Shown here: piece by piece, positions 1 to 64,000 of the stretch
Layout: the number at the start of each line of letters is the position of its first letter
Position numbering within the stretch: position 1 is the first letter of the stretch
NCBI RefSeq assembly: GCF_022818495.1
Contig: NZ_CP089291.1
Span: forward strand, 3,923,501-3,987,500
From: Fodinisporobacter ferrooxydans
GTDB lineage: Bacteria > Bacillota > Bacilli > Tumebacillales > MYW30-H2
Length of the DNA stretch: 64,000 bases
Direction: 5' to 3'
Made by a program: the position numbers and the translations under genes
The notes under the pieces: generated by a model
The model's input: only the letters and a program-made list of their open reading frames with translations
What the model was told of the DNA's origin: nothing
Database searches by the model: none

Positions 1-7
1 CGATCAA
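1..7 (-). CDS. Possible start of spoVAD (partial)
   Basis: Directly after the TGA of spoVAC the minus strand reads GAGGTGAACGG and then TTG, a good ribosome binding site with a start codon. In other Bacilli spoVAD follows spoVAC, so this is probably its first codons. Only two codons lie inside the window, so identity rests on context alone. Confidence 0.35.
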
Positions 8-16
8 CCGTTCACC

Positions 17-481
17 TCATTCCATTACCATTTTGAACAACGTTCGGATCAATGCAATAAAAAATGCGGCAACCACACCAAATACGATGACAGGACCGGC
101 AATTTTAAACATATTGCCCCCGACACCCAATACGTAACCTTCACTTTTGTGTTCGATTGCCGCAGACGTGATCCCATTGGCAAACCCGGTGACCGGCACG
201 GCCGAACCTGCACCCGCCCATTGGCCGATACGATCATAAACACCTAGTCCTGTTAACAAAACGCCTAAAAAGATCATGACAGCGACCGTTGGATTTGCCG
301 CTGTTTTATCTGTAAAATGAAACACGCGAATAAAGATTTCCTCGACGAATTGTCCGATCAGACAAATCGTACCTCCGGAAAGAAACGCCCTGAGGCAATT
401 TTTTGCCACGGGTTTTGCAGGTTTTGCTTCTTCGACATATTGCAGATACTGTTGTTGTGCTTTTGATCCTTTGACTGCCAA
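17..481 (-). CDS. spoVAC: Stage V sporulation protein AC
   Basis: SpoVAC is part of the SpoVA inner-membrane channel that moves dipicolinic acid into the forespore and releases it at germination; the family member from B. subtilis acts as a mechanosensitive channel. The 154-residue protein has the family length (about 150), a Lys-rich N-terminus, several hydrophobic segments and the conserved FLSGGTICLIGQ stretch near residue 32. The start is TTG behind AAGAAGGGGTG; a TGA lies two codons upstream in frame, so no earlier start exists. The gene is separated from sigF by a strong terminator, so it needs its own promoter, probably forespore-specific. In B. subtilis spoVAA and spoVAB precede it; both are absent here. 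Confidence 0.93.
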   Translation of the reverse strand: MAVKGSKAQQQYLQYVEEAKPAKPVAKNCLRAFLSGGTICLIGQFVEEIFIRVFHFTDKTAANPTVAVMIFLGVLLTGLGVYDRIGQWAGAGSAVPVTGFANGITSAAIEHKSEGYVLGVGGNMFKIAGPVIVFGVVAAFFIALIRTLFKMVME

Positions 482-560
482 TGTTCACACCCCTTCTTTT
501 GCGTTCATTTATCAAAAACAGTCATAAAAAAATGGTTCCCATCGCTGCGCAATTCCATGC

Positions 561-592
561 AAAAAACCGGATCCACTCCATCGGGATCCGGT
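561..592 (-). terminator. Rho-independent terminator after the spoIIA operon
   Basis: A perfect 9-bp stem (ACCGGATCC with GGATCCGGT, 9-base loop) is followed on the minus strand by six T. It ends the spoIIAA-spoIIAB-sigF-small ORF transcript just past the small ORF and isolates spoVAC. Confidence 0.88.
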
Positions 593-593
593 C

Positions 594-725
594 TTAAATC
601 GATATGGCATCGGTTATATGGCTGTCCTTGGGGATGGGGTGGAATGTCCACCATGCAGCAGTCCCACTTACTACGACGATCGTTGTGATCATGAACACCC
701 ATATGATCTTATACTTTCGAAACAT
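594..725 (-). CDS. Small membrane ORF after sigF, 43 residues
   Basis: An ATG ORF of 43 codons begins MFRKYKIIWVFMIT and has one predicted membrane helix (about residues 8-27), positive residues before it and a polar tail ending in DAISI. GAAGGG lies about 12 bases before the ATG. It sits 68 bases after sigF, and its TAA is two bases before a strong terminator, which fits the last gene of the spoIIA transcript. I do not recognise the protein. A longer ORF in another frame of the same strand reads through the terminator and is less likely. No codon-use test was possible at this length. Confidence 0.5.
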   Translation of the reverse strand: MFRKYKIIWVFMITTIVVVSGTAAWWTFHPIPKDSHITDAISI

Positions 726-793
726 GTGAAAACATTACCCTTCTTTCACTATGGCAGAATCTTTCTCCATAGTTTTTACAGAAAACGATAGAT

Positions 794-1543
794 TTAACCC
801 AACTGTTGACGAATCGTATGCAAAATTTTCTTCTCCAGTCTCGATACTTGTACCTGGGAGATTCCAAGCATCTCAGCAACTTCCGCCTGGGTTTTGTCTT
901 TAAAAAAGCGCATATAAATAATCAGACGTTCCCGATCAGGCAATCTCGACAACGCATCATGCAAGCTTAGCCGATCAAACCAACGCTCTTGCCCTTCATC
1001 CGCAATTTGATCCATCAAGTAAATGGGATCCCCGTCATTTTCAAACACCGGCTCGTGAATGGATGCAGGAGCGCGCAATGCTTCTTGCGCAAACACTACA
1101 TCTGTAGGATCCATGTTCAACTCTGCCGCCACTTCATTGATATGTGGCTGCCTGCCCAATTTTTTTGCCAACTCATCACGTGTTTTGCGAATTTGTTTCG
1201 CTTGCTCCTTTAAGGATCGGCTGACTTTCACCGTACTGTCATCCCGCAAAAACCGCTGAATTTCACCGATAATCATGGGAACCGCATAGGTTGAAAATTT
1301 TACTTCATAGGAAAGGTCAAATTTATCGATCGACTTCATAAGTCCAATACAGCCAATTTGAAACAAATCGTCCGCTTCATACCCTCTGTTCAAAAATCGC
1401 TGCACAACAGACCAAACCAATCGCTGGTTGGATATGACAAGCGCATCTCTGGCGCCGTCGTCACCGGCCTGACTTTGCCGTATCAACTGGCGAATCTCTT
1501 CATCCGTGAATTTATATTGGGTAGCAGGAATTTGCCGCTCCAT
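794..1543 (-). CDS. sigF: RNA polymerase sporulation sigma factor SigF
   Basis: SigF is the first forespore-specific sigma factor, held inactive by SpoIIAB until septation. The 249-residue protein has region 2 with the core-binding and -10 recognition segment (DLFQIGCIGLMKSIDKFD, about residues 60-77, and FSTYAVPMIIGEIQRFLRDD), region 3, and a region 4 helix-turn-helix (TQAEVAEMLGISQVQVSRLE) near residue 218. The length matches the family (about 255). It starts 4 bases after the spoIIAB stop, so translation is probably coupled, and it shares the sigma-H promoter in front of spoIIAA. Confidence 0.97.
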   Translation of the reverse strand: MERQIPATQYKFTDEEIRQLIRQSQAGDDGARDALVISNQRLVWSVVQRFLNRGYEADDLFQIGCIGLMKSIDKFDLSYEVKFSTYAVPMIIGEIQRFLRDDSTVKVSRSLKEQAKQIRKTRDELAKKLGRQPHINEVAAELNMDPTDVVFAQEALRAPASIHEPVFENDGDPIYLMDQIADEGQERWFDRLSLHDALSRLPDRERLIIYMRFFKDKTQAEVAEMLGISQVQVSRLEKKILHTIRQQLG

Positions 1544-1547
1544 AGTC

Positions 1548-1988
1548 TTAGTGCTCCACTGACGCAGTTTTTAGTAGTTTCGTCAGCCGGATGACGGTTC
1601 CCTTGCCTTCCGCAGATTCCACTTCAAGGGAATCCATGAAACTTTCCATGATGGTAAAGCCCATCCCTGAACGTTCCAACTCCGGTTTCGATGTATACAA
1701 AGGCTGACGGGCAGTTTCCACATCGGAAATCCCTCGCCCTTCGTCACGGACTTCAATTGTCACCAAAGAATGTTCAAAGGAACAGGATATGGTGATCACA
1801 CCTTCCTGATTTTCATACCCGTGAATAATTGCATTCGTGACAGCTTCCGAAACAACCGTCTTGATTTCTGTCAATTCATCCAATGTTGGATCCATTTGCG
1901 CCAAAAAAGCAGCCACTGCTACTCTGGCAAATGATTCATTGGGAGACTTGCTTGCAAATTGCAGCGTCATGAAATTATGTTGACTCAT
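1548..1988 (-). CDS. spoIIAB: Anti-sigma F factor and serine kinase SpoIIAB
   Basis: SpoIIAB binds and blocks SigF and phosphorylates the anti-anti-sigma factor SpoIIAA. The 146-residue protein is a single GHKL ATPase fold: N-box [13 protein letters not shown] (about residues 43-55), G1 box [10 protein letters not shown], and the lid with G2-like [12 protein letters not shown] near residue 107. Its ATG overlaps the spoIIAA stop (ATGA), so the two are translationally coupled, and it is followed after 4 bases by sigF. All catalytic boxes are intact. Confidence 0.97.
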
Positions 1989-2338
1989 ATGGCACCTCCC
2001 ACTGCTTGCAATGCAAGATCTTCTGTATCATAAAATTGAATGATTTTAAGCAGACCGGCCATTTCAAATAAACGGCGAATTTGTGGATCGACATTTGTAA
2101 TCGCCATTCGTCCGCCGCCTTGCGTCACTCGTTTATAACGCCCGAGAATGACGCCAAGTCCGGAACTGTCCATAAATGTCAAGCCGCTTAAATTTAAAAT
2201 CATATGCTGGCACTCTCGGCCGCCCAGTTCTTGATCGACTCGGTTTCGTACCAACTCTGCCGTGTGATGATCCAATTCGCCACTCATGTGTACAACCAAA
2301 ATGTCCCCGAATGTTTGCACAGTAACATCAAAGCTCAC
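1985..2338 (-). CDS. spoIIAA: Anti-sigma F factor antagonist SpoIIAA
   Basis: SpoIIAA is the STAS-domain anti-anti-sigma factor that frees SigF when unphosphorylated. The protein contains the phosphorylation loop [15 protein letters not shown]; the serine after MD is the family phospho-acceptor. The GTG start is chosen because CAGGAGGGATAGCA lies directly before it and gives 117 residues, the length of the B. subtilis protein; a start nine codons upstream lacks a ribosome binding site and lies over this Shine-Dalgarno sequence. First gene of the spoIIA operon. Confidence 0.96.
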
Positions 2339-2374
2339 TGCTATCCCTCCTGGCTCTCCGCTCAATATTGCTCA

Positions 2375-2403
2375 GTATTCGCTAGTTCAAAAGGATTTCC
2401 TGC
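2375..2403 (-). promoter_or_regulatory. Sigma-H promoter of the spoIIA operon
   Basis: The minus strand reads GCAGGAAAT, an 11-base spacer, then AGCGAATAC. The sigma-H consensus is RnAGGAWWW, 11-12 bases, RnnGAATWW; all nine -35 positions and eight of nine -10 positions match. It sits about 37 bases before the spoIIAA GTG. In B. subtilis spoIIA is transcribed by sigma-H with Spo0A; I did not find a convincing 0A box by eye. Confidence 0.82.
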
Positions 2404-2558
2404 CGGTTGACAAAACTAGAAGAATTTCGTGAAAATCCGACAAAATGCGAACTTTACTACAGAATCTATGAATTTATTCATGTTGTGAAAAAAAGAATGT
2501 AAAGTCGAAACACACATGATAAAATTATCAAATAAATACTCCATGCAGGAGGCCTGAA

Positions 2559-3896
2559 ATGGATCGTTTGGGGCAAAAAATAAGAGAATTGCGTTTAAAA
2601 CAAAAAATGAAACAGGGCGAATTGGCAAAGGGACTCGTGACGCCAAGCATGATTAGTCAAATTGAAGCCGGGAAAGCAAATCCCTCCCATAAACTGCTCG
2701 AACAATTGGCAGAACGCCTTGGTACAACCGTGAATTATTTCATTTCAGATATGCAGATCAAACAGGAACAATCCACTACGTACCGGCTTGCTAAAAATTA
2801 TATCGAGCGCCGGGAATACTTTCGGGCTTCTGCACTGCTCGAAGAATTAGCCAAGCAAGGGGACTATACGATACACCCTTCTATTTTTGTCGACTTGGCA
2901 GAATGTTGGACACAACTGGGAAAGCAAAAAAAGGCCTTAAAACTTTATCAAACGCTATATGAAAGCGGGTTGCAACAAGCCAATCATTCTTTATCCGTAT
3001 TGGCATTGAATAAACAGGGAGTGATTTATTTTAGCCGACAGCAATACTCCATTTCCGAATGGTATTGGAAGCAGGCATATTCCCTTGCTAAACGCAGTCC
3101 CGATATCCAAGTACAGCTTTTTGCACAAGTTCAAATTAATTTGGGAACCATATATGCCAAATTGGGTCAACCCCAAAAATGCAAATTTTTTTACATGGGT
3201 GCGTACCAGTTATTGCGCGGCACGAATTATATGGAGCAATTGGCAGATGCATGTTTGGGATTGGGTTTGGCATACCGCAATGAAAAGGATTATCCCGCAG
3301 CCATTCAAAGCACCCAAGATGCCATTACCATGTACCGCAGTTTAAATCTGTACGAATTGGAACTCGACGCTACAGTGAATCTTGCGATTATCAAAAGGGA
3401 ATACAAGCTGCCGGAAGAATCGATACCTCTATTGCAGCACTGCATTGAAAAGTATGCACAGAGAAAACAATCGGATGACGTGTCAAATGTAAAAACCGAG
3501 TTGGCCCGTACCTTTTTGTTTATGGCGATGCAAGCAACGGAAGCGGGAAACACGACCGATGCGGAACATTACATGGCGACGGCAACCGGCCTTTGCAACG
3601 AAGCTCTGGAGATCGCAAAAACATCCTCTTTACAAGAAGCCGACATTTTTGAAACATTGGGGAGTATTTATTCACAACAAAAACAATATGCAACCGCTGT
3701 TGACTTTTATAAACGATCCATCCGAATTTATGCTGACATTCAACATATTACGGCTGTCATGCGCGTATCGAAAGCACTGGCAAAATTGAATATGTCCTTT
3801 CAGCAATATAAAGATGCAACAGAAACGTATCTGGAAATGGAGCGTCTCGTGCAAACCATTTTACGATATCGCGTTCCTAGAGGATTGGAAGACTGA
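2559..3896 (+). CDS. XRE-family HTH regulator with TPR repeats
   Basis: The 445-residue protein has an N-terminal XRE helix-turn-helix (about residues 5-60, KIRELRLKQKMKQGELAKGL then MISQIEAGKANPSHKLLEQLAERL) and roughly 350 residues of tetratricopeptide helices, for example around residues 200, 235, 365 and 385. This is the layout of peptide-sensing RRNPP-type regulators (PlcR, PrgX, Rap-like), but no cognate signal peptide gene is visible nearby. It is transcribed away from spoIIAA, with AGGAGG six bases before the ATG, and is inserted between dacF and spoIIAA, which are adjacent in B. subtilis. A role in sporulation timing is an inference from position only. Confidence 0.85.
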   Translation: MDRLGQKIRELRLKQKMKQGELAKGLVTPSMISQIEAGKANPSHKLLEQLAERLGTTVNYFISDMQIKQEQSTTYRLAKNYIERREYFRASALLEELAKQGDYTIHPSIFVDLAECWTQLGKQKKALKLYQTLYESGLQQANHSLSVLALNKQGVIYFSRQQYSISEWYWKQAYSLAKRSPDIQVQLFAQVQINLGTIYAKLGQPQKCKFFYMGAYQLLRGTNYMEQLADACLGLGLAYRNEKDYPAAIQSTQDAITMYRSLNLYELELDATVNLAIIKREYKLPEESIPLLQHCIEKYAQRKQSDDVSNVKTELARTFLFMAMQATEAGNTTDAEHYMATATGLCNEALEIAKTSSLQEADIFETLGSIYSQQKQYATAVDFYKRSIRIYADIQHITAVMRVSKALAKLNMSFQQYKDATETYLEMERLVQTILRYRVPRGLED

Positions 3897-3907
3897 ATAC
3901 GAACAGA

Positions 3908-3953
3908 CGAGACCTTGGCAGTTTTGACAAGGTCTCGCGTTTATTTCAATTTT
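3908..3953 (+). terminator. Terminator after the XRE-TPR gene
   Basis: A perfect 10-bp stem (CGAGACCTTG with CAAGGTCTCG, 10-base loop) is followed by a T-rich run. It may also serve the convergent dacF gene. Confidence 0.8.
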
Positions 3954-3978
3954 TAACCTGCATTAGAATTTTTGTCTA

Positions 3979-5148
3979 CTATCGTCCAAAAAATACGACT
4001 CCCCGGAATGTTCGCTTCACCATATCCCAAAGATTTGCTTTTTCAATCTCTTGATTTGCCAACAAATTGACTCTGCCCAGTTCTTTTCCGTCTTTTGCAA
4101 TTGTTATATAGCCAATCACTTGTCCTTTGTGAACAGGAGCTTTTTGTACAGTTACGACGACCTGTTTTTGAATGCCTGTCAATTGTTCACCCTTTTTCAT
4201 AAGTACGCCAAGCGGCTTTTCCGCAACCAGTTCTATGGAATCCTGTTTGCCTTTGCTGATTTTCACTTTTTCAACCACTTGATTTGCTTTGTAAATCAAC
4301 TGGCTATGATATTGAGAAAAGGCAAAATCCATCAATTGCGTAATTTGCTGATTTCGGATCGGAGAAGTAGGAGCCCCTAACACGACGGCGACGACCCGGA
4401 ATTGATCCCGTTTGGCTGTTGCTGCCAAACAATATTTTGCTTCCGCAGTAAACCCGGTTTTTAATCCGTCCATGCCCGGATAAAATTTCACTAATTTGTT
4501 CGTATTTACAAGCCATAGCGGTTTTTCTGAATCTTTGCGCAAGTAATCGCTATATACGGATGTCCAATGCGTGATTTTTTCATGTTGCAGTAAAGCGCGG
4601 GACATGATTGCGATATCGTATGCAGAAGAATAATGATCATTCGCAGGCAAGCCGTTGGTATTGGCAAAATGCGTATCTTTCATACCTAACTCCTGGACCT
4701 TTTTGTTCATCATTGCTACAAACGCCTCTTCTGTTCCGGCGATCCGTTCCGCTACCGCCACACATGCATCGTTGGCCGAACCAATTGCTATGCCTTTCAG
4801 CATGTCATTCAGCGTCATTTCTTCGCCAGGTTCCAGATAAATTTGCGAACCGCCCATACTGGCGGCATGTTCACTCGTGCGAATTTTATCTGACAGCTTG
4901 ATTTTTCCTGTGTCAACAGCTTCCATTACAAGCAACATCGTCATAATTTTTGTTACGCTGGCAATCGGAAGGTGTTTGTGACTTTCTTTCTCAAACAAAA
5001 CAGTCCCTGTTGCAACATCCATTAATACGGCAGCCTGGGATTGCTTGGCAAGAGAAACTTCCGAGGCGTTCACTTGCGGGAGATACATGGAAAACATCGC
5101 TAGTATGACAAAAAATGAAAAAAACATGCGAAGCCGTATTCTTGCCAT
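3979..5148 (-). CDS. dacF: D-alanyl-D-alanine carboxypeptidase DacF
   Basis: A penicillin-binding protein that trims the terminal D-Ala from peptidoglycan stem peptides, acting outside the membrane; DacF in Bacillus is a forespore enzyme that helps set spore cortex cross-linking. The 389-residue protein has a signal peptide (about residues 1-29, hydrophobic core FFSFFVILAMFSMYLP, ending at NASE), the S64-V-T-K67 active-site tetrad, S124-A-N126 and K230-T-G232, then a PBP5 C-terminal domain and an amphipathic C-terminal anchor. AAAGGAGG precedes the ATG. Its place beside the spoIIA operon supports DacF rather than vegetative DacA. Confidence 0.93.
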   Translation of the reverse strand: MARIRLRMFFSFFVILAMFSMYLPQVNASEVSLAKQSQAAVLMDVATGTVLFEKESHKHLPIASVTKIMTMLLVMEAVDTGKIKLSDKIRTSEHAASMGGSQIYLEPGEEMTLNDMLKGIAIGSANDACVAVAERIAGTEEAFVAMMNKKVQELGMKDTHFANTNGLPANDHYSSAYDIAIMSRALLQHEKITHWTSVYSDYLRKDSEKPLWLVNTNKLVKFYPGMDGLKTGFTAEAKYCLAATAKRDQFRVVAVVLGAPTSPIRNQQITQLMDFAFSQYHSQLIYKANQVVEKVKISKGKQDSIELVAEKPLGVLMKKGEQLTGIQKQVVVTVQKAPVHKGQVIGYITIAKDGKELGRVNLLANQEIEKANLWDMVKRTFRGVVFFGR

Positions 5149-5200
5149 TCTATATCCTCCTTTTTAAAACTTTCAGCAAATGTATTTTGTGCGAAAGAAC

Positions 5201-5242
5201 AAAAAAATACCCTTATGATTGTAAATTTACACTCATAAGGGT
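5201..5242 (-). terminator. Terminator after the DUF1540 gene
   Basis: A perfect 9-bp stem (ACCCTTATG with CATAAGGGT, 16-base loop) is followed on the minus strand by ATTTTTTT. It separates the DUF1540 gene from dacF, so dacF is not simply co-transcribed with punA-pdp as might be expected from its position. Confidence 0.85.
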
Positions 5243-5278
5243 GTGAAATCGTTTCCTATTTCAAAACGTTTGATTTTT

Positions 5279-5500
5279 CTAATGACCGGGGTGTGTCGGG
5301 TGACTGCCTTTGTCAGCACCGGCACCATAGGCAATCCCGGCATCATCAAAATCCCTGTATTCAAATGTGGCGCATAACGTTCCTTTTTTTGTTCCTACAA
5401 TATCGTTTCCATTGGAACGCACTTCAATCGAATTGGCGATACAATTCTTATTGTCATTATACGAACACTCCTCAACCGTACAGCGAACACCTTGTGGCAT
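5279..5500 (-). CDS. DUF1540 cysteine-rich small protein
   Basis: The 73-residue protein matches the DUF1540 pattern: VRCTVEECSYNDNKNC near the N-terminus, IEVRS, then TLCATFEY near residue 42, giving four cysteines likely to bind a metal. The C-terminus is Gly/His-rich. Function is unknown in the family, which is common in spore-forming Firmicutes. GGGGGTGAAGGAGC precedes the ATG, and the gene is closed by its own terminator. Confidence 0.85.
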   Translation of the reverse strand: MPQGVRCTVEECSYNDNKNCIANSIEVRSNGNDIVGTKKGTLCATFEYRDFDDAGIAYGAGADKGSHPTHPGH

Positions 5501-5616
5501 GCTCCTTCACCCCCTCAAACATAGAGTGTCGCTTCACAGAATCCTTATACAATGAAACATCCGCCAATTGCATGCGCAGATTCTTCATGTACCTGATTCC
5601 ATTCATGTACATGAAA

Positions 5617-6918
5617 TCAGCAAACAATTTCATGGATATACGGTTGGATTTGCGGCGGCTGCTCTGTTATTACGTAAGCGTCCTGCAATCTTTGCAACGC
5701 TTCTTCCGCCGTCTTTTTATTCGTGTGAATCACTGCCATCCGCTCGCCTTTCGCAACCGGATCGCCGCTTTTTTTGAGCAGCGTAATACCTGCTGCCGGA
5801 TCGATGGCATCCCCTTTCTTTTGCCTGCCTGCACCGGCCATCATGGCTGCTGTTCCTACAGCTTCTGCATCAATCTGCTGGATATATCCTGTTTTCCAGG
5901 CTGTTATATCGATATGATTGGCTGCTTGAGGCAATCGTTCCGGATTGTCCGCAAGATCAGGATTGCCGCCCTGCGCTTGAATGAATTGCCGAAACGTATG
6001 GAATGCGGAGCCACTCTGCAAGATGGTTGTCAAGTTGTGCAAGGCATCGGCAAACGTCTTGTAGATTCCCCCAAGCACTGTCATGTGAGCTGCAATAGTT
6101 AGGGAAATCACTTGCAGATCTTCCGGCCCGTTTCCTCGCAATACTTCAATTGCCTCTTTTACTTCATTGGCATTGCCCACTTCGCATCCGAGCGGCTGAT
6201 TCATATCCGATATGATCGCAATGGTTTTTCGATTCAGCCGCTGTCCGATTTTCACCATGGTGTTTGCAAGCCGCCGCGCATCCGCCAATGATTTCATAAA
6301 AGCGCCCGCGCCCATTTTCACGTCCAGCACAATACAGTCCGCACCTGATGCAATCTTTTTGCTCATGATGGAACTAGCGATCAAAGGCATCGAATCGACA
6401 GTTGCAGTCACATCCCGCAGTGCATATAGTTTTTTATCCGCTGGTGCAAGATTGCCTGTCTGTCCCGCAATCGCCATTTTGTATGTGTTGACATGTTCGA
6501 TAAATTGCTCATTTGATAACTCCGCCTGAAATCCTTCAATCGCTTCCAGCTTGTCGATCGTTCCTCCCGTATGCCCCAACCCTCGTCCCGACATTTTCGC
6601 CACCGGCACGCCAACTGTCGCAACCAGAGGAGCCACGATCAAACTGATCTTGTCCCCAACGCCGCCTGTGGAATGTTTGTCGACTTTAATCCCTCGAATC
6701 CCCGACAAATCAATCGTATCTCCAGATTCAACCATCACCGTTGTCAAGTCGGCTATCTCTTCATCCGTCATCCCTTGAAAGTACACAGCCATCAACCATG
6801 CCGCCATCTGATAATCCGGAATATCCCCGCATGTATAACCCTGGATGATGTATCGAAGTTCATCTGTCGTGAATGAATGGCCCTGACGTTTTTTGTGAAT
6901 CAAATCTACCATTCGCAT
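5617..6918 (-). CDS. pdp: Pyrimidine-nucleoside phosphorylase
   Basis: Phosphorolysis of uridine, thymidine and deoxyuridine to base plus (deoxy)ribose-1-phosphate in nucleoside salvage. The family signature SGRGLGHTGGTIDKLEAI is present near residue 110, with KHSTGGVGDK phosphate-binding residues before it. The ATG at MRMVDLIHKK is chosen over an upstream TTG because AGGGAG lies ahead of it and it gives 433 residues, the usual length. It follows punA by 98 bases; with deoB and punA it forms a nucleoside catabolic set feeding ribose-5-phosphate into central metabolism. Confidence 0.95.
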   Translation of the reverse strand: MRMVDLIHKKRQGHSFTTDELRYIIQGYTCGDIPDYQMAAWLMAVYFQGMTDEEIADLTTVMVESGDTIDLSGIRGIKVDKHSTGGVGDKISLIVAPLVATVGVPVAKMSGRGLGHTGGTIDKLEAIEGFQAELSNEQFIEHVNTYKMAIAGQTGNLAPADKKLYALRDVTATVDSMPLIASSIMSKKIASGADCIVLDVKMGAGAFMKSLADARRLANTMVKIGQRLNRKTIAIISDMNQPLGCEVGNANEVKEAIEVLRGNGPEDLQVISLTIAAHMTVLGGIYKTFADALHNLTTILQSGSAFHTFRQFIQAQGGNPDLADNPERLPQAANHIDITAWKTGYIQQIDAEAVGTAAMMAGAGRQKKGDAIDPAAGITLLKKSGDPVAKGERMAVIHTNKKTAEEALQRLQDAYVITEQPPQIQPYIHEIVC

Positions 6919-7016
6919 CTTTTGATCCGCTCCCTGCAATCCAGTTAAGAAACTGCCTGAACCATCCGTTTGACCTGTTCAAAAACAATGGACGTGCCGT
7001 TTTACAACGTATAGTT

Positions 7017-7835
7017 TTACACCCTTTGTACGAACTGTCTGACAAATGCAACGAACTGTTCCCGCACCCGTTCGGTTACTTCCATCACTTCCTGGTGGGA
7101 AAGTGGTTGTTCGAGAATGCCTGCAGCCATATTTGACACGCAACTGATACCTATCACCCGGATGCCGGCATGTCTCGCAACGATCACTTCAGGAACGGTG
7201 GACATTCCGACAGCATCTGCCCCCAGTATCCGGCTCATGCGAATTTCTGCAGGCGTTTCATAGCTGGGGCCAGAAAACCAAATATATGTGCCTTCTGACA
7301 TGGAAATGTTCAACTCTTTGGCAATTTGCAACGCCAATGCCCGATACTCCGGATCATAGGCAGTCGACATATCCGGAAAACGTGGGCCATGTGTATCCCA
7401 GTTCGGACCAATCAAAGGATTTTTGCCGGAGAAATTGATGTGGTCTTTGATCAGCATCAATTGTCCTACTGAAAACTCTTCATTGATCCCACCCGCTGCA
7501 TTTGTCACCATAAGTGTTTGTACGCCCAGTTCTTTCATCACACGTACGGGAAACGCAATCGCATCTGCCGAGTACCCTTCATAATAATGAAATCGGCCTT
7601 GCAAAGCGATGACAGCTTTGCCGCACAATTGACCGATGACCAATTGACCCTTGTGGCCTTCAACCGTTGATATAGGAAAATGGGGAATTTCACGGTAAGG
7701 GATATGTACAGCTTCCTGTATATCTTCCGCCAAAACGCCCAGCCCGGACCCGAGAATTAAGCCAATCGTCGGCTGAACGGCTGTTTTCGAACGGATAAAG
7801 TCTCTTGCTTCCGATAATTTTGCAGTATCTAACAT
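7017..7835 (-). CDS. punA: Purine-nucleoside phosphorylase I
   Basis: Cleaves inosine, guanosine and their deoxy forms with phosphate. The 272-residue protein is a trimeric-type PNP with GLILGSGLG at the N-terminus, the phosphate site around LQGRFHYYEGYS and the family signature region VTNAAGGINEEFSVGQLMLI. A purine-site Asn is present in VSNMAAG near the C-terminus. GAGGTG precedes the ATG. It lies between deoB and pdp, as in other Bacilli. Confidence 0.95.
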   Translation of the reverse strand: MLDTAKLSEARDFIRSKTAVQPTIGLILGSGLGVLAEDIQEAVHIPYREIPHFPISTVEGHKGQLVIGQLCGKAVIALQGRFHYYEGYSADAIAFPVRVMKELGVQTLMVTNAAGGINEEFSVGQLMLIKDHINFSGKNPLIGPNWDTHGPRFPDMSTAYDPEYRALALQIAKELNISMSEGTYIWFSGPSYETPAEIRMSRILGADAVGMSTVPEVIVARHAGIRVIGISCVSNMAAGILEQPLSHQEVMEVTERVREQFVAFVRQFVQRV

Positions 7836-7980
7836 ATGTATACACCTCTTGAATGATTTAAAATACGCCGCTTACAGGTACGGATGATACACATTGTTGC
7901 CATTCACCAGATAAGCTGTTGGCGCTTCACGGCTGACAAACGCGTTCGCTGTTATCGAATGTGTTTGATAATGGTTCTTG

Positions 7981-9159
7981 CTATCGCGCAATCACAGAAT
8001 AAAAACTTTCCCCGATGGATGGTTTGGGAACTCCATGACGATCTGCCAAAGTGGCTCCAATGTCTGCAAACGTATTGCGTATTCCTAGATCCACATTTTG
8101 TCGAAGTAATCTTCCATAAACAAGCAGCGGTACATATTCACGACTGTGATCCGTTCCAGGCGTCGTCGGATCACAACCATGATCGGCTGTGATCATCAAC
8201 ATGTCATCCTCCCGCATGCTTGCCAGAATCTCCGGCAAACGCGCATCAAAATCTTCGATGGCCCTGGCAAACCCTTTTGGATCATTCCGATGCCCGTATA
8301 ACATATCAAAATCCACCAAATTGGCAAATAGCAGCCCATTTGGATATTGCTGCATCGCTTCCAGTGTTTTGTCTACTCCATCCATGTTTCCCTCTGTATG
8401 AATTCCTTTCGTAATGCCGGATCCGCCATAAATATCATAGATCTTTCCGACGCCAATCACCGGCAGCCCGGCATCAGCCAACTCATTTAATACAGTTCGC
8501 CCGAAATGTAACGAATAGTCGTGGCGGTTGCCCGTCCGCGTATACTTTCCATGAGAACCAATAAATGGACGAGCGATGACACGCCCTACCCCATGTTCTC
8601 CAGTCAACATTTCACGGGCAATTTTGCAAATTCTGTATAACTCGTCAAGGGGTATAACTTCTTCATGTGCAGCTACCTGAAAAACACTATCGGCAGACGT
8701 ATATACGATCGGACAGCCAGTCTTGACATGCAAGCCCCCCAGCTCGTTGATAATTTCCGTTCCGGATGCAGGCTTGTTGCCCAATATTTTACGGCCAATC
8801 CGCCGTTCAAACTCTTCGATCAAATCATTCGGAAATCCATGCGGATACGTAGGCAATGGTCGAGTCAGTTGCACACCGACAAACTCCCAATGCCCATTCG
8901 TCGTATCTTTGCCTGCTGAAGTTTCCTGCATTTTTCCATAATTCCCGGTTGCTTTCAATGGCTTTGTTCCTTCAATCGGATAAATATTTCCGATGCCCAA
9001 TTTTTCCAGATTCGGAATTCGCAATCCGCCAACTGCTTTCGCAATATTTCCGATCGTGTTTGAACCGGCGTCGCCATATTCGGGTGCATCCGGTAGTTCT
9101 CCAATGCCAACACTATCCAAAACAATTAAAATGGTGCGCAAGGATCGGGGATCTGCCAA
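7981..9159 (-). CDS. deoB: Phosphopentomutase
   Basis: Interconverts (deoxy)ribose-1-phosphate and -5-phosphate, linking nucleoside phosphorylases to the pentose phosphate pathway. The alkaline-phosphatase-superfamily fold is shown by the metal-binding VLDSVGIG at the N-terminus, the phospho-acceptor region [13 protein letters not shown], and [19 protein letters not shown] near the C-terminus. The TTG start is chosen because GGAGG lies seven bases before it; an ATG eight codons upstream has no ribosome binding site and lies before that GGAGG. It is 392 residues, close to the usual 394. Followed by punA and pdp. Confidence 0.95.
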
Positions 9160-9383
9160 AATAAAACCTCCATTCGAACTCATTCTGATTTAAGATTACC
9201 GCAACCTTGCCAAATGTTGCAAAACAATTTATTTTACATAAAGCAATCGGATCCAGTGTTTTTGGTGACCATTTCTTATATAATTTTAATCAATTATTAA
9301 ATTATATTTATAATTAAATTTTATCTAGCTTTTTATTCGTTTGTTTTCGTATAATAGGCTTGTAAGCACAACAAAATGGAAAA

Positions 9384-9785
9384 GTGGCGAAAAAGATGGA
9401 TCTTCAACAAATCTTCGAAGGTGTTTACCAAATCCAAAAACAGATTTCTGCTTTGCAACAGGATGTAAATGAACTCCGTACCGAAATGCAGCAGTTCAAA
9501 GTTGAAATTCGTGCCGAGATGCAACAATTCAAAGACGAGATGCGCACTGAGATGCAGCAGTTCAAAGCCGAGATGCGCACTGAGATGCAGCAGTTCAAAG
9601 CCGAGATGTGCACTGAGATGCAGCAGTTCAAAGCCGAGATGAATACACGTTTCGAAGAGCAGGAAATAAATTTCGAAGAGTTGCGAGACAGTATAGATTT
9701 GCTGGTAGAGAAAAAGTGGGAAATTGAAAAGGAACTTCATCAAGTAAAAAAACGTGTTCGATTGAAACAAACGTTAAATCGATAG
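9384..9785 (+). CDS. Coiled-coil protein with 11-residue repeats
   Basis: The 133-residue protein is almost wholly helical. Residues 33-87 are five copies of an 11-residue unit with consensus TEMQQFKAEMR, flanked by less regular coiled coil. Hendecads of this kind form right-handed or near-straight coiled coils. There is no signal peptide or membrane segment. I do not recognise a family with known function. The GTG start has only a weak upstream site; an ATG four codons later is possible. The gene is on the plus strand in an AT-rich gap between xerD and deoB, where related genomes have no gene, so it may be a recent insertion. Confidence 0.6.
   Translation: MAKKMDLQQIFEGVYQIQKQISALQQDVNELRTEMQQFKVEIRAEMQQFKDEMRTEMQQFKAEMRTEMQQFKAEMCTEMQQFKAEMNTRFEEQEINFEELRDSIDLLVEKKWEIEKELHQVKKRVRLKQTLNR
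9480..9644 (+). repeat. Five tandem 33-bp repeats inside the coiled-coil gene
   Basis: Five in-frame 33-bp units, the central three nearly identical (ACTGAGATGCAGCAGTTCAA and so on). The high nucleotide identity shows recent copy expansion, so copy number could vary between strains. Confidence 0.9.
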
Positions 9786-10031
9786 GTAATTCAGATCGTA
9801 CAGACAGAACATTCCATTTGCTGACATAATTTTATTCACGCATTTCTTTCCGATTGCCCCGCACCCCTCATCTTGGACATCACTTACCGTGGAAAGGAAC
9901 CTTTCAACCAAATATGTGCCCCAAATCAAGGAATATGGCAGTTTGGTTAAAAAGCCGCGACACCTTGAAAGGGGCACTTGTATGATCTTTTGATATGCTG
10001 CCTAATGGAATCGTAACGAATTTCTGAGACA

Positions 10032-10922
10032 TTATGCACGTGGATGTGCTTTCGCATATACATCCTTTAAGCGATGGCTTTTCGTCAACTGTGTATACAC
10101 TTGTGTCGTGGAAATATCCGCATGTCCCAACATTTCTTGGACTGACCGCAAATCCGCACCATTTTCCAACATATGTGTCGCAAACGAATGCCGCAACGTA
10201 TGTGGAGTAATTTCTACCCGTATATTGGCCAAGACGGCATACTTCTTGATGATTTTCCAAAACCCTTGCCTGGATAACCGCTGTCCCAAGTGATTGACAA
10301 ACAGTGCTTGCTCATGTTCATGTTTCAGCAGTTTGTGCCGACAACATTCAAGATACTGTTTGACGTAAAGTATAGCTGTTTCACCTATTGGAATGACACG
10401 TTCTCTCGAAGTACTGCCAGAGCATCTTAGATATGCCAATGATAACTGGATATCGTCTACATTTAACGATACAAGCTCAGAGACCCGAATCCCGCTTGCA
10501 TATAACAATTCAAGCATTGCTTTATCTCGCAAACCGGTTGTTGTTGAAAGACTCGGGCCATCGAGCAGTGCATTGATTTCCGCTATTGTAAGTATAGTCG
10601 GCAATTTTTTCTCAGGTTTCGGCGACTCCAAATTGACAGTAGGATCCCGATCAATTTGACCGGATCGCAAAAGGTACCCATAAAACGCACGCAAACTCGC
10701 CAAATTTCGAGAGATGGTTGCAGTTGCTCGCCCTTCTTTTTGCAAATACGCAAGAAATGCAATGATTGTCGAACGGGTTCCTTGGTGAACATGTAGCCCG
10801 GATTGATCGAGAAACACAGCCAATCCATGCAAATCCCGCTGATAGGACGCAAGCGTATTGGTAGAAAGACCTCGCTCAACCGTAAGATATTGAATGAATT
10901 GTTCAATTAAATTGTCCACCAA
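10032..10922 (-). CDS. xerD: Site-specific tyrosine recombinase XerD
   Basis: With XerC it resolves chromosome dimers at dif. The 296-residue protein has an N-terminal SAM-like core-binding domain (about 1-85) and a catalytic domain with the Arg in ASGIRVSELVSL, the HTLRHSFATHML box, the second His in LGHADISTTQ and the nucleophile Tyr in VYTQL. Length and motifs are typical. Position beside the DUF4227 gene and fur matches B. subtilis ripX/xerD. The 246-base gap downstream holds nothing I recognise. Confidence 0.94.
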   Translation of the reverse strand: MVDNLIEQFIQYLTVERGLSTNTLASYQRDLHGLAVFLDQSGLHVHQGTRSTIIAFLAYLQKEGRATATISRNLASLRAFYGYLLRSGQIDRDPTVNLESPKPEKKLPTILTIAEINALLDGPSLSTTTGLRDKAMLELLYASGIRVSELVSLNVDDIQLSLAYLRCSGSTSRERVIPIGETAILYVKQYLECCRHKLLKHEHEQALFVNHLGQRLSRQGFWKIIKKYAVLANIRVEITPHTLRHSFATHMLENGADLRSVQEMLGHADISTTQVYTQLTKSHRLKDVYAKAHPRA

Positions 10923-11011
10923 AAACCAAACTCCTTTGCTTCTTCCGTCACGATTCTATGTATGTATTCCACACATTTTTTGAATCTCCTCCATTCCAGA
11001 GTAAATGGGTA

Positions 11012-11248
11012 TTATTCCCCGGTAATATAAAACACTCGCAGACGTTGCAAATCTTCCATGTACCAAGGCTGTTCATGACTTGCCGCTGCCTGAACCTTGA
11101 TTGAACGTCCTTTGGGCGGATGATACGGATCATTCTGCCATAAAACATAATGAATCAAGTGCAACGCTTGGTACATAAACAAGGTGCCCGCTACGATCAA
11201 TATCCACATTTGCAAAAAGCGAATCAGTCTCCGCACAGAGATAATCAT
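11012..11248 (-). CDS. DUF4227 (YqzK-like) membrane protein
   Basis: A 78-residue protein with one N-terminal membrane helix (about residues 8-30) and a cytoplasmic or external tail ending in the conserved LQRLRVFYITGE. The B. subtilis counterpart YqzK sits between fur and xerD, exactly as here, and has a similar ending. Function unknown. GGAGGG precedes the ATG. Confidence 0.85.
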   Translation of the reverse strand: MIISVRRLIRFLQMWILIVAGTLFMYQALHLIHYVLWQNDPYHPPKGRSIKVQAAASHEQPWYMEDLQRLRVFYITGE

Positions 11249-11358
11249 CAGTCAGTCCCTCCGCATCCGTTTCGAATCTTTGATTTGCCAAATTCGGACT
11301 TCCTATGCTTGTCTATATGCAGCCAGTCCCTGCTTCATGACAAAAAGCATATAAGTGC

Positions 11359-11466
11359 GTGTTCAAAAAGTGGTTAAGTAAGACACAAGGAGTGCGAAGC
11401 CGAAGCACGAAAAGGCGACGGAGTGTACGTGTCTGGTACATGAGTAAATCTCTTTGGGATTCTTGA
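11359..11466 (+). repeat. Intergenic repeat, copy 1 (left part only)
   Basis: About 105 bases starting GTGTTCAAAAAGTGGTTAAG and ending near TTGGGATTC are nearly identical to the left two-thirds of the copy between the carboxyltransferase and epimerase genes. The right end is missing; the fur terminator follows. Translations of the repeat give short spurious ORFs. Confidence 0.9.
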
Positions 11467-11474
11467 TACGATGC

Positions 11475-11518
11475 AAAAAGACCAAGCGCCTTGGTCATAG
11501 CACGTCAAGGCTCTGGTC
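11475..11518 (-). terminator. Probable fur terminator
   Basis: An imperfect stem (GACCAGAGCCTTG with CAAGGCGCTTGGTC) followed on the minus strand by TTTTT, about 40 bases after the fur stop. Confidence 0.65.
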
Positions 11519-11556
11519 TTTCTGAGAAAAAACGCATTCTTTGGTTTTTCTATTTC

Positions 11557-12012
11557 CTACATGTTTTTCAGTTTCATTTCTTGTTGGCAGCTTTCACAAT
11601 ACCCAAGCAGATTCACACGATGATCTACAATTTTAAACTTATGTTCCCGTTCGACTCGCATCTCCAAATCATCCAGCAAATCTTCAATTTCCGATACCTC
11701 TCCACACTTCAGGCAAATCAGGTGGTGATGATGGTGCGGATGGTCATCCGAACGAAACTCATAGCGCGAAACTCCATCGCCAAAGCTCAATTTTTCTATA
11801 ATACGCAAATCATGCAATAATTCGAGTGTTCGATACACAGTTGCCAATCCAATATCCGGGTTGCGCTGCTTGACTAACATAAAAATATCTTCCGCGCTTA
11901 AATGTTTTTCCTGATTTTCCAATAAAATCTGCAAGGTTGCTTCCCGTTGCGGTGTCAATTTGAGTTGCTGAGACTGCAACTGTTTTTTTATTTGTTCCAA
12001 ACGTTCCTGCAT
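11557..12012 (-). CDS. fur: Ferric uptake regulator Fur
   Basis: A Fe(II)-dependent repressor of iron uptake. The 151-residue protein has a winged-helix N-terminal domain (GLATVYRTLELLHD recognition helix near residue 55), a metal-binding segment HPHHHHHLICLKCGEV containing the first CxxC, and a second pair GYCESCQQE at the C-terminus. The order spoIIM-fur-yqzK-xerD supports Fur rather than PerR or Zur; the sequence alone would be less decisive. Confidence 0.9.
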   Translation of the reverse strand: MQERLEQIKKQLQSQQLKLTPQREATLQILLENQEKHLSAEDIFMLVKQRNPDIGLATVYRTLELLHDLRIIEKLSFGDGVSRYEFRSDDHPHHHHHLICLKCGEVSEIEDLLDDLEMRVEREHKFKIVDHRVNLLGYCESCQQEMKLKNM

Positions 12013-12118
12013 CTCATCGCAACCCCTTTCTTACCATCTAAACGTACTAATTATAGGAAAGACAAAAAACATCGTCAAGCAGCAAAGAAAAAAACCTGCA
12101 AACAAAGAAACGTCAAAG

Positions 12119-12460
12119 TCACTGCATACTTTGACGCCGCATGATTTCTAACAGAACGGTATAGGAATCAGGCTGACCGGGATCATCTAGAGCCATTTTA
12201 TTTTTCGTTTTATGTCCGCATCTTTTGCATTGATGGACGATTTGATAGCCTTTTTTTGTGTGCAGCTCAATGGCGACAGGCTCCAGGATTCCGCCGCACT
12301 GTGCATTGCGGTCCCCCGGTTTATCGTCGAGATGCAAAGAATACAAACACTCCGGACAATGATTGCGGCAACTGCCGTTTTTGAGCGGATGAACAAATGT
12401 ATGGCAATTTATGCATGTAAACGATTCATTTCGAACCGTAAATTGTGGTTGATCAGTCAT
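12119..12460 (-). CDS. RNHCP domain protein
   Basis: A 113-residue zinc-ribbon-like protein carrying the name-giving SCRNHCPECLYS motif near residue 30, an earlier FTCINCHTF pair and a later HQCKRCGHKTKNK pair. Together with CGGILEPV this gives about four CxxC-type knuckles, likely binding two zinc ions. The family has no known function; nucleic-acid binding is plausible from the fold only. GAGAGGG precedes the ATG. It lies between fur and spoIIM. Confidence 0.88.
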   Translation of the reverse strand: MTDQPQFTVRNESFTCINCHTFVHPLKNGSCRNHCPECLYSLHLDDKPGDRNAQCGGILEPVAIELHTKKGYQIVHQCKRCGHKTKNKMALDDPGQPDSYTVLLEIMRRQSMQ

Positions 12461-12473
12461 TCGAAAACCCTCT

Positions 12474-13106
12474 CTAAAACAACGGTGTAATCCATTTTAA
12501 AAGATTCGTGGATACATAACCCTCGATTCCGGATGCAAGAATCATAACAAAAGCCATTGTTAAGACAACACCCGAAAACGACAAAAATTTTTGATATGCC
12601 GGTTCTTCATGATGATGAAACCGATTTTTTATCATGGTCAGAGAAAAGGATAATCCCACGACACATGTAGTCAATAATGCAGGTACAACGAGCAAATTTT
12701 GCGGAAAAATCGCGGTTAGCACGAATAAGATTCCCCTCCAGGCATATTGATCGACCATAAATCCAATGACAAACCCGACTGCGAATCCCTTCAAAAATAA
12801 AAGAACGACAATCAACGGCAGACCGATGATCGACAGGCCCAAAATCCAAATCAGGCCTTCTACTTTTAGATTGGACGCTGTGCGGTTCCACATGACTGCT
12901 GCGCCGCTGGCTGTTTGTTGATGATATACCGCCGTAAAAAATGACTGCAATTCGTCAAACAACTGTTTTTTCTGATCTGGATCCAATGCATGAACGACAA
13001 TTGAGCCGAAAACCACACCTACAACAAAGACGACGACGGAAAATACGATGAGTGAATAGTTTTGTGCGACGAATCCTTCGACAAATGCTTTTGCTTTACG
13101 AGTCAT
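12474..13106 (-). CDS. spoIIM: Stage II sporulation protein M
   Basis: SpoIIM is part of the SpoIIDMP machine that dissolves septal peptidoglycan and drives engulfment of the forespore. The 210-residue protein has a hydrophobic N-terminal helix (about residues 17-38), a soluble loop, then several membrane helices including VEGLIWILGLSIIGLPLIVV and FLSFSGVVLTMAFVMILASG. Family length and position near fur match B. subtilis. GGAGGG precedes the ATG. Confidence 0.93.
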   Translation of the reverse strand: MTRKAKAFVEGFVAQNYSLIVFSVVVFVVGVVFGSIVVHALDPDQKKQLFDELQSFFTAVYHQQTASGAAVMWNRTASNLKVEGLIWILGLSIIGLPLIVVLLFLKGFAVGFVIGFMVDQYAWRGILFVLTAIFPQNLLVVPALLTTCVVGLSFSLTMIKNRFHHHEEPAYQKFLSFSGVVLTMAFVMILASGIEGYVSTNLLKWITPLF

Positions 13107-13175
13107 ACATGAGGCCCTCCTTGTCCCGTTCCCTACACTGTATGTGGACGAGCCCCAACTTATGTCTCCGTTATT

Positions 13176-14369
13176 TCACAACACTTTTCCGTAAACCCCG
13201 GCTCCACCTGTTTGAATGTCTACTTGCCCCATTCGTGCATCTACGATTCGCTGCGCAACTTGTGTGCCTATGACCGCCGCCAACTCCTCAAAGGAAGCTT
13301 GATGGATCACCGACATCTCCGTTCCAAATGCATCCAATAATTTTTCTAACGTTTTTTTGCCGACTTTCGGGATGTACTCCAGTGGAATTTGATAGAAATA
13401 AGGCGGACGGAATTCCGGCGATCTGCTCTGGGATAGGTCTGCAATCATTTCCAATCGGTCAGCAACACCTTGAATCATATTCGCACTGCCGCATTTGTCA
13501 CAAGCAATCGCCGCACTTCGAAACTCACTTGGAATAAAGCCACACGCATAGCAAGAGGTGCGATGGTATTTTCCCAGCAGCGGATGCAGCCCGTAATTGG
13601 CGATGATCTTTCTGCCTTCCTGATTTTGGAGCGCTTTTGTCAAATCGTCAAACGTCGGTTCCTGAAGTTCGACAACGTTATATTCACGGGCAATCTTGGC
13701 TGTAGAGTGCGCATCGGAATTGCTGACAAAGGGCAATTCGTGCAATTCCTGAATCCGGTCCGCCATTTGCGTATCCGCAGACAACCCCAACTCGATCGCT
13801 GTGACAAGAGCCGGGTCGACCATTTCCGCCATTGCTGTGACACAATTCCCATACATGCCTTTGTGCGGTGTAAACGCGTGATTGACGATAAACCAGCCAC
13901 CCAATTCTTGTGCCATCTGTTGCAATTCGTACGCCTGGCAGCGGGCTCTTTGCGAGCTTAACAGGACATTGCTGACCTGTGTTTTCAAAAACCGGCTAAA
14001 CTCCTTCATCACCGGGAGCGAAGGCATCCAAATGCCGAAATGGGCAGCACCTCCTGCCGGGCCCGCCGTCTCAACTTCCGCACCTAAGAAAAGCGTCGTC
14101 CGATCTTTGTAGCGCAAGCCCCCGCCGGCAAGTTCATATAAGTCGCCTTGCTGCAAAAGCACCTGCAAATCCTCCTGAACCGCCGGTGAAGAACCGTCAA
14201 TCACACCGATGATATCAATCCCTTTGCGATGCGCGGCTTCTTCAAGGATTGCTTGCAAGGTCAGATCTTTGGATGCCGTTATCTTCACTGGTTGATTGTT
14301 GCCGGCCCTGCCGACATGTACATGCAAATCACAAAAATACCGGTTTTGCGATCCTTTATTTTCGATCAT
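13176..14369 (-). CDS. Endonuclease Q family DNA repair nuclease
   Basis: The protein has a PHP-type metal site DLHVHVG near residue 14, further metal ligands (FIVNHAFTPHKG, PFVSNSDAHS), a four-cysteine zinc knuckle CYACGF with CDKCGS, and a C-terminal helix-hairpin-helix IPKVGKKTLEKLLDAFG. This set is that of EndoQ, which nicks DNA 5-prime of deaminated bases; B. subtilis has a member (YqxK region). The ATG at MIENKGSQ is chosen because it lies 2 bases after nudF; a longer in-frame ORF would overlap nudF heavily. It is 397 residues. Probably acts with nucleotide clean-up by the adjacent NudF. Confidence 0.85.
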   Translation of the reverse strand: MIENKGSQNRYFCDLHVHVGRAGNNQPVKITASKDLTLQAILEEAAHRKGIDIIGVIDGSSPAVQEDLQVLLQQGDLYELAGGGLRYKDRTTLFLGAEVETAGPAGGAAHFGIWMPSLPVMKEFSRFLKTQVSNVLLSSQRARCQAYELQQMAQELGGWFIVNHAFTPHKGMYGNCVTAMAEMVDPALVTAIELGLSADTQMADRIQELHELPFVSNSDAHSTAKIAREYNVVELQEPTFDDLTKALQNQEGRKIIANYGLHPLLGKYHRTSCYACGFIPSEFRSAAIACDKCGSANMIQGVADRLEMIADLSQSRSPEFRPPYFYQIPLEYIPKVGKKTLEKLLDAFGTEMSVIHQASFEELAAVIGTQVAQRIVDARMGQVDIQTGGAGVYGKVL

Positions 14370-14371
14370 AG

Positions 14372-14995
14372 TCAAACACCACGCTGCTGCCACAACCACC
14401 AATAGAGCGGCACCAATGTTTTGGCGTCGATTATGGCTTGCTGCTGCAGCCACAAGAGAATTTGAACGGCATCCGCCTCAAGCACTTGCAGGAATTCATC
14501 ATCATCAGGATTCGCTTGGGTTTTTTCCAATTGCTTGGCCACATATACATGCATGATCTCATCCGCAAATCCCGGCGAAGTGAAAAACGAATGGAGATGC
14601 TGCCACTCTTGCGCCCGATATCCCGTTTCTTCCTGCAATTCCCTTTGTGCAGCCTCGAAAGGATCTTCACCCGGCTCTAATTTTCCTGCAGGAATTTCTA
14701 ATGATACCCGCTCAATTGCTTTTCGGTATTGACGGACAAATACGATCTTCCCTTCCTCTGTCACTGCCAGTACAGCCACAGCGCCCGGATGTTTCACCAC
14801 TTCCCGCGTAGCTTCACGGCCATTTGGCAAGCGTACTGTCAGCAAGTCCAGGGAGATGACCTTCCCGTCAAAGATCCGCTTGCTTTCCAACGTTTTTTCT
14901 TGTACCTGATCATCAAAGTCTTGCAAGTCCATTGTTCCGGCTTCGATCAAAGCGTCTGTATTTTCAGCAGAATGTTTTGAATTATTGTCTTTCAA
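14372..14995 (-). CDS. nudF: ADP-ribose pyrophosphatase NudF
   Basis: A Nudix hydrolase cleaving ADP-ribose to AMP and ribose-5-phosphate. The Nudix box is present (GKLEPGEDPFEAAQRELQEE, then TGY), with the family sequence VKHPGAVAVLAVTEEGKIVFV before it and FFTSPGFADEIMHVYVA after it, both typical of the YqkG/NudF group. The TTG start follows AGGAAG by eight bases and gives 207 residues; an internal ATG at MDLQDFDDQ is also possible and closer to the usual 185. Coupled to the EndoQ-like gene. Confidence 0.88.
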   Translation of the reverse strand: MKDNNSKHSAENTDALIEAGTMDLQDFDDQVQEKTLESKRIFDGKVISLDLLTVRLPNGREATREVVKHPGAVAVLAVTEEGKIVFVRQYRKAIERVSLEIPAGKLEPGEDPFEAAQRELQEETGYRAQEWQHLHSFFTSPGFADEIMHVYVAKQLEKTQANPDDDEFLQVLEADAVQILLWLQQQAIIDAKTLVPLYWWLWQQRGV

Positions 14996-15169
14996 TTGTT
15001 TCACTTCCTTACAACGAAATGTCCGCGGGGCCACGAACATTGGAATAATTTCAATCAATTTGACATAGACTTGTACAACACAAAAGGAGGCCAGATTCAT
15101 GCATACATATCGAACACAAACGTCCATAACCATTGCCGGAAAGGCATGGCAAATCCGGGCATATCTCCG

Positions 15170-16411
15170 TCAATTTCGTACGTCCTCCGCATATCTCAGG
15201 GACTTTCTCCATGCAGTCGACCGCACAGCCACCTCTGCCGCAGCACCGGCCATATCGAAAAAAACCGGGTCATCCTCATATGTACGGCCCATTGATGAAC
15301 AATGAATCCCATACTGCCTGAAAGCATCCGATACATGCGAACATCCTGTTTCAATAATCTCATAACGTTCACAGATGCGATGCCCGATCAACTGATCCCA
15401 AATTTTCTCTTTGACAGTGCTTGAAGCAATTTCTGGTACTCCAATACTACCACTAACCAGAGAAACTTGCATTAACGATGTAAGGGTATGGTGGCTAATC
15501 CCATCATGGCGTTTTCTCCTGTCTGTTGCACTGCATCGAAGCACAGGAATTCCATGGCCGCGCAACGTATGGATCGCATTCAATGCCACGCCTTGCTCGA
15601 TTCCGGTATGGCCATATGTCGTTCCGGAGCCGGTAATTCCCGGTCCCATCGCTACGATGATTGCATCAGCCTGTAACGCATACCTGGCTGCCAGCAATCC
15701 GCTATACAGGTTGATCGCTTCAATATCTCCGCCAAATGCGTTGCCAACCGTGACAACCCCCGCCAACAGATGCTTCTGTTTCAATTCCTGACAATTCTTG
15801 CTCATCATGGCAGGCAACGCCCCGCCATCTGTCATGACGTACGCAATTTGACAGGAATGGGAAGTCAGGTACTGCAACACACTGCACAAAACAGGCACCA
15901 TACTGTGCAATTCGGCCACGATAACCGGACAATTGTGAAGGGAATCTTTTCCGTATATGCGGGAATGCAATGGATGTGTCGGTTCTTCAATGGCATGCAC
16001 TTTGAGCTGCATGGGCGTATAGCGCAACTTCATGATATGGCCGGCTTGTCTCTTCATGGCAAAATGGCTTCGATCCGTGCCGGTCTTTTGATTTTCAGCG
16101 CAAGCAGACAAAGGAGATCCTTTTGCATCCAGCCAGAGTTCCGTTCCAAATTCCGGATTTTCAGGTTTCGCTAACGTTTCCCTGATATCCGCATCAGGTA
16201 TGACAAAATCATAGCCGCCGCTGCCGAGTCCGAGCATGCGGGCCGTCCGATTGATTCGGACACGCATCCCAAGAGCACAGGAACCTGTCAAAAGCGGATA
16301 GGCAATCGCAGGTTGGATGCTCCCCGAACTCTCTTCGATTACATCGATCAGTTGGATATGCTCCCGTTCTTCTCGAATTCCGATCACATATCCGGATTCC
16401 CAATCAATCAT
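15170..16411 (-). CDS. DUF3866 family protein
   Basis: A 413-residue soluble protein of the DUF3866 family, found in Actinobacteria and some spore-forming Firmicutes. Visible features are an N-terminal beta-barrel-like part starting MIDWESGYVIGIREERE, a Gly-rich GLGSGGYDFV, then TDGGALPAMMS and MGPGITGSGTTYGHTG. Function is unknown. The ATG is chosen because AAGGAGG precedes it and the family begins there; this start overlaps the end of the upstream permease gene by 8 bases, so the two are probably translated together. Confidence 0.85.
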   Translation of the reverse strand: MIDWESGYVIGIREEREHIQLIDVIEESSGSIQPAIAYPLLTGSCALGMRVRINRTARMLGLGSGGYDFVIPDADIRETLAKPENPEFGTELWLDAKGSPLSACAENQKTGTDRSHFAMKRQAGHIMKLRYTPMQLKVHAIEEPTHPLHSRIYGKDSLHNCPVIVAELHSMVPVLCSVLQYLTSHSCQIAYVMTDGGALPAMMSKNCQELKQKHLLAGVVTVGNAFGGDIEAINLYSGLLAARYALQADAIIVAMGPGITGSGTTYGHTGIEQGVALNAIHTLRGHGIPVLRCSATDRRKRHDGISHHTLTSLMQVSLVSGSIGVPEIASSTVKEKIWDQLIGHRICERYEIIETGCSHVSDAFRQYGIHCSSMGRTYEDDPVFFDMAGAAAEVAVRSTAWRKSLRYAEDVRN

Positions 16412-17831
16412 TTGTTCGAATCCTCCTTCTTTCGCTGAAATAAAAACCAACGGAGACGAGGATGAATATTCCAAATGCGTAATAAAAGCCAATTCTTTGA
16501 TCTTTATCCCATAACGAAAAAACGCTTAACGCAACTATGGCCGCAATCGTTATATATTGCCCGTAAGGTTGAGAAAATGCCCACCGCGAAACGTAGTCTC
16601 CTTTTTTATATCCACGTTTGCGCCAGATGAGAAACGTAAGGATCATGATGGTCCAATTTAAAAACGTAAAATAGGCAGAAGCGCTCGTGAGGTAGTTGTA
16701 GACTTTGGCAGGCAACAGGTAAGCGAGAATCAAGGCTGCGGCCATAGCCAAGGCACAGGAGAGCAAGGCGCCGACAGGATGGCCGTTTTTCGTCTCTTTT
16801 AACACAAATCGGGGAGCTTTATTGGCTTCACCAAGGCTGCGCAAAATCGACATAATCGAATATAGCGAACCTGCCATAACGGAAAATGCGGCAATCAGGA
16901 CGATTCCATTCAGTATGGTTGCAAGCAACGGCAGGTGCATCGCTTGTAAAGCGACGACAAACGGACTGTGCTTTGTATTGATGAGACGCCAAGGATACAT
17001 CAGCAGCAGCAATGCCGTGCTTGCGACATATAACACGGTAATCGAGACAATCAAGCCGGTCGTTGCTTTCGGGATCATCCTTTGCGGATCCCTCACTTCA
17101 CTTACTGCATTTGCAATGACGCCGATACCGGAATAGGAGAAAATGACGATTAACATCGCCTGCAGCACGCCACTCCAGCCATTGGGCAGAAAGCCCCCTT
17201 TGCCTTGTGCCAAATTTGACATGCTGATACCTGCCCCACCGCCAATGACACCGAAAATCACCAGCACGCCAACGAGAATGAAACCGACAAGCGCCGCGAC
17301 TTTTACAATCGACATAACGGATTCGATATTTCCAAAATTTTTCACGCCAAATGCGTTCAAAACTACAATCAATGCAACAAAACTGGTAGCCATAATCGAT
17401 AACGGAATCTGCGGCATCCACAATTTTGCAAAAATAGACATCGCAACAGCTTCACTCGTGACAGCTAACACACCGGATGTGAAAAATACCCATCCCTGCA
17501 GAAACCCTACATAGGATCCCAGCATTTCTTCCGCATAGACGCGAAACGACCCCCGTACAGGATGGTTGACGGCGATCGAAGTGATCGATCCCAACACCTG
17601 TGACATAATGAGCGCCCCAAACAGATAGCTGATCAAAACACCCGGACCCGCTTGCTGAATCGGCATGCCGGATGCCAGAAAAAATCCGGCTCCGATAATT
17701 CCTCCAATGCCGATGAAAGCCAAACTAAACGCATTGAATGAATCTTTTTTGCCTGTCACGTGTTTCAAAGTTTCCCCTTGTTCGCCTTTCATACGATTTG
17801 GAAAGGAAAGAAGTCGGCTTTTTGACTTTTG
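16404..17831 (-). CDS. APC-superfamily amino acid permease
   Basis: A 475-residue integral membrane protein with about 12 helices and the APC signature FIGIGGIIGAGFFLASG near the N-terminus, plus a second conserved segment SYSGIGVIANAVSEVRDP. It resembles GABA/proline/lysine-type (AAT family) permeases; the substrate cannot be assigned from sequence. The ATG MQKSKSR follows CAGGTGTG; a TTG nine codons upstream is an alternative. It lies 100 bases after the carboxyltransferase gene and overlaps the DUF3866 start, so it may import an amino acid degraded by the acyl-CoA genes upstream. Confidence 0.88.
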   Translation of the reverse strand, partial: QKSKSRLLSFPNRMKGEQGETLKHVTGKKDSFNAFSLAFIGIGGIIGAGFFLASGMPIQQAGPGVLISYLFGALIMSQVLGSITSIAVNHPVRGSFRVYAEEMLGSYVGFLQGWVFFTSGVLAVTSEAVAMSIFAKLWMPQIPLSIMATSFVALIVVLNAFGVKNFGNIESVMSIVKVAALVGFILVGVLVIFGVIGGGAGISMSNLAQGKGGFLPNGWSGVLQAMLIVIFSYSGIGVIANAVSEVRDPQRMIPKATTGLIVSITVLYVASTALLLLMYPWRLINTKHSPFVVALQAMHLPLLATILNGIVLIAAFSVMAGSLYSIMSILRSLGEANKAPRFVLKETKNGHPVGALLSCALAMAAALILAYLLPAKVYNYLTSASAYFTFLNWTIMILTFLIWRKRGYKKGDYVSRWAFSQPYGQYITIAAIVALSVFSLWDKDQRIGFYYAFGIFILVSVGFYFSERRRIRTND

Positions 17832-17931
17832 CATTCGCGCACACACCTGTCCTATCAATGAAATTTTCTGATAGGTAGGTTTTCCAATTGTGTCCAGAAC
17901 TATGTGAGAGAATGAAAGTGAACTTCGAGAA

Positions 17932-19479
17932 TTACAAGGGAATGTTGCCGTGTTTTTTGTACGGACGGTTTTCCCTTTTGTGTTCCAACATCTCCAATGC
18001 TTCCGCCAACTTCATGCGGGTCTCCCGCGGGTCGATCACATCGTCGATCATCCCGGCAGCAGCGGCAACATAGGGATTGGAAAACTTGTCCTTGTATTCT
18101 TGGATTTTCTGTCCGCGAGCTTCCAGCGGATCTTCACTTTCCGCAATTTCTTTGGCAAAAATAATGCTGGCAGCACCTTCCGGCCCCATGACGGCGACTT
18201 CTCCCGTCGGCCAGGCATATACCAGGTCCGCGCCAATCGCCTTGCTGTTCAAAGCAACATATGCACCGCCGAAAGCTTTGCGCAAAATCACCGTAATTTT
18301 CGGTACGGTCGCTTCCGAATACGCATATAAAATCTTCGCGCCATGCCGTATAATTCCCCGGTGTTCCTGCTTGACTCCCGGTATAAAGCCAGTCACGTCC
18401 TCAAATGTGACCAATGGAATCTGGAAGGAATCACAGAAGCGGATAAACCGCGCCAGTTTGTCCGACGAATCGATATCGAGCCCGCCTGCCATATATTTCG
18501 GCTGGTTGGCTATCATTCCAACAGACCGGCCTTGAATGCGTCCAAAACCGATGACAAGATTTTTGGCGAAATTCGGCTGAACTTCCAGGAAATCTTGATT
18601 GTCCAAGACGAGGTGAATCACATGCTTAACATCATATACCTTTGTCGTGTCTTCCGGTACGATTGTCATGAACGCTTCCATGGGCTGTTCCGCATTTGTC
18701 TCGTCCCAATTGCCACGAGGCGGCTTTTCTTCACAGTTTTGCGGCAAAAACGACAAGAGTCTGCGCACATCCTGCAGTACTTGCTCCTCGGAAGACGCCG
18801 TAAAGTGAGCGACACCGCTAACGGAGGATTGCACGTTTGCTCCCCCAAGATTTTCCGCGCTGATCGATTCTCCCGTCACGGATTCAATGACTTTTGGTCC
18901 CGTGATAAACATCTGGCTGGTTTTTTCCACCATAAAAATAAAATCGGTAATGGCCGGCGAATATACGGCACCTCCCGCACATGGTCCCATAATGACCGAA
19001 ATCTGCGGGATGACGCCGGAATATACGGAATTTCGATAAAAAATATGTCCATAGCCGTCGAGGGAGATCACACCTTCCTGGATTCGCGCCCCTCCGGAAT
19101 CATTCAGACCAATGACAGGAGCGCCATTTTTCGCGGCATGATCCATAATCGTACAGATTTTCTTTGCGTGCATTTCCCCTAACGCTCCGCCAAAGACCGT
19201 AAAGTCTTGTGCAAATACGTACACAATGCGGCCGTTAATTTTGCCGTAGCCGGTCACCACGCCTTCTCCCGGCGCCTCCATTTGATCCATGCCAAAATGG
19301 GAACCCCGATGCTCGACAAACGTTCCCAATTCTCGAAACGATCCCGGATCCAGCAACAACTCAATCCGTTCCCGGGCCGTCAGCTTGCCTTTTTCGTGTT
19401 GTTGTAAAATTCGCCGATCCCCGCCGCCAAGTTCCACTTTTCTGCGGCGATCTTCCAGTTCCCATACTTTTCGTTCCAT
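17932..19479 (-). CDS. Acyl-CoA carboxylase carboxyltransferase subunit (PccB/MmdA family)
   Basis: The 515-residue protein is a crotonase-fold carboxyltransferase that moves CO2 between carboxybiotin and propionyl-/methylmalonyl-CoA. Typical segments are KGKLTARERIELLLDPGSF, FAQDFTVFGGALGE, NDSGGARIQEGV and the C-terminal-half MGPEGAASIIFAKEI. No biotin carboxylase or biotin carrier gene is next to it, so partners must lie elsewhere. Its neighbours, methylmalonyl-CoA epimerase and mutase, make propionyl-CoA or methylmalonyl-CoA the likely substrate, as for B. subtilis YqjD. An intergenic repeat fills the space before it. Confidence 0.92.
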   Translation of the reverse strand: MERKVWELEDRRRKVELGGGDRRILQQHEKGKLTARERIELLLDPGSFRELGTFVEHRGSHFGMDQMEAPGEGVVTGYGKINGRIVYVFAQDFTVFGGALGEMHAKKICTIMDHAAKNGAPVIGLNDSGGARIQEGVISLDGYGHIFYRNSVYSGVIPQISVIMGPCAGGAVYSPAITDFIFMVEKTSQMFITGPKVIESVTGESISAENLGGANVQSSVSGVAHFTASSEEQVLQDVRRLLSFLPQNCEEKPPRGNWDETNAEQPMEAFMTIVPEDTTKVYDVKHVIHLVLDNQDFLEVQPNFAKNLVIGFGRIQGRSVGMIANQPKYMAGGLDIDSSDKLARFIRFCDSFQIPLVTFEDVTGFIPGVKQEHRGIIRHGAKILYAYSEATVPKITVILRKAFGGAYVALNSKAIGADLVYAWPTGEVAVMGPEGAASIIFAKEIAESEDPLEARGQKIQEYKDKFSNPYVAAAAGMIDDVIDPRETRMKLAEALEMLEHKRENRPYKKHGNIPL

Positions 19480-19506
19480 CTTGTTTTCCTTTCCTCCTAC
19501 TCGTGC

Positions 19507-19652
19507 GTGTTCAAAAAGTGGTTAAGTAAGACACAAGGAGTGCGAAGCCGAAGCACGAAAAGGCGACGGAGTGTACGTGTTTGGTACATGAGTAAGCCTT
19601 TTTGGGATTCGGCAAAGCAATCCGCCGTGGAGTTTTGACTATTTTTTGAACA
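19507..19652 (+). repeat. Intergenic repeat, copy 2 (full length with inverted ends)
   Basis: About 145 bases bounded by imperfect inverted repeats of about 18 bases: left TGTTCAAAAAGTGGTTAA, right (reverse complement) TGTTCAAAAAATAGTCAAAA. It has no coding capacity and fits almost exactly between the epimerase-fusion stop (4 bases away) and the ribosome binding site of the carboxyltransferase gene. This is the layout of a MITE or other small palindromic element; no matching transposase is in the window. Confidence 0.9.
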
Positions 19653-19656
19653 TCCT

Positions 19657-20601
19657 CTACTCGTCTTCCATTGGCTGGCAAAATTCCGTTAAAACTCCGC
19701 CTGTGTGTTTGGGATGCAAAAATGCTACCCATTTGTGGTGTGCGCCTTTCCGGGGCGTTTCATCGATCAATTGATAACCGGCCGCTTTTGCGTAGCCCAA
19801 CGCTTGTCGAATATCATTGACTTTGAATGCCAGATGATGAAGACCCGGCCCGCGTTTTTCCATGAATTTTGCAATTGGGCTCGCTTTGTCTGTCGGCTCC
19901 AACAATTCAATCACAGTTTCCTTTATTTTCAAAAAGAGAATATGCACATTTTGATCGCTCACCGTTTCTTCATGTATGACTTCCATCCCCAATTGCTCCT
20001 GGTAGAGATGCAAGGATTCATGAAGACTGCGCACGGCAATCCCGATATGATCCAATTGCTCCGGAACGATTCGCAGATTTTGCAGCAGTTCTTGCGGCAT
20101 GTTCGACGGCTCTTCCAATGTATCCTCTGTCAATTGACGGATCGTTTCAGCTGCAGAGTCAGAGTCCGCCTCTGTTTTGTTTATGCCGGCATGCATATAC
20201 CCCCGACGCTGAATATGTGTACGAATATAAGCGGCAATTTCCGAAATCGGAGTGCCTGGCGTGAACACTGCATCAATTCCCTTTTCCAGCAAATACGGAA
20301 TATCATCTTGTGGAACCACACCGCCGCCAATGACTAACACGTCATTGGCGCCAGCATTCCTAAGCTGGCTTACGATCTCTGGAAACAACTGCATATGGGC
20401 ACCGGACAAAGAGGATAGGCCGACACAGTCCACATCTTCCTGAATGGCAATGGATGCGATCTGTTCGGGAGTTTGCCGAAGTCCTGTATAGATCACTTCC
20501 ATGCCGGCATCCCGCAGCCCTTGCGCGACGACAAGCGCTCCTCGGTCATGTCCATCCAGCCCTGGTTTTGCCACAAGTACACGGATTGTTTGATTCGCCA
20601 T
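19657..20601 (-). CDS. Fused B12-binding mutase subunit and methylmalonyl-CoA epimerase
   Basis: Residues 1-135 are a cobalamin-binding domain with the DxHxxG motif D16-G-H18-D-R-G21 and downstream VGLSSLSGAH and VIGGGVVPQDD, as in the small part of methylmalonyl-CoA mutase. Residues about 180-310 are a VOC-fold methylmalonyl-CoA epimerase with metal ligands H185 (DHIGIAV), H255/H256 (GLHHLAFKV) and E306 (LTEFCQP). A polar linker joins them. The fusion would hold the B12-bearing subunit and the enzyme that converts S- to R-methylmalonyl-CoA in one chain. It lies 15 bases after the mutase large subunit and is clearly its partner. Confidence 0.92.
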   Translation of the reverse strand: MANQTIRVLVAKPGLDGHDRGALVVAQGLRDAGMEVIYTGLRQTPEQIASIAIQEDVDCVGLSSLSGAHMQLFPEIVSQLRNAGANDVLVIGGGVVPQDDIPYLLEKGIDAVFTPGTPISEIAAYIRTHIQRRGYMHAGINKTEADSDSAAETIRQLTEDTLEEPSNMPQELLQNLRIVPEQLDHIGIAVRSLHESLHLYQEQLGMEVIHEETVSDQNVHILFLKIKETVIELLEPTDKASPIAKFMEKRGPGLHHLAFKVNDIRQALGYAKAAGYQLIDETPRKGAHHKWVAFLHPKHTGGVLTEFCQPMEDE

Positions 20602-20616
20602 CCCAATTGACTCCTT

Positions 20617-22278
20617 TTACCATACTGATGGTTGATATTCGCCGAATTCTTCCCGCAAAACTCCACAGATTTCTCCAAGTGTTGCATAAACGCGTACAGA
20701 TTGTATGATATGCGGCATCAGATTCTCACTGCCTCTTGCCGCGTTTCGCAATGCTTCCAACGCTTCCTGAACCGCTTTTGAATTGCGCGTATTGCGCAGG
20801 TGTGCAAGTCTTTCGGACTGGATCCGTTCCAACGATGAATCAATGCGCAACAATTCCGGCCTCGGCTCATGCTCCAATTTAAACGCGTTCACACCGACGA
20901 CGATTTGTTCGCCTGTCTCAATTGCCATTTGTGTTTGATAGGCAGACTTTTGGATTTCCCGCTGCATATAACCTTGTTCAACAGCGACGACCGCTCCGCC
21001 CAGACCATCGATCTGTGCCAGGTATTCGCCAACTTCCTGCTCGATTTGATCCGTCAATGCTTCCACATAATACGACCCGCCCAAAGGATCGATCGTATCG
21101 GCCACACCGCTTTCATGTGCAATGATTTGCTGTGTCCGCAATGCAATGCGGGCAGACTCTTCCGTGGGCAAAGCGAGCGCCTCGTCGCGGGAATTTGTAT
21201 GCAGGCTTTGCGTACCCCCAAGAACGGCAGAAAGCGCCTGCAATGTCACGCGGACGATGTTGTTGTCCGGTTGCTGTGCCGTTAATGTAGAGCCGCCCGT
21301 TTGCGTATGAAAGCGCAACTGCCATGATTTTGGCTGTTTTGCTCCATAGTGCTCTTTCATGATCCGCGCCCAAATGCGGCGGGCCGCCCGAAATTTGGCA
21401 ACTTCTTCAAACAGGTTGTTATGTGCATTGAAAAAGAACGACAGCCGCGGTGCAAATACGTCCACGTCAAGCCTTGCAGCAATCGCCGCATCCACATACG
21501 CCTTCGCATTTGCCAGGGTGAATGCCACTTCCTGCACGGCTGTCGAACCTGCTTCGCGAATGTGGTAGCCGCTGATGCTGATCGTATTCCAGTTGGGCAC
21601 AGACGTCGAACAGTATGCAAAAATATCGGTAATCAGCCGCATCGAAGGCCTGGGAGGAAAAATATATGTCCCTCTGGCGACGTATTCTTTTAATATGTCA
21701 TTCTGAATGGTTCCTGATAGTTTGTCCGCAGTCACACCTTGTTTTTCAGCCACGACAATATACATGGCCAACAAAACGGAAGCAGGCGCATTGATCGTCA
21801 TTGAGGTACTTACTTTATCAAGGGGAATATTGGCTAACAATCGCTCCATATCTTCCAGCGATGAAATTGCCACACCTACTTTTCCTACTTCTCCCTTTGC
21901 GAACGGATGATCCGAGTCGTATCCGATCTGTGTCGGCAAATCAAATGCTGTCGATAAGCCTGTTTGCCCCTGTTCCAATAAGTAATGGAATCTGCGATTG
22001 GTTTCTTCTGCCGAGCCAAATCCCGCATATTGACGCATTGTCCAATAGCGGCTGCGATACATGGTCGGCTGAGTTCCTCTCGCAAACGGAAATTCGCCTG
22101 GAAAACCCAATTGATGCACATATTGTGTGGCATCTGCCGTTTGCTCATCCGGTACATACAATCGATCTACCGGAATTCCCGAAGATGTTGCGAACGTTGC
22201 CTTGCGCTCCGGAATACGCCCGCTTGCTTGCTCCGCTTTTCGCTGCCAAGATGCATATTGCTCCTGAAAATCCGCCAC
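20617..22278 (-). CDS. Methylmalonyl-CoA mutase large subunit
   Basis: Catalyses B12-dependent rearrangement of R-methylmalonyl-CoA to succinyl-CoA. The 553-residue chain is the TIM-barrel part only; the B12 domain is on the next gene. Motifs: [42 protein letters not shown] and the [12 protein letters not shown] segment with the catalytic His. Tyr74 and Arg202 correspond to the pair that separates methylmalonyl-CoA from isobutyryl-CoA mutases, supporting the former. The GTG start is chosen for AGGAGGG six bases upstream; an ATG 12 codons earlier (GAGGAATGGG) is an alternative. No meaB chaperone gene is adjacent. Confidence 0.93.
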
Positions 22279-22490
22279 TTCTCTCCCTCCTGCTGCCAAT
22301 CCTTTTCTACTCATCCCATTCCTCTTTATCGACACCGCTTGAACTTGATCGAAATTCCTTGCCTTTCCCGGCAATCATCGTCTCCAAGTGAAAAATAAAC
22401 ATAGGCGAAACAGAAATGGTACTCGAACCTGCATTTACTGCATTCCGCAATGTCAGCTTTGGAAGCCATTGTGAAAACGAATACAAGCAT

Positions 22491-22499
22491 AGTATATCA
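22491..22499 (-). promoter_or_regulatory. Candidate extended -10 promoter for the mutase cluster
   Basis: TGATATACT on the minus strand is an extended -10 element about 210 bases before the mutase start; no good -35 is seen. The rest of the stretch between the mutase start and the amtB terminator contains nothing else I recognise. Confidence 0.35.
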
Positions 22500-22591
22500 T
22501 AGAATGTTGTCTCTGCTGAACCAAACTTTTACATCTATCTTGCAAGAATGGCGATCCGTGAATAAAACATTGTGGTCGTAGTCAATTAAAA

Positions 22592-22629
22592 AAGCTGTTG
22601 AATATTGATTATGCAACATTCAACAGCTT
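22592..22629 (-). terminator. Terminator after amtB
   Basis: A perfect 12-bp stem (AAGCTGTTGAAT with ATTCAACAGCTT, 14-base loop) followed on the minus strand by a short T run, about 95 bases past the amtB stop. Between stop and hairpin are two near-copies of TTCCATCTTTAAAAGAT. Confidence 0.85.
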
Positions 22630-22722
22630 CGATTCACAAACTTGCAATCCGCTTCAAACATAAAACATTTGTTCCATCTTTAAAAGATTGCTTCATCTTT
22701 AAAAGATCGTTCCATCCATCGC

Positions 22723-24024
22723 TTACGCTTGAACGTTTGCTTCCTTCATTTGCTTTGCAAAATATTCGCTCATATCCGCGATCTGCGCCGGAATTTCCGA
22801 ATTTGACGCATATGCCGGAACACCGTGTTCCGCAATATCCAGCCCTTCATCTTCCTCGTCTCGATTGACTCGAATTCCAACGGTTTTCTTCATTAACAAA
22901 AACACCACATACGTAGAGGCAAATCCCCAGACAGAACATACGATAAGACCTAACGCTTGAACGCCCAACAAATGCAATCCGCCGCCATAAAGCAAACCGC
23001 CATTTGTTGCGAACAGGCCAACCGCTATAGTTCCGAAGCTGCCGCAAATGCCGTGAACAGCTACCGCACCGACCGGATCATCCGCATGCAAGCGGTCGAT
23101 CAGGCCAACACCTTCCACGACAATGACACCGGCGATTGCGCCGATTACAATGGCGCCAAGTGCACTGACTACCTGTGTGCCTGCAGTAATTGCCACCAAT
23201 CCGGCCAATGCACCGTTGATCGCCATCGAGGGATCCGCTTTGCCATACCGCCGCATGGTATAAAGAGTCGCCAACACTCCTCCTGCAGCTGCCGCCAAAT
23301 TGGTTGTCAACGCGACATGGGCAAGAGAACCATCCAGAGCATTTAACGTACTGCCCGGGTTGAATCCGAACCATCCAAACCACAGCATAAATGCGCCTAA
23401 TGCGGCTAACGGAAGATTATGTGCCGGCATTACATTCACGGATCCGTCCGCATTGTATTTGCCGCGCCTTGGCCCCAATACCAGAATCGCCGCCAAAGCA
23501 CTCCATCCTCCGACCGCGTGTACGACTGTCGAACCGGCAAAATCAACAAATCCCAATTGATGCAAAAATCCCGTAGGAGCCCATGCCCAATGACCACTCA
23601 CAGGATAAATGATCACGGTTGCCAAGAAACTGTACAAAATATATGGCCCGAACTTCATCCGTTCTGCTACCGCGCCGGAAACGATCGTTGCTACTGCGAC
23701 GGCAAATGCCGCCTGGAATAACCAAAAGATTTCTACCGGAATGGAAAGTCCTAAAAATGTAAAATTTCCCTTCAGGAAAAATCCATCCCACTGAATATGG
23801 CCGCCCTGGCCATGAATCCCGTACATAATGGCAAAACCGAAAGCAAAGTATCCGATCAAACCGACACAACAATCCATGAGAACTTTCATAATCACGTTCA
23901 TCGAATTTTTTGAATGAATAAACCCAGCCTCTAATGCAGCAAAACCTGCTTCCATAAAGAATACAAGTGCCGTTGCAATAACCATCCACACCGTGTTTAA
24001 ACCGATTACTATCTGGCCGTTCAA
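22723..24024 (-). CDS. amtB: Ammonium transporter Amt
   Basis: A trimeric Amt/MEP ammonia channel. The 433-residue protein has about 11 membrane helices, the N-terminal TVWMVIATALVFFMEAGFAALEAG split as TVWMVIATALVFFMEAG, the pore His residues in GHWAWAPTGF and ICGSFGTIAVG, and a signature DFAGSTVVHAVGGWSAL (about residue 165). The TTG start is chosen because GGGGGAG lies just upstream; a start 16 codons earlier has none. No glnK/glnB gene is next to it. A well-formed sigma-A promoter lies ahead. Confidence 0.94.
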   Translation of the reverse strand: MNGQIVIGLNTVWMVIATALVFFMEAGFAALEAGFIHSKNSMNVIMKVLMDCCVGLIGYFAFGFAIMYGIHGQGGHIQWDGFFLKGNFTFLGLSIPVEIFWLFQAAFAVAVATIVSGAVAERMKFGPYILYSFLATVIIYPVSGHWAWAPTGFLHQLGFVDFAGSTVVHAVGGWSALAAILVLGPRRGKYNADGSVNVMPAHNLPLAALGAFMLWFGWFGFNPGSTLNALDGSLAHVALTTNLAAAAGGVLATLYTMRRYGKADPSMAINGALAGLVAITAGTQVVSALGAIVIGAIAGVIVVEGVGLIDRLHADDPVGAVAVHGICGSFGTIAVGLFATNGGLLYGGGLHLLGVQALGLIVCSVWGFASTYVVFLLMKKTVGIRVNRDEEDEGLDIAEHGVPAYASNSEIPAQIADMSEYFAKQMKEANVQA

Positions 24025-24060
24025 GATGTCTCCCCCCACTACACTGTTACATTTGATCAC

Positions 24061-24089
24061 ATTATAAGCCAATCTTGCCGGATTGACAA
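24061..24089 (-). promoter_or_regulatory. Sigma-A promoter of amtB
   Basis: TTGTCA, 17 bases, TATAAT on the minus strand, about 40 bases before the amtB start. Nitrogen control sites (TnrA or GlnR boxes, TGTNAN7TNACA) were not evident by eye. Confidence 0.8.
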
Positions 24090-24214
24090 CAATATATGGA
24101 AGAAATACTTACATAAAAAGCGATTTTTATCCGCCGGTTTCATTTTTCGAAATCTGAAGCGCAGAACATCTTACATCATCAGATATGAGCAAGAAACTAT
24201 AATGAAAATAAAAA

Positions 24215-24253
24215 ACGTCCTACGGCATCGGAATCCCATATGCCATAAGACGT
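24215..24253 (-). terminator. Terminator after the 49-residue ORF
   Basis: A 14-bp stem with two G-U pairs (ACGTCTTATGGCAT with ACGGCAT...ACGT partner, 11-base loop) followed on the minus strand by TTTTTATTTTC. It separates the small ORF from amtB. Confidence 0.75.
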
Positions 24254-24372
24254 TGCACACAAAAATACTGGCAAAATACATACTGCTCATGAAAAGATAG
24301 AATAAAATAAGATAAAAATAGTGCTGAAATTACAAAAACAGGAAGATAAAAATGGAATAGACAAATGCTAAA

Positions 24373-24522
24373 TTATGCCATTTGTTGCTGGTTTGGATGA
24401 TATTGATGATGAAATTCATCCAATACTTCTACGGCAATTGAATCAATCTCTTCTAATTCTGTCATTTCATCTGCCGTCAAACGAAACAAATTATTCCACC
24501 ATGTTTTTAAGCGGTTGACCAT
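24373..24522 (-). CDS. Small hypothetical protein, 49 residues
   Basis: Begins MVNRLKTWWNNLFRL and ends in an acidic then Gln/His-rich tail (EFHHQYHPNQQQMA). GGAGATGAAGAG lies upstream of this ATG; an in-frame TTG 26 codons earlier has no ribosome binding site. A terminator follows, which supports a real transcript. No recognised family. Confidence 0.5.
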   Translation of the reverse strand: MVNRLKTWWNNLFRLTADEMTELEEIDSIAVEVLDEFHHQYHPNQQQMA

Positions 24523-24726
24523 CGGTTGCTCTTCATCTCCACACCAGAAGTTTCTGATGAATCTATTAAATAATATCTGTTCAAAAAAGGCGATAGACAA
24601 TTTATCGCAATTCTACCTTCAAATCAGAAAAGAAGAGTATGTAAACGCAAACATCTCGTTATATCGTTGCGTATCTATTATTTTCATGCATTTGCACCTT
24701 TGTTTGTTGCTCCACAAAAACGCTTA

Positions 24727-24775
24727 TGGCGACCCTTCGTCTTATGAACCGGCCATTGTGACAAGAAGGTCGCCA
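24727..24775 (-). terminator. Terminator of the bkd-lipA operon
   Basis: An 8-bp perfect stem TGGCGACC/GGTCGCCA, extended by pairing CTTC with GAAG, is followed on the minus strand by GCGTTTTTG. It lies just after lipA. Confidence 0.78.
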
Positions 24776-24789
24776 AACGAATTGTATCG

Positions 24790-25698
24790 CTATTTTTTCC
24801 CCGCCTGCTGAACTTGCTCATGTGCATGATAGGAACTGCGAACCAGCGGTCCGGATTCCACGTGGGAAAATCCCCGTTTGATTCCTTCCACCTTCAACTT
24901 TGCAAATTCTTGTGGAGTATAGTATTTTTCAATGTTTAAATGTTTTTTCGTCGGCTGCAAATATTGACCGATCGTCATGATGTCACAATCCACGTTGCGC
25001 AAATCGTCCATCGCCTGCAAAATTTCCTCCCATGTTTCCCCTACGCCCAACATGATGCTGGATTTTGTCGGGATATCCGGCTTCATTCCTTTTGCCCTTT
25101 GCAGCAGCTCAAGGGATCGACGGTACTTCGCTTTCGCCCGCACGCGGTCGGACAGCCGTTCAACGGTCTCTATGTTGTGATTCAAAATGTCTGGCCGTGC
25201 ATCCATCACCACCTGCAACGCATCCCAATTCCCTTGAAAATCAGGAATCAAAACTTCCACCGAACACCCGGGAACCCTTTCTCTCACCGCACGGATCGTC
25301 GCCGCAAAAATGGCAGCCCCTCCATCTGCAAGGTCGTCTCTTGCGACAGATGTGACAACCACATGCTGCAGCCCCATCTGCTCGACTGATGCCGCCACGC
25401 GGCTTGGTTCTTCCAAATCCAATTCCGTCGGCAGCCCTGTGGTGACAGCGCAAAAACGGCAAGCTCTGGTACAGATATTCCCCAAAATCATAAAGGTCGC
25501 GGTGCGATGCGTCCAACATTCGAAAAGATTGGGACATTTCGCTTCTTCGCAAACCGTATGTAATCGATTGCCGCGCATCAAGGACTTTAATTCCGTAAAA
25601 TTTTCGTTTGTCTTTAAATCTATTTTCAACCACTCTGGTTTTCTTAGCGGGCGTTGTGCAGATTCTTTCGCGGATTCTTTCATCGTTTGACCGTGCAT
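24790..25698 (-). CDS. lipA: Lipoyl synthase
   Basis: A radical-SAM enzyme inserting two sulfurs into protein-bound octanoyl groups. Both iron-sulfur motifs are present: auxiliary cluster [12 protein letters not shown] and SAM cluster CTRACRFC, followed by the C-terminal RSSYHA with the auxiliary Ser ligand. The 302-residue length is typical. The [12 protein letters not shown] follows GGGAG by seven bases. It is last in the bkd operon, 68 bases after bkdB, whose lipoyl domain is a direct substrate; this pairing is unlike the B. subtilis operon, where lipA is elsewhere. Confidence 0.94.
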
Positions 25699-25765
25699 TT
25701 CCACACTCCCCACCCCTTTCTAAAATGGTATATGGACTTGGCAGGTGCCAAGCCCGGTGATCTCC

Positions 25766-27076
25766 TTATAGGATAGTATGTTCGCCGTACTCTTGCAAGC
25801 GCCTCTTGACACTTTGCAAAAACCGCCCGCAAGCAAGTCCGTCCAATACGCGGTGATCCAGTGACAAACAGATGTTCACGAGCGAACGGATGGCAATCGC
25901 ATCATCATCCAGCACTACGGGGCGTTTGACAATGGATTCCATCGTTATAATGGCCGCTTGCGGGGCATTGATAATCGGCGCTGACAGTATCGATCCAAAC
26001 GCGCCCGTATTATTTACTGTAAATGTACCGCCTGCGACATCTTCCATCGTCAGTTTCCCCGCGCGGGCTCTTGCAGCCAAATCATGGACCGCGTGGGCAA
26101 TGCCGACAATGCTTAACCGATCCGCGTGATGAATCACAGGTACGACAAGTGCATCTTCGGTCGCGACGGCAATTGAGATATGAATGCCTTTCTTGATCAC
26201 AATCCCTTCGTCCGTCCATGCTGAATTCAAAATGGGAAACTCTTTTAACGACTCGGCCACTGCCTTGATAAAGAAGGGCAGATAGGTCAGATCAATTCCT
26301 TCCCTGCGTTTGAATTCTTCTTTTACTTTCGTGCGGAATTTGACGAGGGAAGTGACATCCGCCTCTACCATTGTCCATGCGTGCGGCGCTGTGTGCTTGC
26401 TTTCCACCATCCGTTTTGCAATCGTCTTCCGAATGGCAGTAGCGGGAATGATTTGATCTTCCCCATTTGCTAAAAGGGGCTTGCTTGCCGAAATCACAGG
26501 CTCAACGGCAGGCATCTCGCTTTGTACGGCCGCTTTCGGTTCGGATTGCGGCTGTTCGATAACAGACGGGGGATTGGGAGATTCAATGAAGCGATATACA
26601 TCCTTTCGTGTAATCCTCCCACCGATTCCTGTGCCTGTAATCATGGCAGGATTGATTCGGTGCTCCTGCATAAGACGCATGACAACCGGCGAAAATCTTC
26701 CTTGTCCATCGAAAACCGCATCTGCATGTTGACGTACATCCGCGAGGGTTTCCAGAGCATCGGCAGCCGCTTGTGTCTTGGACGCTGCAGTTGTGATCGC
26801 ATTCGCCGTGTCCTTTTGCGGGAGCACATGCGGCAACACATCCTGCCCTTCAATTACGGCAATTTTCGTACCGACAGGAACCGTTTCCCCTTCTTGTACG
26901 AGGATTTCCGTCAGAATCCCTTCGACATCCGATGGAATTTCCGCATTGACCTTATCCGTAATCACTTCGACAAGGGGTTCATATTTTTCTACTTTGTCCC
27001 CTATTTGCTTTAACCATTTGCCGAGGGTGCCTTCTGTCACACTTTCTCCCAACTGCGGCATTCGAACATCTGGCAT
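25766..27076 (-). CDS. bkdB: Branched-chain alpha-keto acid dehydrogenase E2
   Basis: The lipoamide acyltransferase core of the complex. Domains in order: lipoyl domain (about 1-75) with the modified Lys42 in EVITDKVNAE; peripheral subunit-binding domain (about 127-165, SPVVMRLMQEHRINPAMITG then GRITRKDVYRF); acyltransferase domain (about 210-436) with catalytic His408 in SLDHRVLDG. The 436-residue length fits. AAGGGGG precedes the ATG. It follows bkdAB by 12 bases. The branched-chain rather than pyruvate assignment rests on similarity of the E1 genes and on the bkdR-like activator. Confidence 0.92.
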   Translation of the reverse strand: MPDVRMPQLGESVTEGTLGKWLKQIGDKVEKYEPLVEVITDKVNAEIPSDVEGILTEILVQEGETVPVGTKIAVIEGQDVLPHVLPQKDTANAITTAASKTQAAADALETLADVRQHADAVFDGQGRFSPVVMRLMQEHRINPAMITGTGIGGRITRKDVYRFIESPNPPSVIEQPQSEPKAAVQSEMPAVEPVISASKPLLANGEDQIIPATAIRKTIAKRMVESKHTAPHAWTMVEADVTSLVKFRTKVKEEFKRREGIDLTYLPFFIKAVAESLKEFPILNSAWTDEGIVIKKGIHISIAVATEDALVVPVIHHADRLSIVGIAHAVHDLAARARAGKLTMEDVAGGTFTVNNTGAFGSILSAPIINAPQAAIITMESIVKRPVVLDDDAIAIRSLVNICLSLDHRVLDGLACGRFLQSVKRRLQEYGEHTIL

Positions 27077-27088
27077 TCCATAACCCCC

Positions 27089-28072
27089 TTAAAATTCAGC
27101 CAACTTCCGCATGGCTGCTGCAATTTTTTCCGAATTCAGCATATAAAATTTTTCCATGGGCGGACTATAGGGCATCGCCGGGACATCCGGCCCGCACAGA
27201 CGGGCAATCGGCGCATCGAGTTCAAACAGCGCTTCTTCTGCAATGATTGCAGATACTTCCGCACCCACACCGCCAGTTTTATTGTCCTCATGAACGATGA
27301 GTACTTTACCTGTTTTCTTCACCGCATCGATGATACCTTCCCGGTCGAGCGGAAGCACTGTGCGAAGGTCGAGGATATGCACATCGATTCCCTCTTTCGC
27401 CAATTGCTCCGCCGCATCCATGCACAGATGCACCATCAAACCGTAGGTAATCACCGTAATATCGGTCCCCTCACGCTTCACATCCGCTTTGCCGATGGGA
27501 AGAACGTACTCTTCCTCGGGCACATCCCCTTTGATCAGCCGATAGCATCGTTTGTGCTCAAAAAACAAAACCGGATCCGGATCGCGAATCGCCGCTTTTA
27601 AAAGACCTTTCACATCATAAGGTGTGGAAGGAGCGACAATTTTCAAACCTGGGACATGATGGAAAAGCGCCTCTACGCTCTGGGAATGGTACAAAGCGCC
27701 ATGAACACCCCCTCCATATGGAGCGCGGATGACCATTGGCACCCCCCAGTCATTCCGGGAACGATACCGCATTTTGGCAGCTTCACTAATAATCTGATTC
27801 ATGGCAGGCAAAATAAAATCGGCAAACTGAATTTCAGCAATCGGCACCATTCCGTGTAATGCGGCTCCAATGCCGACTCCGACGATGGCAGATTCCGCCA
27901 ACGGCGTATCGATGACACGTTGTTCGCCAAACTCTTCAATCAGGCCTGCAGTGACGCGAAATACTCCGCCCCGCACACCCACGTCTTCTCCCAAAACAAA
28001 TACCCGTTCGTCCCTGCGCATTTCTTCAAGGATCGCGTCATGAATCGCTTCTATATAAAGTTTGACAGCCAT
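27089..28072 (-). CDS. bkdAB: Branched-chain alpha-keto acid dehydrogenase E1 beta
   Basis: The transketolase-like beta chain (327 residues) that, with the alpha chain, decarboxylates 2-keto acids from Val, Leu and Ile using thiamine diphosphate. Typical features are EDVGVRGGVFRVTAGL near residue 28, DTPLAESAIVGVGIGAAL, QSVEALFHHVPGLKIVAPST and a C-terminal LDAPIARLCGPDVPAMPYSP. GGGGGAGCAT precedes the ATG. It lies 12 bases after bkdAA. Confidence 0.93.
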   Translation of the reverse strand: MAVKLYIEAIHDAILEEMRRDERVFVLGEDVGVRGGVFRVTAGLIEEFGEQRVIDTPLAESAIVGVGIGAALHGMVPIAEIQFADFILPAMNQIISEAAKMRYRSRNDWGVPMVIRAPYGGGVHGALYHSQSVEALFHHVPGLKIVAPSTPYDVKGLLKAAIRDPDPVLFFEHKRCYRLIKGDVPEEEYVLPIGKADVKREGTDITVITYGLMVHLCMDAAEQLAKEGIDVHILDLRTVLPLDREGIIDAVKKTGKVLIVHEDNKTGGVGAEVSAIIAEEALFELDAPIARLCGPDVPAMPYSPPMEKFYMLNSEKIAAAMRKLAEF

Positions 28073-28084
28073 ATGCTCCCCCTC

Positions 28085-29077
28085 CTAGTCTGCGTAAACG
28101 AATGTCAAAGCATCTTCCGGCGCGGCATACGGAGCTTTTTCCGCATACTCAGTGGCATCGTTCACTTCTTTGGCGATTTTTTCGCGAATGGCCCCTTCTT
28201 CCGTATCGGAAAGCAAACCGTTGTCGACCAGATACCTGCGGAAAATCACCAATGGATCTTTCTTTTTGGCCTCTTCCACTTCTTCACGGGAACGATAGCT
28301 GCGATCATCATCGTCGCTTGAATGGGGTGCGAGCCGATACGTTTTGGCTTCAATCAAAGTTGGCCCTTCGCCGCGACGAGCCCGGTCTGCGGCTTCCTTA
28401 ACAACTTTATAGACTTCCAGGACATCATTGCCGTCGACGATTACGCCAGGAAATCCGTAGCCGGCAGCCCGATCTGCCACATGTTCGCAACCTAGCTGCT
28501 TGATTACGGGCACTGAAATTGCATACTGATTATTTTCACAGAAGAAAATCACCGGAAGTTTGTGTACACCCGCAAAATTGCACGCTTCATGGAAGTCTCC
28601 CTGATTGCTGGAGCCTTCACCGAAGGATGTATACGCAACCATTGGCTCCCTGCGCATTTTACCGGCCAATGCCACGCCGACCGCATGGGGAATCTGCGTG
28701 GATACTGGACTGGAACCCGATATGATATGATGCTTGCGCGAGCTGAAGTGCCCAGGCATTTGCCGTCCTCCGCCTGCCGGATCCTCTGCTTTTGCAAATG
28801 AACTTAACATCATGTCGCGGGCCGTCTGTCCAAATACCAGCACGACGCCCATATCCCGGTAATAAGGAAGAATGTAATCCGTTTCCGGTTGCAGCGCAAA
28901 AGCTGCTCCGACTTGTGCAGCTTCCTGTCCCTGACAAGAAACCACAAAGGGAATTTTGCCGGCACGGTTTAACAACCACAACCGTTCATCAATCGTACGC
29001 GCCAAAACCATATAATAAAACATCTGCAACAATTGTTCTTTCGTAAGTCCAAGTTGTTCATGCGTATATGTGCTCAT
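28085..29077 (-). CDS. bkdAA: Branched-chain alpha-keto acid dehydrogenase E1 alpha
   Basis: The 330-residue alpha chain binds thiamine diphosphate: GEGSSNQGDFHEACNFAG with the later NNQYAISVP gives the GDG-type cofactor motif, and the phosphorylation-loop-like region YRLAPHSSDDDD is present. GGAGGAG precedes the ATG. It follows lpdV by 51 bases and is followed by the beta chain. Products are isobutyryl-, isovaleryl- and 2-methylbutyryl-CoA, used as primers for branched fatty acids or degraded. Confidence 0.93.
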   Translation of the reverse strand: MSTYTHEQLGLTKEQLLQMFYYMVLARTIDERLWLLNRAGKIPFVVSCQGQEAAQVGAAFALQPETDYILPYYRDMGVVLVFGQTARDMMLSSFAKAEDPAGGGRQMPGHFSSRKHHIISGSSPVSTQIPHAVGVALAGKMRREPMVAYTSFGEGSSNQGDFHEACNFAGVHKLPVIFFCENNQYAISVPVIKQLGCEHVADRAAGYGFPGVIVDGNDVLEVYKVVKEAADRARRGEGPTLIEAKTYRLAPHSSDDDDRSYRSREEVEEAKKKDPLVIFRRYLVDNGLLSDTEEGAIREKIAKEVNDATEYAEKAPYAAPEDALTFVYAD

Positions 29078-29128
29078 GAAGTCTCCTCCGCTCGATCAGA
29101 ATCGTGAATAGCAAACAGACATGCCCGA

Positions 29129-30553
29129 TTATATATGAATCGCCAAACCGTCAACGGCCAAAGCCGCTTCCGCCACAGCTTCCGACAGCGTCGGATGGGG
29201 ATGGATGGTTTGTGCTACTTCCCATGCCGTGGCATCCAGCAATTTGGCAAGAGCAGCTTCCGAAATCATATCCGTCACATGTGCGCCCACCATATGCACT
29301 CCCAAAAGATCCTGTGTCCTTGCATCTGACAAAATTTTAACAAAACCGTCGATATCGCCATTGATCTGTGCTTTGCCGATGGCGCGAAAGGGAAATGTTC
29401 CAACCTTCAACTCATACCCTTGGCTGCGGGCTTTTGCTTCTGTCAATCCGATGCTTGCCACTTCCGGACGGCTATATGTGCAGCGGGGAATCGCAGTGGA
29501 GTCGATCGGCAGCGGATGCAGATCCGCGATTGTCTCAACCGCATGTACGCCTTCATGTGCAGCTGCATGAGCCAACTGTAAACCGCCAATACAATCACCG
29601 ATGGCGAAAATATGCGGTTCGGCAGTCCGCAAGTGCGCATCCACTTGAATCACACCGCGTTCCACCTGAATTTCCGTAGCTTCCAGTCCGATATCTTGAA
29701 CATTCGCTTCCCGGCCGATGGATACGAGGATTTTTTCCGCCTCAAATGTTTGCAGTCGATCACCGACTTGTGCCTGAATCCGTACATTTTCGCCCGCTTC
29801 TTCGAAAGATTCCGGCAAAACTTTCGCTCCTGTCACAATTTTCACATTGCGCCGTTTTAACAATTTTGCCAATTCATCCGAGCAATCCGAGTCTTCCAGG
29901 GGTAAAATCCGATCCATATACTCGACAACCGTAACATCGACTCCAAAATCATTCAACATGCTGGCCCATTCCATGCCAATCGCCCCTGCACCGATGATAA
30001 GAATCGATTTTGGCAAATGTTCCAACTGCAATCCATGATCGCTTGTGATTACTTTATCTCCATCAATGGGCAAACCAGGCAGAGTCCTGGGTCTCGAACC
30101 GGTTGCGATAATGACATGGCGGGGTGTGGTCAATTCTGTCTGCCCATCAGCTTTCTCGATCGAGATGGTGCCGCTGGTTGGCGAAAAAATGGAAGGCCCC
30201 ATCAATCGTCCATGGCCTTGAATCACTGTCACGCCATGCTTCTTCAGTAAATGCTGCACACCTTTATACAGTTGGCTCACAATCTTATCTTTTCGTTCCA
30301 TGACTTTGGAAAAACGCAGCTTCGGCTTTCCTTCCACTTCTATGCCATATTCACCGGCTTTTGCAAATTTTGAAAGCATTTCGGCACTTTTTAAAAGGGC
30401 TTTCGAAGGAATGCATCCTTTATGGAGACACGTTCCGCCGAGTTTTTCTTTTTCTACAACAGCCACTTTCAATCCCAACTGTGCGGCGCGAATGGCTGCA
30501 ACATATCCCCCGGTGCCTCCGCCAAGTATGACAATATCAAATGAATCTGACAT
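29129..30553 (-). CDS. lpdV: Dihydrolipoyl dehydrogenase (E3)
   Basis: FAD enzyme reoxidising the E2 lipoyl group with NAD. The 474-residue protein has the FAD-binding VILGGGTGGYVAAIRAAQLG, redox disulfide C42/C47 in GGTCLHKGCIPSK, an NAD-binding ILIIGAGAIGMEWASMLNDF and the C-terminal base in TIHPHPTLSEAV. First gene of the operon, so named lpdV as in B. subtilis, preceded by a sigma-54 promoter and a long leader. The usual ptb, bcd and buk genes ahead of lpdV are missing. Confidence 0.94.
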   Translation of the reverse strand: MSDSFDIVILGGGTGGYVAAIRAAQLGLKVAVVEKEKLGGTCLHKGCIPSKALLKSAEMLSKFAKAGEYGIEVEGKPKLRFSKVMERKDKIVSQLYKGVQHLLKKHGVTVIQGHGRLMGPSIFSPTSGTISIEKADGQTELTTPRHVIIATGSRPRTLPGLPIDGDKVITSDHGLQLEHLPKSILIIGAGAIGMEWASMLNDFGVDVTVVEYMDRILPLEDSDCSDELAKLLKRRNVKIVTGAKVLPESFEEAGENVRIQAQVGDRLQTFEAEKILVSIGREANVQDIGLEATEIQVERGVIQVDAHLRTAEPHIFAIGDCIGGLQLAHAAAHEGVHAVETIADLHPLPIDSTAIPRCTYSRPEVASIGLTEAKARSQGYELKVGTFPFRAIGKAQINGDIDGFVKILSDARTQDLLGVHMVGAHVTDMISEAALAKLLDATAWEVAQTIHPHPTLSEAVAEAALAVDGLAIHI

Positions 30554-30786
30554 GCTATTCCCCCTTTACGCACACATGTTCCGTCTCGCTATTGTTCCTT
30601 GCATCATCCTGAATGGGATCGCAAACTTCATGCTATCAGATCCCAGCTTCATGAGAAAGTTTCTCATTAATTTAGTATCAGGTATTAACATCAACTTACA
30701 CAACCTGTTGATAGCATACCATTTTCCTGTAGAAAATGGAAGCCGATTGCTATTTGTTTTGCCATCCATTTCTAAAAACATTCAAA

Positions 30787-30802
30787 TGCAAAAATCGTAC
30801 CA
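30787..30802 (-). promoter_or_regulatory. Sigma-54 promoter of the bkd operon
   Basis: The minus strand reads TGGTAC, five bases, TTGCA; the GG and GC are exactly ten bases apart, as required for sigma-54. It lies about 234 bases ahead of lpdV. The leader between promoter and gene contains two palindromes (ATGAGAAACTTTCTCAT and CCATTTTC/GAAAATGG) of unknown role. Confidence 0.82.
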
Positions 30803-30850
30803 ATTTTTTATGTAAATGTTAAAAAGTGAATATTCCTGATAAAATGTAAA

Positions 30851-30885
30851 ATAACTCATTTCCCTATCATCAGTCAATGAGTTAT
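30851..30885 (-). terminator. Probable bkdR terminator
   Basis: A 9-bp perfect stem (ATAACTCAT with ATGAGTTAT, 17-base loop) is followed on the minus strand by TTTACATTTT. It lies between the end of bkdR and the sigma-54 promoter, so bkd expression should depend on that promoter. Confidence 0.65.
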
Positions 30886-30904
30886 CGTTTCAACCATGTA
30901 GTTG

Positions 30905-30945
30905 TTTGCAAATATTGCGCAAATATTTGCATGCAATAAATTGCG
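30905..30945 (-). promoter_or_regulatory. Candidate upstream activator sites for BkdR
   Basis: Clustered TTGC/GCAA half-sites form a near-palindrome (GCAAATATTGCGCAAATATTTGC) plus two further TGCA/TTGCG elements about 100-145 bases upstream of the sigma-54 promoter. Position and symmetry fit enhancer binding by a sigma-54 activator; assignment to BkdR is an inference. Confidence 0.5.
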
Positions 30946-30994
30946 TAAAATCAGTATGAAATAACGCGCTATCCCCTGTACCGGGTAACTACCC

Positions 30995-32761
30995 TCACGG
31001 ATTCAGGTGATATTTTTCCATTTTATAATACAAACTCCGCACAGCGATTCCAAGGCGTTTCGCCGCTTCCGTTTTATTGCCGTGAGTAAGCCGCAGCACG
31101 TTTCTGATATGCTTTTTTTCTGCCGCCGCTACAATCGCGTCTAATGTGTCTACCGGATTTGCTTCCACTTCTTTTGGCAAGAGCAAGGTTTTTTCTGTCG
31201 GCTTGGCCGGGCCTGTGAACTCAGGCAACTGAATACATTGAATTTCCTTGTCTGTCAAACGCATATGAATCATTGCGCGGCCGATGACATTTTCTAATTC
31301 CCGGACATTTCCCGGCCAATCGTAGCGGAACAATTGTTCCAAACAGGCAGCAGCGATGCTGTCTACATTTCGTCCATACTCCTGATTTAATTTGCGAATC
31401 AAACGCATGGCAATCGGATAGATATCTTCTTTACGGCACCGCAAAGGCGGAATGATAATGGGTAAAACATTGAGGCGATAATACAAATCTGCCCGAAAGC
31501 GGCTTTCCGCAATCGCTTTCTCCAAATTTACATTTGTGGCGGCAATAATTCGTACATCAATCTGAATCGGTTGTGATCCACCCACACGAACAATTTCTTT
31601 TTCCTGCAAAACCCGTAAAATTTTCGCCTGTGTTGACACCGATAATTCGCCAATCTCATCAAGAAATATCGTCCCGCCCCCCGCTTGCTCGAACAACCCT
31701 TTTTGCCCGCCCCGTTTCGCACCTGTAAAGGCGCCTTCTTCATAGCCAAACAATTGGCTTTCCAGCAAACTTTCCGATATGGCAGCGCAATTGACGCGCA
31801 AAAATCGATTAAAACGGCGATCGCCAGCATTATGGATGGCATGTGCGAACAATTCTTTCCCCGTTCCCGATTCGCCCCGCAACAACACGGTTGCATGTGT
31901 CGCAGCAGCTTGTCGGGCCTGTTCAAGCGCTTGCTGCATATCCGGACTCACGGAAATGATATCCTGAAAGCTATATTTCGCTTCCAGCTTCCGAATCAAT
32001 TGTTTGGCCTTTTCCAATTCTTCGGATAGTTTTTTCATTTCCGAAATATCGTGGAGAATGCCTACACTTCCCTTTAATTGTCCTTTAACTGTAATCGGCG
32101 CCACATTTACAATCACTTCCCGACGAGTCGGACCGATCTTCATCGGCACACCCCGTACCGGCTGTCCCGTGCGCAACACTTGCAAATGCATGCTTTCCCC
32201 TTCCGCAATATCCACCGTTGCCGGCTGGCCAATAATATCCCGTTCGGTTAAACCGGTCAGCTTGGTATAGGCAGGGTTAATCAGGATGCCTTGTCCCTCT
32301 GCGTCCACTACGGAAATGGCATCTTGTGTCGAATTGATAATCGCTTCAAGCAATTGCTGCATCTCGCGCAAATTTGTAATTTCTTCGATTAAATTTTGGA
32401 TATCGGTTACATCCCGAAAGACGGCAACCGCACCGATCACTCGGCCATGCTCATCTTTTACCGGCACCCGGTTCGTAATAATTCGAATGTTTCCTAGCGT
32501 CTGCAATTGATTCAATTCCGGTTGCCCCGAACGCAACACTTCATGCAAGCGGCTGTTCGGGATCACTTCACTGACATTCTCCCCAAGCACGTCTTGTCCC
32601 CGTTTTTGTGTTAAACGTTCCGCAGCAGCATTAAAAATTGTAATTTGTCCATCGATATTAATCGCGATCATCGCATCATGTGTGGAATTTAAGATCACTT
32701 CCAATTCTCGCTGCTTGCCCAAGTCTTGACCACCAGATAATTTCTCATGCTCCGAATTCAT
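30995..32761 (-). CDS. bkdR: Sigma-54-dependent activator BkdR
   Basis: The 588-residue protein has two PAS domains (about 20-120 and 140-245), a short linker helix, an AAA+ sigma-54 interaction domain with Walker A GESGTGKE (296-303) and the GAFTGA loop (343-348), and a C-terminal Fis-type helix-turn-helix (NKTEAAKRLGIAVRSLYYKM). This is the layout of B. subtilis BkdR (YqiR), which activates the bkd operon. It lies directly upstream in the same direction, and the DUF2627 gene, also a bkdR neighbour in Bacillus, is close by. Confidence 0.9.
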   Translation of the reverse strand: MNSEHEKLSGGQDLGKQRELEVILNSTHDAMIAINIDGQITIFNAAAERLTQKRGQDVLGENVSEVIPNSRLHEVLRSGQPELNQLQTLGNIRIITNRVPVKDEHGRVIGAVAVFRDVTDIQNLIEEITNLREMQQLLEAIINSTQDAISVVDAEGQGILINPAYTKLTGLTERDIIGQPATVDIAEGESMHLQVLRTGQPVRGVPMKIGPTRREVIVNVAPITVKGQLKGSVGILHDISEMKKLSEELEKAKQLIRKLEAKYSFQDIISVSPDMQQALEQARQAAATHATVLLRGESGTGKELFAHAIHNAGDRRFNRFLRVNCAAISESLLESQLFGYEEGAFTGAKRGGQKGLFEQAGGGTIFLDEIGELSVSTQAKILRVLQEKEIVRVGGSQPIQIDVRIIAATNVNLEKAIAESRFRADLYYRLNVLPIIIPPLRCRKEDIYPIAMRLIRKLNQEYGRNVDSIAAACLEQLFRYDWPGNVRELENVIGRAMIHMRLTDKEIQCIQLPEFTGPAKPTEKTLLLPKEVEANPVDTLDAIVAAAEKKHIRNVLRLTHGNKTEAAKRLGIAVRSLYYKMEKYHLNP

Positions 32762-32826
32762 GTAATTGCCATCTCCACCCCATGCATTTCCGTATTATCT
32801 AATAAAAAGAAAAAACAAAATGACCG

Positions 32827-33213
32827 TTACGCTTTTTTGTCAAATAGCATGCCAAGATACTTTCTCATTTGAATATCCATATTCAATATTGCTTCTGTCG
32901 GGATTTGCCTTACAACTTCGTTGTTGTTCTCCGGATCCATAAATTGAATCACAATATGATCTGCTTCTTTATTATAATCGAGGCGTACCTGTAAGGAATG
33001 CTGTCGGGCCATATGGCGCAACTGTTCCATCGCTTTTGCAATTCGCTCTTTGCGGGCAGCCTCATCTTGATTTTGAAACCGGGAATTGCCTTCGCGATGA
33101 GAATCTGTCGGTTGAGCCGGCAGTAGCGGCTCAACCGGTTGTATCGGTAGGAGTTGTGTTTGCTGCAATGGATTCGCATAGGATTGATTCATATTATTAA
33201 TACCAAATTCCAT
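32827..33213 (-). CDS. flaG: FlaG family protein
   Basis: A 128-residue protein: a Gln/Pro-rich disordered N-terminal half, then the conserved FlaG domain (about residues 60-128) with VRLDYNKEADHIVIQFMDPE and VVRQIPTEAILNMDIQMR. FlaG proteins affect flagellar filament length or motility. No other flagellar gene is in the window. GGGGGCGTAAAAG precedes the ATG. No sigma-D promoter was seen in the upstream gap. Confidence 0.82.
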   Translation of the reverse strand: MEFGINNMNQSYANPLQQTQLLPIQPVEPLLPAQPTDSHREGNSRFQNQDEAARKERIAKAMEQLRHMARQHSLQVRLDYNKEADHIVIQFMDPENNNEVVRQIPTEAILNMDIQMRKYLGMLFDKKA

Positions 33214-33487
33214 CTTTTACGCCCCCTGACATGTCACGATATTTACTTACTCTATGAATATATGAATTTAGGAAGAAGCAAATGATTTTGCAGAAAACAA
33301 ATGCCGTTCCGCAAATGATATACATGTACAATCTGCAAATTTACTGTTTACAAATTTTCGAGAACTTTATGAAAATTCCTTTCGATTGACTGGGAAATTT
33401 CACAAAAAAATAAGGAATACACTGTATGTTCTACACTGTACGTGCTCGTTAAAAATCAACAGTTATTTGAAACTCTATGCGCTTCCA

Positions 33488-33516
33488 TTGTTCTACCGTG
33501 AGCAATCCAGTATAGT
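33488..33516 (+). promoter_or_regulatory. Sigma-A promoter of the DUF2627 gene
   Basis: TTGTTC, 17 bases, TATAGT, about 20 bases before the start codon. The remaining roughly 270 bases back to flaG are AT-rich and hold no gene I can support. Confidence 0.65.
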
Positions 33517-33537
33517 GAATTTATAGGAGGGATTTTT

Positions 33538-33789
33538 ATGATTCGATATATTTTATGGCTATCCATGTTCGGTATCGTTGTCCTTGCAGGCGAAGGGGTC
33601 AATCTGATCAAACAAGCCATTCTTACAAAACTTGCGGAACCTGCTGCAACCGTTTGGCCGGATATGACCCTGGGCGCACTTTTGATGGTCGGCGGAGTCA
33701 GTTTTATTGGTGGTTACATGCATTACCGGGATCAAAAAAGAGGCCGCATCAAAAAAAGCATCGGCAGGAAACAAACCACTCCGTTATGA
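33538..33789 (+). CDS. DUF2627 (YqzF-like) membrane protein
   Basis: An 83-residue protein with two membrane helices (about 3-25 and 43-62) separated by a short loop, and a basic cytoplasmic tail RDQKRGRIKKSIGRKQ. It matches the DUF2627 pattern of Bacillus YqzF, which also lies beside bkdR. Function unknown. TAGGAGGGA precedes the ATG. Its end overlaps the convergent glycosyltransferase-type gene by 6 bases. Confidence 0.85.
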   Translation: MIRYILWLSMFGIVVLAGEGVNLIKQAILTKLAEPAATVWPDMTLGALLMVGGVSFIGGYMHYRDQKRGRIKKSIGRKQTTPL

Positions 33790-34680
33790 ATTGGGAAGCG
33801 GCTGTATGTCTTCCGGTTCGACCGCCGGTTCATCCGCGCTGCACTGCTTGGGCCTCCCCCATTGATCCAGCCAACGCAGCCACTTGTTGTCGTCAATAAT
33901 TGCTGAAATGGAATGAATTTCAGCAATTCCATGGATTCCAAGCAAAAGAATCAGCATGATCCATTGATATCCAAACGGGAATGCTGACAGACATAAACTG
34001 CCCAATAGAATGCCAAGGGCGTTTGCTCCTGTATCTCCCATCATCGCATACCCTTTTAAATCTTTTGGAATATAAGCCAGACATGTGCCGATGAGGATGA
34101 TGCACCATTTCCAAAGAAAATTCGAGGATATCGAAGAATGAAAAGCAATCCATCCAAACAATACAAGCAGCATCAATATAACTGCTTTCATTGCTCTTCC
34201 CGGGCGCAAATCGAACAAATTGATCGTATTTGCCGTCAATGCGATGATCGTCGCTCCAATCGGCATTTCCAGCCAACTCTCTGTTAACTGCGTGCTGGTC
34301 CATACAGCCGTTCCTGTCAAGATAATTGCCTTTAATCCGCCGGACGTGAACGTTTTCCGCTTCCAAAGCATCTGCAAATGTCCGCTGATCCCCTTGATTC
34401 GTCGATCATTTGCAATATCATCCAACAATCCCACGCATGTTGCCATGAGCATGGAAACAAGGAGCACCAAGTCCTGTTTGGCAAGTCCGCTCCCAGGCAG
34501 CGTACAAATCAAAACAACCACTGTCAGCGTAATCGAGATTCCCATTGCAGTAGGAATGGTTTTTTTTTGATAATTTTCTCTTACGATGTGACGATTGCAG
34601 ACGTGATAAAAGGCATGATACCAAAATAATGTAAGAAGATAACTGCTCATCAAGAGACAGATGACCATCCATCCATTCAT
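33784..34680 (-). CDS. MraY/WecA-family glycosyl-1-phosphate transferase
   Basis: A polytopic membrane protein (about 298 residues, 9-10 helices) of the family that transfers a sugar phosphate from a UDP-sugar to a polyprenyl phosphate. The conserved acidic and Asn motifs are visible: GLLDDI near residue 85, NTINLFDLRPG near 155 and MMGDTGANALG near 215. GGAGG ten bases ahead favours the third of three close ATGs; the first overlaps the upstream gene stop. It is shorter than MraY and lies with GT2 and steAB-like genes, so an envelope glycan other than main-chain peptidoglycan is possible. Confidence 0.8.
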   Translation of the reverse strand: MNGWMVICLLMSSYLLTLFWYHAFYHVCNRHIVRENYQKKTIPTAMGISITLTVVVLICTLPGSGLAKQDLVLLVSMLMATCVGLLDDIANDRRIKGISGHLQMLWKRKTFTSGGLKAIILTGTAVWTSTQLTESWLEMPIGATIIALTANTINLFDLRPGRAMKAVILMLLVLFGWIAFHSSISSNFLWKWCIILIGTCLAYIPKDLKGYAMMGDTGANALGILLGSLCLSAFPFGYQWIMLILLLGIHGIAEIHSISAIIDDNKWLRWLDQWGRPKQCSADEPAVEPEDIQPLPNS

Positions 34681-34685
34681 TGACA

Positions 34686-35360
34686 TCATACCTCCAGGTA
34701 TCTGCTATGAAGCGCTTGCAGTACATCAAGCAACTGTTTCCCGCGGTGGATCGCACCATTCCACGTACGCCCATACAGACGGTGGCTGACATCGATTGGC
34801 ACTTCAGACATGCGACATCCCAAACGCAATGCATCGATTGTCAACCCGACTTCCATGCCATACCCCCGTGCCAGTGATTCAATCTGCGTAAACATCTCCC
34901 GGCGCAAGACTCGTTGCCCGGACAAAGGAGCCATACACGTATACGTTGTGCAATGATGAATACCGGCCCGGGCAATGCCTTTTGTAATGCCGAATCCTTG
35001 CTTGCTGCAAATAGTTGGCAAGACGCCGATCGTCATGTCCGCTTCCCCTCGTTCCAAAGGAGCGAACAACGGATGAATCCCCTGTACGCTGGCACCTAAG
35101 TCGGCATCACAAAAAAGCAGCCATTCTTCTTTTGCTTGTCTGATACCCGCCCAAGCCGCAGCTGCTTTTCCCATATTTTTTGAAAAACGTAATACGCTCG
35201 CACCCGCATGTTTCGCGAGATCTGCCGTTTGGTCCCGTGAACCATCATCAACAACCCAAATCTCCGCAATCTCCGGCATGTTCTGCAAGCCACGTATCGT
35301 ATCTGTAATTTGGTCAGCTTCATTATAAGCAGGAATAATTGCAGAAACTCTCAACGTCAT
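34686..35360 (-). CDS. Glycosyltransferase family 2
   Basis: A 224-residue GT-A enzyme with VSAIIPAYNEADQI, VVDDGSRDQT and the metal-binding LLFCDADLGA. It has no membrane helices, so it likely uses a nucleotide sugar at the inner face of the membrane. The stop and start overlap both neighbours by a few bases, placing it in a tight operon with the steAB-like pair. Acceptor unknown. Confidence 0.85.
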   Translation of the reverse strand: MTLRVSAIIPAYNEADQITDTIRGLQNMPEIAEIWVVDDGSRDQTADLAKHAGASVLRFSKNMGKAAAAWAGIRQAKEEWLLFCDADLGASVQGIHPLFAPLERGEADMTIGVLPTICSKQGFGITKGIARAGIHHCTTYTCMAPLSGQRVLRREMFTQIESLARGYGMEVGLTIDALRLGCRMSEVPIDVSHRLYGRTWNGAIHRGKQLLDVLQALHSRYLEV

Positions 35361-36262
35361 TGACCAAACACCTCTTTGCTCATTTTTCCATCAGGCAGCA
35401 ATGTTTTTGCAACTGCTTTCGTTCCATAGTGGCCATGAGCGCCGTTCAAAACATCAATCAACGCAATTTGACCGGCCGGATGGTCGATATTGTCAATCGT
35501 AGATATCGGATATTCAGGGAACCACTTTGCAAACATTTCCTTGCTGTCGGATCGTTCTGCCGTGACGATCGGCAGTTGTCGCCGTACAAATGCGCGAATG
35601 AGCAGTTGATCAAACTGCCGCACGCCTGCGCGCCATTGTGATGAATCGGCGCTGTAAGTTCCTCCGGCAAGTATCACATGATCCGGTTGACCTGCAGCAT
35701 GTTGCATGATCTCAAGCAGGCCCAACCGTTCGAGAGATTGAAGATGCGTCTCATTGCCCGACAATAGATCATTCACCAAGGAATTGACATACAATTCGGA
35801 TTGTGAGCAGTCTTTGGACCACCCCAATGCCGATACTTGCTCCTCATTTAACGCATTGTTCAGCAAAGCGCCCAATTGGCTGACCTGCACATTCCAGGTG
35901 ATTTCCGCTCCAGCCTCGCGCAGACTTTCGATCATCTCTGACGTATCGACCGAAGTGACGCTGATCACCAGAATATGTTTGCCTGACAGCCGATTTGCAA
36001 TATAATGACTTTCCACTGCTCTCAACTCGTGTTTCGTGCTGGACGATTCTTTTTCCAATTGATCGGTTTTTTCCTGCAGAACATGCTGCTGTTCCAACAA
36101 TGAATGATAACGGGATTCCAAACGTTGCAAAATACCTGCCTGCTGTTTTGTCATCCATTCGGGGGCCATTACAGTTCCGAGAAACATCCCGATGCCTAGC
36201 GATAAAAAAATGCCTGCGATTGTAAGCACATGATACCGGAAATGATACATAGTTTTTCTCAC
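35357..36262 (-). CDS. MctB/SteB-like membrane-anchored coiled-coil protein
   Basis: The 301-residue protein has an N-terminal membrane helix (FRYHVLTIAGIFLSLGIGMF), a coiled coil (about residues 40-75, rich in Leu, Gln, Glu) and an alpha/beta domain beginning at GKHILVISVTS. The FRYHxxTIxxxFLxLGIGxxxG beginning is the hallmark of the MctB/DUF3186 family. In mycobacteria MctB (Rv1698) sits next to Rv1697; the Corynebacterium pair is known as SteA/SteB and affects cell separation. Despite the name, a copper role in this single-membrane organism is doubtful. Confidence 0.82.
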   Translation of the reverse strand: MRKTMYHFRYHVLTIAGIFLSLGIGMFLGTVMAPEWMTKQQAGILQRLESRYHSLLEQQHVLQEKTDQLEKESSSTKHELRAVESHYIANRLSGKHILVISVTSVDTSEMIESLREAGAEITWNVQVSQLGALLNNALNEEQVSALGWSKDCSQSELYVNSLVNDLLSGNETHLQSLERLGLLEIMQHAAGQPDHVILAGGTYSADSSQWRAGVRQFDQLLIRAFVRRQLPIVTAERSDSKEMFAKWFPEYPISTIDNIDHPAGQIALIDVLNGAHGHYGTKAVAKTLLPDGKMSKEVFGQ

Positions 36263-36281
36263 GCTCCACCCATCATCTTGG

Positions 36282-37430
36282 CTAGGGGAGTATCAAACGA
36301 ACTTGCAACAGGAACATATGGAAAACCTGGCGAGCGACGGGATTCACCCAACTTAAGATACCTAACGGCAGCATCGATGCCGCACAAACGAACAACACCG
36401 GCTTAATGCCCAAGCGTGTTCGATACAACTGGCTGACACCTTTTGCGTCAATCAATTTTCCGCCAATTCGCAAACGGGTCAGCAACGTACTGGCCATTCC
36501 TTTTCGGCCTTTTTCATAAAAATCAAGCATATTCGTATGTGTTCCGACTGCTACGATTAACGATGCGCCTGCGTGATCCGCCAGCAACATCGCAATATCC
36601 TCGCTGGTTCCCGGTGCATTGCATACATGTGCAGACAGGCCCATCCTCTGCAAGCGTTCCAGCCCAGGTGAACGTCCATCTGCATAGGCATGAACCACTC
36701 GCTCCTGAACCAGTTCCAATGCCTGATCGGAAACGCTGTCCATATCGCCGATGATAGCATGCGGACGCAACCCGATTTCAAGCAACGCGTCTGCACCGCC
36801 ATCCACCGCGATGATAACGGGCCGCTGTTCCCGAATATATGAAAGAATCGCCAATACATCTTCCCGATAATTTTTTCCGCGGGCAATTACCAGCACATGT
36901 TTCCCTTCCATGCTCACTGCTAATGTCGGGAACTCCAATTGTCCAAAGAACATTCCTTTTTCCGTCTCTACATAGCGAAATGTGTTCTCGATAAAATCGT
37001 TTAACGCTTCTTGAAGATGCTGCTCTGCATACTGCATTTTTTGGGAAATCGTAGCGATATCAAGACGACGTCCCTGACAAATGACCTGTGTACCGATACC
37101 CACTTTGTCCCCATCTACCCAAATCTGTTGTCCTTCCTGAATGTTTTCGAATACGTTCGGGCCACAACAATCGACAATCGGGATTCCAGCTTTGAGCAGT
37201 GCCATCGGACCTTGGTTGGCAAATCCGCCAGTCATAGAGTCTGCTTGGTTCACAATCAATTTTGCACGTGCGAGAATTAAACTTTCTGCTGCCAGCAAGT
37301 CAATGTCTTGATGATCGATCACTGCGATTTCACCAGGCATCATTCGTTTTACGACTTGTTTTGTCCGTCGATCTACCCGTGCTACGCCTTTCAGCCATCG
37401 ATCGTCGGAAAGGCGCCGCTTGCGTTTCAT
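36282..37430 (-). CDS. steA: SteA-like protein
   Basis: A 382-residue protein starting MKRKRRLSDDRW, followed by VARVDRRTKQVVKRMMPGEI and DHQDIDLLAAESLI, a thiamine-pyrophosphokinase-like domain (AVDGGADALLEIGLRPHAII then GDMDSVSD) and a C-terminal membrane helix (about 335-360). This is the SteA family, known in Corynebacteriales as a divisome-associated factor with SteB. AAGGGG lies ahead of the ATG; an in-frame start 25 codons earlier is less likely. It begins the operon steA-steB-GT2-MraY-like. Confidence 0.82.
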   Translation of the reverse strand: MKRKRRLSDDRWLKGVARVDRRTKQVVKRMMPGEIAVIDHQDIDLLAAESLILARAKLIVNQADSMTGGFANQGPMALLKAGIPIVDCCGPNVFENIQEGQQIWVDGDKVGIGTQVICQGRRLDIATISQKMQYAEQHLQEALNDFIENTFRYVETEKGMFFGQLEFPTLAVSMEGKHVLVIARGKNYREDVLAILSYIREQRPVIIAVDGGADALLEIGLRPHAIIGDMDSVSDQALELVQERVVHAYADGRSPGLERLQRMGLSAHVCNAPGTSEDIAMLLADHAGASLIVAVGTHTNMLDFYEKGRKGMASTLLTRLRIGGKLIDAKGVSQLYRTRLGIKPVLFVCAASMLPLGILSWVNPVARQVFHMFLLQVRLILP

Positions 37431-37528
37431 AGGAGGATCATCCCCTTGATACGAATTCGGCTTTCTGCATTTGTAGTATGAGATTCTTCTGGAAAAATCA
37501 TTCAATCATCCGCAAAAAATATAAAAAG

Positions 37529-37552
37529 TCCCGATAGTGAAAACTACCGGGA
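37529..37552 (-). terminator. Terminator after moaA-moaC
   Basis: A 10-bp stem with one mismatch-type pair (TCCCGGTAGT with ACTATCGGGA, 4-base loop) is flanked by T runs on both strands, so it could work in both directions. Confidence 0.85.
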
Positions 37553-37654
37553 TTTTTTAAGAAATCCGCACCGATGCAAAGGAAAACTTGACTTCTCCAA
37601 GCTTTTCGACGCATCATGAGCTGGCATGCAATAAAAAACACAATACAAACACCA

Positions 37655-38146
37655 TCATTCTGCTACATGTTCGAGTCGTTTGTAATCTCCGTTTTTTCCT
37701 CCGGACTTTTCCAACAGATATATCGAAGCAATTTCCATCCCTTTGTCAACCGCCTTACACATGTCATAAATCGTTAATGAAGCGACAGACACGGCTGTTA
37801 ATGCTTCCATCTCCACACCCGTCTCCGCTTTCGTAGCAACTGTCGCATACACGTACAGCAGACTTGGATCTTCCGGATATTGAAATGCAATATCCACTTT
37901 GGTCAATGGCAGCGGATGGCACATCGGGATCATGTCTGAAGTTTTTTTGGCTGCAAGAATTCCTGCCACTTGGCTGACTGCCAACACGTCACCTTTTTTA
38001 CTGCCGCCGTTTTGTATGATGGTTCGGGTTTCCGGCTGCATCCTGATTGCTGCAAATGCCACCGCAACACGCTTTGAAACTGGTTTTTCCGAGACATCCA
38101 CCATATGGGCCCGTCCCTGTTCGTTGATATGTGTCAACTCATTCAT
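37655..38146 (-). CDS. moaC: Cyclic pyranopterin monophosphate synthase MoaC
   Basis: Second step of molybdenum cofactor synthesis, making cPMP from the MoaA product. The 163-residue protein has the family segments [35 protein letters not shown] and [26 protein letters not shown] (given in parts: [27 protein letters not shown]). GGAGGATAATTC lies between it and moaA, which precedes it by 3 bases. Confidence 0.95.
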
Positions 38147-38149
38147 GAA

Positions 38150-39148
38150 TTATCCTCCGATTTGCGACATCCGGCGATCTGTCGGCATATGACCCAACTC
38201 TTGCTGCAACAATTGTTTTGCCATCTCATGACTTTCCGGCTTGATTCCCAATGCGTCGAACAGCAATCGTTTCATGCCATCTTCATCGCCGATAAAATTC
38301 CTGACATTATATTCATAAGACCAGTAGAGGCAAGGTTTCAAAAATCCGTCTGCCGTCAAACGCAGCCGATTGCAGTTGGCGCAGAAATGATCGCTGACCG
38401 GATGAATAAAGCCGATCGAACCGGAGTACCCGTCTTTGTGAAAATATTCGGCTGGACCATTTCCGGCAAATGTACTCTCCCGTTGCTGAAATCCCATCTG
38501 TTCGATGCTCTCCCGCACCTGACTGAGTGGTGTATAAGCATCCCGCCAGGCATCATCCGCATGGCCAATCGGCATATATTCAATAAACCGGATATGATAT
38601 GGATGTGTCTCGATCAACCGAATGAAGTCTGGAATTTCGTCCAGATTTTGTTTCATTAAAACGGTATTGATTTTAATCGGCTGCATGCCGACGCGAACGG
38701 CTGCTTCCAGCCCGCGCAATACTTTTTGCAAATCGCCGCCGCGGGTAATTTCGGCAAAGCGCGCGTCCTTTAGCGAGTCAATACTGATATTGATCCGGGT
38801 GACACCGGCCGCACGCAATGGTTCGGCAAGCGCTTCAAGCAAGATCCCGTTTGTGGTCAGGGCAATATCTTCAATGCCAGGTATCTTTGACAGCTTGGCA
38901 ATCAGTTTTGTCAAATCTTTTCGTACCAGCGGTTCTCCACCTGTTATGCGAAGTTTCCGCACACCCAGCTTTGCCGCAACTTCCACTACATAGGAAATTT
39001 CTTCATACGATAAAATTTTTTTATTTTCCATCCACTGCAAACCTTCTGCCGGCATGCAATACACACAGCGCAAATTGCAACGGTCCGTAACAGAAATGCG
39101 TAAGTAGTCATGAATCCGACCGAACCGGTCTTTTAACAATGACTCCAT
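38150..39148 (-). CDS. moaA: GTP 3',8-cyclase MoaA
   Basis: Radical-SAM enzyme starting molybdenum cofactor synthesis from GTP. The SAM cluster motif CNLRCVYCMP lies near residue 24, and the second cluster is formed by FCANCNRLRLTADGFLKPCL near the C-terminus. The last residues carry GG, as in functional MoaA proteins. The ATG MESLLKDRFGR follows AGGTGAAGGT and gives 332 residues. Confidence 0.95.
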   Translation of the reverse strand: MESLLKDRFGRIHDYLRISVTDRCNLRCVYCMPAEGLQWMENKKILSYEEISYVVEVAAKLGVRKLRITGGEPLVRKDLTKLIAKLSKIPGIEDIALTTNGILLEALAEPLRAAGVTRINISIDSLKDARFAEITRGGDLQKVLRGLEAAVRVGMQPIKINTVLMKQNLDEIPDFIRLIETHPYHIRFIEYMPIGHADDAWRDAYTPLSQVRESIEQMGFQQRESTFAGNGPAEYFHKDGYSGSIGFIHPVSDHFCANCNRLRLTADGFLKPCLYWSYEYNVRNFIGDEDGMKRLLFDALGIKPESHEMAKQLLQQELGHMPTDRRMSQIGG

Positions 39149-39281
39149 ACCTTCACCTGCTTTCTCATCCATCCATGAATCTCATTCTTTAACCGAATCT
39201 ATATTAAGAATATTCAGCACTGTCATGAATTTGCTTTTTATTCCAACTTAATAAACATAGCAAAGAAACGATCTCTGGTTC

Positions 39282-39290
39282 ATTATAGCA
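39282..39290 (-). promoter_or_regulatory. Candidate extended -10 promoter of moaA-moaC
   Basis: TGCTATAAT on the minus strand is a full extended -10 element about 135 bases before moaA; the -35 is weak. The region is shared with the divergent moaDE-moeB unit, for which TGGTATGAT on the plus strand is a similar weak candidate. I saw no molybdenum cofactor riboswitch. Confidence 0.45.
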
Positions 39291-39400
39291 TATACCGTAC
39301 CACTTTTTGTCGAAATAGTGGTATGATAGATCTGTTTCTTTCACATGTTGCGCATATAGAATTGTTTGTTCATTATATGACGATAGAAAGGTTGAAATAT

Positions 39401-40090
39401 ATGTCTTACCAGATTCAACTATTCGCTGGGGTAGCAGAACAAATCGGCAGCAGCCAAGTTGAGATTGCACTGCCTGAACCGGCGTCACTGATTGAGATTC
39501 GTGAAACGCTTTGTTCCCTTTACCCGCAAATCCAATCAATTATCCAACAATGTTTTTTTGCTGTCAATGAATCCTATACAACCATTGATACAACTGTTTC
39601 CTATCAGGATCAAATTGCTGTTATTCCACCTGTAAGCGGTGGAGAACCACCTTATCTTTGTACTTTGACAAATGATGAAATCAACGTCAATGAACTGATG
39701 AAGCACGTTTCCAATCGTCATGCCGGAGCCATTCTCGCATTCGTCGGCATTGTCCGGGAATTTACAGGTGATAAACAAACCATTCATTTGGAATATGAAG
39801 GGTATGCAAAAATGGCGATTCAAACAATGTACCAAATTTGTGATGAAATCCAAGAGCGGTGGCCGGCAGCAGAAGTTGCGATGACACACCGGTTGGGTGT
39901 GCTGCAGCCGGAAGATATCAGTATTGCAATTGTGGTGGCTACTCCACATCGGCCCGCAGCATTCGAAGCAGGGCGGTATGCCATCGAACGATTCAAAAAA
40001 ATTGTCCCCATTTGGAAAAAAGAAAAGTGGTCAGACGGCTCCGAATGGATTGGCGAACAATCGGGAACTCCCTGGAATCCACTGATCTGA
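39401..40090 (+). CDS. MoaD-MoaE fusion (molybdopterin synthase)
   Basis: Residues 1-81 are a MoaD-type ubiquitin fold ending in PPVSGG (Gly80-Gly81); residues about 86-229 are MoaE, with VGIVREFTGD, the THRLG segment and the KKEKWSDGS loop that carries the catalytic lysine. MoaD normally exposes its C-terminal Gly-Gly for thiocarboxylation, so a fused protein should be cut after Gly81, as reported for mycobacterial MoaX. Both halves keep their key residues. The ATG MSYQIQLF follows AGAAAGG; a start 26 codons upstream lies over the promoter region. Confidence 0.92.
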   Translation: MSYQIQLFAGVAEQIGSSQVEIALPEPASLIEIRETLCSLYPQIQSIIQQCFFAVNESYTTIDTTVSYQDQIAVIPPVSGGEPPYLCTLTNDEINVNELMKHVSNRHAGAILAFVGIVREFTGDKQTIHLEYEGYAKMAIQTMYQICDEIQERWPAAEVAMTHRLGVLQPEDISIAIVVATPHRPAAFEAGRYAIERFKKIVPIWKKEKWSDGSEWIGEQSGTPWNPLI

Positions 40091-40130
40091 TCAAAAAATA
40101 TCGATATACGCTTGTGAGGTGACATCAAAC

Positions 40131-41162
40131 ATGGAGTTGGATCGTGCCCGTTATTCGAGACAAATTCTCTTCCCCAACATTGGCGAAGAAGGACAATTGC
40201 GGCTTTTGCAAAGTCGTGTGGCAATCGTCGGCATGGGTGCTTTAGGGACAGTATTGGCAAACCATATGGTACGGGCGGGCGCAGGATTTGTCCGGTTGAT
40301 CGATCGGGATTTCGTCGAGTGGAGCAACTTGCAGAGACAAATGTTATATGATGAAAACGATGCGAAACAACTGCTGCCGAAAGCGGAAGCGGCTGCCGGC
40401 AAATTGCGCCAGATCAATTCAAGCGTAGTCATCGAACCGATCGTCGCCGATTTGACCAGTCAAAATGCAGAACAATGGTTAGCGGACGTCGATCTTATTT
40501 TGGATGGCACGGATAATTTCCAAATTCGTTTTTTAATCAACGATGTCAGTGTAAAACACCAGATCCCTTGGGTTTACGGCGGTGCAGTCAGCGCACATGG
40601 CATGACGTTTGCAATCATCCCTGGCCGCACTCCGTGTTTGCGCTGTATGTTCGCTTCTGCTCCTGCGCCAGGCACGACGCCCACCTGTGATACGGCTGGT
40701 GTCATTGGGCCGATTATTCATGTCATTGCATCCTTACAGGCAACAGAAGCAATCAAATACCTGACGGGTCATGCAGATGCCGTAAGTCGTGTTTCGACGT
40801 CTGTCGATGTATGGAACACCCAATTTCGGCAAATCGATTTGACACATGCCAAACAACCATCCTGCATCTGCTGCGGACAGCATACATTTGAATATCTGCA
40901 AACATCCATACAAGAACAAACCACTACCCTGTGTGGTCGGGACACGGTGCAAGTTCACCCCAAAGAAGAAGTCCGGATCCCTCTTGCCGATTTTGCAAAA
41001 CGCATGGAGCCGATCGGCAAGGTGGAAGCCAATCGTTTTCTGGTTCGCGTTCATATAAAGGACTATGTCCTCGTCGTGTTTCCCGATGGCCGTGCATTGG
41101 TGCAAGGAACAAACGAGCCAGGTATTGCCCGCAGTTTATATGCCAAATATATCGGGATGTAA
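40131..41162 (+). CDS. moeB: MoeB/ThiF-type adenylyltransferase
   Basis: Activates the C-terminal glycine of a sulfur-carrier protein by adenylation. The 343-residue protein has the nucleotide site GMGALGTVLANHMVRAGAG, DRDFVEWSNLQRQ, the catalytic DGTDNFQIR and zinc ligands in PCLRCMF and SCICCGQ. A C-terminal 70-residue extension resembles a degenerate rhodanese-like domain without an evident active-site Cys. GAGGTGA lies eight bases before the ATG. It follows the MoaD-MoaE fusion gene by 40 bases, so its substrate should be the released MoaD part. Confidence 0.9.
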   Translation: MELDRARYSRQILFPNIGEEGQLRLLQSRVAIVGMGALGTVLANHMVRAGAGFVRLIDRDFVEWSNLQRQMLYDENDAKQLLPKAEAAAGKLRQINSSVVIEPIVADLTSQNAEQWLADVDLILDGTDNFQIRFLINDVSVKHQIPWVYGGAVSAHGMTFAIIPGRTPCLRCMFASAPAPGTTPTCDTAGVIGPIIHVIASLQATEAIKYLTGHADAVSRVSTSVDVWNTQFRQIDLTHAKQPSCICCGQHTFEYLQTSIQEQTTTLCGRDTVQVHPKEEVRIPLADFAKRMEPIGKVEANRFLVRVHIKDYVLVVFPDGRALVQGTNEPGIARSLYAKYIGM

Positions 41163-41241
41163 ATCGGGATGCGGCGATTTTGATTCTATGGATTATGGTG
41201 ATGGGATTGAACCGTCAAGAAATAACATTGCTCTGATGTGA

Positions 41242-41301
41242 AAAACGAATGAAACATACATGTTGCGTTTTATAGTATGACATGCATGTTTCATTCGTTT
41301 T
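41242..41301 (+). terminator. Terminator after moeB
   Basis: A long stem of about 20 bp (AAAACGAATGAAACAT with ATGTTTCATTCGTTTT, interrupted by one unpaired base) with an 18-base loop, followed by a T-containing run. Confidence 0.75.
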
Positions 41302-41427
41302 CTATATATATCATTCTATTTCCTATATATAACACTCGATTGAAAGATCTATAATCAATACGCGATCATATTGTAAACGCTTACCGACTCTGCAGTAAGA
41401 GACGAATGTCTCCTACTTCGACGAACT

Positions 41428-41607
41428 TTATGAAAGTCCGTCGTCTTCATCTTCCATCTGCAAATGGGTGAGAGAGTTTGTCTTACGTTTTTTTATGTTT
41501 CTATGAAGTGTGACAAGAGGATCTTGCTCGGTAGAAAAATATGAACGAAGCCAGGACAAAAACTCTTCTTCACTCATTTTCGATGGAGGCAAAGGGGTGC
41601 GTTCATT
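41428..41607 (-). CDS. Small acidic hypothetical protein, 59 residues
   Basis: Begins MNERTPLPPSKMSEEEF, has one likely amphipathic helix (EEEFLSWLRSYF) and ends in an acidic EDEDDG. GAGGTG lies nine bases before the ATG. No family recognised. Confidence 0.5.
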   Translation of the reverse strand, partial: NERTPLPPSKMSEEEFLSWLRSYFSTEQDPLVTLHRNIKKRKTNSLTHLQMEDEDDGLS

Positions 41608-41756
41608 CATAAGAAAAGACACCTCTTCTCAAGGAATGAGTATTATGACAAAAATTCGACATTTCTCTTGCAAATTCCTTCTTTTCATTTCTAACAAAAA
41701 AAGAAAGTTTTATACAACACATTAACATTCTTTACGTAATTATAACACAGTTTGTA

Positions 41757-43079
41757 TCATTTTTCATGAACGAGATTCCACCGTTTGGTTTCTTGTCTGT
41801 CCAATACGAACGTATCGTCAGACCGACCGAATAAAAGTGATACATAGTCGGCATCTACGAGATAAAACCGTTTAATTAACCTGCTCATTTGCGATCTGTC
41901 AAACAATTGAATGCCTACCCTGCTTGCCAGCGATATTGCCGCATCAGCAAATTGCCGATTTGTAACAATCCATGCACGATCTGCTTCATAAAAAGCCCGG
42001 GCTGCATGTGTTTGTTGTACGACCATCAACGGCACTTCCTGACCGATGGAGAGCGGTTGCGTTCGCAATACGATTCGTTCGCCGAGTTTTTCCAATACAG
42101 CATCCGCCCCTTGCCCGTCTTGTGTCATATCCGATACCCGATAGCCCGCATGTGTAAACATCAAAAATACTTCTTTTATGAAAGCATCCTGATCCAGTCC
42201 GTCAAATGTCTCAATCGTCTTTGGTATGGCAGGCGGCTTTTTGGAAATCAGAACATCCCGCAACACCTGTACCCGTTTGGCTCGTATCACATCCCCCAAC
42301 TGTTCTTGCACAATTGTCTCTAATAGATGTTCCAGCCGTTGCCGTTCTCGCGGAACCTGTTTTTGCCGAATCGATTCGGCAATTTCGAAATCATCAAAAT
42401 GTTGAAGCAAAAATTGCGCCAGGTAGCGCGTTTGACAATACAGCGGGCGGACGCCGTAATCTTCCGGGCGAACATCGCCGATCAAATCGATATACCGGTG
42501 AATCACATCTTCAACGGAAAACGATTTTGGCATCTGTTCCAGCAGCTTTCCTGTCAGGCGTTCACAGCGATGTTGATGAACCGCCCGATTGATCCATAAA
42601 ATCAATACATCCAAATCTTCAATGCTGACTCCTTGCAAGCGCAGAAGTTCTTTTAAATCCAGCAGCAATGCCGGCAGCCGATTCTTTTCATACGCCAAAG
42701 GCCCCTCCTCTTTATTTGTGCCATCCATGGCAACCTGAGATGTTTTGACAACCTGCAACGTATCGTCTTCCGTGAGTTCCCATTCAAACGGAAGCAAAAC
42801 ATTGAATGCCACTGCAAACCTTTGTATGTATGGTTGTACTTGCAGATATTTTTCTTCATGCCTGCGAATATGGCGCAACAGGGAACGTTCCGACCATTTT
42901 TTCTTCGTATAGCCTGTTACTGCCTGCAGATGATCTTCCCGCAGGTACATCCACCACCAAACGAGCAAAAACACGGCGCCAATCAATTTAAGCGCCAATT
43001 GACGCATATGTACACCGATGCCTAAAAACGACAGTCCGGTAATGACGATAAAAAGTTGGGCTTTTATATGTGATTTCAT
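41757..43079 (-). CDS. Membrane protein with C-terminal Mrr-like endonuclease domain
   Basis: The protein (440 residues) has two N-terminal membrane helices (about 8-22 and 30-45), a long helical middle part and a C-terminal domain (about 315-425) with the Mrr/type IV restriction fold pattern: DGQGADAVLEKLGERIVLRT, then DRAWIVTNRQFADAAISLAS and GIQLFDRSQMSRLIK. The expected QxK catalytic pair after the Asp strand reads RTQ, so the nuclease is probably inactive. The ATG MKSHIKAQ follows AGGAGGG. No methylase or restriction partner is near. Function unknown. Confidence 0.65.
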   Translation of the reverse strand: MKSHIKAQLFIVITGLSFLGIGVHMRQLALKLIGAVFLLVWWWMYLREDHLQAVTGYTKKKWSERSLLRHIRRHEEKYLQVQPYIQRFAVAFNVLLPFEWELTEDDTLQVVKTSQVAMDGTNKEEGPLAYEKNRLPALLLDLKELLRLQGVSIEDLDVLILWINRAVHQHRCERLTGKLLEQMPKSFSVEDVIHRYIDLIGDVRPEDYGVRPLYCQTRYLAQFLLQHFDDFEIAESIRQKQVPRERQRLEHLLETIVQEQLGDVIRAKRVQVLRDVLISKKPPAIPKTIETFDGLDQDAFIKEVFLMFTHAGYRVSDMTQDGQGADAVLEKLGERIVLRTQPLSIGQEVPLMVVQQTHAARAFYEADRAWIVTNRQFADAAISLASRVGIQLFDRSQMSRLIKRFYLVDADYVSLLFGRSDDTFVLDRQETKRWNLVHEK

Positions 43080-43219
43080 CTCTTGCAATCCCTCCTTTCA
43101 TCAGTATGACCGAACTTTTCCCAATCCTTACCTCGAAAGAAGAATTCTGCGTTTAAAAATGAAAGCAACTGCAACCGCCATCCGTTTCGAACGATTTTCT
43201 CGTTCCCGCATCCGGAAAC

Positions 43220-43262
43220 AAAAAGGGACGCCTGGCAAGCCATTTTTGCTTACACCGCGTCC
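43220..43262 (-). terminator. Terminator after the Xaa-Pro peptidase gene
   Basis: An outer stem GGACGC/GCGTCC encloses further pairing (GTAAGC with GCTTGC) and is followed on the minus strand by CTTTTTG. Confidence 0.75.
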
Positions 43263-43275
43263 TTCCTCCAGCTTA

Positions 43276-44361
43276 TTACACATACAGCAATTCTTTCGGG
43301 TAACGGGTCAATGCTCTTCCTTTCCCCGCTTGTACAACAACCGTATCTTCGATTCGCACGCCGGCGATTTTGGGAATATATACGCCAGGTTCGATGGTAA
43401 ATGCCATTCCATTTTCGATCTGTTCTTCCGCTTTTTCATGTACATATGGAGGTTCATGGATTTCCATGCCCAACCCATGCCCGGTGCGGTGAACAAAGTA
43501 TGGCCCATAGCCTTCTTCTGCAATGACGTTGCGCGTTGCAATATCCACATTTCGCAGCGGAAGACCTGCTTGTACGGTTTCCAAACCTTTCGCTTGCGCC
43601 CTGTAAACCACCTCATATTGCTTTTGCAAATCTGCCGAAATGTCCCCAACGGCAAACGTGCGTGTGATATCGGAACAGTATCCGGCATGAATGGTCCCTA
43701 AATCCACAATCACCAACTCACCTGTTCGAAACGCCCGCTTGGAAGGCACGCCATGCGGATTGGCCGCTTGTTCTCCGCCTAATACCATTGTCGCGAACGA
43801 CATGCCGGAAACTCCGCGTTTTTTCAGTTGATACTCGATTTCCGCAATGACATCCAATTCCGAGACCCCTGCTGCAATCGACTTGCGGGCGATCTCAACC
43901 GCATAATCGGCCGTTTGGCACGCTTCTTCCAAGAGAGCAATTTCTGCTTCGTCTTTATACAGACGCAATTTGGAAAAAGCTGCAGAAACGTCGACAAATC
44001 TGCTATCCGGCCAAAATCCTTGCAGTGTTTGGCAGCGCTGCACAGTCAGCGTATCAAACTCGAGGGCAATTCCCCTGCCATTCCAATGTTGCAAATAGCC
44101 TGGAATGATGTCTGTATCCCCATCCTTATAGCAAAACATTTCGGTATCCTTAAAGAAGCCGCCGGCTTTTTCCGCTTCCAAAGCCGGCACGACAACCGTG
44201 GCTTGCCCGTCTGCAGACAATGCCAGACAGACAAACCGTTCATGCGGATCGATCAAAAAGCCGCTCAAATAATAGATATGTCTGGGATTTGTTACAATCA
44301 CCCCGGCAATGGCTTGATCTGCAATCCATTGCGCCAACCGTTTCCGCCGTTCCATAAACAT
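43276..44361 (-). CDS. Xaa-Pro aminopeptidase/dipeptidase (M24 family)
   Basis: A 361-residue metallopeptidase that cleaves peptides next to proline. Creatinase-type N-terminal domain, then the pita-bread catalytic domain with all five metal ligands: Asp residues in IVDLGTIHAGYCSDITRTF, His in GHGLGMEIHEPP, Glu in AFTIEPGVYIP and Glu in VRIEDTVVV. The ATG MFMERRKR follows GGGAGG by seven bases. The upstream gap contains a pentanucleotide microsatellite and no obvious promoter. Confidence 0.92.
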   Translation of the reverse strand: MFMERRKRLAQWIADQAIAGVIVTNPRHIYYLSGFLIDPHERFVCLALSADGQATVVVPALEAEKAGGFFKDTEMFCYKDGDTDIIPGYLQHWNGRGIALEFDTLTVQRCQTLQGFWPDSRFVDVSAAFSKLRLYKDEAEIALLEEACQTADYAVEIARKSIAAGVSELDVIAEIEYQLKKRGVSGMSFATMVLGGEQAANPHGVPSKRAFRTGELVIVDLGTIHAGYCSDITRTFAVGDISADLQKQYEVVYRAQAKGLETVQAGLPLRNVDIATRNVIAEEGYGPYFVHRTGHGLGMEIHEPPYVHEKAEEQIENGMAFTIEPGVYIPKIAGVRIEDTVVVQAGKGRALTRYPKELLYV

Positions 44362-44406
44362 ACATATACCTCCCAATCGATACAATAATCAGTTGCCCCT
44401 GCCTGC

Positions 44407-44477
44407 ATCCAATCCAATCCAATCCAATCCAATCCAATCCAATCCAATCCAATCCAATCCAATCCAATCCAATCCAA
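44407..44477 (+). repeat. (AATCC)13 microsatellite
   Basis: Thirteen perfect head-to-tail AATCC units plus partial units at both ends. It lies about 46-115 bases before the Xaa-Pro peptidase start and after the ABC permease stop. On the minus strand it reads GGATT. Short ORFs repeating WIGLD or similar are products of the repeat, not genes. Confidence 0.97.
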
Positions 44478-44527
44478 ACGGAACAAAATTTCAATGATCG
44501 CGGTTTTCATGTCTTCTTACATGTATG

Positions 44528-45316
44528 TCAGGAGCCCGCGCCGCGATACCTTTTTATCCCTGCATTCCAGACGAAAATGCCAATCGTCATGGCGATAGCG
44601 CCAACGATCGGCGTCAATATCGTCCATAGGAGATATCCGGGTTTGTGCAAAAAATACATGGCCGGATAGACGCCGACGAAAGCAAATGGCAGCACCCATG
44701 TCAACAGCGCGCGTATTGCCTTGTTATAAATGTCCACCGGATATCGGCCATAGCTGCCGATATTATAGATCAGCGGAATAATTCCCGTTTTCGAATCTGT
44801 CCAAAAACCGATGCTGGCAAGTGTCACATAAATGCCGCCATAGACAAAATTACTGCCCAGCACCAGCAGCAACAGTACAAAACTATCATACCATTGAAAA
44901 GAAAGGTGCAATTGATTCCCGCTATACACCATAACGGCAATGCCGGTGATCACTCCGCTCAAGGATTCCAGCGTCATCGTTTCCAGCAAGATCTGAAACA
45001 GACTGTACACAGGTCTTGTCAATATCCGATCCATTTCGCCTTTTATGATATACCGATCTTGAACATTCCAGAGATTTCCCCAAAAGGTATCGAAGATTGC
45101 ATACGGAATCAAAAAATACCCGTAGATAAACACGATTTCTTCCCGAGACCAGCCGGATAATGTGGGAACTTTTGCAAACACGATAAAAATAAACAATAGG
45201 TTAATACATTGATTCAAAAGATTGGAAAAGAAATCCACCAGGAAATCCGTTCGGTAAATCATTCTTGATTTCATATATTGCTTCATATAATCCATACAAA
45301 TGGACGTATAAAACAT
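44528..45316 (-). CDS. ABC-2 type permease, subunit 2
   Basis: A 262-residue membrane protein with six predicted helices of the DUF990/ABC-2 type; segments YIIKGEMDRILTRPVYSLFQ and GSNFVYGGIYVTLASIGFW are typical. It follows the first permease by 7 bases, with GGGGGGTGATAACCAG before the ATG, and both follow an ATPase gene. Substrate unknown; relatives export lipids, drugs or glycans. Confidence 0.88.
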   Translation of the reverse strand: MFYTSICMDYMKQYMKSRMIYRTDFLVDFFSNLLNQCINLLFIFIVFAKVPTLSGWSREEIVFIYGYFLIPYAIFDTFWGNLWNVQDRYIIKGEMDRILTRPVYSLFQILLETMTLESLSGVITGIAVMVYSGNQLHLSFQWYDSFVLLLLVLGSNFVYGGIYVTLASIGFWTDSKTGIIPLIYNIGSYGRYPVDIYNKAIRALLTWVLPFAFVGVYPAMYFLHKPGYLLWTILTPIVGAIAMTIGIFVWNAGIKRYRGAGS

Positions 45317-45323
45317 CTGGTTA

Positions 45324-46130
45324 TCACCCCCCTTGCACTGTCAGCGAACGCGCCGCTTTGCGCCAGACGATTTGCAAGATCACAAGGAATATGGCAATCC
45401 ATAGCATTTGCCGGCCAATGGCAAGCCAAGCGGCATGCCCATGGAGAACTCCCGTAAATAAAAGATTGGGCAGATAGCTGATCCCTTGAAACGGGAGATC
45501 GTTCATGATTTTTTGCGCCCACAGCGGATAATAACTGAGCGGCAAAAACAACCCGGACAACAAATCGACCAAAATGCGTTTGGCCCGGATCAGTCCTTGA
45601 TTGTTGAAAATAAAAAACGAACTTAATCCTGTCAGCATATTCAGCATGGAGTTTAAAATAAAACTCAATACGATACTCACCAGAAACCACCCCCAAGCGG
45701 AAGCGTGCTTGGGCAACTGAACCGGAAACAGAAACACAGCCAAAACCATGCCCGGAATCATAAAAAACAGAAAACGAAACAATCCTTCCCCAAACGCCTG
45801 CATGATCTTGATCACCAGATAATGATACGGCCGCAACAACTCCACAACCACCGTGCCATCCCGGATCTCTGTTGCGATTTCCCGATCCAGATTATTAAAA
45901 TAAAAGGCCCGCGCCATCCAGGATATCGCGATGTATGTGGTCATCTGCACCGCACTCAGCCCGCCCATCGTAGCTCCGCTGCCGATTTTGCTCGCATATA
46001 CGGCATTCCATAAAAAATAGTAAGCGCCGATATTGATACTGTACACTAAAATTCCGCTATAATAATTCACACGATACGCCAGCATCATCAAAAATTTGAT
46101 TCGAATCATTTCCAGATAGGCTGACCACAC
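45324..46130 (-). CDS. ABC-2 type permease, subunit 1
   Basis: A 268-residue protein with six helices, homologous in layout to the next permease (REIATEIRDGTVVVELLRPY here against IIKGEMDRILTRPVY there), so they likely form a heterodimer. The GTG start overlaps the stop of the ATPase gene by one base (TAGTG), indicating coupled translation. Member of the DUF990 group of ABC-2 permeases. Confidence 0.87.
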   Translation of the reverse strand: MWSAYLEMIRIKFLMMLAYRVNYYSGILVYSINIGAYYFLWNAVYASKIGSGATMGGLSAVQMTTYIAISWMARAFYFNNLDREIATEIRDGTVVVELLRPYHYLVIKIMQAFGEGLFRFLFFMIPGMVLAVFLFPVQLPKHASAWGWFLVSIVLSFILNSMLNMLTGLSSFFIFNNQGLIRAKRILVDLLSGLFLPLSYYPLWAQKIMNDLPFQGISYLPNLLFTGVLHGHAAWLAIGRQMLWIAIFLVILQIVWRKAARSLTVQGG

Positions 46131-47149
46131 TACGCCCGTCCCCCTTCGTAGATATGGCGAACGATCTCCTCCGTACTCGTTTCGATCATGGCCAAATCCC
46201 GCACTTGAAACTGTGCCGCCAATTGGGTCATCAGATTCGACAGGGAGTAAGACGGATCCTTTAGAAGAAATTCGTACTCCAACTCATGATTTCTTTGAAT
46301 CACGACCGGCTGCTCCACAAATATCCTGTGCAAAGACTCCATTTTTACACGATCCGCAAACGATACCCGAACCGCCCGCTCGCCTGCCCACTTGGCGCGA
46401 AGTTCTGACAGTGTGCCGTCATAGATGATATTCCCCTTGTCCAACATCACCACGCGGGAACACAGCGCTTCGATATCTCCGATATCATGTGTTGTCAGCA
46501 TGATCGTCGTCCCATATTGTTCATTCATTTCTTTTAAAAATTCACGGATTCGCAATTTTACCATCACATCGAGTCCAATCGTCGGTTCATCCAAAAACAG
46601 CAGGCGTGGATTATGAACCAGGGATGCGGCCAATTCGCAGCGCATTCGCTGTCCAAGACTGAGTTTTCGCACCGGTTTGTCCAATAACTCCTCCAGATCT
46701 AGCGTTTCGATGATGTGTGCCATATGTGGTTGATACCGCTCAAGGGGAACCCGGTACACTTTGCGCAGCAATTCAAAGGATTCACGTACGGCAATATCCC
46801 ACCACAACTGGCTTCTCTGGCCGAATACAACGCCAATTGTCCGTACAAACGCTTCCCGGTTCTCATACGGAACCATGCCGTTCACTGACAAGTTCCCGGA
46901 AGTAGGCATTAAAATCCCTGTCAACATCTTGATCGTGGTTGATTTGCCCGCACCGTTCGAGCCGATATAACCCACGATTTCACCCGGTTGTATCAGCAAA
47001 TCAATATGATTGACAGCATTCACCATCATATGTTCTCTGTTGAATAAATCACGAATGGCCCCCATCAACCCCGGTCGGCTTTTAAAAATCTGAAATTCTT
47101 TTGTCAGCCCTTTTGCGGCAACAATCGGGCCGTCTTGTTTATGAACCAC
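46130..47149 (-). CDS. ABC transporter ATP-binding protein
   Basis: A 339-residue ATPase with Walker A GSNGAGKSTT, signature LSLGQRMRCELAA, Walker B RLLFLDEPTIGLD and H-loop LTTHDIGD, followed by a C-terminal extension of about 100 residues. The middle sequence VFGQRSQLWWDIAVRESFEL is characteristic of ATPases paired with DUF990 permeases. The GTG start follows AAGGAGAAACGAGC. First gene of a three-gene exporter operon. Confidence 0.92.
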   Translation of the reverse strand: MVHKQDGPIVAAKGLTKEFQIFKSRPGLMGAIRDLFNREHMMVNAVNHIDLLIQPGEIVGYIGSNGAGKSTTIKMLTGILMPTSGNLSVNGMVPYENREAFVRTIGVVFGQRSQLWWDIAVRESFELLRKVYRVPLERYQPHMAHIIETLDLEELLDKPVRKLSLGQRMRCELAASLVHNPRLLFLDEPTIGLDVMVKLRIREFLKEMNEQYGTTIMLTTHDIGDIEALCSRVVMLDKGNIIYDGTLSELRAKWAGERAVRVSFADRVKMESLHRIFVEQPVVIQRNHELEYEFLLKDPSYSLSNLMTQLAAQFQVRDLAMIETSTEEIVRHIYEGGRA

Positions 47150-47444
47150 GCTCGTTTCTCCTTCCCCTTTACTTCAAAAACGAAAGTAATAGTCCAAATG
47201 CTATTGTACTGGTTTCTGCAAGATCTTAAAAGAGTGAAATCAAGGAAGTGATCGAAACTGCCAAAGACTGCTGTTATGCATTCCTACACAATGTACTGCA
47301 ATGGCACAGTTTTTTCAATGGATCACAAATGATTCCGTTCACAATTCTGTCATGATGTTCACAGTTTTGTAACGTGCGGTTCCATAGGGGAGACGTATAA
47401 TTGAATCAAGCCCCTTTTGGGCATAGTACCCCTACCCCATTGAT

Positions 47445-47473
47445 ACCCTGGTGGAAATACACTAGGGTTTTTT
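47445..47473 (+). terminator. Terminator-like hairpin without an upstream gene
   Basis: ACCCT and AGGGT pair across a 14-base loop and are followed by TTTTTTCTC on the plus strand. No plus-strand gene precedes it. The rest of the 566-base gap between the ATPase start and the HAD stop, apart from the repeat near its end, shows nothing I can support. Confidence 0.3.
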
Positions 47474-47647
47474 CTCTATTGCTGCATAAGTCGCATAATA
47501 AGATAGGATCAAAAGATAAAACAGCACCCAAAATTTACCCGTATAAAAAGGAATTCAAATTCCTTCCATGCGCTCAGCATTTGCCGAACAGATGGACAGA
47601 AACATGAATTCCTGACGGTTTCTGCGACTTGTTTGACTTTTAGAGAA

Positions 47648-47699
47648 ATTTCAAAAAGTAGTCAAAACTCCACGGCGGATTGTTTAACCACTTTTTGAA
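47648..47699 (-). repeat. Intergenic repeat, copy 3 (internally deleted)
   Basis: Read on the minus strand this is TTCAAAAAGTGGTTAA joined to CAATCCGCCGTGGAGTTTTG and TGACTACTTTTTGAA, i.e. both ends of copy 2 with about 90 internal bases missing. The two ends form a long hairpin 17 bases after the HAD gene stop and may act as its terminator. Confidence 0.88.
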
Positions 47700-47715
47700 C
47701 AATCATTTTTAGTTT

Positions 47716-48834
47716 CTACAGCAGCAAATTCTCGATTTCCAATACATCCTGCAAAATATAATCGGTATCTAACGCTTCAAAAGACGCGCGCGCCTTTTCC
47801 CCCGACAACCCTGTAAGTGTAGCGGCAAACTTGCATCCAATCGCTTTTGCGGCGTAATAATCGGCCAGCGAGTCACCGACAATCAAAATATCCTCAACGT
47901 TCGGAAGAGGCAAGTCAAGTGTCAGCAACTCCAGAATATCCGTCTGCTTCCCATACAATGCTTCCAGGTAACAAAATGGATGAGGCTTCGCTAATGGTGC
48001 ATATTGCGGATACTTTTGTTCCGCTGCCAACACATCACTTGCCGTGACGACGCGATTCAAATCAAAATACTTGAGAACACCGATTTCCGATAATGGAACA
48101 CGAGTTTCCAAATTGGGTCTGCCGGTAGCAATCCCAAGCGTATAGCCTTTCTCCTGCAACCGTTGCAAAAGCGACTGCAAACGATCCACAGGCGCCAATA
48201 CGATCTCATCTTTTAAAAACCCTCGTTTACCGCTTTGAATCAATGGAATTTTCGTCTCTTGCACATATAATTCTTCTCCTATGTACCACTCTTGAAACGC
48301 CCGTTGGCATAAATTCCAAAGGGAAGAATTTCTGCTGAAGAAATTGCACTCCATTTGGAAATGTGTCTCGATCATTTGATTAAACACGGAAAACAATTCA
48401 TGTTTCTGTGCTCTCGAATCCGCAAATCCTTGCACAAAGGCCGGGTAATCGGGCTTAAGCTCTATTTCACGAAATTTCGCGCCTAATTCTTGCAAGGATT
48501 CACGTGTAAACGGCTCGCGCAAATAAGATTCTGCCACTTGCTTCTGATCAAGTTGAATCAATCCCCTTACCAGTTGATAGGACACCTGCAAAAACACCAT
48601 ATCCCAATTGGAGTTAATCCCTCGGCTTTTGATAAAATTCAACACTCGATTGCAATCAAACACCATGTCGCGTATGTTTCGAATCGTCGACTCTGCAACG
48701 GGAAGATGGAAATCCAACCCCAACCCCAAGTAGTTTTCACTTCCGAGGATTTCCCAAACACATAAAGCAGAAGCATCAAAATATCTCTCTTCTTTCAAAA
48801 AAACGCCATCGACATCAAACAAAATTGTGTGCAT
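47716..48834 (-). CDS. HAD-superfamily hydrolase with large cap
   Basis: A 372-residue hydrolase with motif I FDVDGVFLKEER at the extreme N-terminus, motif II IATGRP near residue 235, a lysine in LAKPHPF and motif IV VGDSLADYYAA. The roughly 190 residues between motifs I and II form an unusually large helical cap compared with phosphoglycolate-phosphatase-type HADs. Substrate unknown. GGAAATAGGGAGC precedes the ATG. It stands alone, closed by the repeat-derived hairpin. Confidence 0.82.
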   Translation of the reverse strand: MHTILFDVDGVFLKEERYFDASALCVWEILGSENYLGLGLDFHLPVAESTIRNIRDMVFDCNRVLNFIKSRGINSNWDMVFLQVSYQLVRGLIQLDQKQVAESYLREPFTRESLQELGAKFREIELKPDYPAFVQGFADSRAQKHELFSVFNQMIETHFQMECNFFSRNSSLWNLCQRAFQEWYIGEELYVQETKIPLIQSGKRGFLKDEIVLAPVDRLQSLLQRLQEKGYTLGIATGRPNLETRVPLSEIGVLKYFDLNRVVTASDVLAAEQKYPQYAPLAKPHPFCYLEALYGKQTDILELLTLDLPLPNVEDILIVGDSLADYYAAKAIGCKFAATLTGLSGEKARASFEALDTDYILQDVLEIENLLL

Positions 48835-48919
48835 ATTCGCTCCCTATTTCCTTTCATGAATTTATGTCGCATTATAATACAAATGAAAGCCGCAAACAAT
48901 AAAGAAAACAATAAAGAAA

Positions 48920-48953
48920 ACAACTTAGAGAATCGAATGCTTCCCTAAGTTGT
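48920..48953 (-). terminator. Terminator after the NifU-like gene
   Basis: A perfect 9-bp stem (ACAACTTAG with CTAAGTTGT, 16-base loop) followed on the minus strand by TTTTCTTTAT. Confidence 0.75.
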
Positions 48954-49084
48954 TGTTGAAATCACTGTTCTTTGACTCCCGATACACGATTCGATCACAC
49001 GCTGTTCAAAAGACCGGGGAATTGTTTTGCTTTTTCCACAGATCTGCGCCATTGCTATTTGTAAACAGGAAAATTTCTGTTCGA

Positions 49085-49309
49085 TTAAACAGCAACTACT
49101 TCCGTGACTTCAGGTAGTTCCGCACGAATCGCCCGTTCGATTCCCATTTTCAACGTCATGGTGCTCATCGGGCAACCGCCGCAAGCGCCTTGCATTTGTA
49201 CATACAAAACTCCAGTCTCTTGGTCAAACTCAACGACTTCAACATTCCCGCCGTCCGCTTCGAGACCGGGACGAATTTTATCTAAAACAGTTTCAATACG
49301 ATCTAACAT
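49085..49309 (-). CDS. NifU-like iron-sulfur scaffold protein
   Basis: A 74-residue protein of the NifU C-terminal (Nfu) family, with the cluster-binding CGGCP motif (QGACGGCPMSTMTLKMGIE) and the conserved start RIETVLDKIRPGLEADGG. It delivers Fe-S clusters to target proteins such as LipA and MoaA, both encoded in this window. GGAGGG lies six bases before the chosen ATG; a start ten codons upstream lies before that site. B. subtilis YutI is the counterpart. Confidence 0.92.
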   Translation of the reverse strand: MLDRIETVLDKIRPGLEADGGNVEVVEFDQETGVLYVQMQGACGGCPMSTMTLKMGIERAIRAELPEVTEVVAV

Positions 49310-49482
49310 AGTAAGCCCTCCAATATAAACAAATACCAATTCTAGTATATCGCAAATTCTTTTTAAAGTAAATTTACCCCAAGATCATTCTGTAAATATT
49401 TAGCAATCCTGTAAAATCCAAAAATCCGACATGTTTCGTCGATCTGGTTTGCTTCAAAATCTCTTTAGCGTTCACAAAGCGC

Positions 49483-51195
49483 TCATTTTGTCAAATTATG
49501 CGCTTGCCCAGGAAATAATGATTCTCCCGCCGCACCCGGCAATAATTCCCGACACGTTTGCTTTAAGTCGGCAGGTGATCCAGATGGCACCGTCTGTAAA
49601 TATTCAAGGTGATTTTTCGTTTTATAACTAAAGAATGTTCCAAATCGGGAAAATACATGCGGATCTACATCTTTGTTTACACCAGCGACTACAAATCGCC
49701 CGTGAACCGTGGAAAACGTAACATTCCACGCTTCCCGCTGCATGTCCGGAGTAAACCAGGCAAATGTGACGTACAAAGCGGGCGTCGGCGTCATCCGAAA
49801 CGCCTTGACGTCGATAAATATATAATCAAGCTTGATCGGCTCCGTCAATTTCCCTGGTGGCCACAACGACGCAACTTCGGTTATTTGCGAACGGGGAAAC
49901 GCTGCGGCTATCATTTGTTTCCATTGATTGTTGGAACTGCCATGATGATACACAATGTTGTATAATTGGTCATTCATTTGCCGCAATTCGGTAATCACTT
50001 GCTCGGGTTGAATGTCTTTTTTATATTGATCAGCCACATTTGTTTCCGTTCCCGTCGGCAGTTGCTCCACTACCTGTTCAAAAGACATGTACGTGAGACC
50101 TGCTTGCGGTTCATTGGATTGATGAATAAAATCCAGCAAATTATAACCGATTTGCTGAATCGATTCCATGATCGATGGTTTAAAAACAGTCAGCAATGTT
50201 TGATCGCTCCGGACAAGATTTGCTTCAATCTGCATGTCATCAGCAAGCGGCAATGTTTTCGCCCACACAAAATCTTGATCCCGATGAATTTCCACATTGT
50301 ATTTTCCATTGGGAACATCCCAGTTAAAAACCGAGCCAACTAACGCCCGATAGGCAACTCCATTATCAATGCCGACCATTTTGACATACGACTGTCCGTT
50401 GCTTGCGGGAATCGATGGAATCGTATAGGATTCCAACGCAATGGACTGCATCGGATCCGTATCGGCTTTCTTGCTCATCCGGCTTGCCATTTGCACCGTC
50501 GATATGGCATCGTCAACTTCCGCATCGATAAATGAATCACGTATCATTCCTTTTCCGATCATCTGCGGTCCTTGCATGGGCCCCTCAAAACTCTTTGCTT
50601 TTTCACGCAAAAGATTTAAATCAATCTGACAGAATTGCTTATTTATCGGATCATTCATCTGCATGAGCAAAACCAGATCATGTGCAAGTATATAAATTCC
50701 GCCCAGATTTGGCAGCCCTGTTGTCTTCATAAGTTGAAACGCACGTTTTTGCAATTCATCCGCCTTTGATATGTTCGTATCGGAAAGATTCTGAATTAAC
50801 GTAGCAATCTGTTGATAATCCGCATAGGATGGTTTTTCCTGTGCCACTCCATCGGTCTGTTGATACAAATCATGATTGAGCGATAAAATCAGCAATTCCA
50901 ATTGGATCCTATGCGTCATACTTTCCGCATTCCAATACGCCAACTGATCCGCTGTTTCATTCGCATCACGAAATCGGTGATAAAATATGCCCCGCAATTT
51001 CAGGTTTTGACTTAACACATCATTCAGTTCTGTTCCATACAACGGTTCGTCCACGTGTAAATTCCCGACTGCGCGGCTATAATCCACGATTATGTCATTC
51101 ATCGATTCACTTCGAAAAGGCAGGTACAAAAAATACCCATATACAAGCAAAACAACCGCAAGCAAAATATAGGTGCGTATTTGTTTGAGATACAT
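49483..51195 (-). CDS. Membrane-anchored protein of unknown function
   Basis: A 570-residue protein with one N-terminal membrane helix (TYILLAVVLLVYGYFLYLPF, about residues 8-28) and a large outside part with no recognised motif. Residues 40-260 look helical; residues about 290-340 and 450-530 look beta-rich (PTPALYVTFAWFTPDMQREA). It ends with a polar tail. The ATG MYLKQIRT follows GGTGATGGC closely; a TTG five codons earlier is an alternative. It stands alone between nifU and the insertion sequence. I do not recognise a family. Confidence 0.7.
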   Translation of the reverse strand: MYLKQIRTYILLAVVLLVYGYFLYLPFRSESMNDIIVDYSRAVGNLHVDEPLYGTELNDVLSQNLKLRGIFYHRFRDANETADQLAYWNAESMTHRIQLELLILSLNHDLYQQTDGVAQEKPSYADYQQIATLIQNLSDTNISKADELQKRAFQLMKTTGLPNLGGIYILAHDLVLLMQMNDPINKQFCQIDLNLLREKAKSFEGPMQGPQMIGKGMIRDSFIDAEVDDAISTVQMASRMSKKADTDPMQSIALESYTIPSIPASNGQSYVKMVGIDNGVAYRALVGSVFNWDVPNGKYNVEIHRDQDFVWAKTLPLADDMQIEANLVRSDQTLLTVFKPSIMESIQQIGYNLLDFIHQSNEPQAGLTYMSFEQVVEQLPTGTETNVADQYKKDIQPEQVITELRQMNDQLYNIVYHHGSSNNQWKQMIAAAFPRSQITEVASLWPPGKLTEPIKLDYIFIDVKAFRMTPTPALYVTFAWFTPDMQREAWNVTFSTVHGRFVVAGVNKDVDPHVFSRFGTFFSYKTKNHLEYLQTVPSGSPADLKQTCRELLPGAAGESLFPGQAHNLTK

Positions 51196-51481
51196 GCCAT
51201 CACCGTTCAATTTAGGTTTTATGTAAATTACGTACTGTTACACTCTATTAAAACAAACATTCGTGCAGATTGAAATCGTATCCACAAAATTTTATTCATT
51301 TCAGACAGCAGCAGGTATGTGATGCTTCTGTCGGCTGTAAAGATGCTTGGTACTTTCAAAGAATTACACGAAAACAACGGCAGCTGCCATGAATCGTATA
51401 AAGTTTCCATGCATGTGCCGATGCCGTTTGGTCAAGAGTTATTATAGAAGGAGCAATTCCTGTAATGAAGTAATTTAAGCT

Positions 51482-51510
51482 TTGAACGAAAAAAGCACCT
51501 CTTGTATACT
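51482..51510 (+). promoter_or_regulatory. Promoter of the IS110 transposase
   Basis: TTGAAC, 17 bases, TATACT. The leader that follows contains AGCACCTCTT and AAGAGGCGCT, which can pair and would enclose the -10 and the transcript start. Confidence 0.7.
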
Positions 51511-51560
51511 AGGAAACGTTCGACGCAGAACAATACCTACATACGAAAAGAGGCGCTCAC

Positions 51561-52859
51561 ATGAAGTATAAGACGAAGCAGAAACAGAATCAACGGATTA
51601 CAAGAATTACCGAGAACACATTGGTGGTTGGAGCTGACATCGCAAAGAAGATACACGTAGCTCGAGCTGTGGATTTCCGTGGAATTGAGCTTGGGAAGGA
51701 CTGTGTGTTTCACAACGACCAGGAAGGGCTGACGAAGCTGGCAGCGTGGATGAAGGAGCTTGGCCGAATTCATGAGAAAACAGACATTATATTCGGCATT
51801 GAACCGACTGGACACTACTGGTTCCCGTTAGCGGCGTTTTTGAAGGAGCAAGGCATTCAGGTTGTTGTTGTCAATCCGCATCATGTGAACAAGAGCAAGG
51901 AGCTCGAGGACAACTCACAGACCAAAAGCGACTACAAGGATGCAAAAGTCATTGCCGACCTCATTCGGAATGGAAAGTACTCAGAACCTAACTTACCGAC
52001 CAAGGAATACGCAGAATTACGCATTCTGATGAATCTTCGCGAGAAGGTCATGGTGAGCTTGATTCAAGTGAAAACACGGATCACAAACTGGTTTGACCGC
52101 TACTTTCCAGAGTATCCACAGGTATTTAAGGACTGGGAAGGGAAAGCGTCCCTCATGACCATGCGTCAGTTTCCAACTCCAGAGGAGATTGTCTCCGTAG
52201 GCGCCAGAGGCGTTCTCTCACATTGGAAGACGGAAATCAAGCGTGGGGTGGGCATTAAGAGAGCGGAGCAGCTCTATGCGACCGCAACGGCTTCCATCGG
52301 GCTTACCGAGGGACTGGCAGCGGCTCGAATCGAGCTGACTATCTTGCTGCAGCAGTACGATCTGTATGGCAAGCAGGAAGAAACCATTATGGCGCAAGTC
52401 TTGCAGATTCTTGAGAAGATCCCCGGAACTCGGCAGATGCTGAGCATCCCAGGGGTTGGTGTTCTGACCGTCGCCGGTTTCCTAGCGGAGGTTGGCGATC
52501 TCAACAACTATGATCACGGACAGCAAATCATCCGCTTGGCTGGACTGAATTTGACTGAGAATAGTTCTGGAAAACGGAAGGGGAAAACGGGGATCAGCAA
52601 GCGGGGTCGTTCTCGATTAAGAGGCATCTTGTTTCGCGCCATGCTACCGATGGTGGCCAAAAACGAAGAATTTAAAGAGCTGCACAAGTATTACACGACA
52701 CGTAGTCAGAATCCGTTAAAAAAGAAGCAGTCGATCATCGCCTTATGTGGAAAACTGGTTCGCGTACTTTATACATTGGGGACAAAGCAGAAAGAGTATA
52801 ACGCAAACGATGTACTGGGGCCAGTCCGACAAGCCCAGCTACAACAAAGTGCAGCATAA
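51561..52859 (+). CDS. IS110-family transposase (DEDD recombinase)
   Basis: A 432-residue transposase with an N-terminal RuvC-like DEDD domain (Asp in VVGADIAKKIH, Glu in FGIEPTGHYWFPL, two Asp in KSDYKDAKVIADLI), a coiled coil and a C-terminal Tnp20 domain with the IPGVGVLTVAGFLAEVGD helix-hairpin motif and RGRSRLRGILFRA, which carries the catalytic Ser region. No frameshift or stop, so it may be active. Enzymes of this family recombine DNA guided by an RNA made from the element's own non-coding end. Confidence 0.93.
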   Translation: MKYKTKQKQNQRITRITENTLVVGADIAKKIHVARAVDFRGIELGKDCVFHNDQEGLTKLAAWMKELGRIHEKTDIIFGIEPTGHYWFPLAAFLKEQGIQVVVVNPHHVNKSKELEDNSQTKSDYKDAKVIADLIRNGKYSEPNLPTKEYAELRILMNLREKVMVSLIQVKTRITNWFDRYFPEYPQVFKDWEGKASLMTMRQFPTPEEIVSVGARGVLSHWKTEIKRGVGIKRAEQLYATATASIGLTEGLAAARIELTILLQQYDLYGKQEETIMAQVLQILEKIPGTRQMLSIPGVGVLTVAGFLAEVGDLNNYDHGQQIIRLAGLNLTENSSGKRKGKTGISKRGRSRLRGILFRAMLPMVAKNEEFKELHKYYTTRSQNPLKKKQSIIALCGKLVRVLYTLGTKQKEYNANDVLGPVRQAQLQQSAA

Positions 52860-52909
52860 AATAAAAAATAGAACACGTATCAACAGCTTAGTATCTGGTT
52901 TTTAATAAA

Positions 52910-52935
52910 TGAAATATCCACAACTGGATATTTCA
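52910..52935 (+). terminator. Hairpin after the transposase gene
   Basis: A perfect 11-bp stem (TGAAATATCCA with TGGATATTTCA, 4-base loop) 50 bases past the stop. It lacks a T run, so it may be structural rather than a terminator. Confidence 0.45.
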
Positions 52936-52999
52936 CAAATTCAACATTATCAACAAACTGAAAACTCGATTATTCAGATGTGCACAACTTTGACAACGG

Positions 53000-53162
53000 A
53001 AGCACCGGAGAAGCCGAAGGATTTTATCCATAAGGGCAACGACCCAGTCGAGGAGCAAGAATCGGCCTCCACCCCTTGAGAGGTAGAACGAAGGAATGTA
53101 AGGGCATAGACCCAGCGTGACATGGGAGGGTAAACCCCGAGGGAGAACGTGGAGATCCACTG
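53000..53162 (+). ncRNA. Candidate structured guide RNA of the IS110 element
   Basis: A non-coding stretch unlike its surroundings in composition, with a series of short hairpins: GGAT-TTT-ATCC, CCTC...GAGG, CCCA...TGGG, GGG-TAAA-CCC and GTGG-AGAT-CCAC. Its position 3-prime of the transposase matches the IS1111-type arrangement in which the guide (bridge or seeker) RNA is encoded after the gene. Transcription and function are inferred. Confidence 0.4.
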
Positions 53163-53353
53163 TGCGATCATACCATTTTATCCACAGTTTGGAAATCAAG
53201 ACTTTCAAGCCCTATTCCTGCCACCGGCTCTTACAGAAAAAAATGTATTGAATTCAATTTTCATCCAATATCCTCAAGGTGTCAAAGTTGTAAAACTAAG
53301 AATGAGCGAGAAAACAGGAGAAAACATTACTTTATAGTGGGAGGTTTTCCAAT

Positions 53354-54604
53354 TTGACAAATGAACATTGGGCACCAGCCGCAAAATACATGTTTGCAAT
53401 CGGAACGCTTTTTACACTGGCAACCGCTTTATCGACTGCATTTCTAAACGTTTTTTTCTGGAAGGAACACAAAAGTCTAAGTGCAATTGCACTTTATAAC
53501 GGAATGCAGTTCGTCATGATTCCCATCCTCTTTTCCATATGTCGAAAACTTCCGTGGAAGCATTCGGAGCTTTATATCCGGGCTGGCATTTTTTTTTACG
53601 GAATCTCCTACGGGCTGCTACTTTTCCTGAAATCCTATGCCAATCCGTATGTGTTGGGAATCACGTTCGGGATTGGCGCCGGTTTTTACTGGTTTGCCTA
53701 CAATTTGTTGTCATTTCGAGTTCTACAAGAACACCAACGCGCCAGTTTCAACGGTTATATTGGAGTTTTCAATTCGTTGTCAAATGTGGCGGCGCCGCTC
53801 GTTTCAGGAATCATCATTACAAACACGGCAGGGAATTTGGGATATTTTTTGATCTTCGGACTTTCTGTCAGCTTATTCTTGATCGCTTTCTTGCTGTCAT
53901 TTCGTTTGCATGCAAAACCGTACGATATTCCGACAGCTCCTTTATTCCGGCGACAACACCCAAACTGGAACAAAATTCTCGTAGGGAATGTTTTACAAGG
54001 GATGAAGGAAGGAGTATTTTCCTATCTTCCAGCCATTCTTGTTTACATCACGACACAAAGTGAAATGTCATTAGGGAAGTATAGCGCAATTACCGCTTTC
54101 ATTTCCAGTATTTCCTTTTTTATAATGGGAAAATATTTAAGCAAACGTTGGTTCAACGAGTGCATGATCGTTGGATCCATGCTTTCGACTGCAGCGATCG
54201 CAGTTTTTATGATCCGGTTAAATTTTACCATGGTTATGCTCTACGGGTTAATTACTGCCATATCCGTTCCCGTATTTTCTGTCCCTTTTCTGACGCGGGT
54301 ATTGCATGTGATTGATGAGGCGCATGAAATTCATCAACAAGAGTATCTGGTGGAGCGGGAGATTTGTTTAAATACCGGGCGCGTGCTAAGTGTAGGGAGC
54401 TTTCTACTGGGGTATGACGTCTTTCCGAAAGAATGGATCCCGATCTATCTCTTGACACTAGGCGTCATGCAAGTAATCGCCGTATTTATTTTCCGGTCGG
54501 TAAAAATCAATACTACATTTTTTGCTCATGAAACGATTGAGAAAAACGATCGACACACACATTTTATCAGACAAAAAAGGAAGCGATTATTAAAAAATAA
54601 GTAA
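53354..54604 (+). CDS. MFS transporter
   Basis: A 416-residue protein with about 12 membrane helices in two halves, separated near residue 195 by a polar loop. Features are FGIGAGFYWFAYNLLSFRVL and ASFNGYIGVFNSLSNVAAPL in the first half; the tail is basic (RQKRKRLLKNK). It resembles the YqgE-like group of MFS proteins; substrate unknown. The TTG start lies nine bases after GGGAGG. Directly downstream of the insertion sequence. Confidence 0.82.
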   Translation: MTNEHWAPAAKYMFAIGTLFTLATALSTAFLNVFFWKEHKSLSAIALYNGMQFVMIPILFSICRKLPWKHSELYIRAGIFFYGISYGLLLFLKSYANPYVLGITFGIGAGFYWFAYNLLSFRVLQEHQRASFNGYIGVFNSLSNVAAPLVSGIIITNTAGNLGYFLIFGLSVSLFLIAFLLSFRLHAKPYDIPTAPLFRRQHPNWNKILVGNVLQGMKEGVFSYLPAILVYITTQSEMSLGKYSAITAFISSISFFIMGKYLSKRWFNECMIVGSMLSTAAIAVFMIRLNFTMVMLYGLITAISVPVFSVPFLTRVLHVIDEAHEIHQQEYLVEREICLNTGRVLSVGSFLLGYDVFPKEWIPIYLLTLGVMQVIAVFIFRSVKINTTFFAHETIEKNDRHTHFIRQKRKRLLKNK

Positions 54605-54867
54605 TTTTTGAATACAGATTAAGGATTACATGGGAAGCTTTAAAAATTCGCATACTATGTTTATTGCTACGTTTTTGAAACGGGATCTTTCATTGAGAAG
54701 TGGAATTTTTCATTATAGTATGAATTTTAAGTAAAATATAAATTTTTTGTTATTTATAAAAAAGCATGAGATTTTAAAATTTGTCGAAAAACATCGAAAT
54801 TCGTCGTTACTGTATTCTAAATCCGGTTTTTCTTTTTATTTTTTAATTTTTTAGTAATCATTATTTT

Positions 54868-54896
54868 TTGACTTTTTCGATACTCAAATGTAAACT
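54868..54896 (+). promoter_or_regulatory. Sigma-A promoter of the second permease
   Basis: TTGACT, 17 bases, TAAACT, 29 bases before the start. The preceding 260 bases after the MFS gene are very AT-rich with T runs and show no gene. Confidence 0.7.
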
Positions 54897-54925
54897 TGGA
54901 CATCATCGGGAAAGAGGAGTAAGAA

Positions 54926-56320
54926 ATGAGTCTATTTAGAAAAAAATCCATATCGACACTGTTGAAAGAGACAGAAAAAAACAATCAATCTTTAAAAAAG
55001 GTTCTGGGACCGCTCGATTTAACATTCCTTGGAATCGGTGGCATTATCGGAACCGGTATTTTTGTTTTAACTGGGGTAACGGCTGCCCAACATGCCGGAC
55101 CCGCACTCGTAATTTCGTTTATCTTGGCGGGAATTGCCTGCGTGTTCGCAGGACTGTGCTATGCTGAATTTGCATCGTCCGTTCCCGTAGCCGGAAGTGC
55201 GTATACATATAGTTATGCATCCTTAGGCGAAATCATCGCCTGGATCATCGGCTGGGATTTGATTCTGGAGTACGGACTTGCCGCATCGGCTGTTTCTGCC
55301 GGATGGTCTGGTTATTTCCAGAGTTTGTTAAGCGGATTCGGCGTCCATATACCCACTGTGATTTCCAGTGCATGGAATCCGGCAAAAGGAACTTATTTCG
55401 ATTTGCCCGCAATTGTCATCGTTTTATTGATTACATTCTTATTATCCCGGGGCGTGAAAGAATCTACACGCGTCAACAATCTCATCGTGTTTATCAAATT
55501 GATCGTAGTCGTATTGTTTATTATAGTTGGTGCCGGATATGTGAAGCCGTCCAACTGGACGCCGTTTATGCCTTTTGGTTTCTCCGGCGTAGCTACGGGT
55601 GCCGCAACCGTATTTTTTGCCTATATCGGTTTCGACGCCGTCTCCACGGCTGCTGAGGAAGTGAAACGGCCGCAGCGGGATTTGCCGATCGGAATTATCG
55701 CATCGTTGGTGATTTGTACCGTTCTCTATATCGTGGTTTCAGGAATTCTGACGGGAATCGTACCGTATTCTCAATTGAATGTGAAAAATCCTGTATCCTT
55801 TGCCATGATATTTGTCCACCAAAATTGGGTCGCAGGTTTTATCTCATTAGGAGCGATTTGCGGTATTACTACCGTTTTGCTCGTTATGATCTACGGCCAA
55901 ACCCGCATTTTTTATGCCATGTCCAGAGACGGATTATTGCCTAAGGCGTTCTCTACCGTTCATCCCCGGTTTAAAACGCCGTATGGTTCCACATGGTTGA
56001 CCGGTATCATCGCAGCCCTCGTGGGAGGATTTGTTCCTTTGGATGTATTGGCTGATTTGGTATCCATTGGCACATTGGCAGCATTTGCGTTGGTCTCGAT
56101 CGGCGTTATCGTTTTACGCCGCACACAACCGGATTTGCCAAGGGCGTTTCGCGCACCGGGCGTTCCATTTACACCGATCGTGTCCGCGATTGCCTGTGTG
56201 TATTTGATGATTCAATTGCGAGCCATTACTTGGGAAGCATTTTTAATCTGGTTTATCATTGGTTTGCTGGTATATGCGTTTTATGGACGAACACATAGCG
56301 AGTTACACAGCAAAGCATAA
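54926..56320 (+). CDS. Cationic amino acid transporter-type APC permease
   Basis: A 464-residue permease with about 12 helices. The signature FLGIGGIIGTGIFVLTGVTA near residue 35 and FFAYIGFDAVSTAAEEVKRP near 230 place it in the CAT subfamily with B. subtilis YfnA. AGAGGAG precedes the ATG, behind a good sigma-A promoter, and a terminator follows, so it is a single-gene unit. Substrate not determined by sequence; CAT members carry branched-chain or cationic amino acids. Confidence 0.9.
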   Translation: MSLFRKKSISTLLKETEKNNQSLKKVLGPLDLTFLGIGGIIGTGIFVLTGVTAAQHAGPALVISFILAGIACVFAGLCYAEFASSVPVAGSAYTYSYASLGEIIAWIIGWDLILEYGLAASAVSAGWSGYFQSLLSGFGVHIPTVISSAWNPAKGTYFDLPAIVIVLLITFLLSRGVKESTRVNNLIVFIKLIVVVLFIIVGAGYVKPSNWTPFMPFGFSGVATGAATVFFAYIGFDAVSTAAEEVKRPQRDLPIGIIASLVICTVLYIVVSGILTGIVPYSQLNVKNPVSFAMIFVHQNWVAGFISLGAICGITTVLLVMIYGQTRIFYAMSRDGLLPKAFSTVHPRFKTPYGSTWLTGIIAALVGGFVPLDVLADLVSIGTLAAFALVSIGVIVLRRTQPDLPRAFRAPGVPFTPIVSAIACVYLMIQLRAITWEAFLIWFIIGLLVYAFYGRTHSELHSKA

Positions 56321-56358
56321 GTAGAGTACTTTTTGGAAAGATTCTTTGGCGCCGCCTT

Positions 56359-56394
56359 AAAGCCGTTTTCCGCTGGGGCGGCTTTGCTTTTTAT
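56359..56394 (+). terminator. Terminator after the CAT-type permease
   Basis: AAAGCCG and CGGCTTT pair across 13 bases, with alternative GCCGCC/GGCGGC pairing, followed by GCTTTTTAT. Confidence 0.75.
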
Positions 56395-56411
56395 ATTTCA
56401 ATTTATAAAAA

Positions 56412-57983
56412 TTAATTTAAACCAAATTGTTCAAGAGCCTGCTGCAGTGAACCTAATGTCACGACTTTCGCCGGCATTTCAATTCCCAATTCGATCATCG
56501 TATTGACAATTTCCGGCCGGATTCCAGTGATAATCGCTTTGCAGCCAAGCAATGTAATGCCGTCAATGATCCGGAAAAGATGGCTGACAACAGCCGTATC
56601 CATAAATGGCACACCGGAAAGGTCGATAATGACACGGGAAAGATTCAAGGAAGATATACGATGCAATACCCGTTCTTGTATCCGTTTGGCACGATAGGTA
56701 TCCAATGTTCCCACAAGCGGCAAGACTGCGATTTTGGCAGACATGGGTATGAGCGGAACGGTCAATTCTTCAATAATCTCCTGTTGCGATTGCAACACTT
56801 CATCCTTATACTTCGTATAATTGGCTGTAAAATGATGGACAAATGCATCGATCGTATAATTGGTCTTTCTCTCAAGTTCAAAAAATTCTTCTGTTGTTAG
56901 CTCATGGTTTTTATGAAAATTATATAAAAAGTCCCAATACACTTTTCGAAACGCTTGCAGCCATTCTAATTTTAACGAAAGAGACAATCCGGATTTGGCC
57001 CACTCCACCCCATGTTCTTGCGATAATAAAACCAGCACATGATATTGCCCCTCGTCAAGAGCTGTCACCAGACTGTCCATTGTTTGCAGCAGATCGATCG
57101 ATTGGATTTGATTTTCCTTTACCATTCGAAACGTCTGTTCTGCCTCTTGCATCAACGCATGCAGAAATGCCTGATGATTGACTTTATAGAAATCAAGAAA
57201 TCGGTCTGACTCTGTCTGTACAAGCTCCAATTTCGTCACTCCCAGCCTTTTATCTTTGACAATCGGGAATTTGATAAGAAACGTGGTTCCGACGCCTACT
57301 TCACTTTCTACGTCGATGCTGGCGCCATGTTGATAGATAGCAGAAAACACCTGTGCCAACCCCATGCCTGTACCTTCCGTCTTCGTCGTAAAAAATGGAG
57401 TGCCAAGCAGGCGCATCTTTTCATCCGGTATGCCAACACCTGTATCTCGTATCATTAAGTACAGAAATTTGCCTACAACATATTGGCGAATTTCTACTTC
57501 TCCCTTTTCCGGTATTGCTTCAAAGGAATTTTTTAACAAATTAAAAAATGCCTTCTTTAATTGATTCCGTTTCCCGTAAATCGTCACGTCCGGATTTTCA
57601 AACGTCTGTTTCACAGAAACCGTATATAGCTTGTCTTGAAACAAGTACAAAATCGATTCGATTTCCGAATATAAACAAAACTCTCGAAAAGGTTCCGTGT
57701 CCTGGTCCGGTTTGGATACTTGCAATAAATTTTGCAACGTATCGATCGCCCGATCCAGCTCTGCAAGAGCAATCTCCGTATAGGTGTGCGGACTCTCCTT
57801 ATGCAGCAGTTGTAAAAAACCTTTGACAGATGTAAGTGGATTGCGCACTTCATGGGCAATGCCTGCAGATAATTGTCCGATTGCTGCCAGGCGGTTTAAC
57901 GTGTTATTTTGCGCTTCTTGACTGGATTCTTTTTGTTGCAATAATTCTCGTTCCTCTCTCAGAAGTTTCAACAAGTACTTCAT
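56412..57983 (-). CDS. Histidine kinase fused to an RsbR-like STAS module
   Basis: The 523-residue soluble protein has a HisKA domain with His44 in GIAHEVRNPLTSVKGFL, a HATPase domain (N-box FFNLLKNSFEA, G1 DTGVGIP, G2 GTGMGLAQ), a helical region of about 150 residues like the RsbR N-terminal domain, and a C-terminal STAS domain (about 425-523) with the phospho-site DLSGVPFMDTAVVSHL. No transmembrane or PAS sensor precedes the kinase. The gene overlaps the upstream RsbT-like gene by 80 bases in another frame. The STAS domain suggests the partner is that RsbT-like kinase, as in stressosomes. Confidence 0.85.
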   Translation of the reverse strand: MKYLLKLLREERELLQQKESSQEAQNNTLNRLAAIGQLSAGIAHEVRNPLTSVKGFLQLLHKESPHTYTEIALAELDRAIDTLQNLLQVSKPDQDTEPFREFCLYSEIESILYLFQDKLYTVSVKQTFENPDVTIYGKRNQLKKAFFNLLKNSFEAIPEKGEVEIRQYVVGKFLYLMIRDTGVGIPDEKMRLLGTPFFTTKTEGTGMGLAQVFSAIYQHGASIDVESEVGVGTTFLIKFPIVKDKRLGVTKLELVQTESDRFLDFYKVNHQAFLHALMQEAEQTFRMVKENQIQSIDLLQTMDSLVTALDEGQYHVLVLLSQEHGVEWAKSGLSLSLKLEWLQAFRKVYWDFLYNFHKNHELTTEEFFELERKTNYTIDAFVHHFTANYTKYKDEVLQSQQEIIEELTVPLIPMSAKIAVLPLVGTLDTYRAKRIQERVLHRISSLNLSRVIIDLSGVPFMDTAVVSHLFRIIDGITLLGCKAIITGIRPEIVNTMIELGIEMPAKVVTLGSLQQALEQFGLN

Positions 57984-58305
57984 CCATTAATCGATGCACT
58001 CCAGCCAACCCTTTGCCCAAGCCACGTCTTGAAATAGAAGTTTTTCTCATACATGAGCTTTCGGCGTTCTGCAATCCGGGTCCGCTGTCAGCAGCCTCAA
58101 TCAAAATTTCTGAGCCGATCCGCTCACATTGAATATACCCTTTGCCATCTGCATGATCTAAAATATTGTGAGCTAATTCGGAAACGCTAACAAGAACTTT
58201 TTGTCTTTCCATATCCGAAGGCTGCAATTCTTGTAACAGAGTGCGAATTTTTGATAATACATAAAAAATATCATTTTCTGATCGAATAAAAATCTGCTGA
58301 GTCAT
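57904..58305 (-). CDS. RsbT-like anti-sigma/serine kinase
   Basis: A 133-residue GHKL ATPase with N-box VSVSELAHNILDHADG, G1 AADSGPGLQN and a lid SRRGLGKGLAGVHRLMDEV. It matches RsbT, the switch kinase that phosphorylates RsbR/RsbS STAS proteins, better than SpoIIAB. The ATG MTQQIFIRS follows AAGGAA by nine bases. It overlaps the kinase-STAS gene by 80 bases, so the two must be co-transcribed. No rsbS, rsbU or sigB gene is in the window. Confidence 0.82.
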   Translation of the reverse strand: MTQQIFIRSENDIFYVLSKIRTLLQELQPSDMERQKVLVSVSELAHNILDHADGKGYIQCERIGSEILIEAADSGPGLQNAESSCMRKTSISRRGLGKGLAGVHRLMDEVLVETSERGTRIIATKRIQSRSAK

Positions 58306-58393
58306 TTCTAGCATTTCCTTTATATTTACATGTGAAATTACAGGTTTTATAATAAATTCTATTTAATACTGTATCAAATCCCCTGGAAAATAT

Positions 58394-58438
58394 CTATCAT
58401 TTCGATTGCTATCATTTCGATTGCTATCATTTCGATTG
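58394..58438 (+). repeat. Three tandem 15-bp repeats
   Basis: Three perfect copies of CTATCATTTCGATTG lie about 90 bases upstream of the RsbT-like gene, in the 269-base gap before pepF. They could be a regulator site or simple replication slippage. Confidence 0.9.
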
Positions 58439-58574
58439 ACTAGTATTTCATTGAACATGATTTTGTCTTTATTGTTCATACTTTTCAGAACCTTCACGGT
58501 TCCCACCAGACATCAACAGCTATCACCTGTTTTCATCCGGTGAGAAACCTGTGAAATGGAATCCCTGAAACATT

Positions 58575-60380
58575 TTACTTTCTTTCTCTTAAAACTTCTT
58601 CCAACTGATCGAGTACAGATTCAAATACGGCAAACGCCTGGCGGATCGGTTCCGGCGATGACATATCCACACCGGCTGCTTTTAAGATCTCGATGGAATA
58701 GTCCTTTCCGCCGGCTTGTAAAAATTTCTGAATGTACCGATCGACCGCTTCTTGTCCTTGTTCAATGACTTGTTTCGCAAATGCGGTAGCTGCGGAGAAT
58801 CCAGTTGCATACTTGTATACGTAAAAACTGGTATAAAAGTGGGGGATTCTCGCCCATTCCAGTTCGATATCCCGGTCAACCGTCACAGCATCCCCGTGAT
58901 AAAGCAGATTCAATTCATAATAGATCTTTGACAATTCGTCTGCCGTAAGAGCTTCCCCCTGCTCCATCCGTTCATGCACAATTTTTTCAAATTCTGCAAA
59001 CATCGTTTGCCGGAACACCGTGGATTTGAATTGATCGGCATAATACGTCAATAGATACAAACGCTGCTGCACGTTCGCCGACTTTAGAAGATATTCCATC
59101 AAAAGCGCTTCATTTGTCGTTGAAGCAACTTCTGCCAAAAAGATCGTATATTGTGCATACCGATACGGCAATGCATGGTCTGAATAATGGCTATGCAATG
59201 CATGGCCCATTTCATGTGCCAGCGTAAACATGCTTCTGACATTGTCCTGATGGTTTAACAACACGTACGGATGTGTTCCATAGGCACCCCACGAATATGC
59301 TCCTGAACGTTTTCCCACATTCTCGTAAACATCGATCCAGCCGTTCTCAAACCCTTCCCGCAATTGGGAAACGTAGTCCTCGCCCAGGACTTGCAACGCT
59401 TTTGCAACCGTATGTTTTGCTTCTTCATATGTGATTTTCCAATCAAAATCGGATTGCAACGGACAGTACAAGTCATACAAATGCAGTTCATCGACTCCCA
59501 ATGCTTGTTTGCGCAGGGAAAAATAACGATATAGCAAAGGCAAATATGCATGAACCGTTTCAATTAAATTGGTATAAACGGTGCTCGGAATATTATCTCC
59601 GTAAAGAGCGGACTCCAGTACGGACGGATACTTGCGAACGCGGGAATAAAAGATATTTTTGGATACATTTGATGTCAATGTCGTTGCAATCGTATTTTTT
59701 TGTTTCCGGTACGTGTCATACATCGCCGCAAACGCCTGTTGACGGACGTTTCGATCCTTGCTTTCCATCAGATGTCCATAGCGGCTATGTGTCAGTTCTA
59801 CTTCATTTCCCTGTTCGTCCTTCACTTCAGGAAAGCGCATGTCTGCATTATTGATCATGGTGAAAATCGTCTGGGGAGCGTTGGCCATCACGGACGCCTG
59901 TGCAAGAATCGCTTCTTCCGCCTCTGTCAGCACATGCGGCTTCATGCGGACCAGTTGTTCCAGGGAATTTTTGTAGAAGGATAGGGACTCATTATGTAAA
60001 AGCGTATCCCATACATCATCCGGCAATGCTGTCAACTCAGGTGATATAAAAGACGTTACATTGGAGACCTCGACCGTCAGATGTGTCGCCCTTTCACTCA
60101 GCGCCTGGTATTGTCCATTGGACGTATCTTCATGATGGCGCATATGTGCGTATGCATATACGCGCTCTGTCATTTGTCCGATTTGATCATCGAGTTCCAG
60201 GCATCGTTTTAACACCTGTGGATCCGCCAGCTTCCCCTGGAAGGAGGGAAACGTTTCGAGCATCTGTTTGATCTTCCGGAACTCCTGTTCCCACTCTTCC
60301 AAGTTTGCAAATAAATCTTCCAATTGCCATTTATAAATGACTTCAACTTCACTTCGTTTTGCCAATTGTTTTGACGCCAT
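58575..60380 (-). CDS. pepF: Oligoendopeptidase F
   Basis: A cytoplasmic M3B zinc peptidase degrading oligopeptides. The active site HEMGHALHSHY lies near residue 385, with the third ligand in AEVASTTNEALL. The ATG MASKQLAKRS follows GGAGGAGATTTC and gives 601 residues, the usual length; an in-frame start 44 codons upstream lies beyond that site. In B. subtilis excess PepF blocks sporulation by degrading signal peptides, which is of interest given the XRE-TPR regulator in this window. Confidence 0.93.
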   Translation of the reverse strand: MASKQLAKRSEVEVIYKWQLEDLFANLEEWEQEFRKIKQMLETFPSFQGKLADPQVLKRCLELDDQIGQMTERVYAYAHMRHHEDTSNGQYQALSERATHLTVEVSNVTSFISPELTALPDDVWDTLLHNESLSFYKNSLEQLVRMKPHVLTEAEEAILAQASVMANAPQTIFTMINNADMRFPEVKDEQGNEVELTHSRYGHLMESKDRNVRQQAFAAMYDTYRKQKNTIATTLTSNVSKNIFYSRVRKYPSVLESALYGDNIPSTVYTNLIETVHAYLPLLYRYFSLRKQALGVDELHLYDLYCPLQSDFDWKITYEEAKHTVAKALQVLGEDYVSQLREGFENGWIDVYENVGKRSGAYSWGAYGTHPYVLLNHQDNVRSMFTLAHEMGHALHSHYSDHALPYRYAQYTIFLAEVASTTNEALLMEYLLKSANVQQRLYLLTYYADQFKSTVFRQTMFAEFEKIVHERMEQGEALTADELSKIYYELNLLYHGDAVTVDRDIELEWARIPHFYTSFYVYKYATGFSAATAFAKQVIEQGQEAVDRYIQKFLQAGGKDYSIEILKAAGVDMSSPEPIRQAFAVFESVLDQLEEVLRERK

Positions 60381-60591
60381 GAAATCTCCTCCAACTCGAA
60401 AATGTAAAAATCGTCCTTTTGCGTACGAAACGAGGTTGACTTGCCAATCGCGCGTTCCTTTCGCTGCTGGAAACGCACAGAAACGAATCGTTTTTAAAAG
60501 GGGTTGCTCCACATCAACTTCATTATAGTGGACTTCCAGAAAATGTTCAAAAAACCAGACAGCTTATTTCCCATTTCACGACAAAATTTCT

Positions 60592-60620
60592 GCATGAATT
60601 TTCTATTGCAACACATACTA
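60592..60620 (+). promoter_or_regulatory. Sigma-G-like promoter of the repeat protein
   Basis: GCATG, 17 bases, CATACTA. The sigma-G consensus is GHATR and CATNHTA with 17-18 bases between. It lies 52 bases ahead of the chosen TTG start. Recognised by eye, so a chance match is possible. Confidence 0.55.
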
Positions 60621-60671
60621 TATCTGGTTTCCGATATGACTTTTATACATATTAAGAAGGAGATGAAACTT

Positions 60672-61691
60672 TTGCAACAAATGTTCAGCAATCAGCAAAA
60701 TCAATATGGTTACAGTGGATCTACGCTCTCACAGTTTGGAACAAACCCGCAAACCGTTCAGCAACATATCCAGCAGGACTTGGGGCAAGGGTCTATGGGG
60801 GGCAATTATTCGATTATGCACACAGGCGCGACCAATCCGCAAGCAGTTCGCCAGCAGATCGCGCAAGACCTGGGACAAAGTCAATATGCCGGGCATTATA
60901 TGAATGCATATGCACAAAGCGGCCAATATCAACCCGTACAAAATCAGGGATACTACAACCAGGGAGTATTTCATCAAGTCATGCAGGCATCCCCGACACA
61001 GGCACAATACGTACGAGAGCAAATCAACCAAGACATCCGGCAAGGCAGCATCCCGCCATATGCTCAACATCCTGTACAAACATATGGGTATGGTGGAACG
61101 CTGTCGCAATTCGGCACAGATCCGCAGGTGGTTCGTCAACATATCCAAGAGGATCTAAACAATTACCAAAATCAGCAAATGAGAAGCATGGGCATGCCAT
61201 CCATGGGTGGCATGCAGGGCTATGGCTATGGCAGTACTCTTGGCCAATTTGGCACAAATCCGCAAGTGGTTCGCCAACAGATTCAAAGTGATGTAAGCGG
61301 CGGTCGTTCCCAATGGAGCAATATGGGCATGCCATCCGTGGGCGGCATGCAGGGCTACGGTAGCACCCTTGGCCAATTTGCCACAAACCCGCAAGTGGTC
61401 CGTCAACAGATTCAAAGTGACTTAACCGGCAATCCTGCACAAATGGGGGCAATGGGCATGCCATCAACGGGCGGCATGCAAGGCTACGGCAGCACACTCA
61501 GCCAATTTGGCACAGACCCGCAGGTGGTTCGCCAGCACATTCAAAATGATCTCACCCAAGGCCAAGGAACCATGACATCCGCACAAGCAGGTGCGATGCA
61601 TGGCCAATCCAGCACTCTCGGTCAATTTGGTACAAACCCGCAAATCGTTCAACAACATATTTCTCAAGACTTAGGGTATATGTATCAATAA
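60672..61691 (+). CDS. Gln/Gly-rich repeat protein, possibly gamma-SASP-like
   Basis: A 339-residue protein, rich in Gln, Gly, Met and Tyr and without Cys, built from eight units of about 20 residues with consensus STLGQFGTNPQVVRQQIQSDL (positions about 17, 50, 105, 142, 188, 231, 275, 313). In the second half these sit in longer units headed by MGMPSxGGMQGYG. Gamma-type small acid-soluble spore proteins (SspE) contain QFGTEF...VRKQNQ units, so the repeats here look related, though four times longer in total and without an obvious GPR cleavage site. The TTG start follows AAGGAG. A sigma-G-like promoter and a strong terminator bracket it. Confidence 0.7.
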   Translation: MQQMFSNQQNQYGYSGSTLSQFGTNPQTVQQHIQQDLGQGSMGGNYSIMHTGATNPQAVRQQIAQDLGQSQYAGHYMNAYAQSGQYQPVQNQGYYNQGVFHQVMQASPTQAQYVREQINQDIRQGSIPPYAQHPVQTYGYGGTLSQFGTDPQVVRQHIQEDLNNYQNQQMRSMGMPSMGGMQGYGYGSTLGQFGTNPQVVRQQIQSDVSGGRSQWSNMGMPSVGGMQGYGSTLGQFATNPQVVRQQIQSDLTGNPAQMGAMGMPSTGGMQGYGSTLSQFGTDPQVVRQHIQNDLTQGQGTMTSAQAGAMHGQSSTLGQFGTNPQIVQQHISQDLGYMYQ

Positions 61692-61736
61692 TCAACAATC
61701 GAGAAATACAAAAGCATCGATAAACCAGAATATAGA

Positions 61737-61771
61737 GAAAACAGGCGCATGATAATCATACGCCTGTTTTC
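61737..61771 (+). terminator. Terminator after the repeat protein
   Basis: A perfect 11-bp stem (GAAAACAGGCG with CGCCTGTTTTC, 13-base loop) followed by TTTCTCTT; symmetric enough to work on both strands. Confidence 0.85.
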
Positions 61772-61898
61772 TTTCTCTTACGAATACCATGATCCATTCA
61801 TTTTATCGTTTTTCTTTTTTTCCAAAAGCCCGTATTCAAACGGCATCATTCTGAAACGATGCAGTTTAAAACTTAAAGATTCTTATTGCAAGAAATTT

Positions 61899-62543
61899 TT
61901 ATGCAAGGGACACCTGACATTTGCCGATTCCTTCTTCATTCAAAAGAAGTTCCAGAACCTCTTGATCGGCAATTGGTCCAACGCCGGCAGGTGTGCCGGT
62001 GAAAATAATATCCCCTTCCGAGAGTCCAAGATTTGTTCCGATATAGTCGAGAATTGTTTGAAAATCAAAAATCATTTCGGCAGGTGTTCCATGTTGTACA
62101 ACCACTCCATTTTTTCGCAAACCGAAGGATACGGACTGCAAGGATGTTGCATCATCGACGGGGCGAAAAGGAGCCAAAACTGCTGAATTGGGAAATCCTT
62201 TTGACAAGACCCACGGATGTCCTTTCGCTTTCAAGACACTCTGAATATCTCTCGCTGTAAAATCAATGCCAATGGTAAAAGCGTTTACAAGTTCTTGAAG
62301 ACGCATACCCGGTTGATATGTACGGCAGACCCAAAGGACGATTTCCACCTCATGATGGATTTCACCCAATGTTTTAAAAAAAGGGATGGTACCATCCGCT
62401 TGTGCAATTGCATGTGTCGGTTTTGTAAAAATCATCGGCTGCTCCGGAATCGCATTTCCTAATTCCTTTGCATGAAGACCGAAATTCCGTCCGACACAAT
62501 AAATGTTTTTCACATTGGAAAATGATTGATATCCTTGTTCCAT
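61899..62543 (-). CDS. Fumarylacetoacetate hydrolase family protein
   Basis: A 214-residue enzyme of the FAH fold. Metal ligands are the Glu pair in GEIHHEVEIVLW and the Asp in GIDFTARDIQS; IIFTGTPAGVGP near the C-terminus is the family signature. Members act as acylpyruvate hydrolases, oxaloacetate decarboxylases or in aromatic degradation; substrate not known here. The ATG MEQGYQSF follows GGAGGTG by nine bases. Confidence 0.9.
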   Translation of the reverse strand: MEQGYQSFSNVKNIYCVGRNFGLHAKELGNAIPEQPMIFTKPTHAIAQADGTIPFFKTLGEIHHEVEIVLWVCRTYQPGMRLQELVNAFTIGIDFTARDIQSVLKAKGHPWVLSKGFPNSAVLAPFRPVDDATSLQSVSFGLRKNGVVVQHGTPAEMIFDFQTILDYIGTNLGLSEGDIIFTGTPAGVGPIADQEVLELLLNEEGIGKCQVSLA

Positions 62544-62641
62544 CTGCTTGTGCACCTCCATCCGTATTATATCAGTGTTTCTCTTTTTTCGAGAAGCGAA
62601 TCTTTAGGCAGTCTGCCCGGCACTTACACTTTATTTTATTT

Positions 62642-63214
62642 CTAAATAATTGGTTCGGATAGCCAAGATTGCAAGATGTCTTCCGTAAGATCCGCTTTCG
62701 ATTGTTGCTGAAGATATGGAATGTCGAGACGTTCCCGATGTGTTTGAAACAATCGCAATCCCCATTCACAATCGCTCGTTGACTTCCAGTGTTTACAAGC
62801 TCGCAAACGATCCAAAATAATGTCCTCTACGCCAATCATGTATACATGCCGTCCATTGGATAAATTCAGCTTTAACACACGATTATAATCAGCTTCCTCA
62901 AGCTGATCTCCTGGTATTTCAACGGAAACGCTCAAGCCTTCATGGTACCAATGTCTTCCTTCTTTATGAAAACCCAACGCAAGCAAAAGTTCATTTGCTA
63001 AAGGATAATTGCTAAACACCATGTCAATGTCCCACGTTGCATAGGCTTCTTTTGTATAAATCTCAACAGCCAGTCCTCCGACCACAATCGGGTGAATCCC
63101 TTGTTGTTCTTCCGTTAATTCCGTAAATATGCTTGCGACTCCAAGCATGGATTCTAATTTGGATTTTCCCTGAAGGCGCTTAAGTTCTTCCTTAGCTTGG
63201 TCAATCCGCTTCAT
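62642..63214 (-). CDS. Nucleotidyltransferase-fold protein
   Basis: A 190-residue protein with HPIVVGGLAVEIYTKEAYAT followed by WDIDMVF: the GG..., then D-x-D pattern of the nucleotidyltransferase superfamily used by AbiEii-type toxins and DUF6036 proteins. The middle part LKLNLSNGRHVYMIGVEDII contains a possible third acidic residue. AGGAGTGG precedes the ATG. It overlaps the small upstream gene by 14 bases, so they form a two-gene unit. Confidence 0.7.
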   Translation of the reverse strand: MKRIDQAKEELKRLQGKSKLESMLGVASIFTELTEEQQGIHPIVVGGLAVEIYTKEAYATWDIDMVFSNYPLANELLLALGFHKEGRHWYHEGLSVSVEIPGDQLEEADYNRVLKLNLSNGRHVYMIGVEDIILDRLRACKHWKSTSDCEWGLRLFQTHRERLDIPYLQQQSKADLTEDILQSWLSEPII

Positions 63215-63431
63215 AATACCACTCCTTAGAGTTTATAATTCTTACTTTTCCCGAAACCAACGCTTGTTCAAATTTTTTTTTGCATAAACGATCCAAAATT
63301 CGGGACTCTCCCGCATCTCTTGTGCGGGTTCTTATGGTGCGCTCTGACTTTAGGTTTAAAAGAGTACGATCCACATGATTTTTTTTGGATTCGATCCATT
63401 CATTCAAATCGTCGATCGAGAGTTCTTTCAT
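63201..63431 (-). CDS. Small protein paired with the nucleotidyltransferase
   Basis: A 76-residue highly charged protein beginning MKELSIDDLNEWIESKK, basic in the middle (RTIRTRTRDAGESR) and with an aromatic end EWYYEAD. GAGGAAT precedes the ATG. Because it is small, comes first and overlaps the next gene, an antitoxin or accessory role is possible but not shown by any motif. Confidence 0.6.
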   Translation of the reverse strand: MKELSIDDLNEWIESKKNHVDRTLLNLKSERTIRTRTRDAGESRILDRLCKKKFEQALVSGKVRIINSKEWYYEAD

Positions 63432-63736
63432 TGGAATAATTCCTCACTTCCAAGTTTTAAATAATTATACTCCAAAAGCATGAAAAGACGGATGCAGCAC
63501 CTGTATTCACTCTTTTCCTTTTTGGTTATATACAAAAATCATCCTTTGCCATGCCGGTATCGTATCATAAACATATGGTTTTGACGTTTGATTTGGAAAA
63601 GCATTTTGGGATGAGTGGAAAGGAATACATAACATTTATTACCTTATTAGTATTTTTCATGCAGAATCAAGCATCTCATCTATCAACATGCAGAACGATA
63701 TGCCTGAATTAAATAGCATACAATAGCTAAACCAGA
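63432..63736. other. Gap without recognisable genes
   Basis: About 300 bases between the small paired gene and the dehydratase. It is AT-rich and has no ORF, terminator or repeat that I can support. Confidence 0.6.
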
Positions 63737-64000
63737 CTACAATCCCAGTGCCTTTTTGCCGGCTTCGAGAACCGTTATGATACGATCGACGTCGTAAATG
63801 CTTCCCCTCCAGGTGCCGCCGCTTGCCGATTGCAGTGCGGCCCAAAGGCGAGTATCATCCGGAAGGTCCGGATCCGGCTGCAATCCCGGGTGGGGTGTAC
63901 GGTTCGCGAGAATCGCGGCTCCCTCTTCCGGACGAAACGTTTTATCGCCTTCACCGATAAAGTTGACACTACCTGTCAAGTTGTTGCGGTCGATGATTAC
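63737..64000 (-). CDS. YagF/YjhG-type sugar-acid dehydratase (C-terminal end)
   Basis: The last 87 residues of a longer protein; the reading frame stays open to the window edge. The ending TRLWAALQSASGGTWRGSIY and DVDRIITVLEAGKKALGL resembles the C-terminus of YagF/YjhG (D-xylonate-type) dehydratases of the IlvD/Edd family. Only the tail is visible, so the substrate and the assignment itself are tentative. Confidence 0.55.
   Translation of the reverse strand, partial: VIIDRNNLTGSVNFIGEGDKTFRPEEGAAILANRTPHPGLQPDPDLPDDTRLWAALQSASGGTWRGSIYDVDRIITVLEAGKKALGL

Follow-up and report, generated by a model that had tools for sequence, protein, structure and literature searches.

A histidine kinase fused to an RsbR homologue and paired with an RsbT-like kinase in Bacilli: a probable sporulation phosphorelay kinase under RsbT control

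Links between stressosomes and two-component systems have been found in trans in the open-access literature. In V. vulnificus-type loci, rsbRSTX genes are followed by two-component genes, the histidine kinase and RsbR are encoded separately, RsbS and RsbX are present, and RsbR carries a heme-binding globin sensor (PMC9237108). The sporulation kinases KinA–KinE are described as having their sensor regions, in many cases PAS, at the N-terminus. The specificity residues of the verified Spo0 kinases are TAGFQL (KinA), TVGFQL (KinB), TSGFQI (KinC), TGGFQL (KinD) and TAGFQL (KinE), and sporulation kinases are otherwise not markedly distinct (PMC6136694). A non-heme-globin sensor domain occurs in the Spo0F-linked BA2291-type kinase (PMC5862856). 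We found no description of a histidine kinase (HK)–RsbR fusion in the open-access literature, and early surveys of RsbRST modules may mention one.

Such a fusion is encoded in the window analyzed here (the whole stretch of 64,000 nucleotides from Fodinisporobacter ferrooxydans). On the minus strand, an RsbT-like gene (57904..58314), predicted to encode a 136-aa GHKL Ser/Thr switch kinase, lies upstream of the fusion gene, whose longest open reading frame (56412..57983; 523 aa) has 84 distinct full-length homologues. The two longest reading frames share 80 nt, the overlap reported in the initial annotation. When about 20 homologous pairs were compared, however, the kinase start fell in one alignment column, occupied by TTG (in most homologues) or ATG, located 11–40 nt ahead of the rsbT stop and preceded by a Shine–Dalgarno-like sequence, although the coding of rsbT itself could account for part of this conservation. 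One homologous locus (L101) has an in-frame stop immediately 5′ of the TTG in this column. The true start here is probably the corresponding TTG (57936..57938, minus strand), which has the Shine–Dalgarno-like GAGAGGA ahead of it; the real overlap would thus be about 35 nt (35 nt from TTG 57938), and the 80-nt value holds for the longest reading frames only. After the rsbT stop, no in-frame start codon is available before the conserved HisKA region is reached. Some overlap is therefore unavoidable, and the kinase does not start late enough to remove it.

A terminator-like hairpin with a 12-bp stem, scored on the plus strand, lies 3′ of the fusion gene (56358..56386); on the minus strand it was judged by eye only, with few T residues after it. 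The neighbors of the pair are a BcaP-like permease gene and pepF, and no two-component gene is adjacent, making this an orphan kinase. Between pepF and rsbT, upstream of rsbT, a 15-nt unit, CTATCATTTCGATTG, is present in three perfect copies in tandem (58394–58438); this repeat could hold regulatory sites.

The domain search proposed with the initial annotation returned HisKA, HATPase_c and STAS in the large protein and HATPase_c_2 in the small one. All domains of the fusion protein are encoded on the minus strand. HisKA (residues 36–94; 57702..57878; PF00512, 6.6e-13) contains the phospho-acceptor H44 and is followed by the HATPase_c catalytic domain (residues 138–241; 57261..57572; PF02518, 3.2e-20), whose N, G1, F and G2 boxes are kept across the fusion family. 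At the C-terminal end is an RsbR-type STAS domain (residues 417–500; 56484..56735; PF01740, 1.6e-15), whose best PDB relatives are the RsbR chains of solved stressosomes (E about 2e-27 to 3e-27; 2e-27 for RsbR in 7b0u).

In the window protein itself, Pfam assigned no family to the middle helical region (residues 246–402; 56778..57248), which RsbRD_N touches in relatives. Modeled alone with AlphaFold2, this domain gave a pLDDT of 87 and a pTM of 0.83, and the model matched 3pmd (pXO1-118; Z 15.4), 3pmc (pXO2-61; Z 14.7), RsbR-N (2bnl; Z 10.8) and Moorella MtR-N (3zta; Z 10.8), although helical folds inflate Z and the Foldseek E values were weak (0.08 for the sporulation-inhibitor sensor domains). 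In addition, stand-alone RsbR proteins of 276–299 aa align across the entire C-terminal half. The helical fold, the RsbRD_N hits in relatives, the stand-alone RsbR alignments and the RsbR-type STAS domain together indicate that a whole RsbR has been placed behind a histidine kinase core. They support the reading of the C-terminal half as a complete RsbR homologue, with a predicted non-heme-globin domain (of moderate weight, the fold being helical) before a STAS domain that has both equivalents of the RsbT-target Thr residues. The initial annotation, which had described an HK core running into an RsbR-type helical region and STAS domain, is borne out by the Pfam, PDB and fold comparisons, and its reservation that the C-terminal part might not be an RsbR homologue does not apply. 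The full-length model has a pTM of 0.43, a low global confidence for domain packing.

The small kinase, which matches HATPase_c_2 (1.9e-9), has the conserved motifs SELAHN (N-box), DSGPG and GLGKGL. Its best NCBIfam matches suggested SpoIIAB/RsbW, an assignment that we rejected because the protein grouped with RsbT, apart from RsbW/SpoIIAB, with a support of 100 in a quickly built 50-row tree in which long branches are present. The earlier identification of the overlapping gene as an RsbT-like serine kinase is thus upheld. It resembles RsbT switch kinases in this grouping and not in the activation of an RsbU through RsbU_N, for which no counterpart was found.

The 4.86-Mb genome encodes only three STAS proteins: SpoIIAA (gene at window 2365–1985), the fusion protein and an RsbV-like protein. 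None of them is RsbS, and the only RsbR-type STAS is that of the fusion protein; the full RsbR, RsbS and RsbT set of a canonical stressosome is thus not encoded, and the fused RsbR has no RsbS with which to work. RsbU_N gave no match above the cut-off genome-wide, a profile that exceeded its cut-off in just 1 out of 14 control genomes. SigB was likewise absent genome-wide, the best match being SigF/SigG at less than half of the cut-off. The initial annotation had noted that no rsbS, rsbU or sigB lies beside the pair, and none is detectable elsewhere in the genome either.

Several other loci of this genome deserve mention. A spoIIAA-spoIIAB-sigF operon (window 794–2365, minus strand) marks the genome as that of a spore-former. 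At 2.23 Mb, PP2C, RsbW-like and RsbV-like genes stand in a row beside transposition-type genes (L179, 4741–6157); this is a separate small partner switch, in which the PP2C, a short frame of about 156 aa, is perhaps truncated. A 395-aa reading frame (window 60504–61691, plus strand) consists of degenerate repeats (..STLSQFGTNPQVVRQHIQ.DL..) with a DNA period of 129 nt and no confident Pfam family; we take its motif to be reminiscent of gamma-type small acid-soluble spore proteins.

The phylogenetic survey of the pair that had been suggested showed recurrence over many genera. Among 398 genomes of the class, about 44 carried the fusion, and a named collection added more in Brevibacillus, Alicyclobacillus, Paenibacillus, Cohnella, Halalkalibacter, Alkalihalobacterium, Neobacillus, Heyndrickxia, Cytobacillus, Peribacillus and Bacillus methanolicus. 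After duplicate removal, rsbT was directly upstream in 34 out of the 84 distinct full-length proteins. The HisKA-HATPase-RsbR architecture is a conserved family of Bacilli, and since the domain order and the gene pair are repeated in tens of genomes, they are not due to chance.

Variants of the architecture were also observed. One subgroup has a longer N-terminus, which possibly contains a PAS-like region, although Pfam called no PAS in the extension. In G217 (L129, 4548–8106), the HK and RsbR portions lie 1.6 kb from each other, the gene having been split, probably by an insertion; rsbT is still upstream. In G386 (L119, 6571–6747), an rsbT remnant with an internal stop, an apparent recent loss, lies upstream of an HK–RsbR gene that keeps both Thr residues. 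G034 has a stand-alone RsbR of the same clade, flanked on the same strand by two paralogous genes encoding 260 and 231 aa (L049, 6511–9300). At three loci (L172, 4767–5975; L173, 4429–5592; L174, 4259–5401), an RsbRD_N-like (non-heme-globin) domain is N-terminal to the same type of HisKA-HATPase, a domain order the reverse of that in the fusion protein, and these kinases have no STAS.

The STAS domain holds the evidence that connects the two genes. T429 (codon 56697..56699, minus strand) aligns with B. subtilis RsbRA T171, and T463 (codon 56595..56597, minus strand) with RsbRA T205, RsbS S59 and SpoIIAA S58 (residue numbering in part from PMC3944199). Were RsbT to phosphorylate these two residues, constraint on them would be expected only where rsbT exists. 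In rsbT-linked fusions, T429 was kept in 34 out of 34 and T463 in 33 out of 34, against 6 out of 49 for T429 in complete loci without a linked rsbT (Fisher 1.7e-17, a value uncorrected for the tree that overstates independence). Among the six exceptions, G004 and G142 have unlinked rsbT genes that branch within the clade of HK-linked RsbT, G122 encodes other RsbTs at other loci, G386 carries the rsbT remnant interrupted by a stop, and two Paenibacillus are known at the locus level.

On the tree, T429 changes about three times and rsbT linkage six times, so independent losses are few; an independent-pairs test had just one or two informative pairs, none contrary, a number at which significance is out of reach. 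In place of this underpowered test, we scored the entropy gained without rsbT for each of the 505 alignment columns and repeated the analysis clade by clade. T429 and T463 ranked first and second of the 505 columns in loss of constraint. Their ranks were 1 and 2 in the big rsbT-less clade (35 rows), 1 and 2 in a Paenibacillus subclade (six rows), and 4 and 7 in a deep clade (four rows), compared with 75 and 168 in a control split within the rsbT-positive set. The next-ranked columns (K433, H468, F470, A464 and A432) flank the two residues, and the mean entropy change without rsbT was 0.05 for the kinase half versus 0.65 for STAS. That the STAS Thr residues lose their constraint wherever rsbT is absent supports the proposal, made in the initial annotation, that the RsbT-like kinase is the likely partner of the fusion protein. 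RsbT would presumably phosphorylate STAS at T429 and T463, and lineages without rsbT and both Thr residues appear to keep the kinase and globin but not the Ser/Thr input.

For the kinase half, the evidence leads to the Spo0F/Spo0A phosphorelay of sporulation, a connection absent from the initial annotation. By our own mapping of the table in PMC6136694, the six specificity residues lie at H+7, +8, +11, +12, +14 and +15, and in the fusion protein these positions (T51, S52, G55, F56, Q58 and L59, within 57702..57878, minus strand) read TSGFQL. All 83 out of 83 readable fusion members fit T[ASTV]GF[QE][LM], and 67 of the 83 have TAGFQL, as in KinA and KinE. Three other kinases of this genome differ (TVGYFM, AMGYEA and ATGHEA), and a fourth (L040) has the Spo0F-type signature. 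Among PDB kinases, sporulation kinase B comes closest (2.4e-32), and the nearest HK-only relatives are PAS-HisKA-HATPase proteins. This genome encodes Spo0A (6.5e-116) and a Spo0F candidate with 66% identity to B. subtilis Spo0F. Among the surveyed fusion genomes, spo0A is present in 43 out of 44, compared with 316 out of 398 overall; the one fusion genome without it is an assembly of 91% completeness. The protein thus combines an orphan kinase and Spo0F-type residues with an encoded Spo0A and Spo0F candidate, as a Spo0 phosphorelay kinase would. Spo0F is its putative phosphate acceptor; the specificity residues are a sequence signature, as distinct from an observed phosphotransfer.

In two genomes, spo0A lies upstream of the pair: it is the immediate neighbor of rsbT-HK in G053, and inserted genes separate the two in G293. 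These genomes are related and are the only two in which this was seen, and we rejected a general spo0A-neighbor link. The insertion in G293 includes a transposase-like pair (419- and 261-aa reading frames; L099, 2482–4523) between spo0A and rsbT.

We consider it probable that the locus encodes a Spo0-type phosphorelay kinase that is governed by the RsbR fused to it and by an RsbT of its own, with no RsbS involved. In this two-gene module, a complete RsbR would serve as the regulatory half of the orphan kinase, and RsbT would come from the upstream gene that overlaps the kinase gene. The globin domain would read a cytoplasmic signal, and RsbT would dock on STAS and phosphorylate T429 (primary) and T463 (secondary). 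The state of STAS would then set the balance between kinase and phosphatase activity in the HisKA-HATPase core, and this core would exchange phosphate with Spo0F and hence with Spo0A. The fused kinase would be the RsbT target in place of RsbS and RsbU. Comparative evidence argues strongly that RsbT acts on STAS, and the path from STAS to Spo0F is the most likely one given a published sequence signature and the genome content. Regulation by STAS phosphorylation is inferred and could be of either sign, and the ligand of the globin domain is putative. The domain order, the gene pair and the dependence of the Thr residues on rsbT also sustain the initial view that two-component and stressosome-type signaling are joined in one protein with its likely partner. 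To the broader statement, that this is a widespread RsbS-free two-gene stressosome derivative with direct phosphorylation of a sporulation histidine kinase by RsbT, so that a single protein unites Ser/Thr partner switching with His-Asp phosphorelay at sporulation entry, we give about even chances.

RsbT might instead be the output: held by the STAS half, it would be released to another RsbT target under the control of the kinase core or of the globin signal, and the HK output might form a second branch. The dependence of the Thr residues on rsbT fits this equally well, and RsbT release is the documented output of known stressosomes (PMC3944199 and PMC9237128). However, the genome has no detectable RsbU_N protein or SigB, and rsbT shares its operon with no further partner. 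An intact kinase with unchanged specificity residues is also retained in many lineages without rsbT and both Thr residues, which argues that the kinase output is what selection keeps; we regard RsbT as unlikely to be the output.

It is quite unlikely that the fused RsbR is a subunit plugging the kinase into a larger, stressosome-like STAS shell, alone or with the RsbS/RsbR of a sigB operon, with the kinase as the reader of that particle's state. In its favor, RsbR is kept as an entire unit, the genomes of some relatives have a canonical rsbRST operon (L169), and G002 has rsbR beside rsbT and the kinase. Yet RsbS is missing from this genome, as is any second RsbR-type STAS, and the lineages without an HK-linked rsbT lost the Thr positions, unlike RsbT substrates of a shared particle.

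The kinase could also be Spo0-like in sequence but phosphorylate a different response regulator, so that RsbT regulation would be real and the output would not be sporulation. The specificity signature is degenerate, and the lack of other marked distinctions among sporulation kinases (PMC6136694) leaves room for this. We nevertheless hold it to be improbable, given the Spo0F-type residues in every readable member (shared in this genome by L040 and not by three other kinases), the lack of a response regulator gene adjoining the pair here, and the spo0A genes of the fusion genomes. An accidental fusion and neighborhood, with RsbT and the kinase functionally uncoupled, is extremely improbable: about half of the family has no linked rsbT, but the fusion and the pair are conserved over many genera with overlapping starts, and constraint is lost site-specifically without rsbT.

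If RsbT control of a Spo0-type kinase is true, two stress pathways usually described as separate become connected, and a stress-sensing RsbR would be built into a kinase feeding Spo0A in Brevibacillus, Alicyclobacillus, Paenibacillus, Cohnella, Halalkalibacter and Bacillus methanolicus. The module would also offer a two-protein system for asking how STAS phosphorylation becomes a change in activity, a long-standing question for the 1.8-MDa stressosome, with the natural lineages without rsbT and both Thr residues as built-in controls.

With the RsbR-RsbS-RsbT stressosome of B. subtilis and Listeria, the module shares an RsbR-type STAS with both phospho-Thr positions, a predicted non-heme-globin sensor and an adjacent RsbT-type kinase gene; it differs in having no RsbS, no RsbU/RsbV/RsbW/SigB output, and an RsbR fused behind an HK core. 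The V. vulnificus-type loci have in common with it an RST module proposed to control HisKA/REC proteins (PMC9237108), whereas here HK and RsbR form one protein and RsbT stands alone. Like KinA–KinE, the fusion protein is an orphan HisKA-HATPase kinase with T-x-GFQL residues, close to KinB among PDB kinases and to PAS-HisKA-HATPase proteins among HK-only relatives, but it has a C-terminal RsbR regulatory half plus RsbT. Its predicted sensor shares the non-heme-globin fold of the BA2291-type sporulation kinase and of the pXO1-118 and pXO2-61 sensor proteins (3pmd and 3pmc). In the BA2291-type kinase, we take this sensor to lie N-terminal to the kinase, as in L172–L174, with no STAS and no RsbT, whereas in the fusion protein it follows the kinase core and leads into a STAS domain with an RsbT-like partner.
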